From Kangsaoukella pontilimi (GTDB lineage Bacteria; Pseudomonadota; Alphaproteobacteria; Rhodobacterales; Rhodobacteraceae), in contig NZ_WUPT01000004.1 of NCBI RefSeq assembly GCF_009830125.1, positions 1 through 64,000 on the forward strand: 64,000 nt of DNA, written 5' to 3'. How positions within the stretch are numbered: the first letter of the stretch is position 1; every line of letters starts with the position of its first letter. The notes beneath the pieces are model-generated. The model was not told the DNA's origin, made no database searches, and was given only the letters and a program-made list of their open reading frames with translations. This document shows, in pieces, positions 1 through 64,000 of this stretch. The translations under genes were made by a program, and so were the position numbers.

Positions 1-2283
<2,283 letters not shown>

Positions 2284-2305
2284 CGGGGCTGCTCCTGAAA
2301 CTCTG

Positions 2306-2776
2306 TTACCAGCGGTAGTGGCTGAACGCCTTGTTGGCGTCGGCCATCTTGTGCGTGTCTTCGCGCTTCTTCACGGCCGAGCCGCGACCGTTGACGGCAT
2401 CGGCAAGCTCACCGGCGAGGCGTTCTTCCATGGTGTTCTCGTTGCGGTTCTTGGCGGCGGCGATGAGCCAGCGGATCGCCAGAGCCTCGCGGCGCTCGGG
2501 GCGCACTTCGACCGGAACCTGGTAAGTCGCACCACCAACACGGCGAGAGCGGACCTCGACCGACGGTTTGATGTTGTCGAGGCTCTCGTGGAACACTTCG
2601 AGCGGCGACTTCTTGAGACGGCTCTCGACCCGGTCGAACGCATTGTACACGATGCGCTCGGCGACGGATTTCTTGCCGTCGACCATCAGGTTGTTCATGA
2701 ACTTCGTCAGAACCCGGTCGCCATATTTGGCGTCGGGCAGGACTTCGCGCTTCTCGGCGGCGTGACGACGGGACAT
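2306..2776 (-). CDS. rpsG: 30S ribosomal protein S7
   Basis: S7 is a primary 16S rRNA binding protein that organises the head of the 30S subunit. The 156-residue length is standard and the sequence is typical S7 throughout (N-terminal [15 protein letters not shown], central [16 protein letters not shown], and SHYRW at the C-terminus). The ATG is preceded by a purine-rich GAGGAAG. It lies 12 nt downstream of rpsL and 22 nt upstream of fusA on the same strand. In E. coli S7 is the translational repressor of this operon; whether the short rpsL-rpsG gap allows the same here cannot be told from sequence. Confidence 0.98.
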
Positions 2777-2788
2777 CGGTTCTTCCTC

Positions 2789-3160
2789 TTACTTCGGACG
2801 CTTGGCGCCGTATTTCGAACGACGCTGCTTACGGTCTTTGACGCCTTGGGTGTCAAGAACACCGCGAAGGATGTGATAACGGACGCCTGGAAGGTCTTTC
2901 ACACGGCCGCCACGGATCAGGACCACCGAGTGCTCCTGAAGGTTGTGGCTTTCACCGGGGATGTAGCTGATCACCTCGAACCCATTGGTCAGGCGCACCT
3001 TGGCAACCTTCCGCATGGCCGAGTTCGGCTTCTTCGGCGTCGTGGTATAGACGCGTGTGCAAACGCCACGCTTCTGAGGGCACCCTTCAAGGTGCAGCGA
3101 CTTGGAGCGTTTGACTTTCGGCTGCCGGGGCTTCCGGATCAGCTGTTGGATCGTGGGCAT
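2789..3160 (-). CDS. rpsL: 30S ribosomal protein S12
   Basis: S12 lies near the decoding centre of the 30S subunit. The start is the ATG at 3160-3158 ([13 protein letters not shown]), giving the standard 123 residues; the reading frame stays open far upstream, but nothing there resembles a protein. The motif TPKKPNSA keeps lysine 43 and [10 protein letters not shown] keeps lysine 88, the two positions commonly changed in streptomycin-resistant strains, so a wild-type, streptomycin-sensitive S12 is inferred. It is the first gene of the str operon, after a leader of roughly 220 nt from the promoter at 3389-3417. Confidence 0.98.
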
Positions 3161-3388
3161 TGGGTCTCGTTCCCCGTGTTGCAACACTTCATTTCGTGGG
3201 GCGCGCGCACCCCGGTTCGGCTTTCGCGTTATCGTGCGTCCACGAAAACGCATTGAACCGCAGCGCTCCCGATTTCGGGGAACACGCGGTGGGTATCCAG
3301 AGGATCGGGGCCAATCGGCCCGGATCGTGACCACTTCAGTTCTGTAAAAGGCTGGACCGGCACTGACGCCGATCGCCCGAGTTCGCGC

Positions 3389-3417
3389 CGTATAGAGGGA
3401 GTCGGAATCGCTGTCAA
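3389..3417 (-). promoter_or_regulatory. Promoter of the str operon (rpsL-rpsG-fusA-tuf)
   Basis: On the minus strand TTGACA (3417-3412) is followed after exactly 17 nt by TATACG (3394-3389), a near-consensus housekeeping promoter. Transcription would start near 3382, leaving about 220 nt of untranslated leader before rpsL. It lies just downstream of the EamA gene stop codon at 3433. Confidence 0.75.
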
Positions 3418-3432
3418 CAGCCGCCGGCGCTG

Positions 3433-4323
3433 TTAGGTGGCGCTCTGCCTGCCCGGCCCGGGACCACGCGCCTGACGCTCGCGCCAGAGGGTGAAAAGCC
3501 CGGTCGCCACGATCAGCGCGGCACCTGCCATGGTCACGCGGTCCGGCCAGTCGCCGAAGACCAGATAGCCCAGTATCAGGGCCACCAGAAGCGCGCTGTA
3601 GCGAAACTGCGTGACCACGCCGATTTCGCCCCGCCGCATCGCCATGACCGAGGCCAGATAACCGATGATGATCGCCCCCACGGACCCTGCCATCCAGAAC
3701 CAGTCGCGGGGGACCATGGGCACCCAATCGGTGCCAAGTGCGCCCGCCGCGGCAAAGGCCAGCACCGCGCAGGAGGTGAGGAATGCGACTGACACCGAAG
3801 GGACAGCCGCCGACAGCCGCCGCGCCGCCAGATCGCGCACCGTGACGCAGGCCACCGCCAGGAGAGCGTAGACCGAATACAGGCTGAACCCCTCCGTTCC
3901 CGGCCGCACGATCAGCATGACGCCGGCAAATCCGATCCCGATGGCGACGAAGCGGCGCCATCCCACCGGCTCGCGCAGGAATAGCGCCGCGGCCAGCGTC
4001 ACCGTGAGCGGCAAGGCCTGAATGATCGCGGTCAGGTTCGCCAGCGGCAGATGGAAGAGCGCATTGATAAACGCCGCCGCCGCCCCGATCTCTGCCACGC
4101 TCCGCAGTCCGACCAGCGCAAGGTCGGACCGGGCATAGCGATAGCGGAAATGCCCGGTGACCATGAGCAACACGCCCAGAAACGCAACTGTGCCGAGGCT
4201 TCTGAGAAGGAGTATCTGAAAGAAAGGCAGATGAGTGCCCATCAGCTTCACGAACGTATCGTTGATGGCGAAGGCCGCCATCGAGAGCGACATCAGAATT
4301 GCGCCTTGGGTATTCGGTGTCAT
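3433..4323 (-). CDS. DMT-superfamily (EamA) transporter
   Basis: A 296-residue integral membrane protein with about ten hydrophobic segments arranged as two repeated EamA halves. Landmarks are the first helix (residues about 8-27), the inter-repeat stretch around [21 protein letters not shown], and the equivalent second-half motif ending [19 protein letters not shown]. The family exports or exchanges small metabolites, but the substrate cannot be predicted. The gene ends just upstream of the str promoter and is transcribed away from the LysE gene at 4551. No convincing Shine-Dalgarno sequence is seen before the ATG at 4323, so the start is less certain than the frame. Confidence 0.85.
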
Positions 4324-4480
4324 GGGGGTGGTTCAGGAACGACGAGGGCCGGGCTTGACCTTGCTCTCCAATACGCGGCGGACCGGACAGAGACAATGGA
4401 GGCCTTTGGGAACCTGACCGCATGAATGCCATGTTGCGGCGCTGCGCGGCTTTGCGAAATTGGGAGCGCAATGGGTTTAA

Positions 4481-4497
4481 ACGTTGCCAAGTAACGT
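4481..4497. promoter_or_regulatory. Short inverted repeat in the EamA-LysE divergent region
   Basis: ACGTT, 7 nt, AACGT form a perfect 5+5 bp dyad 53 nt upstream of the LysE start, in an A/T-richer stretch of the 227-nt divergent spacer. It may be an operator for the exporter, since LysE-family genes are often controlled by LysR- or Lrp-type regulators. No regulator gene is adjacent and no clear -35/-10 pair is seen. Confidence 0.25.
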
Positions 4498-4550
4498 GTT
4501 TTCATGAAGCCGCATGCTTAATGAATTTCATAGAAAAGGACGCACCTGAA

Positions 4551-5186
4551 ATGGCTTTGGACGCGTGGCTCCTGTTTTCCCTGGCAATTCTGGTTGCATC
4601 GATCTCACCCGGTCCGAATGTTCTCGTCGTTATTGTCAATTCCGCCAGGCACGGGTTGCGCGGCGCTTTCTGGACGATCTTTGGCAATCTGACCTGTTTG
4701 TTCGGTGTGGCGCTTTTGGCCTCGGTCGGCGTAGGCGCCATGATCGCAACAGCGCCGACCGCATACGCCGTCATGAAGCTGGCTGGTGGGCTCTATCTTG
4801 CATGGCTGGGCTTCAAGATCCTGCGAAACTCGTTTGGACCGATGCAGGAATTGAAGATGGATCAGCGGACATCCGAAGGCCGGAATGTCGCGAAATCCAC
4901 GCTGTTTCTCGAGGCGGTCGCGATTTCGGCCAGCAATCCCAAGTCGATACTGTTTCTGTCCGCTGTCTTTCCCCAGTTTCTGGATACGTCCAATCCTGTC
5001 GCTCCGCAGTTCTGCGTGATGTTCGCCACGATCATTGCCATCGTAACCGTCATTCACGGTGGCTATGCGTTCCTGGCGGTGTCGCTGAGCCAAAGGCCGG
5101 TGAGTGTCGCGCTACGGCGGTGGCTGGCGCGCCTGACTGGTACGACGTTCATCGGGCTGGGCGCTGGCGTCGCTTTCTCCAGATAG
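4551..5186 (+). CDS. LysE/RhtB-family amino-acid exporter
   Basis: A 211-residue inner-membrane protein of the LysE/RhtB family, which exports amino acids or related small molecules. The family signature follows the first helix: SISPGPNVLVVIVNSARHG (residues about 17-35). Further helices surround GGLYLAWLGFKILR and the NPKSILFLSAVFPQFL motif. The frame is open from 4422, but the ATG at 4551 (MALDAWLLFSL) is chosen because it starts exactly where the family does and has AAAGGA about 11 nt upstream. It is transcribed convergently with rpoC. The substrate is unknown. Confidence 0.88.
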   Translation: MALDAWLLFSLAILVASISPGPNVLVVIVNSARHGLRGAFWTIFGNLTCLFGVALLASVGVGAMIATAPTAYAVMKLAGGLYLAWLGFKILRNSFGPMQELKMDQRTSEGRNVAKSTLFLEAVAISASNPKSILFLSAVFPQFLDTSNPVAPQFCVMFATIIAIVTVIHGGYAFLAVSLSQRPVSVALRRWLARLTGTTFIGLGAGVAFSR

Positions 5187-5240
5187 AGATCCTCGCGTCC
5201 CTCGAGGCAACTTCACGCTATCCTCCCTGCCCCGCAAAGA

Positions 5241-5266
5241 AAAAGCCCCGCCGAAGCGGGGCTTTT
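5241..5266 (-). terminator. Rho-independent terminator of the rpoBC operon
   Basis: AAAAGCCCCGC, loop CGAA, GCGGGGCTTTT: an 11-bp stem. Read on the minus strand it is followed by a T-rich run (TTTTTCTTT) and lies 22 nt past the rpoC stop codon. Flanking A/T runs on both sides mean it could also stop transcripts arriving from the LysE gene. Confidence 0.9.
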
Positions 5267-5288
5267 CAGTTCTTCAGGCGACGTGGGG

Positions 5289-9524
<4,236 letters not shown>

Positions 9525-9571
9525 CTTGCGTCCTTAAATCTGAGGGAAAGTGAGAAGGGCGATGACCGCCC

Positions 9572-13708
<4,137 letters not shown>

Positions 13709-13886
13709 GCTCAATAGCACCTTTCATCGTTCAGGGGCGCATCCGCGGTCGGGGGCCGCGATACGCCCGAGAAACAGGGGGAACCCGACAATACCTGAAC
13801 GCCGTCCCACCGGCGCCCGCCCGTTCGGGTTCCGCGCCTTAGGAAATGCGGTATCCGTAACCGCCCTTCCTGAGACGCGGAAAGCC

Positions 13887-13906
13887 GGACCCGATTTTTC
13901 GGGTCC
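13887..13906 (-). promoter_or_regulatory. Stem-loop in the rplL-rpoB spacer (candidate attenuator)
   Basis: GGACCCGA, TTTT, TCGGGTCC is a perfect 8-bp stem in the 237-nt spacer. A second GC hairpin (13926-13941, GGCGGC/GCCGCC) lies just after the rplL stop. Neither is followed on the minus strand by a strong T-run, so partial attenuation or mRNA processing between the ribosomal and polymerase genes, as in E. coli, is more likely than full termination. The rest of the spacer holds no gene that I can see. Confidence 0.45.
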
Positions 13907-13945
13907 AGCCATCGCTTTGCGTTAGGCGGCAGACGCCGCCCGGCA

Positions 13946-14326
13946 TTACTTGAGCTCGACTTCGGCGCCAGCCGCTTCGAGCTTGGACTTGATGTCCTCT
14001 GCCTCGGCCTTGTCGACGCCTTCCTTGACGGCTTTGCCGCCGGCTTCGACAAGGTCCTTGGCTTCTTTCAGACCAAGACCGGTGATCGCGCGAACTTCCT
14101 TGATCACGTTGATCTTCTGGGCACCGGCCGACTTGAGGATGACGTCGAATTCCGACTTTTCCTCTTCGGCAGCACCGCCGGCGTCGCCGGCAGGACCGGC
14201 CATCATGACCGCGCCACCAGCGGCGGGCTCGATACCGTATTCGTCCTTCAGGATGGTTTTCAGTTCCTGGGCTTCGAGAAGCGTGAGGTTCACGATCTCT
14301 TCAGCAAGTTTCTTCAGATCAGCCAT
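13946..14326 (-). CDS. rplL: 50S ribosomal protein L7/L12
   Basis: L7/L12 is the dimeric stalk protein that recruits translational GTPases. The 126 residues comprise an N-terminal dimerisation helix region ([20 protein letters not shown]), a flexible Ala/Gly-rich hinge (about residues 38-55) and the C-terminal factor-binding domain with [19 protein letters not shown]. It lies 66 nt downstream of rplJ on the same strand, the usual rplJL arrangement. Confidence 0.98.
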
Positions 14327-14392
14327 TTCTGTCTTCCGTTTCCTAAGATGTGTTCCAACGCAGCGGTTTCAACCCCACGCAGGTCCATAGGT

Positions 14393-14911
14393 TCACGCGG
14401 CTTCCGCGCGTTCCTCGATTGTCGAAAGGATGCTCGCGATGTTCGAAGCGGGCGCGCCAACGGCCCCGGCGATGTTCGAAGCAGGTGCACCGATCTGCGC
14501 CACGATCGAAGCGATAAGCTCCTCGCGCGACGGCATGTCGGCAACTGCCTTGACACCAGCCTGGTCCAGCGCCGTATCACCCATTGCGCCGCCGAGGATG
14601 ACCAGCTTCTGGTTGTCCTTGGCGTATTTGTCGACGACCCGTGCCGCAGCGGTCGGATCCTCGGAATAGGCGAGTACGGTCATGCCCGTCAGCAGGTCCC
14701 CGAGGCTTTCGTTCGGTTTTCCCTGAAGGGCGATTTTGGCGAGCTTGTTCTTGGCAACGCGAACGGACCCGCCCGCTTCACGCATGCGTGCGCGCAGGTC
14801 CTGCATCTCGGCAACCGTGAGACCTGCGTAGTGGGCAACGACCACAACGCCAGAGCTTTCGAAGATCTGGCCGAGTTCCTCGACCACTTTCTCTTTCTGG
14901 GCTCTATCCAC
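14393..14911 (-). CDS. rplJ: 50S ribosomal protein L10
   Basis: L10 anchors L7/L12 dimers to the ribosomal stalk base. The start is a GTG at 14911-14909 (encoding [17 protein letters not shown]), giving the standard 172 residues; a GGAG lies 8 nt upstream, and codons further upstream in this open frame do not resemble L10. The C-terminus carries a duplicated [22 protein letters not shown] segment before the helical tail that binds L7/L12. It is the first gene of the rplJL-rpoBC operon in this window. L10-L12 typically represses its own translation through the mRNA leader. Confidence 0.97.
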
Positions 14912-15140
14912 AGTTTCACTCCAAGTTTGGAGGGCATGACCCTCCGGCTCTACAAGGGCATGGCCTGGGCCATACCCACTGGTCCGTACGGGTCCGTCAA
15001 AATCGCGCTTCAGCCTGGCTGAATGCGGTATTCTCTGTTCCCGTCTCGGGCAGGAATTATGGGCATCCGGTTCGATACCCACCCGCCGTCTTGGACGAAT
15101 CGTCAAGGGGAAGCGCAGCACGCCTCCCCTCGACGCGCGC
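14912..15140 (-). ncRNA. Candidate L10 autoregulatory leader of rplJ
   Basis: This untranslated stretch upstream of the rplJ GTG is part of the only gap over 300 nt in the window (14912-15277). Read on the minus strand it contains several short stems: CCCG-AGA-CGGG, TTCAGCC-A-GGCTGAA and GGTCC/GGACC pairs around CGTACG. Position and structure fit the leader that binds L10-L12 in other bacteria. I cannot confirm the L10 kink-turn consensus by eye. No coding potential is seen. Confidence 0.4.
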
Positions 15141-15169
15141 TCTCTAGAGGGAATCGCAGGGAATGTGAA
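15141..15169 (-). promoter_or_regulatory. Possible promoter of rplJL-rpoBC
   Basis: On the minus strand TTCACA (15169-15164), 17 nt, TAGAGA (15146-15141). The -35 matches 5/6 and the -10 about 3/6. Transcription from here would give a leader of about 220 nt, similar to the str operon. The weak -10 makes this a tentative call. Confidence 0.3.
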
Positions 15170-15277
15170 CCCCTGAGTTGAAGAAAACGTCGCAGCCGAA
15201 AGCAGATGGGGGCTGGCCCGTCTCCAGGCAGAGACTAAATGTCCGGGGAATACCGCGAACAGAAAGGACGCGAAGAC

Positions 15278-15652
15278 ATGAAAACCGCCGAGACCTACCT
15301 GGCCGAAGCCAATGACGTCGTTCCCAACATCACCCCCGAAGAGGGTATCGCCAAGCACGAAGCCGGCGACAGCGTCTTCATCGACGTGCGCGACAGCGGC
15401 GATATCGCCAAGAGCGGCACGATTGCCGGCGCCGAGCGTATTCCGCGCGGCTTCATCGAGTTCGCGGCGGATCCCGCGACCAAGTTTCACAACCCCGCCC
15501 TCGAGAAAGACGCCGACATCGTGCTGATCTGCGGCGCGGGCGGCCAGGCCGCGCTGGCCGGCAAGACACTTCGCGAGATGGGATACCGCAATGTCTCGAA
15601 CGTGGGCGGTTTCTCGTCCTGGAAAGACGCGGGCGGCCCCGTCGAAGACTAA
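15278..15652 (+). CDS. Rhodanese-like domain protein
   Basis: A 124-residue single-domain rhodanese, a family that transfers sulfane sulfur through an active-site cysteine persulfide. The predicted catalytic loop is CGAGGQAA with Cys85, preceded by the FIDVRDSGD motif (residues 34-42) characteristic of the fold. The ATG at 15278 ([10 protein letters not shown]) is preferred over an in-frame ATG at 15239 because AAAGGA lies 12 nt upstream and homology to the fold starts here. It diverges from rplJ and precedes the molybdenum-cofactor operon, where sulfur transfer is also needed (FdhD), though a functional link is only inference. Confidence 0.85.
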
Positions 15653-15670
15653 TTCGTCTACCCTTGATTT

Positions 15671-15747
15671 CGGACGCTGAAGCGTCCGACCGGCTGGAGG
15701 GGCGCCGCCCCTCCAGACCTCCCCGGAGTATTTCCGAACAGAAGAAA
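15671..15747 (+). repeat. Composite palindromic intergenic repeat, family 1, copy A
   Basis: Two hairpins, CGGACGC-TGAA-GCGTCCG (15671-15688) and CTGGAGGGGC-GCC-GCCCCTCCAG (15694-15716), are followed by a tail (15724-15747) reading CGGAGTATTTCCGAACAGAA. The same hairpin-hairpin-tail layout recurs at 26638, 30974 and 58547. It lies between the rhodanese stop and the 3' end of moeA, so it may also act as a terminator for converging transcripts. Confidence 0.75.
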
Positions 15748-15756
15748 TCCGAGACG

Positions 15757-17019
15757 TCAGCGGAAGCTGGCGTAAGGGATGTAGCGCACGGGGTCGCCCG
15801 GCCTGATATGCGTGGGTCCGTCCCCGATCTCGACCAGTCCGTCAGCCCAGGCGAGACCCGAGATTCGGCCCGATCCTTCGGACCGGAACACTTCCGCATG
15901 GCCGTCCGCGTCGATCCGGGCGCGGAGGTATTCCCGGCGCCCCGGCTTTTTTCGTTTCTCGAAAGCGGCGGGCACGATGAAGCCCTGAGGCCGTTTCCAT
16001 CCCTCGCCCGCCATCAGGCCGAGCGCGGGCCGGGCGAAGATCATCGTACAGACGAGCGAGGCAACCGGATTGCCCGGCAGTGCGAAGACCGGCCGGCCCT
16101 GCCAGACGCCCAGTGCCAGCGGCCGTCCCGGTTTGAGCGCAATGCGCCAGTCGGCGCGGCTGCCGGTCTCGCCCAGTAGCGCTGAGACGTGGTCCTCGTC
16201 ACCCGCCGAGGCACCGCCCGAGGTCAGGATCACGTCGGCACGGGTGGCGGCCTCGTCCAGACGTGTGGCCAGGGCGGCGCGGTCGTCCCGAACGTGTCGG
16301 AGGTCCACCGCCTCAAAACGCCAGTCCCGAAGGAGCGACAGAAGCATCGGGCGGTTGGCGTCGTAGGTCCGGCCCGGGTCCGTTGAAGCGCCGCTTTCGA
16401 CGATCTCGTCGCCGGTCGACAGTACGCCCACGCGGAGACGGTCGAACACCGTTACTTCGGACGCGCCTACCGCAGAAAGCAAGGCCAGTTCCGCCGGACC
16501 GAGGCGTTTACCCGCAGCCAGAGCGACGTCTCCTGCGGCAACGTCCTCGCCCGCCTTACGCGTGTTTGCGCCCGCCTTGATCGGACCCTGAAAGGCGATG
16601 TCCTTGCCGTCCGTGGTCACGTCCTCTTCCAGCACCACGGTATCGACACCTTGCGGCAGGATCGCTCCGGTAAGGATGCGCAGCGCATGCCCCTCTGGCA
16701 CGGTACCAGGAAACGCTGCGCCTGCGGCAGCGCGACCCTCCGCGAGAGGCAATGTCTGTGGACCGTCGCCCGTCGACAGAGCCGCGAACCCGTAGCCATC
16801 CACGGCGGAATTGGCGGCGGGAGGGTTCGACCGGCGGGCGATCGCGTCTTCGGCAAGGATGAAGCCCTCAGCCCCGGCGAGGGGGCGCACGTTGCTCGCG
16901 ACGCGGCAGTCGAGCGATGCGCGGAGCCGGTCGAGCGCGTCATCCACCGGGGTCCAGTCGACACCGGGCGGCAGCGCGAAACAGTCGTTCTTCAGGGGCG
17001 GCGGGGTCAGGCCGGACAT
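15757..17019 (-). CDS. moeA: Molybdopterin molybdenumtransferase MoeA
   Basis: MoeA inserts molybdate into adenylylated molybdopterin to make molybdenum cofactor in the cytosol. The 420-residue protein has the family motifs NSAVDGYGF (residues 70-78), STGDEIVE, the MPT-binding [12 protein letters not shown] and PGNPVASLV. The start ATG at 17019 is chosen because GGAGGCAC sits just upstream and upstream codons are unrelated. It overlaps the end of the DUF429-like gene by 13 nt, implying translational coupling. It is the last gene of the fdhD-to-moeA operon. Confidence 0.95.
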
Positions 17020-17861
17020 AGTGCCTCCGCCAGTTCCCTTTCGTGTCCGAGGCCCAGGATCCAGCCCTCGACCGGCGCATGGATGTCCAGCATTCTGCTC
17101 AGTCGATCGGGCGGCATCGCGGCGAATGCGCGCGACAGAAGATCGACCTGCGCCCGGTCCTTGATCGGGTCTTCCGCGGCACGGACTTCGCCCGCCAGAA
17201 GCGACGGCCACACCTCGACGAGGGCGACGGGTGCGCTCAACGGCTCAAACGGCCAGACCGCGACCCTGTCAGGGAACCGTGCGCGCAGACGGGAAAGAAA
17301 AGCGCAGCCCGTCATCACCTGACCACCCACGGCGCCAGCGCCGCCCATCTGCCAGCACGTGAAGGTACCCTTGGCATGGCTTTCGCAGCGGCGGCGCTCG
17401 GACATGCCGTGGTCCGGAGTGCGGTCGTGTTTGCGGCGTGGCAGGCCGGGGTGGTCGCGCGCAGTGCCGTTGAACCAGAACGGACCTATACCGGCAAATC
17501 TTGCATTCAGACGGGCGGCCAATGCGAAGCGGTCGTTGCCTTCCGGCGTGTCCACGAGGGTCTCGGCAAGAAAGTTCCACATGGACAATGGATCGTCCGA
17601 TCCGGTGACGGCGCGCGCGAAGCCCTCGGGATAGGCGAAAGGGAAGTCGAAGCCCAGAAGCAGACGTCGCCCTGCCTCTGTTTCGCGGTCGATCAGATCG
17701 GTCACCCAATTCCAGGCCACGTCGCGGTTCCGGAGATAGACAGGCTCCCGGCGTGTTCCAGCAATTACTGCACCGGCCCAAATCGCATCCTTGCGCGGAC
17801 GGCCTCCCGTGTCGTTCCCGGCCGACCAATCGACAATCACGAAACTATCCCAAGCGCTCAA
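17007..17861 (-). CDS. DUF429-like protein of the molybdenum-cofactor operon
   Basis: A 284-residue soluble protein of uncertain function. An RNase-H-like pattern is suggested by VIVDWSAGND near the N-terminus, LLGFDFPFAYP around residues 67-77, FWFNGTARDHPG and VEVWPSLLAGE near the C-terminus, which resembles DUF429 proteins (inference from motifs). It overlaps mobB by 4 nt upstream and moeA by 13 nt downstream, so it is translated with them, and it has presumably been kept for a role in cofactor synthesis or use. A nuclease role cannot be excluded. Confidence 0.55.
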   Translation of the reverse strand: MSAWDSFVIVDWSAGNDTGGRPRKDAIWAGAVIAGTRREPVYLRNRDVAWNWVTDLIDRETEAGRRLLLGFDFPFAYPEGFARAVTGSDDPLSMWNFLAETLVDTPEGNDRFALAARLNARFAGIGPFWFNGTARDHPGLPRRKHDRTPDHGMSERRRCESHAKGTFTCWQMGGAGAVGGQVMTGCAFLSRLRARFPDRVAVWPFEPLSAPVALVEVWPSLLAGEVRAAEDPIKDRAQVDLLSRAFAAMPPDRLSRMLDIHAPVEGWILGLGHERELAEALCPA

Positions 17862-18352
17862 AGCCCCAGCTCCTTGGCGATGAAATCGGCGATGGCTACG
17901 GTGTCGTTCAGATCGAAGGTTGGTCGGTCATCAGCCGCAGCACCGCTGTCGGATGCGATGGCGCGCACGGTCGGGTCGTCCGTGGCGATGAGCGGGTTTC
18001 CGGTCTCTGCGCGATGCGCCTCGACCTTGGGATGCTGGTCGCGCTTGTAGCCTTCGACGAGCACCAGATCGACGGGCGATAGCTTGGCCAGAAGCGTCTC
18101 GAGCGGCATCTCGGCTTCTTCGCGCAGTTCATGCATCAAGGCCCAACGCTTGCGGCTGGAGAGCAGCACTTCGGTCGCCCCGGCCTGCCGGTGGCGGTGG
18201 CTGTCCTTGCCGGGGTGGTCCACGTCAAACACGTGATGTGCGTGCTTGACCGTAGATACGGTCAGGCCACGGCCCGTGAATTCAGTGACAAGGCGCTCCA
18301 TCAGACCGGTCTTGCCGGAGTTTTTCCATCCGACGACTCCCCAGACCTTCAC
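17858..18352 (-). CDS. mobB: Molybdopterin-guanine dinucleotide biosynthesis protein MobB
   Basis: A 164-residue GTP-binding accessory protein for MobA. It has the P-loop GWKNSGKT at residues 8-15, the following VKHAHHVFDVDHPGKDS region, and the LVLVEGYKRD motif typical of MobB. It overlaps mobA and the DUF429-like gene by 4 nt on either side, a tightly coupled operon. MobB helps convert Mo-molybdopterin into the bis-MGD form used by formate dehydrogenases and related enzymes. Confidence 0.94.
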   Translation of the reverse strand: MKVWGVVGWKNSGKTGLMERLVTEFTGRGLTVSTVKHAHHVFDVDHPGKDSHRHRQAGATEVLLSSRKRWALMHELREEAEMPLETLLAKLSPVDLVLVEGYKRDQHPKVEAHRAETGNPLIATDDPTVRAIASDSGAAADDRPTFDLNDTVAIADFIAKELGL

Positions 18353-18954
18353 GTCTCATCCCCCAAGCAGCTCTCGGCCCGCTCCAGATCGTCGGGCGTG
18401 TTGACGTTGAAGAAGGGATCGACGCGCCCGACAGGGAAATCCGCGTAGGCGGTGCCGTGCCTGTCGGTCCAGAGGACGACCTTCCGAAGACCGTCGAGCA
18501 GCGATTGCCGAAGATCGTCGCGAAGCGCCACGGGCCAGAGGCCGAAGGTCGGGTGGCGGCCGTCTTCTGTCCGGGCAAGCGCGATGGGCCGCCCGTGCTC
18601 TTCGGCGGCGCGGATCAGGGCGGGGACGAGGTCGGCGGGAAAGAAGGGCGTATCGGCAGCGGCGGTGACGATGTGGCTGGCGCCCTGCCCCGCCGCCCAG
18701 TCGAGCCCCGCAAGGACACCGGCCAGCGGCCCGACATGACCTTCGATGGAGTCCGCGATGACCGGCAGACCGAGGTCGTCAAAACGGAACGGATCGCCAT
18801 TGGCGTTAAGCGCAAGGTCCGCCACCTGCGGCTCGAGCCGGGCGATCACGCGGTCGAGGATCGTGGCGTCGCCGAGCTTTAGGCGGCCCTTGTCGCCGCC
18901 GCCCATGCGGGTCGCGAGGCCGCCGGACAGAATGATGCCGAGGGGTTGTTTCAC
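18349..18954 (-). CDS. mobA: Molybdenum cofactor guanylyltransferase MobA
   Basis: MobA attaches GMP from GTP to Mo-molybdopterin. The 201-residue protein has the nucleotidyltransferase signature ILSGGLATRMGGGDKG (residues 8-23) and the metal-binding region TAAADTPFFP. The start is taken as GTG at 18954-18952, which forms a GTGA overlap with the stop of the upstream membrane-protein gene; the frame remains open upstream but does not resemble MobA there. The 3' end overlaps mobB by 4 nt. Confidence 0.94.
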   Translation of the reverse strand: MKQPLGIILSGGLATRMGGGDKGRLKLGDATILDRVIARLEPQVADLALNANGDPFRFDDLGLPVIADSIEGHVGPLAGVLAGLDWAAGQGASHIVTAAADTPFFPADLVPALIRAAEEHGRPIALARTEDGRHPTFGLWPVALRDDLRQSLLDGLRKVVLWTDRHGTAYADFPVGRVDPFFNVNTPDDLERAESCLGDET

Positions 18955-19478
18955 GACGCGCCCCGCCACTCGGTAAGTTTCGACCGAAACTCTGGGCCCG
19001 GCATGTCGAGTGCATCGTCCGGCACCACGATCATCGAAATACCCGAGCGGATCACCGTCCCGCCCGAGACCGCGCGGATAGCATCGACGCCCTGCCAATC
19101 CAGGCGCCGTTCGCCGACGTCATCCGACAGCGAAATACCCCTCCCGCCGAAGACGGCCCGCGTCACTCCGGCACGCTCCCAATGGCGGCCGATCTCGTCC
19201 CAGAAGCGGCCCATTCGGGTCCGTTGCAGAAAGCCGAAGACGCCCACCATGAAGCCCGCGCCGACGAGGCCCCAGAGCACCAGCATGGGCGACAGCCCTG
19301 CAAGGCCGAGCGCACCGGCAAAGACCGCAATGGCAAGCCAGACACCCGCCCAGAAGAATGCACGCCGCGCGAAGGGCGCGGGCGGCACGACGCTCTGCCA
19401 CCAGCCGGTCATGGCGCGGCGCCAGAGCGCGCGGTCGTAGACGATCTCGACCGAGATGCTGTCGGTCAGGTCCCTCAT
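18951..19478 (-). CDS. Two-helix membrane protein, YcxB-like
   Basis: A 175-residue protein from the ATG at 19478 (MRDLTDSISVEIVYDRALW). Two hydrophobic segments follow (about residues 31-50 and 52-75), then a soluble C-terminal domain containing FGGRGISLSDDVGERRLDW and a run of short strands. This layout resembles YcxB-like/PH-like membrane proteins; the match is by pattern only. It lies between fdhD and mobA and its stop overlaps the mobA GTG, so it is a co-translated member of the molybdenum operon. Its function is unknown. The start is uncertain because only a weak GGGG precedes it. Confidence 0.6.
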   Translation of the reverse strand: MRDLTDSISVEIVYDRALWRRAMTGWWQSVVPPAPFARRAFFWAGVWLAIAVFAGALGLAGLSPMLVLWGLVGAGFMVGVFGFLQRTRMGRFWDEIGRHWERAGVTRAVFGGRGISLSDDVGERRLDWQGVDAIRAVSGGTVIRSGISMIVVPDDALDMPGPEFRSKLTEWRGAS

Positions 19479-19509
19479 GCGCGGTGGCCCCGGGATGACG
19501 CCGTACCGA

Positions 19510-20391
19510 TCATGCCTCGGCCCCCTTGCGGCGATGGCGCCGGTCCTCATCCGCGGCGGCGGAAGGGTCCGCGTCACGGATCAGCCGCTCTTCACCGGAC
19601 AGGCAGTGAAAGCGCCGTCCCCGCATGCGCCCGATCAGGGTCAGCCCCACCTGCTGCGCGATATCGACGCCCCATGCGGTAAATCCCGAGCGGGAGGCCA
19701 GTACGGGAATGCCCATATGGGCGCATTTGATGACCATCTCCGAGGTCAGCCGCCCGGTGGTGTAGAGAATCTTGTCCGCACCGCTCACGCCCTCGGAGAC
19801 CATCCAGCCGGCAATCTTGTCGACTGCGTTGTGACGGCCGACGTCCTCCATGTAGACAAGTGGGCGGTCTTCCTGACAGAGCACCGTGCCGTGGATCGCT
19901 CCTGCCTCAAGATAAAGCGAGGGCGTACGGTTGATGATGTTGGACAACGCATAAAGCCAAGACGTGCGGACCTCGGATTTGGGGAGCGTCAGCGCCTCGA
20001 GCCCTTCCATCATGTCGCCAAAGACGGTGCCCACGGCGCAGCCGCTGGTGCGGGTCTTCTTCCTGAGCTTTTCTTCATAGGTGGTAGTGCCGTCGGTGCG
20101 CACGACGACGGTTTCGAGTTCGTCGTCATAGTCGATGCCGGTTACGGCCTCACCGGGTGCCAGCATTCCCTGGTTCTTGAGAAAGCCAAGCGCGAGATAT
20201 TCGGGGTAATCCCCGATGGTCATCGCGGTGACGATCTCCTGTCCGTTCAGGAAAATCGTGAGCGGACGCTCCTCGACCACAGCGATCTCGGAGGCGGTGC
20301 CGTTCTCGTCGATGCCGGACACGCGCCGGGTCAGGCCCTGCCTCTCGGGGTCGGGCGCGATCAGATATAAATGGGGGCCATCACGAAGCAT
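19510..20391 (-). CDS. fdhD: Formate dehydrogenase accessory sulfurtransferase FdhD
   Basis: FdhD passes sulfur from a cysteine desulfurase to the Mo/W-bis-MGD cofactor of formate dehydrogenase. The 293-residue protein has the family core: ERPLTIFLNGQEI, GDYPEYLALGFL, YMEDVGRHNAVDKIAGW, YTTGRLTSEMVIKCA. The flexible-loop motif is TSGCAVGT with a single cysteine (Cys118), where E. coli FdhD has a CxxC pair. It is the first gene of the operon running to moeA. Only 57 nt separate it from the divergent azlC. No formate dehydrogenase structural gene is in the window. Confidence 0.95.
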   Translation of the reverse strand: MLRDGPHLYLIAPDPERQGLTRRVSGIDENGTASEIAVVEERPLTIFLNGQEIVTAMTIGDYPEYLALGFLKNQGMLAPGEAVTGIDYDDELETVVVRTDGTTTYEEKLRKKTRTSGCAVGTVFGDMMEGLEALTLPKSEVRTSWLYALSNIINRTPSLYLEAGAIHGTVLCQEDRPLVYMEDVGRHNAVDKIAGWMVSEGVSGADKILYTTGRLTSEMVIKCAHMGIPVLASRSGFTAWGVDIAQQVGLTLIGRMRGRRFHCLSGEERLIRDADPSAAADEDRRHRRKGAEA

Positions 20392-20448
20392 GATTTGCCC
20401 TGCTCCCTCGTCTCAGGTATCGGCACCGCAAAAGACTAGATCGACGAC

Positions 20449-21153
20449 ATGCCAGCCACCACCTCAAATTCGCGTTTTCGTGCCGGTATGGCCGCCGCCC
20501 TGCCGTTTCTTCTGGTCGTCTTCCCTTTTGGCGTCCTCTTCGGTGTGGTCGCGACGGAGGCGGGGCTCGACCTTGTACAGACGATGGGCATGACCTTCGT
20601 CGTCATCGCGGGGGCGTCGCAATTCACCGCGGTGCAACTCATGTCCGAGAACGCGCCCGTGTGGACGGTGCTTGCGGCGTCGCTTGCGGTGAACCTGCGC
20701 ATGGCGATGTACTCGGCCAGCCTGCAGCCCCATGTGGGCGCTGCCCCGTTCTGGGCCCGCGCGCTCGTCGGATACACGAATTTCGATCAGACCTACGCGA
20801 TGTCGATGCTGGAATACGAGCGCGCGCCGGACATGACGCCGATGCAGAAGGTGGCGTATTTTCTTGGCGCGGCGACCACGATCATTCCCGGCTGGTGCGC
20901 GGCGACCTATGCGGGTGCCGTCGGCGGCGCGCTGATCCCGGACAGCGTCGGGCTGGAATTCGCCATGCCGATCATGTTCCTTGCCATGGTGGCGCCGATG
21001 GTGCGTTCGCTGGCACATCTGGCGGCCGCGGCAACATCGGTAATCGTCGCGCTTCTGGCCGCAGGTTTGCCGTCGGGGGTCGGGCTTCTGGTGGCGGCCT
21101 TCGCCGCCATGCTCGTCGGCGCAGAAGTGGAACGGCGAAGAGGCGGAGCATGA
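20449..21153 (+). CDS. azlC: AzlC-family branched-chain amino acid exporter, large subunit
   Basis: A 234-residue inner-membrane protein of the AzlC family, which with AzlD forms a two-component exporter of branched-chain amino acids or analogues. The family motif begins GMAAALPFLLVVFPFGVLFG (residues about 9-28), and the conserved IVIAGASQFTAVQL-type segment (FVVIAGASQFTAVQLM) follows. The stop overlaps the azlD start as ATGA (21150-21153). It is divergent from fdhD. The exported substrate is inferred from the family only. Confidence 0.92.
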   Translation: MPATTSNSRFRAGMAAALPFLLVVFPFGVLFGVVATEAGLDLVQTMGMTFVVIAGASQFTAVQLMSENAPVWTVLAASLAVNLRMAMYSASLQPHVGAAPFWARALVGYTNFDQTYAMSMLEYERAPDMTPMQKVAYFLGAATTIIPGWCAATYAGAVGGALIPDSVGLEFAMPIMFLAMVAPMVRSLAHLAAAATSVIVALLAAGLPSGVGLLVAAFAAMLVGAEVERRRGGA

Positions 21154-21476
21154 CGTATTCGGACGCGACCATCTGGTGGATCATCGTTGCCCTCGGCCTC
21201 GGCACCTACCTGATCCGTTTTTCCTTCCTCGGACTGATCGGGGCGCGGCAACTGCCTGAATGGCTGCTTCGCCATCTTCGCTACACGCCCGTCGCAGTTT
21301 TGCCAGGCCTCGTTGCGCCGCTGGTACTGTGGCCCGCGATGAACGGCGGACAGACCGATCCTGCGGGACTTGCTGCAGCAGTTGCGACCTTCGCGATCGC
21401 ATGGTGGCGGAAGAACGTCCTTTTGGGCGTCGCTTCAGGCGCTCTGACGCTGACCGCGCTGAATATGGTGCTTTAG
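21150..21476 (+). CDS. azlD: AzlD-family branched-chain amino acid exporter, small subunit
   Basis: A 108-residue protein with about four hydrophobic segments (MTYSDATIWWIIVALGLGTY start, TYLIRFSFLGLIG, central VLPGLVAPLVLWP, C-terminal LLGVASGALTLTALN), matching AzlD. The ATG at 21150 overlaps the azlC stop, as is usual for this pair. Its last bases overlap the 3' end of the convergent lipoprotein gene by 4 nt, leaving no room for a dedicated terminator. Confidence 0.92.
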   Translation: MTYSDATIWWIIVALGLGTYLIRFSFLGLIGARQLPEWLLRHLRYTPVAVLPGLVAPLVLWPAMNGGQTDPAGLAAAVATFAIAWWRKNVLLGVASGALTLTALNMVL

Positions 21477-22105
21477 CCCTGAGGTCGGCTCTGGGACGCA
21501 ACCATCAGGACATTATGGTTCTTGTCCGCGTCATCGTCGCTGATAACGCGCCGCGTCGCACCCGTGGCCTCGCCGAACTGCTCTGAGAGGCTGTTAGGGA
21601 AATAGGTGGTCCGCACCCCTTCGAAGCCCGGAACGTCTTGCAGGATACGAGCTATGGATAGCGAGCACTGCGCCTTTGGCACCGCGCCATAGTCCTTGAC
21701 CAGTGCGGTCAGGCGACGCGCCTGATCGAGCGTAACGGGGGCCTCTTGCACCACGACATCGAAGGTCTCGCGCGCGTGGTAGTCGATATAGACGTCGACC
21801 GCGCGCTTGGTCATGCCGAAGTGTACGTCGTTCCGCTCGGGCGCGAAGGGTAGGCGAAAGGTGCCTGCCGGATCGAAAAGAATGCGTTCGTCGCCGTTGA
21901 TCAGAAGTCCGGAATGCCCGCCAGAGCCGTTCCGCGTGCTGACCACCGTGAAGAGCGTGACGGACGGCGGCGCGTCATGCACGTAGCGCGCTCGTGCGAC
22001 GGCATCGTCCGGCGCCCAGACAGGCTCCGCCGGGCCGCCACAGGCCGACAGGAATAGTAACAGGGCAAGGGAACAGGCCGCGTGCCTATTCCGCAAGGCG
22101 CCCAT
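21473..22105 (-). CDS. Lipoprotein with a possible permuted NlpC/P60-like fold
   Basis: A 210-residue protein with a lipoprotein signal peptide: n-region MGALRNRH, hydrophobic stretch, and a lipobox ending FLSAC with Cys22 as the lipidated residue. The mature part has GGHSGLLING (His64) before AQCSLSIARIL (Cys147). A His-before-Cys order is what circularly permuted NlpC/P60 (papain-like) proteins show, so a cell-envelope hydrolase or acyl-transfer role is possible; this is inference from two motifs. The ATG at 22105 is used; a GTG directly before it is also possible. It begins 4 nt after the oxidase subunit IV gene. Confidence 0.6.
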   Translation of the reverse strand: MGALRNRHAACSLALLLFLSACGGPAEPVWAPDDAVARARYVHDAPPSVTLFTVVSTRNGSGGHSGLLINGDERILFDPAGTFRLPFAPERNDVHFGMTKRAVDVYIDYHARETFDVVVQEAPVTLDQARRLTALVKDYGAVPKAQCSLSIARILQDVPGFEGVRTTYFPNSLSEQFGEATGATRRVISDDDADKNHNVLMVASQSRPQG

Positions 22106-22109
22106 CACG

Positions 22110-22244
22110 TCAGGAGTTGAAGATCGCCAGGAAAATCAGAATGCAGATGGCAACGATTGCGACGTTCTTCGACCAGCGCATGAAACCTGCGAACGTCTTT
22201 TCCTGTTCTTCGATGTTCATTTCGCCCGGGCGATATTCGGCCAT
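22110..22244 (-). CDS. aa3-type cytochrome c oxidase subunit IV
   Basis: A 44-codon gene starting at the ATG at 22244-22242. The product begins MAEYRPGEMNIEEQEKTFAG, continues FMRWSKNVAIVAICILIFLA and ends IFNS. A short charged N-terminus followed by one transmembrane helix, with the EQEKTFxGF motif, is the pattern of bacterial aa3-type oxidase subunit IV, a single-helix subunit whose loss is usually tolerated. It is followed after 4 nt by the lipoprotein gene. The main oxidase subunits are not in this window. The gene is short enough to be missed by automated calling. Confidence 0.8.
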   Translation of the reverse strand: MAEYRPGEMNIEEQEKTFAGFMRWSKNVAIVAICILIFLAIFNS

Positions 22245-22338
22245 GACAGTCTCCGGTTCCGATTTTCGCCCGTGCTACCCCAAGTCGCGGCGGCTGTCAC
22301 GGGGGCAATGACGGGCGTCTTGCCGCATCTCCCGAGGG

Positions 22339-22800
22339 TCACGCCTCGTCCAGCCCTTTGGCCAGCTCGAAGCCGATACGGCGCGGCGCAGCGGTCTCGT
22401 CCGGCTTCTTCGTCGCGCGAAGAAGAACGTTCAACTGGCTTACATGCTGGACAAGCTGCACCCGCGCGCCAGTGCCATCGGTGCCATAGAAGGTCACAAG
22501 GTCGGGGTCGAAATAGCCCAGCCCCTCGATCTTCAGCACGCCTGCCCCTGTATCGGTAAAGCCCATGGCGACTTCGTGCTCGTTATCCAGCGTCTTCTCG
22601 AAGCCCTTGATATAGAGGATCAGCCGCTCATAGGCCCATTCGGCAGGGCTTTTCTTTTCAAAGGGCTTCTTTTGCACCGCTTCCGGCAGCGGCTCCTGCT
22701 CGGGTGTCAGGCCGGTCTCGGGGTCGGCATGAACCGCGCGCCCCGGACGCATCGCAGCGGCCTCGGCGTATTCCGCTGTCGTTCTGATCTCGTCATCCAT
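22339..22800 (-). CDS. DUF6173-family protein
   Basis: A 153-residue soluble protein with a low-complexity acidic N-terminal third (to about residue 40) and a compact domain containing AEWAYERLILYIKGFEKTLD and HEVAMGFTDTGAGVLKIEGL. This matches the rhodobacterial DUF6173 family as I remember it. Its function is unknown. The gene overlaps the preceding metallo-hydrolase gene by 8 nt, so the two are co-translated. Confidence 0.6.
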   Translation of the reverse strand: MDDEIRTTAEYAEAAAMRPGRAVHADPETGLTPEQEPLPEAVQKKPFEKKSPAEWAYERLILYIKGFEKTLDNEHEVAMGFTDTGAGVLKIEGLGYFDPDLVTFYGTDGTGARVQLVQHVSQLNVLLRATKKPDETAAPRRIGFELAKGLDEA

Positions 22801-23848
22801 TCTGCCCGTCCTTCATCCAGAAGCGTCGGGCGCCGTCTGCGTCGTCACGGCGCTCGACCTCGCCAGCGTGCCAGAGGTGATTGCAATGTGCCACCGCCTC
22901 GACAAGGGCAAGGCCGTACTCCCCCGCGCCGATCCGGCGCCGGAAAAGCGGATCGAAGCAATCGGCCGCCGTGCGCGGCTCGGACAGATGCGCGCGGAGA
23001 CGGGCGAGCGCACCGTGGTGATTCTCGGCCAGTTGATCCAGACGAGAGGGAAGACCGCGATAGGGCAGCTTGTGCCCCGGCAGGACAAGATGTTCCGTCG
23101 TGGCATGGGGGCGGAAGACCTCAATCGATGCCAGCCATTCTGCGACCGGGTCGGCCTCGGGCTCTGTCGCGTAAACGCCGAGATTGGGCGAGATCGAGGG
23201 CAAGAGCTGATCACCGCCCAACACAACCTCGCCGTCATGAGACCAGAAGGTGGCGTGGTCCGGCGCATGACCCTGACCGAAGCGGATGGTCCAGTCGCGA
23301 CCGCCGAGACGGATCGTGCGGCCGTCTTCCAGCCGATCGTATCCAAGCGGGATCGGTGCGACAGCGTCCGCGAAGTTGAAAGGCCGCTCTGACAGCCGCT
23401 TCTGCAACAGGTCGTCCGGCATTCCGGCCCGCCGCCAGAAGCGCTCGGTCTCCGGGGTCGGGCGCGTCTGCTCATCCAGCGTCAGCATTCGCGCGGTCAG
23501 CCATGCGACACGGCTGGCGAGCAGCTCGGCGCCATGCTCACTCGCAAACCAGCCTGCAAGGCCCACATGGTCGGGATGATGATGGGTAAGGACAACGCGC
23601 TTAATGGGTTTGCCCCGGAGCGGCCCATCGAGCGCCGTCTGCCATATGTCCCGCGATTTACGGCTGTCGAAGCCGGTGTCGATCAGCGTCCAGCCGTCGC
23701 CCTCGTCCAGCGCGTAGATATTGACATGGTCCAGCGCCATTGGAAGCGGGAACCTGAGCCAGAGGACGCCCTCGGCCACAGGCACGGCCTCGCCCGGATC
23801 GGGCGTGTCGGGGAACGGATAGCGGATCTCTCTCGGCCCGCCGTCCAT
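22793..23848 (-). CDS. MBL-fold metallo-hydrolase
   Basis: A 351-residue metallo-beta-lactamase-fold hydrolase. The metal motif THHHPDH is at residues 88-94 and later ligands are in GHAPDHATFW, LGGDQLLP and VLPGHKLPY. A C-terminal helical extension (about 260-351) is typical of the glyoxalase-II-like/LACTB2-like branch. The ATG at 23848 shares one base with the stop codon of the upstream acyl-CoA dehydrogenase gene (TGATG), so the two are coupled; hydrolysis of a thioester or ester product of that enzyme is a reasonable guess only. Confidence 0.85.
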   Translation of the reverse strand: MDGGPREIRYPFPDTPDPGEAVPVAEGVLWLRFPLPMALDHVNIYALDEGDGWTLIDTGFDSRKSRDIWQTALDGPLRGKPIKRVVLTHHHPDHVGLAGWFASEHGAELLASRVAWLTARMLTLDEQTRPTPETERFWRRAGMPDDLLQKRLSERPFNFADAVAPIPLGYDRLEDGRTIRLGGRDWTIRFGQGHAPDHATFWSHDGEVVLGGDQLLPSISPNLGVYATEPEADPVAEWLASIEVFRPHATTEHLVLPGHKLPYRGLPSRLDQLAENHHGALARLRAHLSEPRTAADCFDPLFRRRIGAGEYGLALVEAVAHCNHLWHAGEVERRDDADGARRFWMKDGQNG

Positions 23849-25554
23849 CACGCGACGAGGTCTTCCACCGTCAGATCGAAGAGACCTGCCGAGCCGATCC
23901 GCGCCTGGCTCAGAAGCGCGCCATGCTCGGGCAGAAGCCGCGTGACGTAGAACTGCGCCAGCGCTGTCCGGGGACCCGGCGCGTCTTCGGTCATCGCAGC
24001 CTTCAAGTGGAAGTGCCCGCCCAGAACGCGCGCAAAAGCCTTGGCATAGGGCACCGCGCCCGGAAACCGGTCTTCCAGATCGGCGGACACCAGCCACTCG
24101 GTCGCCTCACGGAGGGTTTCCGCCGCGCCCCAGACAGCCTCGGCAAGCTGCGGGTGCCGGCCACGGGCCTCTTCCGCCAGCGCCTCGACTTCGTCCAGAA
24201 GCCGATAGGCCGCCTCGCCGCCATCCATCATCTTGCGGGCGACAAGGTCCATCGCCTGAATTCCGTTCGTGCCTTCATAGATCGAGGTGATGCGCGCATC
24301 GCGCAGGAACTGCGCTGCACCGGTTTCCTCGACATAGCCCATGCCGCCGTGGATCTGGATGCCCTCGTTGGCGACCGCGATCCCGGTGTCGGTCGCAAAG
24401 CCCTTGGCGATCGGCGTCAAGAGCGCCGCCCGCGCCGACCAGTCGGCATCGCCCGTCGCCTTCGCCATGTCGACGGCGACGGCGGCGGACAGGACGACAG
24501 AGCGCGCAACGAAGGTGTCGGCCTTCATGGCCGTCAGCATCCGCCGGACATCGGCATGTTCGATGATGGCCCCTGTGCCGCCGGCCCGGCCCTGTTTCCG
24601 CTCGCGCGCATAAGCCGCCGCGTGCTGGAACGCGGCCTCGGCGATCCCGGCGCCTTGGCTTGCCGTTCCGATACGGGCGTTGTTCATCATCGTGAACATC
24701 GCCGCCATACCGCCGTTGGGCTCACCCACCAGCCAGCCGGTCGCGCCGTCATATTCCATGACCGCCGTCGGCGAGCCGTGGATGCCCAACTTGTGTTCGA
24801 GGCTGACAACGCGCAGGCTGTTGCGCTGCCCCGGCTCTCCGTTCTCGTCAGGGATGAACTTCGGCACGATAAACAGGCTGATCCCCTTGGTGCCCGGCAC
24901 CGCATCGGGGAGCCGCGCCAGCACGAGGTGGCTGATATTCGACGCCATCTCGTGATCGCCCCAGGTGATGTAGATCTTCTGACCTGTGATCTTGTAGGTA
25001 CCGTCATCCTGCGGCTCGGCCTTGGTGCGAAGCGCGCCCACATCGCTGCCCGCCTGCGGCTCGGTCAGGTTCATCGTACCGCTCCACTCGCCGGACACCA
25101 GTTTCGGCAGGTACACGTCCTTGATCGCATCAGAGGCATGGGCCTCGAGCGCCTCGATCTGGCCCTGGGTCAGCAGCGGGTTCAGTTGCAGCGCCATGCA
25201 GGCCCCTGTCATCATGTCGTTGATCGCCGTCGCCATGGCGAAAGGCAGGCCCATCCCGCCGAACTCCGCCGACGAAGACACCCCGATCCAGCCGCCTTCG
25301 ACCATCGCATGATACGCTTCTTCAAAGCCCGGCGAGACGCGCACCACACCGTTCTCAAGCCGTGCCGGGGTCAGATCACCCTGCCGGTTGAGCGGTGCCA
25401 TGACCCCGTCGCAGAAGCGGCCCGCCTCGGTCAGCACGGCTTCGGTCAGGTCAGGTGTCGCCTCGGCAAACCGCTCGGTGTCGCGCAGGGATGCGAAACC
25501 CGCGACATGTTCGAGAATGAACGAGATTTCCGATACAGGCGAAACGTAAGGCAT
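23848..25554 (-). CDS. Acyl-CoA dehydrogenase, DmdC-like
   Basis: A 568-residue FAD-dependent acyl-CoA dehydrogenase. The order is the usual one: N-terminal helical domain, [17 protein letters not shown] (FAD/substrate loop, about residues 158-174), a beta domain, and the C-terminal four-helix domain with IQIHGGMGYVEETGAAQF and [19 protein letters not shown], then an extra C-terminal domain. The extra domain and length place it with the DmdC-like branch, which includes methylmercaptopropionyl-CoA dehydrogenases of roseobacters; the true substrate is not predictable. GGAG precedes the ATG. It is followed by a coupled MBL hydrolase. A paralogue is at 37464-39242. Confidence 0.88.
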   Translation of the reverse strand: MPYVSPVSEISFILEHVAGFASLRDTERFAEATPDLTEAVLTEAGRFCDGVMAPLNRQGDLTPARLENGVVRVSPGFEEAYHAMVEGGWIGVSSSAEFGGMGLPFAMATAINDMMTGACMALQLNPLLTQGQIEALEAHASDAIKDVYLPKLVSGEWSGTMNLTEPQAGSDVGALRTKAEPQDDGTYKITGQKIYITWGDHEMASNISHLVLARLPDAVPGTKGISLFIVPKFIPDENGEPGQRNSLRVVSLEHKLGIHGSPTAVMEYDGATGWLVGEPNGGMAAMFTMMNNARIGTASQGAGIAEAAFQHAAAYARERKQGRAGGTGAIIEHADVRRMLTAMKADTFVARSVVLSAAVAVDMAKATGDADWSARAALLTPIAKGFATDTGIAVANEGIQIHGGMGYVEETGAAQFLRDARITSIYEGTNGIQAMDLVARKMMDGGEAAYRLLDEVEALAEEARGRHPQLAEAVWGAAETLREATEWLVSADLEDRFPGAVPYAKAFARVLGGHFHLKAAMTEDAPGPRTALAQFYVTRLLPEHGALLSQARIGSAGLFDLTVEDLVA

Positions 25555-25678
25555 TTTCAGGCTCCAGCGATCCCTTGTCCCCGCTCCATGGCGGGGCTAA
25601 GCGACAGTGACAACCTCTAGACCCAAAACCCAGCCGCCCCGGCGGCGCAACAAAGACGCCACGTCACGGATCGCGCCT

Positions 25679-26626
25679 ATGTCCGAGGATACAACGAAAC
25701 GCCTGAAATCCGATGCAAATGGCATTGCACGGGCGGCAGAGACGCTGGCCCAGGGCGGGCTCGTCGCCTTCCCGACCGAAACGGTCTACGGGCTGGGCGC
25801 CGATGCGCGGAACGGCGTTGCTGTGGCCCGCATCTTCGAGGCCAAGGCGCGCCCCTCCTTCAATCCGCTGATCGTCCACGTCTCCGACCCCGCCAGGGTG
25901 CGCGATCTGGCGCGGATGTCGCCAGATGCCGAACGTCTGGCCGCGGCCTTCTGGCCGGGCGCACTGACGCTCGTTCTGCCAATCTGCCCGGACGCGGGCA
26001 TCTCGTCTCTTGTGACCGCGGGCGGGGACAGCGTCGCGGTGCGTGTGCCGGATCATCCGGTGGCCACAGCGCTTCTCAAGGCGTTCGGCGGCCCGGTCGC
26101 GGCGCCATCGGCGAACCCGTCAGGCCGCATCTCGCCGACATCGGCAGCCCATGTGCTGGCCGGGCTCGCAGGCCGCATCGACGCCGTCCTCGATGGCGGC
26201 CCGACCTCGGTCGGCCTCGAATCGACCATCGTCGCCCTTTCCCCCTCGCCGACGCTCCTCCGTGCGGGCGGCATCCCGGCGGAAGAGATCGAGGCCTGCC
26301 TTGGCCGCCCTCTCGCAAAGCCGGTACCCACGGCCCGGCCCAGCGCGCCCGGCCAACTCGCGTCCCATTACGCGCCAGCCGCCACGGTCCGGCTGAATGC
26401 CACGGAGGCGGCGGGGGACGAGCTTCTGATCGGGTTCGGCCCTGTCCGGGGCGATCTCACTCTGTCCGACCACGGCGACCTGCAGAAGGCCGCCGCCAAC
26501 CTCTTCGCCTTACTCCACGAGGCCGACTCCACGGGCCGACCAATTGCCGTCGCCCCGATACCCGATCATGGTCTCGGCCGCGCTATCAACGACAGGCTCG
26601 CCCGCGCCGCCGCGCCCCGCGACTGA
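25679..26626 (+). CDS. L-threonylcarbamoyladenylate synthase (TsaC/Sua5)
   Basis: This enzyme makes threonylcarbamoyl-AMP from threonine, bicarbonate and ATP, the first step of the universal t6A37 tRNA modification; TsaB, a later partner, is at 58627. The 315-residue length indicates the longer Sua5-type protein: a YrdC domain with GLVAFPTETVYGLGADA (about residues 26-42), SFNPLIVHV, VAAPSANPSGRISPTSAAHV, then a linker and a C-terminal Sua5 domain. The ATG at 25679 (MSEDTTKRLKSD) is chosen over an upstream in-frame ATG at 25607 because the upstream codons are basic and non-homologous. Confidence 0.93.
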   Translation: MSEDTTKRLKSDANGIARAAETLAQGGLVAFPTETVYGLGADARNGVAVARIFEAKARPSFNPLIVHVSDPARVRDLARMSPDAERLAAAFWPGALTLVLPICPDAGISSLVTAGGDSVAVRVPDHPVATALLKAFGGPVAAPSANPSGRISPTSAAHVLAGLAGRIDAVLDGGPTSVGLESTIVALSPSPTLLRAGGIPAEEIEACLGRPLAKPVPTARPSAPGQLASHYAPAATVRLNATEAAGDELLIGFGPVRGDLTLSDHGDLQKAAANLFALLHEADSTGRPIAVAPIPDHGLGRAINDRLARAAAPRD

Positions 26627-26637
26627 GCCCTCTGTCA

Positions 26638-26718
26638 CTTCGCCTGTTCGAAAATATCCCGGGGGTAGCGCGAGGGGGGCAGCGCCCCTCTCGCCCGGAT
26701 CGGACGCGTCAGCGTCCG
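26638..26718 (-). repeat. Composite palindromic intergenic repeat, family 1, copy B
   Basis: Read on the minus strand: hairpin CGGACGC-TGAC-GCGTCCG (26718-26701), an imperfect GC-rich hairpin (about 26692-26672), then a tail (26660-26638) containing GATATTTTCGAACAGGCGAA. The 23-nt tail is identical to that of copy D, 32 kb away. It fills the convergent gap between the TsaC/Sua5 gene and fabI and may serve as a bidirectional terminator. Confidence 0.8.
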
Positions 26719-26757
26719 AAAAGCCCAGCGCGACCGGCAGAGCCGGGCGCAAAAACC

Positions 26758-27546
26758 TCAGAGGTTCTCGGCCTGCATCATGCCCAGAATGTGATAGCCG
26801 CCATCGACCCGGATGATCTCGCCCGAGGTCGCACCGCCATAATCCGACAGCAGATACACCGCCGTGCCGCCCACTTCCTCAAGTGACGCGTTGCGGCGCA
26901 GGGGCGCGTTGGCTTCGGTCGTCTTGAAGGTCTTCCGCGCGCCGCCGATGGCCGCACCGGCCAGCGTTTTCATGGGCCCGGGGCTGATCGCATTTACACG
27001 GATATTCTCGGGACCCAGATCGTTGGCCAGGTAGCGAACGGTCGATTCCAGCGCCGCCTTGGCCACCCCCATGACATTGTAATTCGGCTGCACCCGGTTC
27101 GAGCCGAGATAGGTCAGCGTCACGATGGAGCCGCCGTTCTTCATCAGAGGCCGCGCGCGCCGCGCCACGTCGATCAGCGAATAACACGAGATCGTCAGAG
27201 AATTCCGAAAGTTCTCGCGGCTCGTATTGATGAAGCGCCCGGTCAATTCGCCCTTGTCGGAATAGGCGATCGAATGAACGACGAAATCCAGTCCGCCCCA
27301 ACGCTCCGATATCACCTGAAAAGCCGCATCGATGGACGCATCATCGGTCACGTCGACATCGATCAGAATATCGCTGCCTACGCTTTCCGCCAGAGGCTCG
27401 ACCCGCTTGCCGAATGCTTCGCCCTGATAGGTGAAAGCCAGTTCCGCGCCTTCCGCGGCCAGTGCCTTGGCGATGCCCCAGGCGATGGAGTGGTCATTCG
27501 CCACCCCCATCACCAGTCCACGCTTTCCTTCCATCAAACCGGCCAT
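26758..27546 (-). CDS. fabI: Enoyl-ACP reductase FabI
   Basis: FabI performs the last reduction of each fatty-acid elongation cycle with NAD(P)H. The 262-residue SDR protein has the nucleotide-binding VMGVANDHSIAWGIAKAL (residues about 12-29), the TYLGSNRVQPNYNVMGVAK segment with the catalytic Tyr and Lys (Y-x6-K), and GAAIGGARKTF in the substrate loop. It starts 4 nt after the fabB stop and belongs to the fabA-orf-fabB-fabI group. FabI is the triclosan and isoniazid-type drug target. Confidence 0.95.
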   Translation of the reverse strand: MAGLMEGKRGLVMGVANDHSIAWGIAKALAAEGAELAFTYQGEAFGKRVEPLAESVGSDILIDVDVTDDASIDAAFQVISERWGGLDFVVHSIAYSDKGELTGRFINTSRENFRNSLTISCYSLIDVARRARPLMKNGGSIVTLTYLGSNRVQPNYNVMGVAKAALESTVRYLANDLGPENIRVNAISPGPMKTLAGAAIGGARKTFKTTEANAPLRRNASLEEVGGTAVYLLSDYGGATSGEIIRVDGGYHILGMMQAENL

Positions 27547-27550
27547 GGTG

Positions 27551-28771
27551 TCACCCGTGATATTTGCTCATGGCGACCGTGGCGTTGGTCCCGCCGAAGC
27601 CGAAGGAGTTCGACAGAACCGTGTCGAGGTCCGCGTCCCGCGTCTCGGTCACGACCTCTTCCGGGCGAAGCGCGGGATCGAGCGTCTTGACGTTGATCGA
27701 AGGCGCGATGAACCCGCCCTGCATCATCAGGATCGAATAAATCGCCTCATGCACGCCAGCAGCCCCCAGCGAGTGCCCCGTCATCGACTTGGTTGCCGAA
27801 ACCGGCGGATGGTCGTCGCCAAAGACGCGGCGGATCGCTTCCATCTCGGTCACGTCGCCCACAGGCGTCGAGGTGCCGTGCGCATTGATGTAGTCGACTG
27901 ACCGGTCGCCAAGTGTCTCGATGGCCAGCCGCATGGACCGCTCGCCGCCCTCTCCGGAAGGCGCCACCATGTCATAGCCATCCGACGTCGCACCGTAGCC
28001 CGTGACTTCGGCATAGATCTTGGCGCCCCGTGCCTTGGCGTGCTCCAGTTCTTCCAGCACAACCATGCCGCCGCCGCCGCCGATCACGAAGCCGTCCCGC
28101 GTGGCGTCATAGGCCCGCGCGGCTTCGGTCGGAGTGTCGTTATATTTCGAACTCATCGCGCCCATCGCGTCGAAGAGGCATGAAAGTGTCCAGTCCACTT
28201 CCTCGCCGCCCCCGGCGAAGACGATGTCCTGCTTGCCCATCTGGATCTGCTCGGTCCCGTTCCCGATGCAATGCAGCGTCGTCGAGCAAGCCGAAGTGAT
28301 CGAATAGTTGAGCCCCTTGATCTTGAACGGCGTCGCAAGACAGGCCGAAACGGTGGAGGACATGCAGCGCGTCACCATGAACGGTCCCATGCGCTTGGGG
28401 CTGCCCTTCTCGATGACGGTGTTATGCGCCGAGAAGAAATTGGAGGTCGACGGTCCGCCGGACCCTGCGATCAGACCTGTCTTCACGTTCGAGACGTCGC
28501 TTTCCTCCAGCCCGCTGTCGGCGATCGCCTGTTCCATCGACAGATAGGCATAGGCCGCCGTCGGCCCCATGAAACGCAGCTGGCGCTTGTCGATATGATC
28601 CTCAAGAACGATATCCGGCACACCCGCGACCTGACTGCGGAACCCGTGATCTGCGTAATCCTGCTGAAAGGTGATACCCGAGCGGCCCGCCCGAAGGCTG
28701 GCTTCGACCTCGGCGGCGTTGTTGCCGATAGGACAGACGATCCCGATCCCGGTGATGACGACGCGACGCAT
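27551..28771 (-). CDS. fabB: 3-oxoacyl-ACP synthase I (FabB)
   Basis: FabB condenses malonyl-ACP with acyl-ACP and is needed to elongate the cis-unsaturated product of FabA. The 406-residue thiolase-fold protein has nucleophile Cys162 in [10 protein letters not shown] and the two catalytic histidines in [11 protein letters not shown] and [12 protein letters not shown]. The ATG at 28771 ([16 protein letters not shown]) is chosen because AGGGAG is just upstream and it matches family N-termini; the frame is open further. Pairing with fabA points to FabB rather than FabF. Confidence 0.95.
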
Positions 28772-28871
28772 AAGCGCACTCCCTTGGTTCTTCGTCGTCT
28801 CGTGTAGGACATGGGGCGCGCCGGGGGCAAGCAATTAGCACGGGCGGGCCTTCAAGTGAAAAACGCTTGCC

Positions 28872-29197
28872 CTACCTCTCGACCACGCTGGCCTGTCCTA
28901 TGATCCTGCCTTCCCACAGAAAGAAACGCCCGGCGCTCTGCATGGTTCGTGCGCCCTCTTCTGTCAGGAATACGAAGCCCAGTTGCCGCCTATCCCCCGG
29001 TCGGAGCGGCTCGTCGAAGAGGATCGGCCAGGCGTCAAATGCGAGGCGGGCCTCTGGGTCGGCCATACCGGGACAGCCCCAGCCGGGAAGCGCATCGCGA
29101 GCCGCCTCCCGCCCTCGGCTGTTTCATACATGACCACATCGACCACCAGATCGGGTATCGATCCGTTGATACGCAGCGCACGTTCGGCGAGAGACAT
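28872..29197 (-). pseudogene. Frameshifted EF-Tu C-terminal-domain-like gene
   Basis: Two overlapping minus-strand frames together encode one protein of about 108 residues. The first runs from the ATG at 29197 (MSLAERALRINGSIPDLVVD) and the second ends at 28872. They join if one base is added at the GGG run 29085-29087, giving ...RRLAMRFPGWGCPGMADPEA... . The joined product resembles EF-Tu domain III: DVVMYETAEGGR aligns with the strand and EGGR turn there, and FFLWEGRIIGQASVV with the C-terminal REGGRTVGAGVV strand. It lies 10 nt after fabA and 100 nt before fabB. It is either a real frameshift, a sequencing error or programmed; its function is unknown. Confidence 0.55.
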
Positions 29198-29206
29198 GGT
29201 GGTCCC

Positions 29207-29716
29207 TCAGCTCTCGCTGAGCGCCACTTTCATATCCTTGACCTGATAGATCACGTCGCCATCGGCCTCGACGATGCCGTCGGCGACGCCCATGGTCAGG
29301 CGCCGGGTCTGCACGGCCTTGGTGAAATCCACCTTGTAGGTCAGCATCTTGCGGTCGGGGCGCACCATGCCGGTCAATTTCACCTCGCCCACGCCCAGCG
29401 CATAGCCCCGTCCCTGCCAGCCGCGCCAGCCAAGGTTGAAGCCCGTCAACTGCCAGAGACCGTCAAGGCCAAGACATCCCGGCATGATCGGGTTGCCCGG
29501 GAAATGGCATTCGAAGAACCAGAGGTCCGGCGTGATGTCGAACTCGGCGACGACATGCCCCTTGCCATGGGCGCCCCCGTCCTCGCTGATCTCGGTAATC
29601 CGGTCCATCATCAGCATGGGCGGCGCGGGAAGCTGCGCGTTGCCGGGGCCGAAAAGCTCGCCGCGCGCGCAGGCCAGAAGGCCCTCTTTGTCGAAACTCG
29701 TTGGAAAATCTGCCAT
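29207..29716 (-). CDS. fabA: 3-hydroxydecanoyl-ACP dehydratase/isomerase FabA
   Basis: FabA dehydrates 3-hydroxydecanoyl-ACP and isomerises the product to the cis-3 isomer, committing it to unsaturated fatty acids. The 169-residue hotdog protein has the catalytic His71 and Asp85 in [20 protein letters not shown] and the LMMDRITEI motif (residues 35-43). It is the first gene of the fabA-orf-fabB-fabI group and is divergent from irr with a 167-nt shared promoter region. This irr-fabA arrangement is common in Rhodobacterales and rhizobia. Confidence 0.97.
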
Positions 29717-29828
29717 CTGCCCGCCCGTTCCTGTCTGTTGGACTGTTCTGAACGGCTTATCAAAGCCCGCGACCGTGGCGCAAGAGCACTCAGGAACGGG
29801 ACATTGCGTCGATCTTTGGGATTTCCAA

Positions 29829-29858
29829 TTGAAACAGCCGTTTCGTGCCCTCTATATA
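29829..29858 (+). promoter_or_regulatory. Promoter of irr
   Basis: TTGAAA (29829-29834), 18 nt, TATATA (29853-29858), in an A/T-rich patch of the fabA-irr spacer. Transcription would start near 29866, giving a leader of about 18 nt before the irr ATG. No obvious Irr box (ICE) dyad is seen by eye. Confidence 0.6.
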
Positions 29859-29883
29859 TCAGGAAAGACAAGTGAGACCGGTG

Positions 29884-30300
29884 ATGGACACAGCGCAGCA
29901 CAAGGCAGGCGAAGAGTGGCTCGCGACGGCGGGGCTGAGGCCCACGCGTCAGCGTGTGGCGCTGGCCGCACTTCTGGTGGGGGACGGCAAGAACCGCCAC
30001 GTGACCGCGGAAAGCCTGCATCTTGCCAGCCAGGACGCTGGCGAGGCCGTGTCACTCGCCACTGTCTACAACACGCTCCGCGCCTTCTGCGAGGCCGGTC
30101 TGGTGCAGGAAGTGACCGTGGATGGGTCGAAAAGCTATTTCGATACCCGCACCGACGATCACCCGCATTTTTACTGGGAAGATGACGGTCGCCTGACCGA
30201 CGCGCCTGCGGACGATCTTGAAATCCGCCGGCTGCCGAACGCGCCGAAAGGCACCGAGATCGCCAAGGTTGACGTGGTGATCCGCCTCCGCCGCCGCTAG
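29884..30300 (+). CDS. irr: Fur-family iron response regulator Irr
   Basis: Irr is a Fur-family regulator that, in alphaproteobacteria, responds to haem status and controls iron and haem genes. The 138-residue protein has the Fur winged helix: GLRPTRQRVALAALLV (residues about 17-32) and SLATVYNTLRAFCEAGLV, then the shortened metal-binding region with DDHPHFYWEDDGRL in place of the HHDH motif of true Fur. No haem regulatory motif (GCPWHD) is present. The ATG at 29884 is used; an in-frame ATG at 29845 lies upstream of the predicted transcription start. It is divergent from fabA. Confidence 0.88.
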   Translation: MDTAQHKAGEEWLATAGLRPTRQRVALAALLVGDGKNRHVTAESLHLASQDAGEAVSLATVYNTLRAFCEAGLVQEVTVDGSKSYFDTRTDDHPHFYWEDDGRLTDAPADDLEIRRLPNAPKGTEIAKVDVVIRLRRR

Positions 30301-30305
30301 GCGGT

Positions 30306-30971
30306 TCAAATCTCGACAGGTTCTATCAGCCCGGGCCCGGACGCACGGTTCGAATTCACACGCGGATCGACCCGATGAAAGGCCAGAGCATCTTCCGGCG
30401 CCGCCGTCATCAGTGTCGCGCCCCCCTTCCCCGCCTCTCCCAGCCAGAGCGGCCAGTCACTTTCGTTCAGAACGACCGGCATACGGTGATGGATTGCTGA
30501 CATGGCGCGGTTGGCCGCCGTGGTGACTATGGCACAGGTGACAAATGCCTCGTCTCCCTTTTCCCAGACCTGCCAGACACCGGCAAAGGCCAGAACATCC
30601 CCCTCTGACGGATGGATGTACCAGGGCAACCGGTTGCCACCCGCGTCCTTGGTCCATTCATAGAACCCGGTCGCGGGGATCAGGCAGCGCCGCTCCCGGC
30701 ACGCCGCACGAAATGCCGGCTTCTCGGCAATCGTCTCGGCCCGCGCGTTGATCAGAAGCGGGCCATCGGTGGGCGTCTTGTACCAATGCGGCAGAAATCC
30801 CCAACGCATCGGCCTCAGCCGCCGACCTCCTTCGTCGCTCGTGACCGCGTGCACCTGATTGGTGGGACAGACGTTGAAATTCGGTGTGGGAGGCAGGTCG
30901 TTCGAGGGCATCGCATCGAAAAGCGCGGCCATGGCGTCATCGGGTAGCGTTATCGCAAATCGCCCGCACAT
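30306..30971 (-). CDS. SRAP-domain protein (YedK/HMCES family)
   Basis: SRAP proteins form a thiazolidine crosslink with abasic sites in single-stranded DNA through Cys2, shielding them from breakage. The 221-residue protein begins MCGRFAIT, so Cys2 is free after Met removal. It retains INARAETIAEKPAFR, RRCLIPATGFYEW with the conserved Glu, and IHHRMPVVL with the active-site His. It is immediately preceded by the tail of a family 1 repeat (copy C), which ends 2 nt before the ATG and supplies the AGGCGAAG used as a ribosome binding site. It converges with irr with a 5-nt gap. Confidence 0.93.
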   Translation of the reverse strand: MCGRFAITLPDDAMAALFDAMPSNDLPPTPNFNVCPTNQVHAVTSDEGGRRLRPMRWGFLPHWYKTPTDGPLLINARAETIAEKPAFRAACRERRCLIPATGFYEWTKDAGGNRLPWYIHPSEGDVLAFAGVWQVWEKGDEAFVTCAIVTTAANRAMSAIHHRMPVVLNESDWPLWLGEAGKGGATLMTAAPEDALAFHRVDPRVNSNRASGPGLIEPVEI

Positions 30972-30973
30972 AC

Positions 30974-31053
30974 CTTCGCCTGTTCGGAAATATCCCGGGG
31001 GGTCCGGGGGGCAGAGCCCCCCGGCGGATCGGACCGGGCGCCAGCCCGGTCCG
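30974..31053 (-). repeat. Composite palindromic intergenic repeat, family 1, copy C
   Basis: Read on the minus strand: hairpin CGGACCGGGC-TGGC-GCCCGGTCCG (31053-31030), hairpin CCGGGGGGC/GCCCCCCGG (31024-31004), then the tail (30996-30974) containing GATATTTCCGAACAGGCGAA. The tail ends 2 nt before the ATG of the YedK gene. The first hairpin lies 6 nt past the 5'-nucleotidase stop codon. Confidence 0.8.
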
Positions 31054-31059
31054 ACACCG

Positions 31060-32616
31060 TCATTTCTTCACGATCCGGCCTTCGACGACGGGCGCCGCCG
31101 GGCCGTTCTCGACCATGTACTCCGCCAGCACATCGGCAAGATCGGGGCCGAAGTCATAGGCATCCTCGGCCGAGGCGAACATCGCGTAACCGTCGCCGCC
31201 GTTACGCACGTAGTTGTTGGTCACCACACCATATGTCGCCGCCGGGTCGATCGGCTGACCGCCCACCTCGACGCTGACAATCCGGCTGCCCGGCTCGGCG
31301 CTCGGGTCCCAGGTGAAGGTCATGCCCGCCACTTGCGGGAAGCGGCCCGCGACCTCTTCCACCTGGCTCACGCCGTTCTCGAGAGCGTCGATCAGGGTCT
31401 GGCCGGAGGCGGAGAAGGTGGCCAGCGTGTTCTGGAACGGCAGCACGGTCATCACCTCGCCCATGGTCACCTCGCCCTCGTCGATCGAGGAACGGATGCC
31501 GCCCGAGTTGGCGAAAGCGATGTCGATGCCAAGGTCCTTGACCCGGTCCAGCATGGCGTCCGCCACGAGGTTGCCCATCGCGCACTCCTCGACCCGGCAG
31601 ACCGAACGGTCGCCTTCGATGAAGCCCGCCGACTGCGCGACCACGCGGTTGCGGATCTCGTCGAGCGGCTCAGCCAGTTCGGCAATGCGCGCCTTGGTCT
31701 CGGCATCCTCGGCCACAGAAGCGTCGATCAGGATCGGTTCACCCACCGCCTCGATCACGTTGCCGCCATCGTCGAAGGTCAGCTGCAACTCGCCCAGGTA
31801 CTTGCCAAAGGCATAGGCCTGAACGATCGGTACACCATTCATTCGTTCAGGGTACGGACCATCCGCACCATCATCCGTGTTCGACAGGAACGTGTTCGTG
31901 TGACCACCCACGATCAGGTCCACGTTCGTCGTGTTCTGCGCGATGACAAGATCCGTGGCAAAGCCGGAATGGCTGAGCACGATGATCTTGTTGATCCCCT
32001 CTTCCGTAAGCCTGTCGACCTCGGCCTGAATAGCAGGCGACGGGTCGGTGAAAATGATGTTGGGGCCGGGCGAGGACAGCTCGTCGTTGTTGCGCGGCGT
32101 CACGCCGACGATGCCGATGCGCTCGCCTGCTTTTTCGATGACCACGGATTTCTGGATGAGACCGCTCAAGGCGGCTTCCATCGAGATGTCGGCATTCGAC
32201 ATCAGCACCGGGAATTCGACCTTCTCGACGAAGCTGGCCAGGCCCTCGGGACCGTTGTTGAACTCGTGGTTTCCGACCGCCATGGCGTCGAAGCCCAGCT
32301 TGTTCATGATTTCGGCCTGCACGTCGCCCTTGTAATACTGGAAGAACAGGGTGCCCTGGAACTGATCGCCCGCATCGAGAAGCAGCCAGTTCTCGTTTCT
32401 CGCCTTGGCATCGGCAATGGCAGTGACCATGCGCGCCGCCCCACCGAAGCACTCGCCGGCGGCGTTATCTTCTTCGGAACAGCCCGAGTTGAAGCGGCTG
32501 ATCGGCTCGAAACGGTCGTGAAAATCGTTCGTGTGAAGAATGGTAATGGAATAATCCGCGGCCGCTACGCCTGTCGAAAGCGCCAATGCCGCTGCTCCTG
32601 CGAGAAGCGTCTTCAT
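31060..32616 (-). CDS. Secreted 5'-nucleotidase/metallophosphatase (UshA-like)
   Basis: A 518-residue periplasmic enzyme of the UshA/5'-nucleotidase family that dephosphorylates nucleotides or cyclic nucleotides for salvage. A Sec signal peptide spans residues 1-20 (cleavage AAA/DYS). The metallophosphatase domain has HTNDFHDRFE, AGDQFQGTLF, VGNHEFNNGP, SHSGFATD and GGHTNTF. The C-terminal substrate domain has FANSGGIRSSI and NNYVRNGGDGY. The ATG at 32616 is used as it begins the signal peptide and GGGGG lies upstream. It might supply nucleosides for the BMP-type importer at 59963. Confidence 0.92.
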   Translation of the reverse strand: MKTLLAGAAALALSTGVAAADYSITILHTNDFHDRFEPISRFNSGCSEEDNAAGECFGGAARMVTAIADAKARNENWLLLDAGDQFQGTLFFQYYKGDVQAEIMNKLGFDAMAVGNHEFNNGPEGLASFVEKVEFPVLMSNADISMEAALSGLIQKSVVIEKAGERIGIVGVTPRNNDELSSPGPNIIFTDPSPAIQAEVDRLTEEGINKIIVLSHSGFATDLVIAQNTTNVDLIVGGHTNTFLSNTDDGADGPYPERMNGVPIVQAYAFGKYLGELQLTFDDGGNVIEAVGEPILIDASVAEDAETKARIAELAEPLDEIRNRVVAQSAGFIEGDRSVCRVEECAMGNLVADAMLDRVKDLGIDIAFANSGGIRSSIDEGEVTMGEVMTVLPFQNTLATFSASGQTLIDALENGVSQVEEVAGRFPQVAGMTFTWDPSAEPGSRIVSVEVGGQPIDPAATYGVVTNNYVRNGGDGYAMFASAEDAYDFGPDLADVLAEYMVENGPAAPVVEGRIVKK

Positions 32617-32749
32617 TCTGGGAATCCCCCTGCTGGTTATGACTATTGGCGAAAGACTGACCGGAACACGGGCCGGTGTCAAAACCGCTTTCGCGCGTCG
32701 TCGCGTCAATCGCCTTGACGCACGCGCCCTGCCGCGCCAATCAGCAGCC

Positions 32750-33094
32750 ATGGCGCTTATCTACAAGATTTTCAGGCAGGACGAGTTCACAGATCTGGAA
32801 GCGGCGGGCGAAACCCTCGGCGCACCCGTCGATCTGGCGGACGGCTTCATCCACTTCTCGACCGCGGAACAGGTGGCCGAGACGGCGGGCAAGCATTTCG
32901 CGGGCGAGGACGGCCTGAAACTCCTAGCCGTCAATCCCGCCCCACTCGGTGACGCCCTGAAATGGGAGCCTTCGCGTGGCGGCGCGCTTTTCCCGCATCT
33001 CTACCGCCCGCTGCGCACCAGCGACGTTCTCTGGTCGCGTGACCTGCCTCTGGTAGACGGCGCTCATGATTTCAGCGGGCTTATCGACGGATGA
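32750..33094 (+). CDS. DUF952-family protein
   Basis: A 114-residue cytosolic protein matching the DUF952 family: [13 protein letters not shown] start, [21 protein letters not shown] (residues about 30-50) and [13 protein letters not shown] toward the end. The function is unknown; some members resemble glutathione S-transferase-associated proteins. The ATG at 32750 is the start of family similarity although the frame opens at 32639. Its stop overlaps the pyrD ATG (ATGA, 33091-33094), so the two are co-translated. Confidence 0.85.
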
Positions 33095-34131
33095 TCGAGC
33101 GGCTGGCCCTCGGCGCTCTTGCGCGCATCGACTCCGAGACGGCGCACGGTCTGGCGCTGAAGGCGCTTCATACGCCGTTTGCTCCGTCTCCCGGCCCGAT
33201 CACATCGCCCGTGCTGAAGACGAACATTGCTGGCCTGGAACTGCCGAACCCGGTCGGCCTGGCAGCGGGCTTCGACAAGAACGCGACCGCACTCGCCCCT
33301 CTGATGCAGGCGGGGTTCGGCTTTCTCGAAGTGGGCGCGGCCACGCCTCGCCCGCAGCCCGGCAATGCCAAGCCGCGCCTCTTCCGGCTGAGCGAGGATC
33401 GCGCGGTCATCAACCGTTTTGGTTTCAACAATGACGGGGTCGAGGCGATTGCCGAGCGCCTCGCCGCCCGCCCCGCGGGCATTCCGGTGGGCCTGAACCT
33501 TGGCGCGAACAAGGACAGCGCCGACCGCGCCAAAGACTTTGCCGAGGTACTCGTCCGCGTGCGAGATCATGTGGACTTCGCCACCGTCAACGTGTCGTCC
33601 CCCAATACCGAAAAGCTGCGCGACCTTCAGGGGCCGGATGCGCTTGCCGCGCTCCTTGATGGCGTGATGGCGGTCAGGGGCGACGTGCCTGTCTTCCTCA
33701 AGATCGCGCCAGACCTGTCGGATGCCGAGATCGCGGATATCGCCGGCGTTGCGCAAAAGGCGGGGGTTCACGCGATCATTGCCACCAATACCACGCTTGC
33801 CCGCCCCGGCCTGACAAGCCCTCACCGTGACGAGACCGGCGGCCTGTCCGGTCGGCCCCTCTTCGGTCCGTCCACGCGCGTTCTGGCGCGCCTTTACCGG
33901 GAAACCGGGGGCGCGATCCCGCTGATCGGGGTGGGTGGCGTCGAGTCCGCGTCCGAGGCTTATGCCAAGATCCGGGCGGGCGCTTCGGCGGTGCAGCTAT
34001 ACAGTGCAATGGTCTATTGGGGGCTGTCGCTGGTCGCGCGTATTGCGCGGGGGCTGGACGAGCGCCTGCAGCATGACGGGTTCCACTCGGTCGCGGACGC
34101 GGTCGGCACCGGCGTGGACGACTGGCTTTAG
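33091..34131 (+). CDS. pyrD: Dihydroorotate dehydrogenase, quinone-dependent (class 2)
   Basis: PyrD oxidises dihydroorotate to orotate in pyrimidine synthesis, passing electrons to quinone at the inner membrane. The 346-residue length and amphipathic N-terminal helices (residues about 1-30) mark class 2. FMN-barrel motifs include [59 protein letters not shown] (catalytic Ser region), [11 protein letters not shown] and [15 protein letters not shown]. Its stop overlaps the convergent MATE gene by 4 nt. Confidence 0.97.
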
Positions 34132-35459
34132 TCCGCTGCCGCCCGTTCAAGCGCCGGATAGCGCAGGCCAAGCGACACGGCCCGCGCTGCGAGCGAGATC
34201 AGAAGCGCCATCCAAAGCCCGTCATTGCCGAAGCGCGGCACCAGAAGCCAGACGGCTACGGCATAGATCGCAGCCGAAATCAGCATCATGTTCCGCATGT
34301 CCCGCGTCCGCGTCGCACCGATAAAGATACCGTCCAGCATATAAGCCGCGACCCCCAGGAGCGGCGCGGCGACCATCCAGGGCAGAAGGTCGCGCGCCGC
34401 CGCACGCACCGGTTCGGACGTGGTCATGATGTCGATGCCAACGCCTCCGGCCAGTGCAATGACCGCCGCGAAGGCCAAGGCCACGGCCAGCCCCCAGCCC
34501 GAGGTCATAAGCGCCGACCGGCGCACCCGCTCGGGACTGCGCCGCCCCATGGCATTGCCGACCAGCGTCTCGGCGGCAAAGGCGAACCCGTCGAGGCCGA
34601 AGGCCACGATATGCAGGAATTGCAGCAGCACCTGATTGGCGGCAAGCTGCACGTCCCCGAAATCGGCACCGAAGAACAGGAAGGACACGAAGATCGCTTC
34701 CAGCAGGAGCGAGCGGATCAGGATATCCCGGTTGACTGCCGCCATATGCCAGAGCCGCACGCGGTCCAGCACCCTCACCATGTCGTTCCAGTAGGGTCTG
34801 AGGAACGCGTCGCGGCAGAACCAGAGCCCCAGCAGAAGCCCAGACCATTCGGCGATAAGGGTGGCCACCGCCACGCCCTCGACGCCCCAGTCGAAGCCCA
34901 GAACGAAGACAAGGTCTAACAGGATGTTGACCCCATTCATCGCCACCTGAAGCACCAGCACCGCTCGCGTCCGCTCGGCCGCGATCAGCCAGCCGGTGAT
35001 CCCGTAGATCGCGATCGCGGCGGGTGCCGACCAGATGCGGATCTCCATATAGTCGCGGGCCAGAGTCTCGACTGCGTCGGACGCGGGCGACAGGGCGAAG
35101 CCGCCCGCGAAGATCAGCGATTGCAGGACGATCAGAAGCGCACCACCAGCAAAGCCGATCAGGAGCGCACGGGACAAGAGGGCGTCTGCCTCGCCCCGGT
35201 CGCCCGCGCCGAGCGCCTGGCTCGTGAGGCCGACGGTTCCCATTCTGAGGAACCCGAACACCCAGTAGACGGCGGAGAGGATGATCGCACCGATCCCGAC
35301 CGCGCCGATCGGGACGGGATCACCAAGCTGGCCCACCACGCCCGTATCCACCGCTCCCAGGATGGGAATGGTGGCGTTCGAGATCACGATGGGCCCGGCG
35401 ATGGCCCAGACGCGCGCATGGGTTATTGGCTTGGGCGCCGCCTCTGTTGCAACGCTCAT
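34128..35459 (-). CDS. MATE-family (DinF-like) efflux transporter
   Basis: A 443-residue inner-membrane protein with about twelve hydrophobic segments in two six-helix halves, typical of MATE cation-coupled drug/metabolite exporters; the landmarks [14 protein letters not shown] (first half) and [17 protein letters not shown] (second half) point to the DinF branch. The ATG at 35459 ([18 protein letters not shown]) is chosen over an upstream open frame. It overlaps the upstream thioesterase gene by 4 nt, forming a three-gene operon with the two hotdog proteins. The substrate is unknown. Confidence 0.9.
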
Positions 35460-35965
35460 TCGTCGCCGCTTGGCAGCAGGAAATGCCCGGTCGCCTGTGC
35501 GTAAAGCCGGCTGCGGTTGTCCTGCCACGCCTCGACATGGACGCTGGCGTAGCGCCGCCCAGACCGGTTGACGCGCGCCCGCGCGTAGGCGTCGCGTGGC
35601 AGACCCGAGCGCAGGTAATCCACCGTGAAGTCAATGGTCTTGGGCATGCGCGGCAGGGTATCGGGAGTCAGCGTCTCGGCATCGAGCCGGCCGCTTTCGA
35701 TGTCGTGCCACAGCTTCTGCCAGGCCAGTTCGACGATCGCCGTCGTCTCGAGAAACGCAGCTGTCGCCCCGCCGTGGAGGGCTGGTAGAAGAGGATTGCC
35801 GATAAGCTTTTCGTCGAAGCGCAGCTTGGCGGTCACCTCGTCGCCCATCCGCTCGAACTCAATGCCGAGAAACTGCGCGTAGGGAATGCTGCCAGCGAGA
35901 GCGGCAAGCGCACGGTCGCGCCGCTCTTTGACGACCTGAACAGGCTCTGGGCGGGATCGGTTCAT
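35456..35965 (-). CDS. PaaI-family hotdog thioesterase (first)
   Basis: A 169-residue hotdog-fold protein resembling PaaI thioesterases, which hydrolyse acyl- or aryl-acyl-CoA. It has LLPALHGGATAAFLETTAIVEL (the HGG-containing active-site helix, residues about 58-79) and TVDYLRSGLPRDAYARA. It overlaps the next hotdog gene and the MATE gene by 4 nt on either side, so all three are co-translated; the two different hotdog proteins may form a heteromer, as a possibility only. Confidence 0.85.
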   Translation of the reverse strand: MNRSRPEPVQVVKERRDRALAALAGSIPYAQFLGIEFERMGDEVTAKLRFDEKLIGNPLLPALHGGATAAFLETTAIVELAWQKLWHDIESGRLDAETLTPDTLPRMPKTIDFTVDYLRSGLPRDAYARARVNRSGRRYASVHVEAWQDNRSRLYAQATGHFLLPSGDE

Positions 35966-36399
35966 TTTCCCCTCCCCGGGTTCTCGACCGTAAAGGCGCC
36001 GGTGGCGGTGGCGACCGGCTTGGCCTCGTCCTCGTCCATGGCGACGGCCCGCACGAAGGCGACGTTCCGCGTGACGTGATAGCAGGTCGCCCGCGCCGTG
36101 ATCCGCTGGCCGGGCGTGGCCGCGCGCATGTAGTCGATGCGGAGATCAATCGTCGCGGTGCCTGCATGTGCCGCAGGATGGCTGACCACGGCGGCGCCGC
36201 CGCAGGTATCCATCAGCGTCGATACCGCACCGCCGTGGATCACGCCGGTCGACGGATCGCCCACGAAGCGCGTGTCATAGGGCATGGTGATAACCGCTTC
36301 GCCGTCCCCGATCTCGGTCAGCTCCATGCCGAGCGCCCGCGCATGAGGGATGCTTTCGATGAACTGGCGCGCCAGTTTCCGTTTGCGGTCTTCATCCAT
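35962..36399 (-). CDS. PaaI-family hotdog thioesterase (second)
   Basis: A 145-residue hotdog protein with the clear PaaI layout: RFVGDPSTGVIHGGAVSTLMD (active-site GxIHGG, residues about 44-64) and IDLRIDYMRAATPGQ. The ATG at 36399 (MDEDRKRKLARQF) is chosen; upstream codons are unrelated. It is the first gene of the thioesterase-thioesterase-MATE operon and is divergent from the MerR regulator at 36507, across a 107-nt gap in which I see no clear promoter. A role in clearing acyl-CoA intermediates would fit the neighbouring degradation genes. Confidence 0.88.
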   Translation of the reverse strand: MDEDRKRKLARQFIESIPHARALGMELTEIGDGEAVITMPYDTRFVGDPSTGVIHGGAVSTLMDTCGGAAVVSHPAAHAGTATIDLRIDYMRAATPGQRITARATCYHVTRNVAFVRAVAMDEDEAKPVATATGAFTVENPGRGK

Positions 36400-36506
36400 G
36401 GCCGTTGATCCTTTCAAGCCCGCGTTATCGGATACGTGACGGGGTGTCGCAAGCTGATTGATCCGGACGGGTTGGCGCACTACCCTTGCGGAAAGGGAGG
36501 AGACCC

Positions 36507-36875
36507 ATGGCAGCCGAAAGGCTTTCATTCAAGGAGATGTGCGCGCGGTTCGATGTGACCCCCCGCACACTGCGGTACTACGAGTACATCGAACTCCTCT
36601 TCCCGGAGAAGGAGGGGCGCTCGCGCTTTTATGGCTCGCGCGAGGTCGCACGGATGACGCTGATCATGCGTGGCCGGAAATGGGGCTTCTCGCTCGAGGA
36701 AATCCGCCAGTGGCTTCTGATTTACGAAGAACAGGGCACCGAACAGCAATATCGCACCTTCGTCGACCTCGCCGACCGTCAGCTTGTCGCGCTAAAAACC
36801 GAACGCGATCAGCTTAACGAGACCATCGAAGACCTCGAAAAATTCCGCGGCGAGGTCATGAAGTCGCTCGGCTGA
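36507..36875 (+). CDS. MerR-family transcriptional regulator (first of two)
   Basis: A 122-residue regulator: winged-helix N-terminus FKEMCARFDVTPRTLRYYE (residues about 8-26), GRSRFYGSREVARMTLIMRG wing, and a C-terminal coiled coil (about 75-118) for dimerisation. There is no conserved metal-binding cysteine cluster, so it is not a metal sensor of the CueR/ZntR type and instead resembles LiuR-like regulators of acyl-CoA catabolism. GGGAGGAG precedes the ATG. A close paralogue lies 154 nt downstream. Confidence 0.88.
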   Translation: MAAERLSFKEMCARFDVTPRTLRYYEYIELLFPEKEGRSRFYGSREVARMTLIMRGRKWGFSLEEIRQWLLIYEEQGTEQQYRTFVDLADRQLVALKTERDQLNETIEDLEKFRGEVMKSLG

Positions 36876-36949
36876 CCACCGATTGTTTCGCGCGACGCGG
36901 CGTCGCTTTTCCATAATATCCACGGCTTTGGTCCGTGACGTGACGTTAT

Positions 36950-36968
36950 GCTTACGTTCACGTCAAGC
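36950..36968. promoter_or_regulatory. LiuR-like MerR operator
   Basis: GCTTACGTTCACGTCAAGC: imperfect dyad with outer GCTT/AAGC arms and ACGT half-sites. On the minus strand it reads TTGACGTGAACGTAAG, close to the ACGT-containing operators reported for LiuR-type MerR regulators. A related GTGACGTGACGTTA lies immediately upstream (36935-36948). It sits 61 nt ahead of the second MerR gene and downstream of the first, in the place expected for autoregulation. Confidence 0.5.
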
Positions 36969-37028
36969 AATCTTGCACGATGTCGGTCGGATCTGCATTT
37001 CCATGCGGTGACAACTGTGGACCGACCT

Positions 37029-37433
37029 ATGACCCAGGACCTTATGACAATTCGCGAGATGTGCGACGCGTTCGACGTGACGCCCCGCACGCTCCGCTTC
37101 TACGAAGCAAAAGAGCTGATCTTCCCCGTTCGCGAGGGTACGCGCCGTCTCTTCACCCGCACCGACCGTGCGCGCCTGAAGCTGATCCTGCGCGGCAAAC
37201 GCTTCGGCTTCAGTCTCGAACAGATCCGGCAGCTTCTGGACCTTTACGACCGGAATAACCGGAACATTCCTCAGGTGACGAAGGCAATCGAGCTTGGCCG
37301 TGAACGACTAGACGACATGGAGCGCCAGCGCGACGAACTCGAAATCGCCATCAAGGGCCTGCGCGAGCAGCTGTCCTGGGGCGAGGAGCACCTTCAGACC
37401 CTCATCAATGAAACGGCCAAGGCGGCCGAGTAA
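37029..37433 (+). CDS. MerR-family transcriptional regulator (second of two), LiuR-like
   Basis: A 134-residue regulator with the helix-turn-helix TIREMCDAFDVTPRTLRFYE (residues 7-26), RRLFTRTDRARLKLILRGKRFG and a long C-terminal coiled coil (about 80-130). It shares the DVTPRTLRxYE and LRGKxxGFSLEQIRQ cores with the upstream MerR protein, indicating tandem duplication. The ATG at 37029 is the start of family similarity. It lies 30 nt upstream of acyl-CoA dehydrogenase and is the likely local regulator of the acyl-CoA degradation genes. Confidence 0.88.
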   Translation: MTQDLMTIREMCDAFDVTPRTLRFYEAKELIFPVREGTRRLFTRTDRARLKLILRGKRFGFSLEQIRQLLDLYDRNNRNIPQVTKAIELGRERLDDMERQRDELEIAIKGLREQLSWGEEHLQTLINETAKAAE

Positions 37434-37463
37434 CAATTCCCGTCAAAGTGCAGGGAGGCCCTC

Positions 37464-39242
37464 ATGACGACCTATACCCCACCGATCAAAGACATTCAGT
37501 TCGTACTGCACGAGCTTCTGAAGGTCACCGAAAGCGATGTTCCCGGCTATGACGAGCTGGACCCAGAATTCACCCAGGCCATCCTGGACGAAGCGGGCAA
37601 GATCGCGGCCAACGTCCTGCACCCCCTGAACAAGGTGGGCGACGAAGAGGGCTGCAGGCTGGAAAACGGCGTCGTGCGCACGCCGAAGGGCTTCAAGGAA
37701 GCGTTCGATCAGGTGCGTGAGGGCGGTTGGACCGGACTGGACTGCGATCCGGAATATGGCGGACAGGGCCTTCCGCATCTGATGAACACCGCCGCGGGCG
37801 AGATGTTCTCGTCGGCCAACATGGCGTTCCAGATGTATCCCGGCCTGACCCACGGCGCGGCCTCGGCTATTCACGTCCACGGCTCGGAAGACCAGAAACA
37901 GACCTACCTACCCAAGCTCTACTCGGGCGAGTGGACCGGCACGATGAACCTGACCGAGCCCCAGTGCGGCACCGATCTGGGCCTGATCCGCACCAAGGCC
38001 GAGCCGCAGGATGACGGCAGCTATCTGATCACCGGCTCGAAGATCTGGATTTCTTCGGGCGAACACGACATGGCCGACAACATCATCCACCTCGTGCTGG
38101 CCAAGATCCCCGGCGGCCCCGAGGGCGTGAAGGGCATCTCGCTTTTCGTGGTGCCGAAGTTCTTCGTGAACGAGGACGGTTCGCTCGGTGACCGGAACGC
38201 GGTCTCCTGCGGCGGTCTGGAAGAGAAGATGGGCATTCATGGCAACGCCACCTGTGTCATGAACTACGACGGCGCGCGGGGCTGGCTCGTGGGCGAGATG
38301 CACAAGGGCATGCGCGCCATGTTCACCATGATGAACGAGGCCCGCCTGTCGGTCGCGCTTCAGGGCTATGCCCAGGGCGAGGTCGCCTATCAGAATGCGC
38401 TCGGCTTTGCCCGTGACCGTCTGCAGGGCCGCGATGTGACGGGAACCAAGAACCCGAACGGTCCGGCCGATCCGATCATCGTTCACCCCGATGTCCGTCG
38501 GAATCTGATGGACCAGAAGGTCTATGTCGAAGGTGGACGCGCAATGGTCTACTGGGGCGCGTCCATGATCGACCGCTCGCATCGCCTGAACGACGACGAG
38601 GCCGAGGCGATGATCTCGCTTCTGATTCCGGTTCTGAAGGGCTTCCTGACCGATAAGGGCTTTGAGACCGCGGTAAACGCCCAGCAGACCCTCGGCGGGT
38701 CGGGCTTTACGCGTGAATGGGGCCTCGAGCAGTTCGTCCGCGATGCGCGCATCGCCATGATCTACGAAGGCACGAACGGCATTCAGTCGCTCGACCTCGT
38801 CGGCCGCAAGCTGGGCATGAATGGCGGCCAGACGATCATGGCCTTCTTCGAGATGGTGAAGAGCTTCATCAAGGAGAACGAAGGCAATGCCGGTCTGAAG
38901 GCCGGTTACCTCGATCCGCTGAAGGAAGCGTCGAAGGACCTGCAGGCGGCGGCGATGTATTTCATGCAGGAAGGCATGAAAAACCCGCTGAACGCTCTGT
39001 CCGGTTCTTATGACTTCATGCACCTCTTCGGTCACGTGACCATGGGTCTTGTCTGGGCCCAGATGGCCAAGGCTTCGATGGAGGCGCTCGAAGGCGGGGC
39101 GTCCGATACCGAGTTCTATGAGACCAAGCTGGCCACGGGACGCTACTACATGGCGCGGCATCTGCCGGCGACCAAGCTGCACCTGGCGCGGATATCGACC
39201 GGCGCGGAACCGGTCATGGCCCTCGACGCGGCCAACTTCTAA
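37464..39242 (+). CDS. Acyl-CoA dehydrogenase, DmdC-like
   Basis: A 592-residue flavoprotein that introduces the trans-2 double bond into acyl-CoA. Motifs run in order: [17 protein letters not shown] (residues about 157-173), [14 protein letters not shown], the [21 protein letters not shown] loop and C-terminal [17 protein letters not shown] and [19 protein letters not shown], then an added C-terminal domain. GGGAGG precedes the ATG. It follows the LiuR-like gene by 30 nt and ends in a strong terminator. With thiolase (40185) and the hydratase/dehydrogenase (42003) it supplies a complete beta-oxidation set. Confidence 0.92.
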
Positions 39243-39248
39243 ATGCGA

Positions 39249-39277
39249 GAAAGGGGGCGGTTTTCGCCCCCTTTTTT
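39249..39277 (+). terminator. Rho-independent terminator after acyl-CoA dehydrogenase
   Basis: AAGGGGGCG, loop GTTTT, CGCCCCCTT followed by a run of T (39274-39277). It ends transcription from the MerR/acyl-CoA dehydrogenase genes 7 nt after the stop codon, so genes from 39296 on probably depend on read-through or another promoter. Confidence 0.88.
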
Positions 39278-39295
39278 CCATCGAGGAGCCCGCTC

Positions 39296-39508
39296 ATGCC
39301 CAAACGCCTCCGCCTGACCCGCCGCTTTCCCGTTGCAATGAGCGAGGACGGTTACCGGCGTCTGAAGAAATTTGCCCGCGAGGCGGGGCTGGACGAGGGC
39401 GAGGCGCTGAGTTTTCTCTTCGAGAATTTTTCAAGCGTCATCGACGACGACAAGATGACCGCGCGCCTGAGATTGTTTAACGCTGAACTAGATGACCGGA
39501 AGCGTTGA
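39296..39508 (+). CDS. Small basic protein of unknown function
   Basis: A 70-residue protein (MPKRLRLTRRFPVAMSEDGY) with a basic N-terminus, then SEDGYRRLKKFAREAGLDEG and a second helix FLFENFSSVIDDD. The strand-helix-helix pattern could be ribbon-helix-helix-like, but this is weak. A GAGGAG ribosome binding site is well placed before the ATG. It sits between the terminator and the GST gene, all on the plus strand, and is followed by a 21-nt gap. No family was recognised. Confidence 0.65.
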   Translation: MPKRLRLTRRFPVAMSEDGYRRLKKFAREAGLDEGEALSFLFENFSSVIDDDKMTARLRLFNAELDDRKR

Positions 39509-39529
39509 TATCAAAGGAGGAATTTCGGG

Positions 39530-40168
39530 ATGACCCTCAAACTGCATTGCTTTGGTGAATCCGGGCACAGCTACAAGGTGGCGCTGGCGCTGAATGTCGC
39601 CGGTCTCGACTGGGAGCCGGTCCATATCGACTTCTTCCGGGGCGGCAGCCGAACGCCCGAGTATCTGGCCAACGTGAACGAGATGGGCGAGGCGCCGGTT
39701 CTTGTAGACGGTGATCTGAAGCTCAGCCAATCGGGCGTTATCCTCGACTATCTCAGCGAGAAGACGGGCCGGTTCGGCGGTGAGACACCCGAGGAACGGC
39801 GTGAGGTTCTGCGGTGGGTCCTTTGGGACAATCACAAGATGTCCAGCCAGGCGGGCGTCACCCGATTCCTGACGAACTTTCTCAGCCCCGAGAAACGCAA
39901 CGATGACGTCATCGCGTTCTGTCAGGGCCGCATGATGGCGGCGCTCAAGGTGCTCGACGGACATATGACGGAACGTGACTGGATCGCGGGACGTGACGTC
40001 ACGAATGCAGATTTCTCCTGCTGTAGCTACCTGTTCTATGACGAGTCTTTCGGTTTCGACAGAAAGGCTTACCCGAATATCGACCGCTGGCTCGACCGCA
40101 TCGCGGACCTGCCGGGCTGGCGGCACCCCTATGACCTGATGCCGCGCGCCTTTCCGGGCGCGGCCTGA
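39530..40168 (+). CDS. Glutathione S-transferase family protein
   Basis: A 212-residue GST. The N-terminal thioredoxin-like domain begins MTLKLHCFGESGHSYKVALA with the active-site Ser/Tyr region, then NVNEMGEAPVLVDGDLKLSQSGVILDYL (the PVL cis-Pro and QSG glutathione-binding motifs, residues about 47-74), and an all-helical C-terminal domain ending PNIDRWLDRIADLPGW. An AAAGGAGG site precedes the ATG. It is followed 16 nt later by thiolase. The substrate is unknown; GSTs are often found with acyl-CoA degradation genes in roseobacters. Confidence 0.9.
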   Translation: MTLKLHCFGESGHSYKVALALNVAGLDWEPVHIDFFRGGSRTPEYLANVNEMGEAPVLVDGDLKLSQSGVILDYLSEKTGRFGGETPEERREVLRWVLWDNHKMSSQAGVTRFLTNFLSPEKRNDDVIAFCQGRMMAALKVLDGHMTERDWIAGRDVTNADFSCCSYLFYDESFGFDRKAYPNIDRWLDRIADLPGWRHPYDLMPRAFPGAA

Positions 40169-40184
40169 CCCAAGGAGACACGCA

Positions 40185-41396
40185 ATGCGCGACGCCTATA
40201 TCTTCGACGCCGTTCGCTCGCCGCGCGGCAAGGGCCGCAAGGACGGCAGCCTGCACGAGGTGACGCCGGTCAAGCTGAGCGCCGACATGCTGAACGCGAT
40301 CAAGGACCGGAACGGTCTTGAGGGCCATGCCGTCGAGGACGTGATCTGGGGCAACGCCACGCAGGTCATGGAGCAGGGTGGCTGCCTCGCCCGGACCGCC
40401 GTTCTGGCCTCGGAGCTCGACGAGCATATCCCCGGCCTTTCGATCAACCGGTTCTGTGCCAGCGGCATGGAGGCCGTGAACCTCGCTGCCAACCAGGTCA
40501 AGGGCGGCGCGGGCGAGGGTTATATCGCGGGCGGTGTCGAGTGCATGAGCCGTGTGGCCATGGGCTCGGACGGGGCGGCCATCGCCGTCGATCCGTCGGT
40601 CGCCATGAAGACTTATTTTGTGCCGCAGGGCATTTCGGCGGACATCATCGCCACCGAATACGGCTTCAGCCGTGACAACGTCGACGCCTTCGCCGTGGAA
40701 AGCCAGAACCGCGCTGCCGCCGCCTGGGAAGACAACCGGTTCGAGCGCTCGATCGTCACCATCAAGGACCAGAACGGTCTGACGATCCTCGACCGCGACG
40801 AATACATGCGCCCCGGCACCGACATGCAGGCTCTCGGCGCTCTGAAGGCCAGCTTCAAGGATCAGGGCGAGGTCATGCCCGGTTTCGACAAGATCGCGCT
40901 GATGAAGTATCCGCATCTCGAGCGGATCAACCACGTGCACCACGCCGGCAACTCGTCTGGCATCGTGGACGGCTCGGCAGCGGTCCTGATCGGCTCGAAG
41001 GAGTTCGGGGAAGCGCATGGTCTGAAACCCCGCGCCCGTATCCGCGCCACCGCCAAGATCGGCACCGACCCGACGATCATGCTGACCGGACCCGTACCGG
41101 CGACGCAGAAGATCCTTGCCGACAGCGGCATCGCCATCGGTGACATCGACCTGTTCGAAGTGAACGAGGCGTTTTCGTCCGTTGTCCTGCGCTTCATGCA
41201 GGCCTTCGACGTGGATCATGCCAAGCTGAACGTAAACGGCGGCGCCATCGCCATGGGCCACCCCCTTGGCGCGTCTGGCGCGATCATCATCGGCACCCTT
41301 CTGGACGAGCTCGAGCGTCAGGATAAAGAGCTGGGCCTCGCCACGCTCTGCGTCGCATCGGGTATGGGCGCCGCCACAATTATTGAGCGAGTTTGA
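40185..41396 (+). CDS. Acetyl-CoA C-acyltransferase (thiolase)
   Basis: Thiolase cleaves 3-ketoacyl-CoA into acetyl-CoA and a shortened acyl-CoA. The 403-residue protein has the nucleophile Cys91 in [12 protein letters not shown], the VNEAFSSV motif, the [15 protein letters not shown] loop with the catalytic His, and [11 protein letters not shown] with the second catalytic Cys. AAGGAG precedes the ATG. It is 16 nt after the GST gene. Together with the hydratase/dehydrogenase at 42003 it forms the last steps of beta-oxidation; a FadA-like role is inferred. Confidence 0.93.
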
Positions 41397-41413
41397 TCAA
41401 AATCAATCAACCT

Positions 41414-41441
41414 TTGGCAACCCCGTGTCTATTAATATACC
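41414..41441 (+). promoter_or_regulatory. Possible promoter ahead of the SnoaL-like gene
   Basis: TTGGCA (41414-41419), 16 nt, TATACC (41436-41441), in an A/T-rich stretch just past the thiolase stop codon. It would drive the 137-residue gene at 41510 and possibly the hydratase/dehydrogenase beyond it. The spacing is one nt short of ideal. Confidence 0.4.
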
Positions 41442-41509
41442 ATTAAGTTCTGACATCTCCGCGCGCACGAGTTGCGTCGGCGATTTCAAGACGCGGGGAC
41501 ACGTGACCA

Positions 41510-41923
41510 ATGGACATGCCGTTGTTCTTTCAGCGACTTGCCGAGAACCATCTTGCTGGCGACCTCAACGCTGTGCTCGCGTGCTATGCCCATCCGCTTG
41601 TAGTCTACGAACCGACGGGCATTCTGATCCACAAGACCCCCGAAGACTCGGCGCGAAGGCTTGCAGAACGACTGATAAGCCTTCGGTCCGGCGGCGCCGT
41701 AGCGGTGAAAACCCGACTCGAAAAGACGGGGCCAGTCCTCAACAAGCGGCAGCCCTACGACGTCACCAAGACCTATCTGGACGACCGGCACAGTCCGGTT
41801 GGCGAAAGCAGACTGAGATACTTCTGCCGATCCGATACGGATCAGATTCGGGTGGAATTGATAGAGATCCTTCAGAGCTTTCGCATGGACATCTATCCAA
41901 CGGCATCTGTCGCCAGCCACTAG
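41510..41923 (+). CDS. Hypothetical protein, possible SnoaL/NTF2-like fold
   Basis: A 137-residue protein: MDMPLFFQRLAENHLAGDLN, ACYAHPLVVYEPTGILIHKTP, then strands including TKTYLDDRHSPVGESRLRYF and a C-terminal helix. The helix-then-PLVVY pattern is compatible with the cone-shaped SnoaL-like fold, whose members bind or isomerise small molecules; this is a guess from pattern. It lies between thiolase and the hydratase/dehydrogenase on the same strand and could be part of that operon. No catalytic motif was recognised. Confidence 0.65.
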   Translation: MDMPLFFQRLAENHLAGDLNAVLACYAHPLVVYEPTGILIHKTPEDSARRLAERLISLRSGGAVAVKTRLEKTGPVLNKRQPYDVTKTYLDDRHSPVGESRLRYFCRSDTDQIRVELIEILQSFRMDIYPTASVASH

Positions 41924-42002
41924 ACGCTTCTCCAGCGCCAACCGTTTCCATTGAGACGGCGCCCGTTTCGGGTGCCCTCATGCTTCATGCAGGGAGATCA
42001 GC

Positions 42003-44207
42003 ATGACTGACTTTACATACGAGCTTCACGACGACGGCGTGGCCGTCATCACCTGGGACGTTCCCGGAAAATCCATGAACGTTCTGTCGCGCGATGCCTT
42101 CGACACGGTCGAAGGCTTCATCGATCAGGCGCTGGCCGATGACGCGGTCAAGGGCGTCGTGATCACCTCCGGCAAGGACACGTTCGCGGGCGGCATGGAC
42201 CTGAATGTGCTCGCCAGCATCAAAGCAGAGTCGGGCGACAACCCGGCGCAGGCGCTGTTCGACTTCACCATGAATGGTCATCGCATCCTGCGGAAGATCG
42301 AGCGTGCGGGCCTCGACCCCAAGACCAACAAGGGCGGCAAGCCGATCGCCTGCGCCATTCCGGGCCTCTGCGCCGGGATCGGGACCGAGATCGCGCTGGC
42401 CTGTCACCGCCGCTTCATGGCCGACACGCCCAAAGGCCGGATTGGCCTTCCCGAGATCCTGCTGGGCCTCTTCCCCGGCGCCGGCGGCACCACGCGCTAT
42501 AGCCGTATGGTCGGCGCGATGCAGGCCGCGCCGGTTCTGCTGGAAGGCAAGATGCTGGACCCCAAGAAGGCCAAGTCGGCGCAGCTCATCGACGAGGTCG
42601 TAGCCCCGGACGAGCTTCTGGCGAAGGCCAAGGAGTGGGTCCTGAACGCGACCGATGCCGATATCGTCAAACCGTGGGACGAGAAGGGCTGGAAGATGCC
42701 CGGCGGCGCGCCCTATCATCCGGCGGGTTTCATGACCTTCGTGGGCGCTTCTGCCATGGTCAACGGCAATACCCAGGGCGTCTATCCTGCAGCGCAGGCT
42801 CTTCTTTCGTCGGTCTACGAAGGCGCCATGGTGCCGTTCGACACCGCCCTCAAGATCGAGGCGCGCTGGTTCACCAAGATCCTCATGGACCCGACCTCTG
42901 CAGCCATGATCCGGTCGCTCTTCATCAACAAGCAGGCGCTTGAGAAGGGCGCGAACCGCCCCAACGTCCCGGATGAGACCGTCAAAAAGGTCGGCGTGCT
43001 CGGCGCCGGCATGATGGGCGCGGGTATCGCCTATGTCTCGGCCAATGCCGGGATCGAGGTCGTGCTCATCGACCAGAGCCAGGAGGCCGCCGACCGCGGC
43101 AAGTCCTATTCGACGGGCATTCTGGACAAGGGCATCCAGCGCAAGAAGGTGACCGAAGAGAAGAAGGACCAGGTTCTCGAACGCATCACCGCAACCACCG
43201 ACCTGAACGCTCTCAAAGGCGTCGACCTGATCGTCGAAGCCGTCTTCGAGGATCCGGGCGTCAAGGCCGAGATGACCCAGAAGGTCGAGGCGATCATCGG
43301 CGAGGACGCGATTTTCGCCACCAACACGTCGACCCTGCCGATCACCGAGCTGGCGAAGGCCAGCAAGCGGCCCGGGCAGTTCATCGGTATTCACTTCTTT
43401 TCGCCCGTCGACAAGATGATGCTGGTCGAGATCATCAAGGGCGCGGAAACCGGCGACCGGGCCGTGGCCAAGGCGCTCGACTTCGTGCGCCAGCTCCGGA
43501 AGACACCCATCGTCGTCAACGACGCGCGCTTCTTTTACGCCAACCGCTGCATCATCCCGTATATCAACGAGGGGATCCGCATGGTGGGCGAAGGCGTCGA
43601 ACCGGCGCTTATCGAGAACGCCGCGCGCCTCCTGGGCTTCCCGCTCGGGCCGCTGCAACTGGTGGACGAGACGTCCATCGACCTCGGCGTGAAGATCGCC
43701 AAGGCTACCCGTGCCGCCATGGGCGACGCCTACCCCGACGGAGCCGTGGACGAGGTGCTGTTCTGGATGGCCGATCAGGGCCGCATGGGCCGCAAGTCCA
43801 AGTCCGGTTTCTACGCCTATGACGAGGCGGGCAAGCGGCAGGGCCTCTGGGACGGTCTTGAGGGCAAGTATCCGGTTGCAGACACGCAGCCCGACCTCTC
43901 GACGGTGCAGCACCGGCTGATGATGGCGCAGGTGCTCGAAGCCGTGCGCGCCTTCGAAGACGGCGTTCTCGAAGACATCCGCGAGGGCGACGTCGGCGCC
44001 ATCCTCGGCTGGGGCTTCGCGCCGTGGTCGGGTGGGCCCTTCTCGTGGCTGGACATGGTCGGTGCAGCCAAGGCCGCGGAGATCTGCGAAAACCTTGGAT
44101 CGCACGGCCCCCGCTTCGCGACACCGGCGCTCCTCAAGGACCTGGCCGCTACCGGCGAGACCTTCTACGGCCGCTACGGCGGCGGACAGGCTGCCGAAGC
44201 CGCTTAA
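42003..44207 (+). CDS. Bifunctional enoyl-CoA hydratase/3-hydroxyacyl-CoA dehydrogenase
   Basis: A 734-residue FadB/FadJ-type enzyme for the hydration and second oxidation of beta-oxidation. The crotonase domain (residues about 1-200) has the predicted catalytic Glu129 (GIGTEIALACHRR) and Glu151 (LPEILLGLFPGAGGT). A linker of about 120 residues precedes the NAD-binding GVLGAGMMGAG (330-340), then IHFFSPVDKMMLVEII and two 3HCDH C-terminal domains. AGGGAG precedes the ATG. Gene order suggests joint expression with thiolase. A terminator follows 7 nt after the stop. Confidence 0.94.
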   Translation: MTDFTYELHDDGVAVITWDVPGKSMNVLSRDAFDTVEGFIDQALADDAVKGVVITSGKDTFAGGMDLNVLASIKAESGDNPAQALFDFTMNGHRILRKIERAGLDPKTNKGGKPIACAIPGLCAGIGTEIALACHRRFMADTPKGRIGLPEILLGLFPGAGGTTRYSRMVGAMQAAPVLLEGKMLDPKKAKSAQLIDEVVAPDELLAKAKEWVLNATDADIVKPWDEKGWKMPGGAPYHPAGFMTFVGASAMVNGNTQGVYPAAQALLSSVYEGAMVPFDTALKIEARWFTKILMDPTSAAMIRSLFINKQALEKGANRPNVPDETVKKVGVLGAGMMGAGIAYVSANAGIEVVLIDQSQEAADRGKSYSTGILDKGIQRKKVTEEKKDQVLERITATTDLNALKGVDLIVEAVFEDPGVKAEMTQKVEAIIGEDAIFATNTSTLPITELAKASKRPGQFIGIHFFSPVDKMMLVEIIKGAETGDRAVAKALDFVRQLRKTPIVVNDARFFYANRCIIPYINEGIRMVGEGVEPALIENAARLLGFPLGPLQLVDETSIDLGVKIAKATRAAMGDAYPDGAVDEVLFWMADQGRMGRKSKSGFYAYDEAGKRQGLWDGLEGKYPVADTQPDLSTVQHRLMMAQVLEAVRAFEDGVLEDIREGDVGAILGWGFAPWSGGPFSWLDMVGAAKAAEICENLGSHGPRFATPALLKDLAATGETFYGRYGGGQAAEAA

Positions 44208-44213
44208 AAGCAA

Positions 44214-44239
44214 AAGGGCCGGGTCATTCCCCGGCCCTT
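44214..44239 (+). terminator. Hairpin terminator after the hydratase/dehydrogenase
   Basis: AAGGGCCGGG, loop TCATTC, CCCGGCCCTT, then CTCTTT: a 10-bp stem with a weak T-run, 7 nt past the stop codon. A degenerate relative of the intergenic repeat tails (AAATACTCCCGCCGGA) follows at 44250-44265. Confidence 0.65.
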
Positions 44240-44285
44240 CTCTTTGGGCGAAATACTCCCGCCGGAGGCACAAGACAAAAAGAAC

Positions 44286-44307
44286 AAGGCCGCCCGAGGG
44301 CGGCCTT
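44286..44307 (-). terminator. Terminator of rpsD (bidirectional)
   Basis: AAGGCCGCCC-GA-GGGCGGCCTT. On the minus strand it follows the rpsD stop codon by about 27 nt and is followed by a T-rich stretch (TTGTTCTTTTT). On the plus strand TCCTTTT follows it, so it can also back up the upstream terminator at 44214-44239. Confidence 0.8.
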
Positions 44308-44333
44308 TCCTTTTGCCAGACTGTCCAGAAGGA

Positions 44334-44954
44334 TCAGTTCTGAGCGTAGTATTCGATGACGAGGTTCGGTTCCATCATCACCGGATAGGGCACATCGGAC
44401 AGGCCCGGCGTGCGCACGAAGGTGGCGGTCATCTTCGAGTGATCGGCCTCGATGTAATCAGGCACGTCACGCTCGGGAAGCTGGGCAGCCTCGAGCACGA
44501 TGGCAAGCTGCTTCGAGCGGTCGCGGACCTCGATGACGTCGCCTTCCTTGACGCGGTAGGACGGAATGTTGACCCGCTTGCCGTTCACCTTCACGTGGCC
44601 GTGGTTCACGAACTGCCGTGCGGCGAAGACGGTCGGCACGAACTTGGCGCGATAGACGACGGCGTCCAGCCGGCGCTCCAGAAGGCCGATCAGGTTCTCG
44701 CCGGTGTCGCCCTTCACACGGGCAGCTTCCGCGAAGATGCGCTTGAACTGCTTCTCGGTCATGTCGCCATAATAGCCCTTGAGCTTCTGCTTTGCGCGAA
44801 GCTGCAGACCGAAGTCCGACATCTTGCCCTTGCGGCGCTGGCCGTGCTGGCCGGGGCCGTATTCACGGCGGTTGACGGGGGATTTAGGACGGCCCCAGAT
44901 GTTCTCGCCCATCCGGCGGTCGATTTTGTACTTGGCAGACGTGCGTTTGGTCAC
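44334..44954 (-). CDS. rpsD: 30S ribosomal protein S4
   Basis: S4 is a primary 16S rRNA binding protein that nucleates 30S assembly. The 206 residues include the N-terminal domain ([20 protein letters not shown]), the [15 protein letters not shown] segment and the S4 RNA-binding domain with [20 protein letters not shown] and [20 protein letters not shown]. The start is a GTG at 44954-44952 with AAGGAG placed 6 nt before it. It is transcribed alone from the near-consensus promoter at 45072-45100 and ended by the hairpin at 44286-44307. In E. coli S4 lies in the alpha operon; here it is separate, as in other alphaproteobacteria. Confidence 0.98.
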
Positions 44955-45071
44955 GGCTGATCTCCTTCGTTAGGACGCCGTCCCGGAGGGTCGGCTATGA
45001 AGGGCGTTGTCCTCTGGCCGAAGCCTGACAGGCATCCCCTTGCGGGGGCCACCAACACCAATGAAGCCGCG

Positions 45072-45100
45072 GCTATAAAAGGGCTTTCCCGCCCTGTCAA
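45072..45100 (-). promoter_or_regulatory. Promoter of rpsD
   Basis: On the minus strand TTGACA (45100-45095), 17 nt, TATAGC (45077-45072). It is a perfect -35, a 5/6 -10 and ideal spacing. Transcription would start near 45065, leaving about 110 nt of leader, in which GCATCCCCTTGCGGGGGC forms a hairpin (about 45032-45050). Confidence 0.8.
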
Positions 45101-45125
45101 CGAGACTCTTGCGCGTCCTGAAGGC

Positions 45126-46193
45126 TCAGGTCACGCGGCGGATCAGCGCGGCCTCGGCCCGGCCCAGAACGCGGCGTGACATCGGCCCATAGGCCGACGG
45201 CGTCACCCGCAGATCGGGCATCACGTCGAACAGGCGATCAAGCTGGTCGCCCGCAATCGCGTCAAGCGACGTCGCCGCCGGGTGGAAGCTTTCGGTCTCC
45301 ATCCCGTTCGCAAAGAGAATACCATGTCGGGGCAGCATCAGGTGAATATAGGTCACCGATTTCGCACCGAGATCGCGCATCACCTTGTGATCGTCGATAA
45401 GGTCACGCGCCGCCACCAGAACCTCGCGCTCGCCCCAGAGCGCCAGCGCCGCCGGGCCCTCGACCAGCATCCGGTGATCGGGCGAGACGACAAGGTCACC
45501 CTCGGGTCGGTCAAGACCGAGAGCACCGCTTCTGATCCGCACCGGACGCAGGTCCGGCATGGCATAAAGCCGCGCCCCGGACACGTGCCGCTGCCCGATC
45601 CAGAGAACTTCCTCGGTGCCGGAATCCTTGGTGACCACCCGGTCGCCCGCAACAAGCTCCTCGACAAGGCGCGGCCCGTCAGGCGTCGCAAGGCGCGTCC
45701 CGGGGGTGAAACAGACCACGCCTTCCGCTCCATCGCGCAAAACCTGCGGCCGCCAGCCGGCTTCGGGCTCCTCGGTTATGACCAGCGCGCGATCCACAGG
45801 CGGCATATCGCCCGTGAACATCATCAGCGGACGCGCGATCTCGGGCATGTCGATCAGCGTCGCCACCCATGTCCGCTGCCCGTCCGAAATGCTGAAGCAC
45901 CGGTCGAGATCGGTGTTCACCTGAGTGAAGGGCGTTCGAACGCCCTCCTGGATCAGGGCGCGCCCGATCAGCTTGCGCGCGCCCGCGGCGGCACGGCGCC
46001 GAAGGGCGTCATCGCCACCAGTGTCCGAAATATCCGCGAGATCGCTTGCCCCGTCGATGCGCACCGCATCGCCACTCCAGCGCCATGTCGCACCGCATTC
46101 GAGCGCGGACACCGGCGCACCGCCAAGCCCGTCGATCTCGGTCTGCGACCACGAAATGACGAACGTGCCCTCGGGGCGCGTCATCATGTTCAT
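45126..46193 (-). CDS. Hint-domain (hedgehog/intein-type) protein
   Basis: A 355-residue protein with an N-terminal region of unknown role (about 1-155) and a C-terminal Hint domain starting at Cys161: CFTPGTRLATPDGPRLVEEL, then GDRVVTKDSGTEEVLWIG and the SPDHRML block with its conserved His. Family members in Rhodobacteraceae are numerous and usually fused to secreted or calcium-binding modules; whether this one self-cleaves is unknown. It lacks a signal peptide and transmembrane segments. An A/T-rich inverted repeat lies directly upstream (46198-46235). Confidence 0.85.
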   Translation of the reverse strand: MNMMTRPEGTFVISWSQTEIDGLGGAPVSALECGATWRWSGDAVRIDGASDLADISDTGGDDALRRRAAAGARKLIGRALIQEGVRTPFTQVNTDLDRCFSISDGQRTWVATLIDMPEIARPLMMFTGDMPPVDRALVITEEPEAGWRPQVLRDGAEGVVCFTPGTRLATPDGPRLVEELVAGDRVVTKDSGTEEVLWIGQRHVSGARLYAMPDLRPVRIRSGALGLDRPEGDLVVSPDHRMLVEGPAALALWGEREVLVAARDLIDDHKVMRDLGAKSVTYIHLMLPRHGILFANGMETESFHPAATSLDAIAGDQLDRLFDVMPDLRVTPSAYGPMSRRVLGRAEAALIRRVT

Positions 46194-46197
46194 CTTA

Positions 46198-46235
46198 CCT
46201 GCCTCGATATTATTTTTTATATCGTTGCAGGCAGG
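46198..46235. promoter_or_regulatory. A/T-rich inverted repeat overlapping the Hint gene ribosome binding site
   Basis: Outer arms CCTGCC (46198-46203) and GGCAGG (46230-46235), inner arms CGATAT (46205-46210) and ATATCG (46219-46224), loop of T-rich sequence. On the minus strand the element includes TATAAA and TAATAT and ends with the GGCAGG Shine-Dalgarno region 4 nt before the ATG. It could be an operator, a hairpin that hides the ribosome binding site, or both. Confidence 0.45.
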
Positions 46236-46293
46236 CTAGCAGTTTCCGGCGTTTCTGTGAATCCCCGAAATTCCAGCACCTTGGCGGGCGACG

Positions 46294-47250
46294 TCAGAAG
46301 TCGATCCGCGCCTGGAATGTGCCGACGAACTGCCCCTCGGGCTGTGCTTCGAACTCTTCGCTCAGCCACGCAAGACCATAGAACACATCGAGCGTCCGCC
46401 AGCGATAGAGCCCCCCCGCCCGGACTCGCGTCCGCGTCGGCGTCAGATCATAACCCAGCGCCTCGGGCAGGTAGATGCTGTCTTCGACCCATGCGGTATC
46501 CACCCCAAGGGTCCAGCTCATCCCCTCGCCACCCTCGAAGGTCATGGGCAACCGGTGCCCTGTCGTGACGGCTCGGGTCATCAGGTTGCCCGACGCGAGC
46601 GCCCCGAATGAGAGGTCCAGCCCGACGCGCAGAAGGTCCTCCGACCCGACCTGCGCCTCGACGAAGGGTCTTAGGACGCCGGCGCCAACCGGCAGTGCGC
46701 GCCCGACTTCGCCGCTCAGGTCCAGCCCGACCTGATCCTCGATCTGGTAATCGTCCAGACGCGGCACGGTAAACCCAAGCGCCTCGTGCAGTTGCTCCTG
46801 AAAGGAAAGAAGGCCGGTCTGCGGTCCGACGACGACGACATCCGCGCCGAGACGCGCCTCCCAGGCGGACCTGGCGAAATGGCTGTGCAGACCAATGGCC
46901 AGAACGCCCGCATGGCGCCGGTCTCCCGGCGCGGGCGCGTCAAGCACCTCGGGCGTCAGGATGTCGCTCCGGAACCGGAATTCCAGCACCTCGCCCACCC
47001 GGTCCGGCATTTGCCCATCCCAGCCGCGGCCGCGCGCGATGCCGACCTGTACGGAAGAGCTTTGCCAACGGTCCCGCGCCTCCCCTATCGAGTCGTTCGA
47101 GATGGCGACCGACCAGCCGATCGTCTCGGCCATGGCGGGAGAGCCAAGGCACAAAGCGGCCAGCAAAGAACAGACCGCATTTCTTTGGGTCCGAAAAATC
47201 CTGGGGTGAGGCCCCGAAGGGGCCGAGGGGCAAAGCCCCTTCAGCCGCAT
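46294..47250 (-). CDS. LpxR-like outer-membrane protein (lipid A deacylase family)
   Basis: A beta-barrel protein of about 280-318 residues resembling LpxR/DUF2219 lipid A 3'-O-deacylases: after a signal peptide (hydrophobic SLLAALCLGSPAMA, predicted cleavage before ETIGWS) comes ISNDSIGEARDRWQSSSVQVG, like the NDxxxxTDR motif of that family, and the C-terminus is a strand ending in Phe (ARIDF), typical of barrels. The start is uncertain: the only in-frame ATG (47250) overlaps the nrdJ stop and places a repeat element in the signal peptide, while an ATG directly after the repeat (about 47179) is out of frame. Substrate activity is inferred. Confidence 0.6.
   Translation of the reverse strand: MRLKGLCPSAPSGPHPRIFRTQRNAVCSLLAALCLGSPAMAETIGWSVAISNDSIGEARDRWQSSSVQVGIARGRGWDGQMPDRVGEVLEFRFRSDILTPEVLDAPAPGDRRHAGVLAIGLHSHFARSAWEARLGADVVVVGPQTGLLSFQEQLHEALGFTVPRLDDYQIEDQVGLDLSGEVGRALPVGAGVLRPFVEAQVGSEDLLRVGLDLSFGALASGNLMTRAVTTGHRLPMTFEGGEGMSWTLGVDTAWVEDSIYLPEALGYDLTPTRTRVRAGGLYRWRTLDVFYGLAWLSEEFEAQPEGQFVGTFQARIDF
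47181..47240 (-). repeat. Composite palindromic intergenic repeat, family 2, copy E
   Basis: Read on the minus strand: hairpin AGGGGC-TTT-GCCCCT (47240-47226), hairpin GGCCCC-TTC-GGGGCC (47224-47210), TCACCCC, then a tail containing CGGACCCAAAGAA (47193-47181). The same order of parts occurs in copy F at 50075-50133 in the opposite orientation. It directly follows the nrdJ stop codon. Confidence 0.7.
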
Positions 47251-49529
47251 TTCGAATGCCCGCAGGACGGGCAGGTCATGCACCCTTCAATCATCTGCAT
47301 CCCGAACTGCCCGCAGGACGGGCACGCCGGTCCCCGCGGCTGATCGAGGTTCACGACCTGAGCGCGCGGGTCCGATTTCAGACCCAGCCCCTCTCCCGCG
47401 ATAAAGCCGATGGAGACCAGATGACGCTCGATCACGCCGCCGATCGCCGCAAGGATCGAGGGCACGTATTTCCCCTGCATCCACGCCCCGCCCCGCGGGT
47501 CGAACACGGCTTTCAGCTCTTCCACGACAAAGCTCACGTCGCCGCCCCGCCGGAACACCGCCGAGATCATCCGCGTCAGCGCAACGGTCCAGGCGTAGTG
47601 CTCCATGTTCTTCGAGTTGATGAAGACCTCAAAGGGCTGGCGCCGCCCGCCGACGATGATGTCGTTGATGGTGATGTAGATCGCGTGCTCGCTGTCGGGC
47701 CACTTGAGTTTGTAGGTATTGCCTTCCAGCGTCTGCGGCCGGTCGAGCGGCTCGGCGATGTAGATCACGTCTCCATGGGGCGTTGCGGGTTCGTCATCGG
47801 ATTTCGAGACCACCTCCGGCGCGGACTTCTTGTCTTCCGCCACGCTCAGCACGCTCCCCGTTACCGCGTTCGGGCGATAGGTCGTGCAGCCCTTGCAGCC
47901 GGTCTCGTAGGCTTCAAGGTAGACGTTCTTGAACGCTTCGAAGTCGATGTCCTCGGGGCAGTTGATGGTCTTGGAAATCGACGAATCCACCCATTCCTGC
48001 GCGGCGGCCTGCATTTTCACATGGTCCATCGGCGTCAGCGTCTGTGCGTTGACGAAATGGTCCGGCAGGGGGGCATCGCCCTTCAGGTCGCGCCACATCT
48101 GCACGGCGTAGTCGACCACCTCTTCCTCGGTTCGCGTCCCGTCCTTCTGCAGGACCTTGCGCGTATAGGCATAGGCGAAGACCGGCTCGATCCCCGAGGA
48201 CACATTGCCTGCATAGAGGCTAATCGTGCCGGTCGGCGCGATCGAGGTCAGAAGCGCGTTCCGGATGCCCTTCTTGCGGATCGCGTCCTTCACGTCCTCG
48301 TCCATATGAGCGAGTGCGCCCGATGCGAGAAACTTGTCAGCATCGAAGAGCGGGAACGCGCCCTTTTCTTCGGCAAGGTCAGCACTCGCCAGATAGGCCG
48401 CGCGGGCGATCCGCTTCATCCAGGCACGGGTCTGCTCGGCAGCCTCGTCCGAGCCATAGCGCAGCCCCAGCATCAGAAGCGCATCGGCAAGCCCCGTCAC
48501 GCCCAGCCCGATCCGGCGCTTGTTCGCGGCTTCTTCCGCCTGCTGCGGCAGCGGGAAGCGAGAGGCATCGACCACGTTGTCCATCATCCGGACCGAGGTG
48601 CGGACCAGATCGTCCAGCGCCGCCTCGTCCAGCGCAGCCGCGTCCCCGAACGGATCGGAGACGAGCCGGGCAAGGTTGATCGAGCCCAGAAGGCAGGCCC
48701 CATAGGGCGGCAGCGGCTGCTCGCCGCAAGGGTTCGTGGCGGCGATGGTCTCGCAATAGGCGAGGTTGTTCATCGCGTTGATGCGGTCGATGAAGATCAC
48801 GCCCGGCTCGGCATAATCGTAGGTCGCCCGCATGATCCGGTTCCAGAGGTCCCGTGCCTCGACCGTGCGATAAACCCGACCGTCGAAGACAAGATCCCAG
48901 CTCTTGCCCGCCTTGACGGCTTCCATGAACGGGTCAGTGATCAGAACCGAGACATTGAAATTCCTGAGCCGCGCGGGGTCTGACTTGGCGCTGATGAAAT
49001 TCTCGATATCGGGGTGGTCGCAGCGCATCGTCGCCATCATCGCGCCCCGGCGCGAGCCGGCGGACATGATAGTGCGGCACATCGCGTCCCAGACATCCAT
49101 AAAGGAAAGCGGCCCCGAGGCGTCTGCGGCCACGCCTTTGACGCCGGCTCCCTTGGGCCGGATCGTTGAGAAATCGTAGCCGATTCCACCGCCCTGCTGC
49201 ATGGTCAGCGCGGCCTCTTTCAGCATGTCGAAGATGCCGCCCATGCTGTCGGGGATCGTGCCCATGACGAAGCAGTTGAACAGCGTCACCGACCGCGCGG
49301 TCCCCGCGCCCGCCGTGATGCGGCCGGCAGGCAGGTATTTGAAGTCTTCGAGAGCCCCGTAAAACTTGCTCTCCCAGGCAGGCGCGTCGTCCTCGACCTC
49401 GGCCAGCGCGCGGGCGATCCGGCGCCATGTATCCTCGACAGTCTGGTCGATGGGCGTGCCGTCAGCCTCTTTCAGGCGGTATTTCATGTCCCAGATCTGT
49501 TCGGCGATCGGGGCGGCGAAACGGGTCAT
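47241..49529 (-). CDS. nrdJ: Class II (B12-dependent) ribonucleotide reductase
   Basis: NrdJ reduces ribonucleotides to deoxyribonucleotides using adenosylcobalamin and needs no oxygen. The 762 residues include the barrel motifs LFNCFVMGTIPDS, GIGYDFSTIRPKG, the substrate-reducing region ATNPCGEQPLPPYGAC, APTGTISLYAG, and a cysteine-rich C-terminal tail (CPSCGQFGMQMIEGCMTCP then CGHSKCG) that serves re-reduction. The ATG at 49529 (MTRFAAPIAEQIWDMKYR) follows GAGG. NrdR- and DnaA-like sites lie upstream. No cobalamin riboswitch is seen. Confidence 0.96.
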   Translation of the reverse strand: MTRFAAPIAEQIWDMKYRLKEADGTPIDQTVEDTWRRIARALAEVEDDAPAWESKFYGALEDFKYLPAGRITAGAGTARSVTLFNCFVMGTIPDSMGGIFDMLKEAALTMQQGGGIGYDFSTIRPKGAGVKGVAADASGPLSFMDVWDAMCRTIMSAGSRRGAMMATMRCDHPDIENFISAKSDPARLRNFNVSVLITDPFMEAVKAGKSWDLVFDGRVYRTVEARDLWNRIMRATYDYAEPGVIFIDRINAMNNLAYCETIAATNPCGEQPLPPYGACLLGSINLARLVSDPFGDAAALDEAALDDLVRTSVRMMDNVVDASRFPLPQQAEEAANKRRIGLGVTGLADALLMLGLRYGSDEAAEQTRAWMKRIARAAYLASADLAEEKGAFPLFDADKFLASGALAHMDEDVKDAIRKKGIRNALLTSIAPTGTISLYAGNVSSGIEPVFAYAYTRKVLQKDGTRTEEEVVDYAVQMWRDLKGDAPLPDHFVNAQTLTPMDHVKMQAAAQEWVDSSISKTINCPEDIDFEAFKNVYLEAYETGCKGCTTYRPNAVTGSVLSVAEDKKSAPEVVSKSDDEPATPHGDVIYIAEPLDRPQTLEGNTYKLKWPDSEHAIYITINDIIVGGRRQPFEVFINSKNMEHYAWTVALTRMISAVFRRGGDVSFVVEELKAVFDPRGGAWMQGKYVPSILAAIGGVIERHLVSIGFIAGEGLGLKSDPRAQVVNLDQPRGPACPSCGQFGMQMIEGCMTCPSCGHSKCG

Positions 49530-49560
49530 GGGTGCATCCTCACGAAGTCCGGAAGAGAAG

Positions 49561-49581
49561 ATTTCCACAGGTCTATCCACA
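49561..49581. promoter_or_regulatory. Two DnaA-box-like sequences upstream of nrdJ
   Basis: ATTTCCACA (49561-49569) and CTATCCACA (49573-49581) repeat at a 12-nt period; each matches the DnaA box TTATCCACA at 7-8 of 9 positions. They lie 32-52 nt before the nrdJ start codon. DnaA control of ribonucleotide reductase promoters is known in E. coli. Confidence 0.45.
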
Positions 49582-49623
49582 AGCGGTTGCCTTGCCACTC
49601 GGGACGATCACTATATGCTGTCC
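49577..49623. promoter_or_regulatory. Tandem NrdR-box-like sites between nrdJ and the DUF1489 gene
   Basis: CACTATATGCTGTC (49609-49622) agrees with the NrdR consensus CACWATATATWGTG at 11 of 14 positions, and CACAAGCGGTTGCC (49578-49591) is a more degenerate copy. The two start exactly 31 bp apart, three helical turns, the spacing reported for paired NrdR boxes. NrdR is the ATP/dATP-sensing repressor of ribonucleotide reductase genes. Confidence 0.5.
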
Positions 49624-49641
49624 CGTCTGAGAGGGGAAGGC

Positions 49642-50076
49642 ATGGCCGACTACGTCAACCTAATAAAACTCAGTGTGGGATCGGAAAGCGTCGAAAGCCT
49701 GATCGACTGGCAGCGGAACCGCTCGCGCCAGATCAAGGGCAACCGGTATTTCCATATCACACGCATGTGGCCCAAGCGCGAGGCCGAGATCCTGAAAGGC
49801 GGCAGCATCTACTGGGTGATCCAGGGGGTCGTGCAATGCCGCCAGAAGATCGTCGGCTTCGACGAGGTGGTGGGCGAAGACGGCATCCGCCGCTGTGCGA
49901 TCCTTCTGGACAACGAGATCGTGCGGACCGAACCCGTTCGAAAGCGCCCGTTTCAGGGCTGGCGCTATCTGGACGCGGGCGATGCGCCGCGCGACCTGAC
50001 CAAGGCCGAGGCGGCAGCATCAGAGGATATCCCGCCGAAACTCATGGCCGCTCTTTCCGAAATCGGCGTGAGATAG
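49642..50076 (+). CDS. DUF1489-family protein
   Basis: A 144-residue cytosolic protein of the alphaproteobacterial DUF1489 family: VNLIKLSVGSESVESLIDWQ, the TRMWPKREAEILKGGSIYWV core (residues about 40-59) and QCRQKIVGFDEV. The function is unknown. The ATG at 49642 is supported by GAGGGGAAGG upstream. It is divergent from nrdJ over a 112-nt gap that holds the NrdR- and DnaA-like sites, so it could share their control. Its stop codon overlaps the start of repeat copy F. Confidence 0.85.
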   Translation: MADYVNLIKLSVGSESVESLIDWQRNRSRQIKGNRYFHITRMWPKREAEILKGGSIYWVIQGVVQCRQKIVGFDEVVGEDGIRRCAILLDNEIVRTEPVRKRPFQGWRYLDAGDAPRDLTKAEAAASEDIPPKLMAALSEIGVR

Positions 50077-50133
50077 GGGCGCTGCCCCTCGGCCCTTTCG
50101 GGCCTCACCCCGGGATTTCCGGACCCAAAGAAA
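50075..50133 (+). repeat. Composite palindromic intergenic repeat, family 2, copy F
   Basis: Hairpin AGGGGC-GCT-GCCCCT (50075-50089), hairpin GGCCC-TTTC-GGGCC (50091-50104), TCACCCC, then CGGGATTTCCGGACCCAAAG (50111-50130) and AAA. It matches copy E part by part and overlaps the DUF1489 stop codon. With copy E it forms an inverted pair around the nrdJ and DUF1489 genes. Confidence 0.7.
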
Positions 50134-50217
50134 GAAGGGAAGAGCGCGGCATGTGCATTGGTATGTTCCTTCGGAAGGCTCTGTCGTAGAAAAGCGGTGT
50201 CAGCGAAAGTGCACACC

Positions 50218-50550
50218 ATGTCGTGGCTCGATTGTCTCACGGAACGCCGAATCCTCAAGGCCGAGGCCGAAGGGCAGCTGCGCGATCTCCCCGGCGAAGG
50301 CAAACCGCTCCGGGACGCAACCGGGCAGGAAACCGTCGATCCGGGCCTTTCCGCCGGCTATCGCATCATGGCCGAAGCCGGTGTTGTCCCCGAAGAATTC
50401 AAGCTGAAGAAGGCGATTGACGAAGAGCGGGCTCTTTATCGGACGCTGACCGACCCCGAGGCGCGTCGGGCATCAATGGCGAGGCTCGCCGATCTGGACA
50501 TGCGCTACAACATAGCAGTGGACGCGCGTCGACGCTTTCACGGCACCTGA
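50218..50550 (+). CDS. DUF1992 (DnaJ-C28-like) protein
   Basis: A 110-residue protein matching DUF1992, the conserved domain of DnaJ homologue subfamily C member 28: RRILKAEAEGQLRDLPGEGK (residues 10-29) with the LPGxGKPL motif, and a helical C-terminal half (EEFKLKKAIDEERALYRTL). It lacks a J-domain. Its function is unknown. The ATG at 50218 (MSWLDCLTERR) begins the family similarity; an in-frame ATG at 50158 does not. It converges with hisG with a 3-nt gap. Confidence 0.82.
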   Translation: MSWLDCLTERRILKAEAEGQLRDLPGEGKPLRDATGQETVDPGLSAGYRIMAEAGVVPEEFKLKKAIDEERALYRTLTDPEARRASMARLADLDMRYNIAVDARRRFHGT

Positions 50551-50553
50551 TGA

Positions 50554-51234
50554 TCAGAGGCCGAGACGCGCGATGAATGCGCGATGCGTTTCGGTATCGG
50601 AGGTCGCGCGCGAGCGGAAAAGCGCAGCCTGGCTTTTCAGGACCAGACCGTCATCGAGCACCCGCAGGTGGTTCGCAGTCAGCGTCTCGCCTGTCGAGGT
50701 GATGTCGGCAATGGCCTCGGCGGTCAGGTTCTTGACCGTGCCTTCGGTCGCGCCCTGGCTGTCGACCAGCTGATAATCGGACACGCCTGCGTCGCGCAGG
50801 AACGTGCGGACCAGTCGGTGATATTTGGTCGCGATCCTCAACCGGTGGCCGTGGGTCGCGCGGAAGGCGGTCGCGGCGGCGTCGAGATCGTCGAGCGTCG
50901 TCACGTCGACCCAGAAATCCGGCACAGCGATCACGAGGTCCGCGTGGCCAAAGCCAAGCGGCGCGACCTCGGTTACCCGGTCGGACCAGAGCGCCAGTTT
51001 TTCGCGGATCATGTCTATGCCGGTCACGCCGAAATCGATCCGGCCCGCATCCAGCTCGCGCGGGATCTCGCCCGCCGCCAGAAGCACCAGTTCGACGCCT
51101 TCGATCCCTTCGACCTTGCCCGCGTACTCGCGGGAGGCTCCAGTGAGGCTGAGCGTAACCCCGCGCGCCCCGAACCAGTCGAAGGTCTTTTCCATTAGCC
51201 GCCCCTTGGACGGCACACCGAGCTTGATCGTCAT
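50554..51234 (-). CDS. hisG: ATP phosphoribosyltransferase, short form (HisG)
   Basis: HisG catalyses the first step of histidine synthesis, joining ATP and PRPP. The 226-residue length lacks the C-terminal regulatory domain, so this is the short form that requires HisZ, which is encoded next door. Catalytic motifs are KLGVPSKGRLMEKT, FGVTGIDMIREK, HRLRIATKYHRLVRTFL and VDSQGATEGTVKNLTAEAIADI (PRPP-binding region). It overlaps hisZ by 4 nt and is the last gene of hisS-hisZ-hisG. Confidence 0.96.
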   Translation of the reverse strand: MTIKLGVPSKGRLMEKTFDWFGARGVTLSLTGASREYAGKVEGIEGVELVLLAAGEIPRELDAGRIDFGVTGIDMIREKLALWSDRVTEVAPLGFGHADLVIAVPDFWVDVTTLDDLDAAATAFRATHGHRLRIATKYHRLVRTFLRDAGVSDYQLVDSQGATEGTVKNLTAEAIADITSTGETLTANHLRVLDDGLVLKSQAALFRSRATSDTETHRAFIARLGL

Positions 51235-52316
51235 GGCCGCCCTCCGAGAAGCAGGATCAGGCCCGGGCGGATCGCGCCCCCCACGGCGGGGATGCCAGTA
51301 CCGCCGCCCATGGCACGGGTCAGCGCGTCATAGCGCCCCCCGGTGGCCACGGGGGGCAGTTCGGGCCGGTCCTCGGCGTAGAAGCCGAAGACGAAGCCGT
51401 CGTAATATTCCAGCATCGTCCGGCCGTGGCTTGTCTCGAACCGAACCCTGTCAAGAGCGACGCCCCGCGCATCGAGCGCATCCATGCGGCGGGCGAGGTC
51501 GTCGACCGCGCCAATGATCGACGGCAGCCGGTCGCAGAGCGCCTGAAGCGTGCTCAACGCCTCAGGCGCGGGTCCGCTGACAGCCAGAAGCGCATCGACG
51601 CCTGCAACATCGGCGGCCCCGAGAGGCTCTGTCTCGCGTTCGGCCCTGAGCGCTGCGATGCGGGACAGGATTTCCTCGCGGGAGCGCAGTCCGATCTCTG
51701 CCTTGGCTCCGTCGAAGGGCTCATCCGCGTCGAGAAGTGCGGCGCGCCGAGCGTCGGCCACACCGCTTCCGGCATAGCGTTCTATAAGGGCTTTGAAGCG
51801 ACGTGGACGCCAGAGATGATGCAAGAGAGCTGCCTTGCGCGCATCGCTTGTGTTCAGCCCGGCGACCGCTGCGCGCAAGAGGCCGATGTCGCCCATTTCG
51901 GCGCGCAATCCGAGCGGCTCCAGAAGCGTGGCGAAGGTCGCGAAAACCTCGGCATCCGCCTCGGCCGCATCCATGCCGTTGAAGAGCTCGTAACCCACCT
52001 GCAGGTATTCAGACGCGCGTTCGGGGTCATCTTCCTGACGACGGAACACCTCGCCCGCATAGGTGTATCGCGCCTGACCGCGACCTTCGGCCATATGGCG
52101 GCTGACCAGCGGGACCGTGAAGTCGGGTCGCAGCATCATCTCGCCACGGATCGGGTCATGGGTGACGAAGGCGCGGGCGCGGATATCCTCGCCGTAAAGG
52201 TCCAGAAGCGCGCCCGCCGGTTGCAGGATATCGGCCTCGACCGGCTCGGCACCCCGCGCCTCGAAAGCGGCGCGCAGGCGGTCGGCCTCGGCCCGTATGT
52301 CGGACTTGGCCGTCAT
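51231..52316 (-). CDS. hisZ: ATP phosphoribosyltransferase regulatory subunit (HisZ)
   Basis: HisZ is a catalytically inactive histidyl-tRNA-synthetase paralogue that binds HisG and confers histidine feedback. The 361-residue protein keeps motif 2-like ([20 protein letters not shown]) and motif 3-like ([20 protein letters not shown]) segments but lacks an anticodon-binding domain. The ATG at 52316 ([15 protein letters not shown]) follows 4-nt overlap with hisS. It sits directly between hisS and hisG, the usual alphaproteobacterial order. Confidence 0.94.
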
Positions 52317-53866
52317 CCCCGGTCGAGGATCGCGCGCACGCGGGCGACGAGTTCGCCCACGGGCGCTTCGAACTGGGCGGGCTGGTCTTTCCATTCCTCA
52401 AGCGTGGCGGTCTGGGCCAGCTTCGCGCCAAGATCGAGATCCTTGATCTGGACAACGCCGCGCGCCGCCTCGTCCGAGCCCTGGATCACCGCGACGGGGG
52501 CGCCCCGCTTGTCAGCATATTTGAGCTGATTGCCGAAGTTCTTGGGGTTGCCAAGATAGACTTCGGCCCGGATGCCCGCATTGCGGAGCGTCGTCGCCAT
52601 GGCCTGATACTCAGACATGCGGTCACGGTCCATGACGGTCACCACCACGGGGCCGCGCGCCTCGCCGCCCGTGCGCCCCTTCATGCGGAGCGCTGCGAGA
52701 AGCCGGTCGACGCCAATCGAGATGCCGGTCGCCGGAACGGCCTGCCCGGTGAAGCGCTTGACGAGGTCGTCATAGCGCCCTCCCCCCGCGACCGAGCCGA
52801 ATTGCCGGGGTCTGCCCTTCTCGTCTGTGATCTCGAAGGTCAGTTCCGCCTCGAAGACGGGGCCGGTGTAGTAGCCGAGGCCGCGCACGACGGAGGGGTC
52901 GATGACGATGCGGTCGGGACCGTAGCCCTGGGCGGCGCAATAGTCGGCGATCTGGCGGAGTTCACTGACGCCCTCGGCGCCGGTAGCACTGTCACCAACC
53001 AATTCGGCAAGTCGGGCGAGGACTGTCGCGGCGTCGGGTTTTGCAGCAGCCACGGCACCGGGAAAGTCGGTGACCTCTTCGGTCGCGGCGGCCATGCCAT
53101 CGCCGAGGCCCGCCTCGCCTGCGGTCACGAAGCCGAGAATCCGCTGGCTTTGTTCGACGGACAGCCCTGCACCGGCAGTGAAATCACCGCTTTCGTCCTT
53201 GCGGCCTTCACCCAACAGCGCGCGCACGCCCTCAACGCCAAGCCGGTCCAGCTTGTCGATAGCGCGGAGAACGATCCCCCGCTCGCGCTCGGCCTCTTCT
53301 GGCAGGCCCGCGACCTCAAGCACGCCGTTCAGCACTTTCCGGTTGTTAACCCGGATGATGTAGTCACCGCGCTCGATCCCGACTGCCTCAAGAGCGTCGG
53401 CCAGCATCATGCAGATCTCGGCATCCGCCGCGACAGAGGCCGTGCCAACGGTATCGGCGTCGCACTGATAGAACTGCCGGAAGCGGCCCGGTCCCGGTTT
53501 CTCGTTTCGCCAGACAGGCCCCATCGCGAAGCGGCGGTAGGGCGTCGGCAGGTCGTTCCGGTGCTGGGCATAGACGCGGGCGAGCGGCGCGGTCAGGTCG
53601 TAACGCAGCGCCAGCCAGTCGCCGTCGTCATCCTCCTGCCACGCGAAAACGCCCTCGTTCGGGCGGTCCACGTCGGGCAGGAACTTGCCCAGAGCCTCGA
53701 CCGTTTCAACGGCCGAGGACTCGAGCGCGTCGAAACCGTAGAGTTGATAGACCTCGGCAATCCGGTCCAGCATGGCCTTGCGCTCGGCCACGTCAGCGCC
53801 GAAATAGTCGCGAAAGCCTTTGGGCGTTTCCGCCTTGGGCCGCGGGGCTTTTTTCTGTTTGGCCAT
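52313..53866 (-). CDS. hisS: Histidyl-tRNA synthetase
   Basis: HisS charges tRNA-His. The 517-residue class II synthetase has [17 protein letters not shown] (residues 16-32), motif 2 [20 protein letters not shown], histidine-binding [15 protein letters not shown], and motif 3 [17 protein letters not shown], followed by the anticodon-binding domain. It is longer than the E. coli enzyme (about 424), as is common in alphaproteobacteria. The ATG at 53866 ([17 protein letters not shown]) is used. It overlaps hisZ by 4 nt and is divergent from slyX. Confidence 0.96.
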
Positions 53867-53934
53867 AACCTGCCTCGTGTCGGGTCGCGCGGGGTTTATC
53901 CCGCGGCAGGACAGGGAGCAAGACGGAGAGACCG

Positions 53935-54132
53935 GTGGACGAGAAACTTCAGGAAAGACTGGCCTATCTGGAACGACAGGCCGACGAGTTGAGCGACGAG
54001 GTGGCACGGCAGGCCAAGCTGGTGGACCGGCTGGCGCGGCAGGTGGGGCTTCTGATCGAGCGCGAAGCCACGCGCGAGGCCGAGGGCTCGGGCGGCGTGG
54101 TGATCGGAGACGAGCGTCCGCCGCATTACTGA
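53935..54132 (+). CDS. slyX: SlyX-family protein
   Basis: A 65-residue, mostly coiled-coil protein: [20 protein letters not shown], then [20 protein letters not shown] and a short tail ending RPPHY, which is typical of SlyX. The function is unknown. It begins with GTG at 53935 after GGAGAG. It is divergent from hisS; the 68-nt gap between them contains a hairpin (CGCGGG, loop, CCCGCG, 53888-53905). Confidence 0.85.
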
Positions 54133-54164
54133 GGCCGGGCACGCTGTCACAAGCCTGTTGCGAA

Positions 54165-54286
54165 TCCTCGTTAGGGTCAGCTTAACGGCCCCGTCCCCTT
54201 CCTGTCCCTTCCCCGGACACACGGGCCGCTCAAGCGATCCCGTCGCTGCCTGCTCCGCGGCCCCTGACGCCGCGGAGCGCTTTTTT
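54165..54286 (+). ncRNA. Candidate small RNA with a C/U-rich segment and strong terminator
   Basis: Between slyX and the VOC gene is about 120 nt with no coding potential, a C/U-rich run (54187-54214, mostly C and T, with CCCCTTCC and CCCTTCCCC), and a terminator with no gene directly before it. A weak promoter is possible (TTGCGA at 54158-54163, then a TTAA-like -10 near 54181). C/U-rich unpaired segments that can pair with ribosome binding sites are known in alphaproteobacterial small RNAs. Conservation is untested; it could instead be only a 3' end of slyX. Confidence 0.35.
54252..54286 (+). terminator. Rho-independent terminator
   Basis: GCTCCGCGG (54252-54260), 9-nt loop, CCGCGGAGC (54270-54278), then GC and a run of six T. 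It is the strongest terminator on this strand and follows the slyX stop codon by 120 nt. Confidence 0.85.
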
Positions 54287-54365
54287 GCACAGAAGCGGTT
54301 CGGTATTTGGCCTATACTCGCATCAGCGCAGATCGTACGTGGGTGCGCAGATGAAGGAGCTTGCC

Positions 54366-54857
54366 ATGACCTATCATGCCGATCCCGGAACCACTGTCGG
54401 ACATGTCCACCTGAAGGTCGCTGACCTCGACCGCGCCATCGACTTCTATCAGCGCGTCCTCGGTTTTGACCTTATGCAGCGTTACGGCAGTCAGGCCGCT
54501 TTTCTGTCCGCCGGCGGATATCACCACCACCTCGGCCTGAACACGTGGGAATCCCGCGGCGGTCCTCGGCCGGCCCGCAACATGACAGGTCTCTATCACA
54601 CCGCGTTCCTCTATCCGACACGCGCCGCGCTCGGGCGCGCCGTGTCGCGCGTGGTCGAAGAAGGCGTCGAAATCACAGGCTGGGCCGACCATGGCGTCAG
54701 CCTCGCGGTCTATTTCGACGACATGGACGGCAATGGTGTCGAGCTGTATTGGGACAAGCCGAGAGAAGACTGGCCCTGGGCGGAAAATGGCCAACTGGCG
54801 ATGTCCAATGCGCGGTTCGACCTCGCCGCACTTATGGCGGAAGGACAGGACGGGTGA
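54366..54857 (+). CDS. VOC-family (glyoxalase/dioxygenase-like) protein
   Basis: A 163-residue vicinal-oxygen-chelate fold protein. Metal ligands are apparent: His in VGHVHLKVADLDRA (His15 region), His in LYHTAFLYP and Glu in GNGVELYWDK. The ERE-type pattern with two beta-alpha-beta modules resembles CatE-like extradiol dioxygenases and glyoxalases; the substrate is not predictable. The ATG at 54366 is chosen because AAGGAG lies 6 nt upstream. A TATACT -10 (54313-54318) lies 48 nt before it. The next gene, a cupin, begins 4 nt after the stop. Confidence 0.85.
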   Translation: MTYHADPGTTVGHVHLKVADLDRAIDFYQRVLGFDLMQRYGSQAAFLSAGGYHHHLGLNTWESRGGPRPARNMTGLYHTAFLYPTRAALGRAVSRVVEEGVEITGWADHGVSLAVYFDDMDGNGVELYWDKPREDWPWAENGQLAMSNARFDLAALMAEGQDG

Positions 54858-54861
54858 CACG

Positions 54862-55509
54862 ATGCGGGTGAATGCGGATTTCGACCGGCGCGTGGTAGTG
54901 CGCTTCGCGGATACCGAGTGGATCCCCTCACCCATGCCCGGTGTCGAGCGCAAGATGCTCGACCGGATCGGCGGTGAGGTGGCGCGCGCCACCAGCATCG
55001 TCCGCTATGCACCCGGCAGTGCCTTTTCCGCCCATACTCATGACGGGGGCGAGGAGTACCTCGTGCTCGACGGGACCTTCTGCGACGAACACGGTGCCTT
55101 TCCAACAGGAAGTTATGTGCGGAACCCGCCCACGTCGTCGCACACACCCTCCGCCCCGGATGGCGCGATCATTCTGGTCAAGCTGCACCAGATGGCCGCC
55201 GACGACCGGACGCAGGTTGGGATCGACCTGACTGGTTCTGATGCGCCCCGTCAGGAGCTTCACCGGGACAAACGCGAAGCGGTCAGCGTTGCGCGGTTGG
55301 GAACGGGCGAGGTAATTGCTCTCGACGGGCCCGGCGGTGCCGAGGTCTTCGTCCTGTCAGGCGAGGTAACAGAAGGCGGCGACACTCTCGGACGCTGGGA
55401 TTGGCTCCGCCTGCCGCGCAAAGCCAAGACGACCGTGACCGCCGGCGAGAGCGGCGCGACGCTCTGGATCAAGACCGGTCATCTCGACCACGTTTCCGCG
55501 CCCGGCTGA
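54862..55509 (+). CDS. ChrR-like tandem-cupin protein
   Basis: A 215-residue protein of two cupin-like modules. The first has FSAHTHDGGEEYLVLDGTFC with HxH, Glu and a later His in SSHTPSAPDG, the metal ligands seen in the cupin domain of ChrR. The N-terminal zinc anti-sigma domain of ChrR is absent, so it cannot be a standard anti-sigma factor. It follows the VOC gene by 4 nt and is probably co-transcribed with it. Role unknown; oxygen-, radical- or metabolite-sensing is speculative. Confidence 0.75.
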   Translation: MRVNADFDRRVVVRFADTEWIPSPMPGVERKMLDRIGGEVARATSIVRYAPGSAFSAHTHDGGEEYLVLDGTFCDEHGAFPTGSYVRNPPTSSHTPSAPDGAIILVKLHQMAADDRTQVGIDLTGSDAPRQELHRDKREAVSVARLGTGEVIALDGPGGAEVFVLSGEVTEGGDTLGRWDWLRLPRKAKTTVTAGESGATLWIKTGHLDHVSAPG

Positions 55510-55562
55510 GGGTGGACGCCGCCCGGCAGCGCGCCTAGTCTCCGCCGCCGGGAGGGACCTCA

Positions 55563-56429
55563 ATGGCCGCTGGAAAGACGATCAGAACCTATTTCGACGG
55601 CACCTGGCATGACGGAGATATCCCGATCATGCGGGCGGCAGACCATGGCGCATGGCTGGGCACGACCGTCTTCGACGGCGCACGGTATTTCGAAGGGGTC
55701 GCGCCCGATCTCGACCGCCATTGCGAGCGGGTCAACGCGTCGGCCCGTGCTCTCGATCTGGAGCCTTCGGCAGACGCCGAGACAATGGTGCAGCTTGTGT
55801 GGGAGGGGCTTGCGGGCTTCGCGCCCGATGCCGCGGTCTACATCCGGCCCATGTACTGGGCGATCGATGGCGATGCCACGACCGTGGCCGCGCTCGGCAA
55901 TACCCGCTTCGCGATCTGCCTCGAAGAGATACCCTTTGCCCCGGCGGACGCGACAGTCCGGCTGACCCGCACACGGTTCCGCCGACCGGTCCTGGAAGAC
56001 GCAGTGGTCAACGCAAAAGCCGGATGCCTTTATCCCAACAACGCACGAATGCTGCGCGAGGCGCAGTCGCGCGGCTATCAGAATGCGCTTGTGGCCGACG
56101 CCATGGGCAACGTGGCCGAAAGCGCAACATCGAACGTCTTCATGGTGCGCGACGGAGAAATCCTGACGCCCATCGCGAACGGCACTTTCCTGGCCGGGAT
56201 CACCCGGTCTCGGCACATGCAGAACCTCGCCGCTGACGGAACGCCCGTGCGCGAAGCCGTTCTGACATTCCGCGACTTCGAGGAAGCGGACGAGGTGTTC
56301 CTCACCGGCAACATGAACAAGATCACGCCGGTGACCGAGTTCGACGGCACGCATTATCAGGTCGGGCCGGTCGCGAGGCGCGCGCGCGAGCTTTACTGGG
56401 ATTGGGCGCTGTCGAAAGGAACAGCCTGA
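55563..56429 (+). CDS. Branched-chain-type (class IV) PLP aminotransferase
   Basis: A 288-residue class IV PLP enzyme. The predicted PLP lysine is Lys152 in VNAKAGCLYPNN, and Glu186 in NVAESATSNVF matches the conserved Glu that binds the pyridine nitrogen. The fold is that of BCAT/D-amino-acid transaminase. It shares one base with the next gene (TGATG at 56427-56431), so its product may feed the ornithine-cyclodeaminase-like enzyme. The biological substrate is not clear. Confidence 0.88.
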   Translation: MAAGKTIRTYFDGTWHDGDIPIMRAADHGAWLGTTVFDGARYFEGVAPDLDRHCERVNASARALDLEPSADAETMVQLVWEGLAGFAPDAAVYIRPMYWAIDGDATTVAALGNTRFAICLEEIPFAPADATVRLTRTRFRRPVLEDAVVNAKAGCLYPNNARMLREAQSRGYQNALVADAMGNVAESATSNVFMVRDGEILTPIANGTFLAGITRSRHMQNLAADGTPVREAVLTFRDFEEADEVFLTGNMNKITPVTEFDGTHYQVGPVARRARELYWDWALSKGTA

Positions 56430-57355
56430 TGGGCACCCTCACCTACCTTTCCGATGACGATCTGCAGGCGCTCGGCATCGGCCCCGCCGACATCGCGGAC
56501 GCCATCGAGCGCGCTCTGATCGACAAGGCCGAGGGACGGCTGCACACAGCGCCAAAGGCAGCGATCCTGCCGGGCGGCGGGCGCTACGTCATGTCGACGC
56601 TCGCTGTCGGCGGCGGGTTGACGGTGGTCAAGACGGTAACAGTCAGCCCCGACAACGCCGCACATGGTCTGCCCAGTATCAACGGGGCGATTCAGGCCTA
56701 TGACGCGGAAACCGGACTTCTCAAGGCTGTGCTCGACGCGAACTGGATTACCGCGGTCAGAACCGCCGGTCTGTCATCGGTGGCGGCCCGGCGTCTTGCC
56801 GATCCGGCATCGGAAAGCATCGCCTTCGTCGGAACGGGCGTTCAGGCGCAGAGCCATCTGGACGCGTTTGCCGCGCTTTTCCCCCTCAGCCGGGTGGTAG
56901 CCTATGGCCGGGGCGGTGAAAGCCAGACACGTCTGCTGGAAAAGGCCCGCGCGATGGGGCTCGATGCCGAGGCCGAGAGCGACCCCAACGCCGCGATTGC
57001 GGCGGCGGATATCGTGGTGACGTCAGTCCCGCTCGACTACGAGATTGAGCCGTTCCTCGATGCAGGGAGCCTCCGCCCCCGCACCTTCGCGGCGATCACC
57101 GATCTGACGATCCCGTGGCATGACAAAAGCCTGTCGGCCTTCGGCACGCTTGTCGTCGATGATTTGGAGCAGGAGCGATCTGCCCCGCGCCCAATGGTCC
57201 CGGCAGAAACCATAGCCGGAGACCTGACCGACCTCGTGGCCGGTCGGATCGCAACCCCTGAAGATGACGCGCCCCGTGCCTTCGCGTTCCGCGGCATCTC
57301 CCTCGGGGACTACGCGGTTACGCGGCTGGCGCTGGAGCGGGCTGGTCACGCTTGA
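56429..57355 (+). CDS. Ornithine cyclodeaminase/mu-crystallin-family protein
   Basis: A 308-residue NAD(P)-dependent enzyme of the ornithine cyclodeaminase/mu-crystallin family, which includes imine reductases and amino-acid cyclodeaminases. It has the Rossmann motif ESIAFVGTGVQAQSHLDAF (GxGxxA type) and the N-terminal LHTAPKAAILPGGGRYVMST. Its ATG at 56429 overlaps the aminotransferase stop codon. A transaminase plus reductase pair fits making or breaking an amino or imino acid; the substrate is unknown. Confidence 0.88.
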   Translation: MGTLTYLSDDDLQALGIGPADIADAIERALIDKAEGRLHTAPKAAILPGGGRYVMSTLAVGGGLTVVKTVTVSPDNAAHGLPSINGAIQAYDAETGLLKAVLDANWITAVRTAGLSSVAARRLADPASESIAFVGTGVQAQSHLDAFAALFPLSRVVAYGRGGESQTRLLEKARAMGLDAEAESDPNAAIAAADIVVTSVPLDYEIEPFLDAGSLRPRTFAAITDLTIPWHDKSLSAFGTLVVDDLEQERSAPRPMVPAETIAGDLTDLVAGRIATPEDDAPRAFAFRGISLGDYAVTRLALERAGHA

Positions 57356-57413
57356 CGATGGACAGAGCCGCCAATCCCCATCATGATCCCGCTCAAACAG
57401 GAGCTTGAGACCC

Positions 57414-57869
57414 ATGCGCAAGTTTCTCGTGGTGCTGGATGACAGCCGCGAATGCCTTAATGCCATGCGCTTCGCCGCCATGCGCGCCGCCCACACCGGG
57501 GGTGGCGTGCAGGTTCTGTCGGTGATCCCGCCCGATGAATTCAATCACTGGATCGGTGTCGGCAACATCATGCGGGAAGAGGCGCGCGAGCGTATCCATG
57601 CCCATTTCGAGGTCTTCGCGAAATGGATGCGGGACCGGCAAGGGGTAGATCCGGAGCTTGTGATCCGCGAAGGCGAACCGGTGGGCGAGATCATCTCGCA
57701 GATCACCGATGACGGCGATATCGGCGTGCTGGTGCTTGGCGCTTCCGCCGAAAAGGGCGGTCCTGGTCCGATCGTGACCGCGATGTCGAAACGGTTCGGC
57801 ACCCTGCCCGTTCCGCTCACCATCGTGCCGGGGGAGCTGTCGAAAGAGCGGCTGGAAGCCATTACCTGA
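57414..57869 (+). CDS. Universal stress protein (UspA family)
   Basis: A 151-residue single-domain Usp: KFLVVLDDSRECLNAMRFA (residues 3-21) with the conserved Asp, IGVLVLGASAEKGGPGPIVT (the G-x2-G-x9-G(S/T) ATP-binding-like region, relaxed here) and TLPVPLTIVPG. AGGAG lies upstream of the ATG. It lies 58 nt after the ornithine-cyclodeaminase-like gene and could be independently transcribed. ATP binding is uncertain because the glycine motif is not canonical. Confidence 0.85.
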   Translation: MRKFLVVLDDSRECLNAMRFAAMRAAHTGGGVQVLSVIPPDEFNHWIGVGNIMREEARERIHAHFEVFAKWMRDRQGVDPELVIREGEPVGEIISQITDDGDIGVLVLGASAEKGGPGPIVTAMSKRFGTLPVPLTIVPGELSKERLEAIT

Positions 57870-57915
57870 AAGCGTCTCGGGCGGCTGTGTCGCGCTTTAG
57901 AATCGTTCCAACTTC

Positions 57916-57945
57916 TTGACATTGCCTGACAGAAACCCTCATATT
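57916..57945 (+). promoter_or_regulatory. Promoter of the Nfu gene
   Basis: TTGACA (57916-57921), 18 nt, CATATT (57940-57945), giving transcription near 57952. An imperfect repeat (TTGCCT ... AGGGCAA, 57922-57953) overlaps the promoter and might bind a regulator such as an Fe-S responsive factor; that is a guess. Confidence 0.6.
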
Positions 57946-57972
57946 TAGGGCAAGCCAAAGGAGCACCTCGTC

Positions 57973-58536
57973 ATGTTCATCCAGACCGAATCCACGCCGA
58001 ACCCGGCGACCCTGAAGTTCCTGCCCGGACGGACGGTCCTGGAGACGGGAACGGCCGATTTTCCCACCGCCGATGCCGCCGGCAACTCGCCATTGGCGCA
58101 GCGCGTCTTCGCCGTCGACGGCGTGAGCGGTGTCTTCTTCGGCAATGACTTCGTCACCGTCACAAAGTCCGAAGGCGTCGAGTGGGACCATATCAAACCC
58201 GCGATCCTTGGCGCGATCATGGAGCATTTCCAGTCCGGTCAGTCCGCAGTCGAGGGCGAAGGCGCTGCGGCGTCGGGCCATGCCGAGCATGACGGTCCGG
58301 ATGGCGAGATCGTCACCCAGATCAAGGAGCTTCTGGACACCCGCGTCCGGCCCGCTGTTGCGCAAGACGGTGGAGACATCGTCTTCCACGGCTTCGACCG
58401 GGGCATCGTCTACCTGCACATGCAGGGCGCCTGCGCGGGCTGTCCGTCCTCGACCCTGACGCTGAAGATGGGGATCGAGAACCTGCTTCGCCATTACATT
58501 CCCGAAGTCCTGGAAGTCCGGCCCGTCGCGGCCTGA
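57973..58536 (+). CDS. NfuA/NifU-like Fe-S scaffold protein
   Basis: A 187-residue Nfu protein that carries and delivers Fe-S clusters. The N-terminal Nfu domain begins MFIQTESTPNPATLKFLPG (residues 1-19) and the C-terminal NifU-like domain has the cluster-ligand CxxC at Cys154 and Cys157 (GACAGCPSST). The length and domain order match eukaryotic NFU1 and alphaproteobacterial Nfu. AAAGGAG precedes the ATG. It has its own promoter and is followed by a family 1 repeat. Confidence 0.93.
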   Translation: MFIQTESTPNPATLKFLPGRTVLETGTADFPTADAAGNSPLAQRVFAVDGVSGVFFGNDFVTVTKSEGVEWDHIKPAILGAIMEHFQSGQSAVEGEGAAASGHAEHDGPDGEIVTQIKELLDTRVRPAVAQDGGDIVFHGFDRGIVYLHMQGACAGCPSSTLTLKMGIENLLRHYIPEVLEVRPVAA

Positions 58537-58546
58537 CGGGTTGCGC

Positions 58547-58623
58547 CGCGGGCTTCGCCCGCGTCGCGGTGGGCGAGGGGCGCTGCCCCTCGCGCTCCCC
58601 GGGATATTTTCGAACAGGCGAAG
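58547..58623 (+). repeat. Composite palindromic intergenic repeat, family 1, copy D
   Basis: Hairpin CGCGGGC-TTC-GCCCGCG (58547-58563), hairpin GCGAGGGGC-GCT-GCCCCTCGC (58573-58593), then the 23-nt tail (58601-58623) containing GATATTTTCGAACAGGCGAA, identical to copy B. The tail ends 3 nt before the tsaB ATG, so its AGGCGAAG is in ribosome-binding-site position. Confidence 0.85.
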
Positions 58624-58626
58624 ACC

Positions 58627-59367
58627 ATGGCCGACCTCCGCCTTCTTGCCTTCGATACATCAGGGCCACATTGCGCGGCCTCTTTGCTGATCAACGGGAC
58701 GAATGTCGCCGCGGCTCGTGAAGAGATGAAGCAGGGACAGGCCGAACGTCTCATACCTATGCTGGAAGACGTGATGGCCCGGGAAGGGGCTGTTTGGGAA
58801 GAGCTCGATGCCATCGCCGTGGGAATTGGTCCCGGGAATTTCACCGGCATCCGCATCGCCGTGAGCGCCGCGCGCGGGTTGGCGCTAGGGCTTGGCATTC
58901 CGGCAATCGGCGTTTCGACATTCGAGGCTGTACGGGACGACGCGCCGGCGCGTCTCGGCGATATCGTAATGGTCATGCTGCCCGGCCCGCGCGATGTCGA
59001 GTATTTCCAAGTCTTCGACGGGCCCGATCCCGTGGCTGCTCCCGGAATGCTCGACACCAGAGGAAGCGGATACAGTTTCGGCACGGCGCGTGCGCTGCCG
59101 GACGCATTGGGTCACCGCAAGATTACCGGCGTTACCGGACTGAAGGCCTATCCCGTTGCCGTCGACCTTGGGGGGGACATCCCCGGATCTATAAGCCAGC
59201 CCGAAAGCGACCGCCTCGAAAAAATCGTGGTGAACCCGGCGACGCTTGCCCGAATCGCGGCACGTCGGCTGACCGCGGGTGCGCCGATCCCCCGCCCCGC
59301 CCCGCTCTATGTACGGCCCGCCGATGCGGCCCCTTCCAGCGACCCGCCACCCGTCATCCTGCCATGA
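58627..59367 (+). CDS. tsaB: tRNA t6A synthesis protein TsaB
   Basis: TsaB pairs with TsaD and TsaE to transfer threonylcarbamoyl from TC-AMP (made by the TsaC/Sua5 protein at 25679) to adenosine-37 of tRNA. The 246-residue ASKHA-fold protein begins with MADLRLLAFDTSGPHCAASL and has VGIGPGNFTGIRIAVSAARG (residues about 66-85). It lacks the metal-binding histidines of TsaD. The stop overlaps the rimI ATG (ATGA). Translation initiates 3 nt after a repeat tail. Confidence 0.93.
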   Translation: MADLRLLAFDTSGPHCAASLLINGTNVAAAREEMKQGQAERLIPMLEDVMAREGAVWEELDAIAVGIGPGNFTGIRIAVSAARGLALGLGIPAIGVSTFEAVRDDAPARLGDIVMVMLPGPRDVEYFQVFDGPDPVAAPGMLDTRGSGYSFGTARALPDALGHRKITGVTGLKAYPVAVDLGGDIPGSISQPESDRLEKIVVNPATLARIAARRLTAGAPIPRPAPLYVRPADAAPSSDPPPVILP

Positions 59368-59783
59368 CCGCCGACGAGCTTGCCCGCATCCACACTGCCG
59401 CCATGACGGTGCCGCCTCCATGGAGCGCGGTCACGTTTCGGGGTTTTTTATCTTTTCCCGGCGCCATTCTGGCCTTCGAAGCAGGTGGATTTGCTCTCGG
59501 GCGGGTCATCGCCGACGAGGCCGAGCTTCTGACCATTGCCGTCCACCCGGAGGCGCGCAGAAGGGGCATCGCGCGGCGCTGTCTGGCGGCATTCGAGCTT
59601 GAGGCCCCGGCGAAGGGCGCAAGTCGCGCTTTCCTGGAGGTTGCCGCATCGAACGCCCCGGCACGGCGTCTGTACGAGGGTTTCGGCTATGAAGAGGTCG
59701 GGCGCCGCAGGGGCTATTACGACCGGCCCGACGACGACGCCGACGATGCCATTCTGATGGCTAAAGACCTGCCCATTGCATGA
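59364..59783 (+). CDS. rimI: Ribosomal-protein-alanine N-acetyltransferase RimI-like
   Basis: A 139-residue GNAT acetyltransferase. The acetyl-CoA loop is VHPEARRRGIARRCL (residues about 61-75, RxxGxA pattern), followed by FLEVAASNAPARRLYEGFGY, typical of RimI. tsaB-rimI linkage is widespread and supports the call, although the exact protein target (S18 N-terminus or others) is inferred. The ATG overlaps the tsaB stop codon. Confidence 0.9.
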   Translation: MTADELARIHTAAMTVPPPWSAVTFRGFLSFPGAILAFEAGGFALGRVIADEAELLTIAVHPEARRRGIARRCLAAFELEAPAKGASRAFLEVAASNAPARRLYEGFGYEEVGRRRGYYDRPDDDADDAILMAKDLPIA

Positions 59784-59840
59784 CATTGCGTCACCTGCCC
59801 CTTTTCACGGCAAACCAGCCCCGCCTTTCCCAGTAAGCTA

Positions 59841-59870
59841 TTGACCCTCCCCGGCGACTCCGGCCTAAAT
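59841..59870 (+). promoter_or_regulatory. Probable promoter of the BMP transporter operon
   Basis: TTGACC (59841-59846), 18 nt, CTAAAT (59865-59870). The -35 is 5/6 and the -10 is weaker. Transcription would start near 59877, inside the left arm of the dyad at 59871-59905. Confidence 0.5.
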
Positions 59871-59905
59871 CGGCAATGATCCGAAACACACTCGGACGAT
59901 TGCCG
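59871..59905. promoter_or_regulatory. 35-bp dyad at the BMP operon promoter
   Basis: CGGCAAT-GA-TCCGA, 7-nt loop AACACAC, TCGGA-CG-ATTGCCG: 12 of 14 arm positions pair perfectly. It begins at the base after the -10 and covers the predicted start site, the classic position of a repressor operator; if transcription instead starts further upstream it would be an RNA hairpin. I recognise no known operator or riboswitch consensus in it. Confidence 0.65.
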
Positions 59906-59939
59906 GGGCCGCGGCGAAACCGCCAGCATTTATGGCCCC
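59905..59939 (+). promoter_or_regulatory. Second hairpin in the BMP operon leader
   Basis: GGGGCC (59905-59910) pairs with GGCCCC (59934-59939), enclosing a nested GCGG-CGAAA-CCGC hairpin and a 10-nt 3' bulge CAGCATTTAT. It ends 11 nt before the GGGAG ribosome binding site (59951-59955) of the substrate-binding-protein gene. It may stabilise the message or be part of a sensor; no family was recognised. Confidence 0.5.
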
Positions 59940-59962
59940 AAGGTCAAACTGGGAGACACTGA

Positions 59963-60967
59963 ATGACCCTTATGCAGAAATTCCTTGGCGCGAGCGCCGT
60001 TCTGGCGCTGTCCGCCGGTGCCGCCGCCGCCGAGCCGGCCCTGATCTTCGATCTGGGCGGGAAATTCGACAAGTCGTTCAACGAAGCCGCCTTCAACGGC
60101 GCGCAGCGTTGGGCCGAGGAAACCGGCGGCACGTTCCGCGAGATTGAACTGACCTCGGAAGCGCAGCGCGAGCAGGCGCTGCGTCGTTTCGCTGAATCGG
60201 GCGCAAACCCCGTCATCACCACCGGCTTTGCCTTTGCGACGCCGATCGAGGCGGTCGCTCCGGATTATCCGGACACCAAGTTCGTCAACATCGACGGCTT
60301 CATCGCGGACATCCCGGCAAACGTACGGATGATCTCCTTCTCCGAGCATGAAGGCTCTTATCTTGTCGGCATGCTGGCGGCCGAAGCCTCGGAAAGCGGC
60401 ACGCTCGGCTTTATCGGCGGCATGGACATTCCGCTGATCCGGCACTTTGCCTGCGGTTACGCCCAGGGCGCCAAGGCCGTGAACCCCGATGTTCAGGTTA
60501 TCGCCAACTTCACCGGCACCACTCCCGCCGCTTGGAACGACCCTGTGAAGGGCAGCGAGCTGACCAAGGCTCAGATCAGCCAGGGTGCCGACGTTGTCTA
60601 TGCCGCAGCCGGCGGTACTGGCGTAGGCGTGCTTCAGACCGCCGCCGACGAAGGCATCTATTCGGTCGGCGTCGACTCGAACCAGAACCACCTGCACCCC
60701 GGTTCGGTCCTGACCTCGATGCTCAAGCGCGTCGACGTCGCCGTCTATGACTCGATGATGGCCGGTGCCGACATCGAAACCGGCGTCGCGGTTGTCCTCG
60801 GCCTTGCCGAAGATGGTGTCGGCTATGCGGTCGACGAGAACAACGAGTCGCTCCTCAGCGAGGACATGATTGCCTCGGTCGAAGACGCCAAGAGCAAGAT
60901 CATCTCGGGCGAGCTTGAAGTGGCGAGCTACTACGCTACCGACAGCTGCCCCGCGCTGGACTTCTGA
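59963..60967 (+). CDS. BMP-family ABC transporter substrate-binding protein
   Basis: A 334-residue periplasmic binding protein of the BMP/PnrA (Med) family, which binds nucleosides and related purines. The Sec signal peptide spans residues 1-23 (ALSAGAAAA/EPALIF). The mature part begins LIFDLGGKFDKSFNEAAFNG, with Phe/Asp residues that contact nucleoside bases and ribose in PnrA, and contains SQGADVVYAAAGGTGVG. GGGAG lies 7 nt before the ATG. It starts the transporter operon and is followed by a stem-loop that probably protects its mRNA. Confidence 0.9.
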   Translation: MTLMQKFLGASAVLALSAGAAAAEPALIFDLGGKFDKSFNEAAFNGAQRWAEETGGTFREIELTSEAQREQALRRFAESGANPVITTGFAFATPIEAVAPDYPDTKFVNIDGFIADIPANVRMISFSEHEGSYLVGMLAAEASESGTLGFIGGMDIPLIRHFACGYAQGAKAVNPDVQVIANFTGTTPAAWNDPVKGSELTKAQISQGADVVYAAAGGTGVGVLQTAADEGIYSVGVDSNQNHLHPGSVLTSMLKRVDVAVYDSMMAGADIETGVAVVLGLAEDGVGYAVDENNESLLSEDMIASVEDAKSKIISGELEVASYYATDSCPALDF

Positions 60968-60991
60968 TCCAACTCGGGTGAGAGTTGCCAT

Positions 60992-61020
60992 GACGCCGCG
61001 CCTGTGACGGGCGCGGCGTC
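60992..61020 (+). terminator. Stem-loop between binding-protein and ATPase genes
   Basis: GACGCCGCGCC, loop TGTGACG, GGCGCGGCGTC followed by TTCGTT. The long GC stem with only a short, weak T-run is typical of structures that stabilise the upstream binding-protein mRNA and reduce expression of the membrane subunits, rather than full terminators. Confidence 0.65.
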
Positions 61021-61060
61021 TTCGTTAGGGAACAGGGATTTAGCGAGGGGACCGGGTGCC

Positions 61061-62650
61061 ATGAGCGACACGCCCGCCATCGAGCTGAAAGGTATTTCGA
61101 AAGCCTTCGGACCGGTTCAGGCCAACAAGGATATTTCGATCCGGGTCATGCCCGGCACCATTCACGGGATCATAGGCGAGAATGGCGCGGGGAAGTCCAC
61201 TCTCATGTCGATCCTCTACGGCTTCTACAAGGCCGACAGCGGCACAATCCATATCAACGGCAAGGAAACGGCCATTCCCGACAGCCAGGCGGCGATCGAC
61301 GCAGGCATCGGGATGGTCTTCCAGCATTTCAAGCTGGTCCAGAATTTCACCGTGCTGGAGAATGTGGTTCTTGGCGCTGAGGACGGCCCCCGCCTGCGCC
61401 CGTCGCTGGCTAAGGCGCGGAAACTTCTGAGTGAACTCGCAGAAGAATACGAGCTGGCCGTCGATCCAGACGCCACAATCGAGAACCTTTCGGTCGGCTA
61501 TCAGCAGAGGGTCGAGATCCTGAAGGCGCTCTACCGCAAGGCGGATATCCTCATCCTCGACGAGCCCACGGGCGTTCTGACACCTGCCGAGGCGGATCAC
61601 CTGTTCCGCATCCTCAAGGGGCTGAAGGACGAAGGGAAAACGATCATCCTGATCACCCACAAACTCAGGGAAATCATGGATGTAACGGATACCGTCAGCG
61701 TCATGAGGCGGGGCGAGATGACCGCGACGGTCAAGACCCGCGACACGTCACCTGAGCAACTGGCCGAGTTGATGGTGGGTCGCAAGGTTCTGCTGCGCGT
61801 TCAGAAGACGCCCGCGACCCCATATGCCAAGGTGCTCGAGGTCGAGAACCTGCGCGTGAAGGACGACAAGGGTGTCGAGCGGCTGAAGGGCATCAGCCTT
61901 GAGGTTCGGGGTGGCGAGATCCTCGGTATCGCGGGGGTCGCCGGCAACGGTCAGTCCGAGCTCTTGGAAGTGCTGGGCGGCTATCGGCGCGCCAAGGGCG
62001 TTGTCCGGATCAACGGCGACCAGATCGACCTGACCGGGCGCCGCTCGGACGCACAGTCGCGGCGCGCGCGGGGTATCGCCCACGTGCCGGAAGACCGGCA
62101 GCGCGAAGGGCTGATCATGGATTTCCACGCGTGGGAAAACGTCGCGTTCGGCTATCACAACGCGCCTGAATATCAGAAGTCCAAATGGCTGATGGATAAC
62201 CGCGCGATCAAGGAAGACACGAAAGGCAAGATGGAGCGCTTCGACGTCCGCCCGCCGATCCCGTCGCTGGCAGCGAAGAACTTCTCCGGCGGCAACCAGC
62301 AGAAAATCGTTCTGGCCCGCGAAATCGAGCGCAACCCCGAGCTATTGCTTGTGGGTCAGCCGACGCGTGGCGTCGATATCGGCGCAATCGAGTTCATTCA
62401 CCAGCAAATCGTCGCGCTTCGCGATCAGGGCAAGGCGATCCTTCTGGTCTCGGTCGAACTGGACGAGATCATGTCCCTTTCCGACCGCATCGCCGTGATG
62501 TTCGACGGCAAGATCATGGGCGAGCGGATGCCGAACCAGACTGACGAAAAAGAGCTGGGCATGCTGATGGCCGGAATCGACCCTGCCGCCGGACCCGTCT
62601 CGGCCAAGAAAATCGCCGAAAACCTGAACGCTGCCGCGGGAGGTCATTGA
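61061..62650 (+). CDS. ABC transporter ATP-binding protein (nucleoside/sugar type, two ABC domains)
   Basis: A 529-residue tandem ABC protein. Domain 1 has Walker A GENGAGKST (39-47), signature LSVGYQQR and Walker B ILILDEPT. Domain 2 has a degenerate Walker A (GVAGNGQSE, no Lys), signature FSGGNQQK and a Walker B ending LLLVGQPTRGVD, where the catalytic Glu is Gln. One active and one degenerate site is common in this importer class. The ATG at 61061 (MSDTPAIELKGISKAFG) is chosen; the frame opens at 61004. It follows the binding-protein gene and is 3 nt before the permease gene. Confidence 0.93.
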   Translation: MSDTPAIELKGISKAFGPVQANKDISIRVMPGTIHGIIGENGAGKSTLMSILYGFYKADSGTIHINGKETAIPDSQAAIDAGIGMVFQHFKLVQNFTVLENVVLGAEDGPRLRPSLAKARKLLSELAEEYELAVDPDATIENLSVGYQQRVEILKALYRKADILILDEPTGVLTPAEADHLFRILKGLKDEGKTIILITHKLREIMDVTDTVSVMRRGEMTATVKTRDTSPEQLAELMVGRKVLLRVQKTPATPYAKVLEVENLRVKDDKGVERLKGISLEVRGGEILGIAGVAGNGQSELLEVLGGYRRAKGVVRINGDQIDLTGRRSDAQSRRARGIAHVPEDRQREGLIMDFHAWENVAFGYHNAPEYQKSKWLMDNRAIKEDTKGKMERFDVRPPIPSLAAKNFSGGNQQKIVLAREIERNPELLLVGQPTRGVDIGAIEFIHQQIVALRDQGKAILLVSVELDEIMSLSDRIAVMFDGKIMGERMPNQTDEKELGMLMAGIDPAAGPVSAKKIAENLNAAAGGH

Positions 62651-62653
62651 TCC

Positions 62654-63802
62654 ATGGATGTGATGCCGAAATGGGCTGACGCCCTGCTCATCCCGCTGAT
62701 CTCGATCCTCATCGCCTTTGTCCTGTCGGCCGGCGTGATCGTGGCCATCGGCGAAGACCCGATGGTGGCGCTCAATACGATGGTGCAGGGCGCACTCGGA
62801 TCGTCCTATGGCTGGGGCTATACCCTTTATTACACGACGAATTTCATCTTCACGGGACTTGCTGTGGCGGTGGCGTTCCATGCCCGGATGTTCAACATCG
62901 GCGGCGAGGGTCAGGCGATCCTCGGCGGGCTCGGCGTGGCGCTTGTCTGTCTCTACGTTCCGTGGCCTCACTGGATCCTGGCCCTGCCCTTCGCGATCAT
63001 CGGCGGCGCACTCTTCGGGGCGGCATGGGCGGCGGTGCCGGCCTATCTGCAGGCGAAACGGGGCAGCCATATCGTCATCACGACGATCATGTTCAACTTC
63101 ATCGCCGCGGCGCTCCTGACCTATGTGCTGGTCGAGCTTCTGCGCCCGGCAGGCGCCATGGACCCGGCTTCGGCAGGCTTCCCCGAAGGCACGCATCTGC
63201 CGACCTTCCAGGACATGGCGGGGCTTTTCGGCATCACCGCATTCCGGGGTGCGCCGGCCAACGTGACCTTCCTTGTCGCGCTTCTGGCCTGCGTTCTGGT
63301 CTGGCTCCTGATCTGGCGGACGCGTCTCGGCTACGAGATCCGCGCCTATGGTCATAGCGAGCCCGCAGCCGTCTATGCCGGTATCTCGCCGGTCAAGATC
63401 ATCATGGTGGCGATGCTGATCTCGGGCGCGCTGGCAGGCATGATGGCGATCAATAACGTCATGGGCGAGGCCGAGCGCCTTGTTCTGAACTCGGTTGAGG
63501 GCGCGGGCTTCATCGGAATCGCCGTGGCGCTCATGGGCCGTTCGCATCCGCTGGGTGTTCTCCTCGCCGCGCTCCTCTTCGGGTTTCTGTATCAGGGCGG
63601 CGCGGAGCTGAGTCTCTGGACCAACATCCCCCGCGAACTGATCGTGGTGATCCAGGCGCTGGTGATCCTTTTCACGGGCGCGCTCGACAACATGGTGCGG
63701 ATGCCGCTGGAAAGGTTCTTCCTGATGTTCAGGAAAAAGCGCCCGGCCGAGCCCGCGACGGCGCCGAAGCCCGACCGCAAGTCGACGACGGCGGCGGAGT
63801 GA
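62654..63802 (+). CDS. BMP-family ABC transporter permease, first subunit
   Basis: A 382-residue inner-membrane protein with about eight to ten hydrophobic segments and the family landmarks FTGLAVAVAFHARMFNIGGEGQ (residues about 68-89), RGSHIVITTIMFNFIA and GISPVKIIMVAMLISGALAG, close to the branched-chain/nucleoside permease class. A second permease normally follows, but the next gene here is LysE-like; the second permease may lie past it. The C-terminus is Pro/Ala/Lys-rich. It starts 3 nt after the ATPase gene. Confidence 0.92.
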   Translation: MDVMPKWADALLIPLISILIAFVLSAGVIVAIGEDPMVALNTMVQGALGSSYGWGYTLYYTTNFIFTGLAVAVAFHARMFNIGGEGQAILGGLGVALVCLYVPWPHWILALPFAIIGGALFGAAWAAVPAYLQAKRGSHIVITTIMFNFIAAALLTYVLVELLRPAGAMDPASAGFPEGTHLPTFQDMAGLFGITAFRGAPANVTFLVALLACVLVWLLIWRTRLGYEIRAYGHSEPAAVYAGISPVKIIMVAMLISGALAGMMAINNVMGEAERLVLNSVEGAGFIGIAVALMGRSHPLGVLLAALLFGFLYQGGAELSLWTNIPRELIVVIQALVILFTGALDNMVRMPLERFFLMFRKKRPAEPATAPKPDRKSTTAAE

Positions 63803-63806
63803 TCCG

Positions 63807-64000
63807 ATGGACATGACGCCCTTCCTTCCCGCTTTCATCGCTGCCTACGCCATCCTTCTAGTGGGCGCGTCTTCGCCCGGCCCGGCGGTCGCGATGCTTC
63901 TGGGCATCTCGCTTGAACAGGGTCGAAGCGCCGCGATCATCGCATCAACGGGCATCGCCATCGGCAGCGCGACGCTGAACGTGCTCACGTTGATTGGCGT
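63807..64000 (+). CDS. LysE-family transporter (partial, runs off the window)
   Basis: The visible 64 codons begin MDMTPFLPAFIAAYAILLVG and contain the LysE-family signature SSPGPAVAMLLGISLEQGR after the first helix, then a second hydrophobic stretch. It starts 4 nt after the permease stop codon, so it appears to be in the same transcript as the BMP transporter. The rest of the gene, and whether a second BMP permease follows, lie beyond position 64000. Confidence 0.85.
   Translation, partial: MDMTPFLPAFIAAYAILLVGASSPGPAVAMLLGISLEQGRSAAIIASTGIAIGSATLNVLTLIG

Follow-up and report, generated by a model that had tools for sequence, protein, structure and literature searches.

Our analyses favour, if by little better than an even chance, a structured 5' leader of the BMP transporter mRNA, which would protect the transcript or aid its translation, over a repressor site or a riboswitch as the explanation of the two adjoining hairpins found between the promoter and the ribosome binding site of the BMP gene. 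The earlier note had read the second of these hairpins as a translational or stability element, a reading that gains support from the conserved promoter, from a structure retained without conserved sequence and from the open ribosome binding site. The leader appears ordinary and well built, and nothing in it calls for a novel type of system. BMP-type importers probably contribute to the nucleoside supply of marine Rhodobacteraceae.

Gene context, promoter and predicted start

The window, i.e. the whole stretch of 64,000 nucleotides under analysis, codes on its forward strand for a BMP/PnrA-type substrate-binding protein (59963-60967, ATG at 59963; Pfam PF02608, E 3e-59), whose solved relatives are Lbp (7x0r), PnrA/TmpC (2fqw), BmpA (9q1u) and BmpD (6shu). 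Nucleoside binding is described for BmpA and BmpD. The BMP gene, with rimI upstream of it, is followed in its operon by a sugar/nucleoside-type ABC ATPase (61004-62650, forward strand, assigned by Pfam and NCBIfam) and by two permeases. NCBIfam 'B6' transporter models match far below their cut-offs, so that the substrate is taken to be nucleoside-like by inference only. Between the two permeases, just past the end of the window, lies a gene for a LysE-type exporter, so named from its translation (L113:4807-5439). Tandem duplicated BMP genes occur in two other genomes (G030:C32:8400-10856 and G115:C21:37441-39433), and one of the G030 copies carries an in-frame stop. Elsewhere in the window, a Rhodo-rpoB leader RNA is recognised by Rfam on the minus strand (13738-13827; 54.7 bits, above the gathering score).

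Orthologues of the BMP gene were collected from whole genomes of relatives, genome contigs and additional upstream regions, and an iterated matrix served to find their promoters; 141 regions passed. Removal of near-identical leaders left 123 non-redundant Rhodobacteraceae leaders with a recognisable GGGAG; a single sister species (leader L117) takes part in the comparison. As controls we used 128 further leaders of these loci, derived from simple ORF calls. Because homologous leaders share descent, the shuffle tests reported here overstate independence.

Across the 141 regions an A-rich stretch, TTGACC, the spacer and CTTAAT, CTAAAT or CCTAAT (the family consensus of the -10) are strongly conserved, TTGAC of the -35 being near invariant. 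The window's own promoter consists, on the forward strand, of the -35 hexamer TTGACC (59841-59846), an 18-nt spacer and the -10 hexamer CTAAAT (59865-59870), and scores 28.4 with the matrix built from these regions, the family maximum being ~32; the matrix mostly fails beyond the family. Judged from sequence conservation, the BMP transporter gene has a strong, conserved sigma-70-type promoter, and the probable -10 box that had been called ahead of it belongs to a TTGACC-N18-CTAAAT promoter strongly conserved in Rhodobacteraceae orthologues. From the spacing to the -10, transcription is predicted to start on the forward strand at A59876, G59878 or A59879 (59876-59879), which coincides with the conserved GATC position of relatives. 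If the promoter starts RNA at ~59876-59879, the transcript would open with the stem GA-TCCGA-N7-TCGGA or have it a few bases from its 5' end.

Structure of the leader

Directly behind the -10, exactly as the earlier note had claimed, lies a dyad of 35 bp (59871-59905, forward strand), whose arms CGGCAATGATCCGA (59871-59884) and TCGGACGATTGCCG (59892-59905) pair at 12 of 14 positions around a loop of 7. Equally confirmed was the nested GC-rich hairpin GGGGCC-GC-GGCG/CGCC-GC-GGCCCC (59905-59939, forward strand), which abuts the dyad and ends 11 nt before GGGAG. RNA folding of 59841-59962 returned both hairpins at -49.9 kcal/mol (z -3.97), a value equalled by none of 200 shuffles, and the segment from behind the -10 to the ribosome binding site reached a fold z of -5.4. 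Dyads with at least 12 of 14 positions paired and a loop of 3-12 gave 15 overlapping matches in the window vs 4-11 in four shuffles; the dyad alone is therefore not rare, and what is significant is the occurrence of both hairpins together at the leader position. When a start at 59876-59878 is assumed, the outer arm CGGCAA is left untranscribed and the leader z becomes ~-1.8, an unexceptional value; this 5' outer arm probably lies upstream of the predicted start and outside the transcript.

The second hairpin is the better conserved structure among relatives. Its zone, 8-52 nt before GGGAG, folds more stably than shuffles in the 123 leaders (mean z -1.29, p 2.7e-14; 0.02 in the promoter control) and than the 128 control leaders (z -1.26 vs -0.37, p 3.3e-8), the folding energy being -14.8 as opposed to -11.2 at comparable G+C content, with peaks of pairing 14-20 and 30-42 nt before GGGAG. 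The hairpin's sequence, on the other hand, is widely divergent among relatives, including the sister species, so that the zone clearly keeps its structure while its sequence changes. RNAalifold recovered 8-16 pairs with little covariation in three clades; the pair changes affecting both sides were few, occurred in close relatives and were confined to two of the three clade alignments, with none in the Ruegeria-type set. The check proposed earlier, which set covariation against conservation of arm sequence in orthologous leaders, came out in favour of a conserved structure for the second hairpin, although the covariation itself is thin, and against conserved arms for the dyad. No U-tract follows either hairpin, and since AAGGTCAAACT comes after the second one, this hairpin is not an intrinsic terminator or attenuator.

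That open 11-nt spacer (59940-59950, forward strand) separates the hairpin from the Shine-Dalgarno sequence GGGAG (59951-59955, forward strand), which is conserved in nearly all relatives. In the family the stretch is A/C-rich and unpaired: A makes up 43% and C 33% of the last 12 nt before GGGAG, the pairing profile of the 123 leaders leaves the last 10 nt unpaired, and pairing in the stretch amounts to 0.04-0.32, vs 0.13-0.50 in shuffles. In five leaders (L079, L080, L097, L107 and L062), (AAC)n runs that resemble Hfq distal-face (ARN) motifs lie directly 5' of the Shine-Dalgarno.

For the first element, the transcribed structure to consider is the 5'-terminal RNA stem GA-TCCGA-N7-TCGGA (59878-59896, forward strand), the local counterpart of a GATC-N4-9-GATC found at the predicted start of 41 of the 123 leaders (shuffle mean 0.6, maximum 3) and placed 5-8 nt after the -10 hexamer as scored. 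The loops of this motif measure 4 (13 leaders), 5 (4), 6 (11), 7 (10), 8 (1) or 9 nt (2), and TGCTCG follows it in a subset of leaders. Of the two GATC copies the window retains the 5' one; its 3' arm reads TCGGA and is complementary to TCCGA. A stem at the predicted start also beats shuffles in leaders with the 5' GATC only (2 of 60 shuffles as good) and in leaders lacking GATC altogether (0 of 60), the energies being small in both. Many leaders have a weak 5' stem (mean ~-2.5 kcal/mol), the fold z of the stem's zone exceeds only slightly that of a control zone upstream of the -35 (-0.58 vs -0.34), and the pairing profile of the 123 leaders gave no excess at the 5' arm. In the window the stem occupies 59880-59896, counted from a predicted, spacing-derived start at 59876-59879. 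Overall, the 5' stem keeps its structure to a moderate degree while sequence changes.

The arm sequences of the dyad do not recur in the 122 other orthologous leaders, that of the sister species included, and we regard the outer arms CGGCAA/TTGCCG as species-specific. Because the arms are unconserved, the GATC loops variable and the stems kept in leaders without GATC, we take the first element to be a short stem formed by the 5' end of the transcript, an interpretation with moderate support. The conservation of GATC and TGCTCG in subclades could alternatively reflect recognition by a protein or a small RNA. A scan of 149 genomes for TGATC-N3-9-GATCTGCTCG returned mostly background; in a sample of 30 GATC...GATCTGCTCG loci, promoter or leader context was found for one, itself a BMP leader.

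Proposed role and alternative explanations

A paired 5' end would be expected to slow 5'-end-dependent decay, namely conversion by RppH and 5' tethering of RNase E, and the second hairpin may act as a spacer that sequesters the leader's own bases and so keeps open the region where ribosomes land ahead of a first gene that is highly expressed. As a 5' hairpin impedes RppH and stabilises mRNA (review PMC3997798), stabilisation would be the likeliest role. Stabilising 5'-terminal stem-loops are known from E. coli ompA and papA, and have been appended to bla (reviewed in PMC3997798). The BMP leader resembles these in having a stem at or near its predicted 5' end, further structure and an accessible ribosome binding site, but in many relatives the stem is both short and weak, and the start is a predicted one.

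The repressor operator that the earlier note favoured for the first dyad now appears unlikely; as considered here, it would overlap the start of transcription and be occupied by a dimeric DNA-binding protein. This reading draws on the 12/14 DNA symmetry directly behind the -10, on the sequence conservation of GATC arms in a third of relatives, and on the outer 5' arm, whose position upstream of the probable start excludes a role in RNA there and leaves one in DNA. The arms, however, fail to recur in any of the orthologous promoters compared, GATC loops of every length from 4 to 9 nt are unlike an operator of fixed phase, the stem is retained in leaders without GATC, and dyads of similar quality turn up at other places in the window as well as in shuffled sequence. 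The likely operator of the family, moreover, lies upstream of the -35.

Somewhat less probable still is that the A/C-rich stretch together with GGGAG forms the target of an Hfq-dependent small RNA (AbcR- or GcvB-like), the hairpins only presenting it. C/A-rich translation enhancers occur in ABC transporter mRNAs that are GcvB targets, and the BMP leader shares with them an A/C-rich unpaired region just 5' of the Shine-Dalgarno, ahead of a gene for a substrate-binding protein; it differs in having no known or found small RNA partner. The unpaired A/C-rich 12 nt, the strong conservation of GGGAG in relatives and the (AAC)n runs of several leaders would suit such a target, as would AbcR-type control of ABC transporter mRNAs in Rhizobiales, described in PMC3712013. 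A search for ar15/AbcR gave no match in the genome and, its controls being equally silent, says nothing either way; GGGAG may simply represent the local Shine-Dalgarno.

We hold it improbable, a shade more so than a small RNA target, that GATC-N4-9-GATC(TGCTCG), at the predicted start of Rhodobacteraceae BMP operons, and the hairpin behind it constitute a regulatory element not described before, either a cis-acting RNA or a start-site element, sensing nucleotide state or binding a dedicated protein, of which the window would contain a diverged copy.

A ligand-sensing leader, acting as a riboswitch or attenuator for nucleosides, had also been entertained, and is very unlikely. A structured leader does precede a nucleoside-type importer, and GATC...GATCTGCTC is common to a subclade; yet no conserved unpaired core exists across the 123 leaders, the ribosome binding site is open in the default fold, the hairpins lack a U-tract behind them, and the few RNAalifold pairs hardly covary. 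Nor did the Rfam 15 covariance models yield any match at gathering score in 59700-60050. At E up to 10, the sole Rfam match was a fragment of sX6, which we consider meaningless.

A probable RutR-like operator of the promoter family

The structured leader preferred here coexists, in part of the family, with a palindrome upstream of the -35. ACC-N4-GGT occurs within 100 nt 5' of the -35 in 33 of the 123 leaders (1.45 in shuffles), ending 9-11 nt or 31-37 nt before it, and an operator matrix with consensus TTTTGACCAATTGGTCAAAA finds a clear site in 34% of leaders (~42/123), scoring at a level that 0.04% of randomised regions attain, with centres mostly at -14 to -16 or -36/-37 from the -35. BMP promoters carrying TTGACC-N4-GGTCAA include those of L006, L012, L040, L043 and others, in which the site lies ~10 or 31/32 nt 5' of the -35, two positions in phase at an offset of two helical turns. 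Fourteen genomes also have the exact palindrome 100-200 nt 5' of a RutR-like TetR gene (G003, G006, G007, G009, G010, G014, G021, G026, G028, G039, G045, G046, G061 and G067; the gene of G009 is a more distant homologue). In a scan of 100 genomes TTGACC-N4-GGTCAA was overall only mildly above its reversed control, so that it does not mark a large regulon, and a palindrome in L233 was set aside as it sits inside a coding region. From its placement and recurrence, TTGACC-N4-GGTCAA upstream of the -35 is a probable operator of the promoter family, distinct from the dyad.

E. coli RutR, a TetR-family uracil sensor, binds a palindrome of ~16 bp (PMC10891134). The upstream TTGACC-N4-GGTCAA, present in a third of orthologous promoters and ahead of the RutR-like gene, resembles that operator in length and symmetry; the window's promoter differs in having no convincing copy, and its dyad is another element. 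The E. coli consensus reads TTGACCAnnTGGTCAA, and the upstream palindrome shares these letters.

At high score the palindrome is absent from the window's promoter, where the best match, TTATGGCCCCAAGGTCAAAC (59930-59949, forward strand), scores 8.7 and is probably due to chance. That a RutR-like regulator acts through this degenerate palindrome beside the ribosome binding site is the least probable of the readings considered, for although its right half-site GGTCAA is perfect, its score is reached by only 1% of randomised upstream regions and the genome has a RutR-like gene, with one strong site in that gene's locus and another before deoC, the score falls far below those of relatives' sites (17.6 at the 10th percentile to 25.6 at the 90th), the position is unlike the phased centres at -15 or -36/-37 from the -35, and three better-scoring chance sites lie within the same 64 kb.

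A shared promoter and leader, with a RutR-like operator in a third of cases, suggests that pyrimidine control has been gained or lost on top of a high-expression leader. The TetR-family RutR homologue of the window's own genome (G000:C1:515957-516583, minus strand; L234:6954-7586), a homologue by sequence that reaches 220 bits where the NCBIfam cut-off is 368, lies in a reductive pyrimidine degradation locus whose genes, named from their translations, are preT-preA-aminotransferase-amidase-hydantoinase. The site beside it (L234:7712-7731) scores 22.8 and that ahead of deoC (L232:2966-2985) 17.4. RutR-like orthologues are present in most Rhodobacteraceae searched, and several genomes hold two nearby copies.
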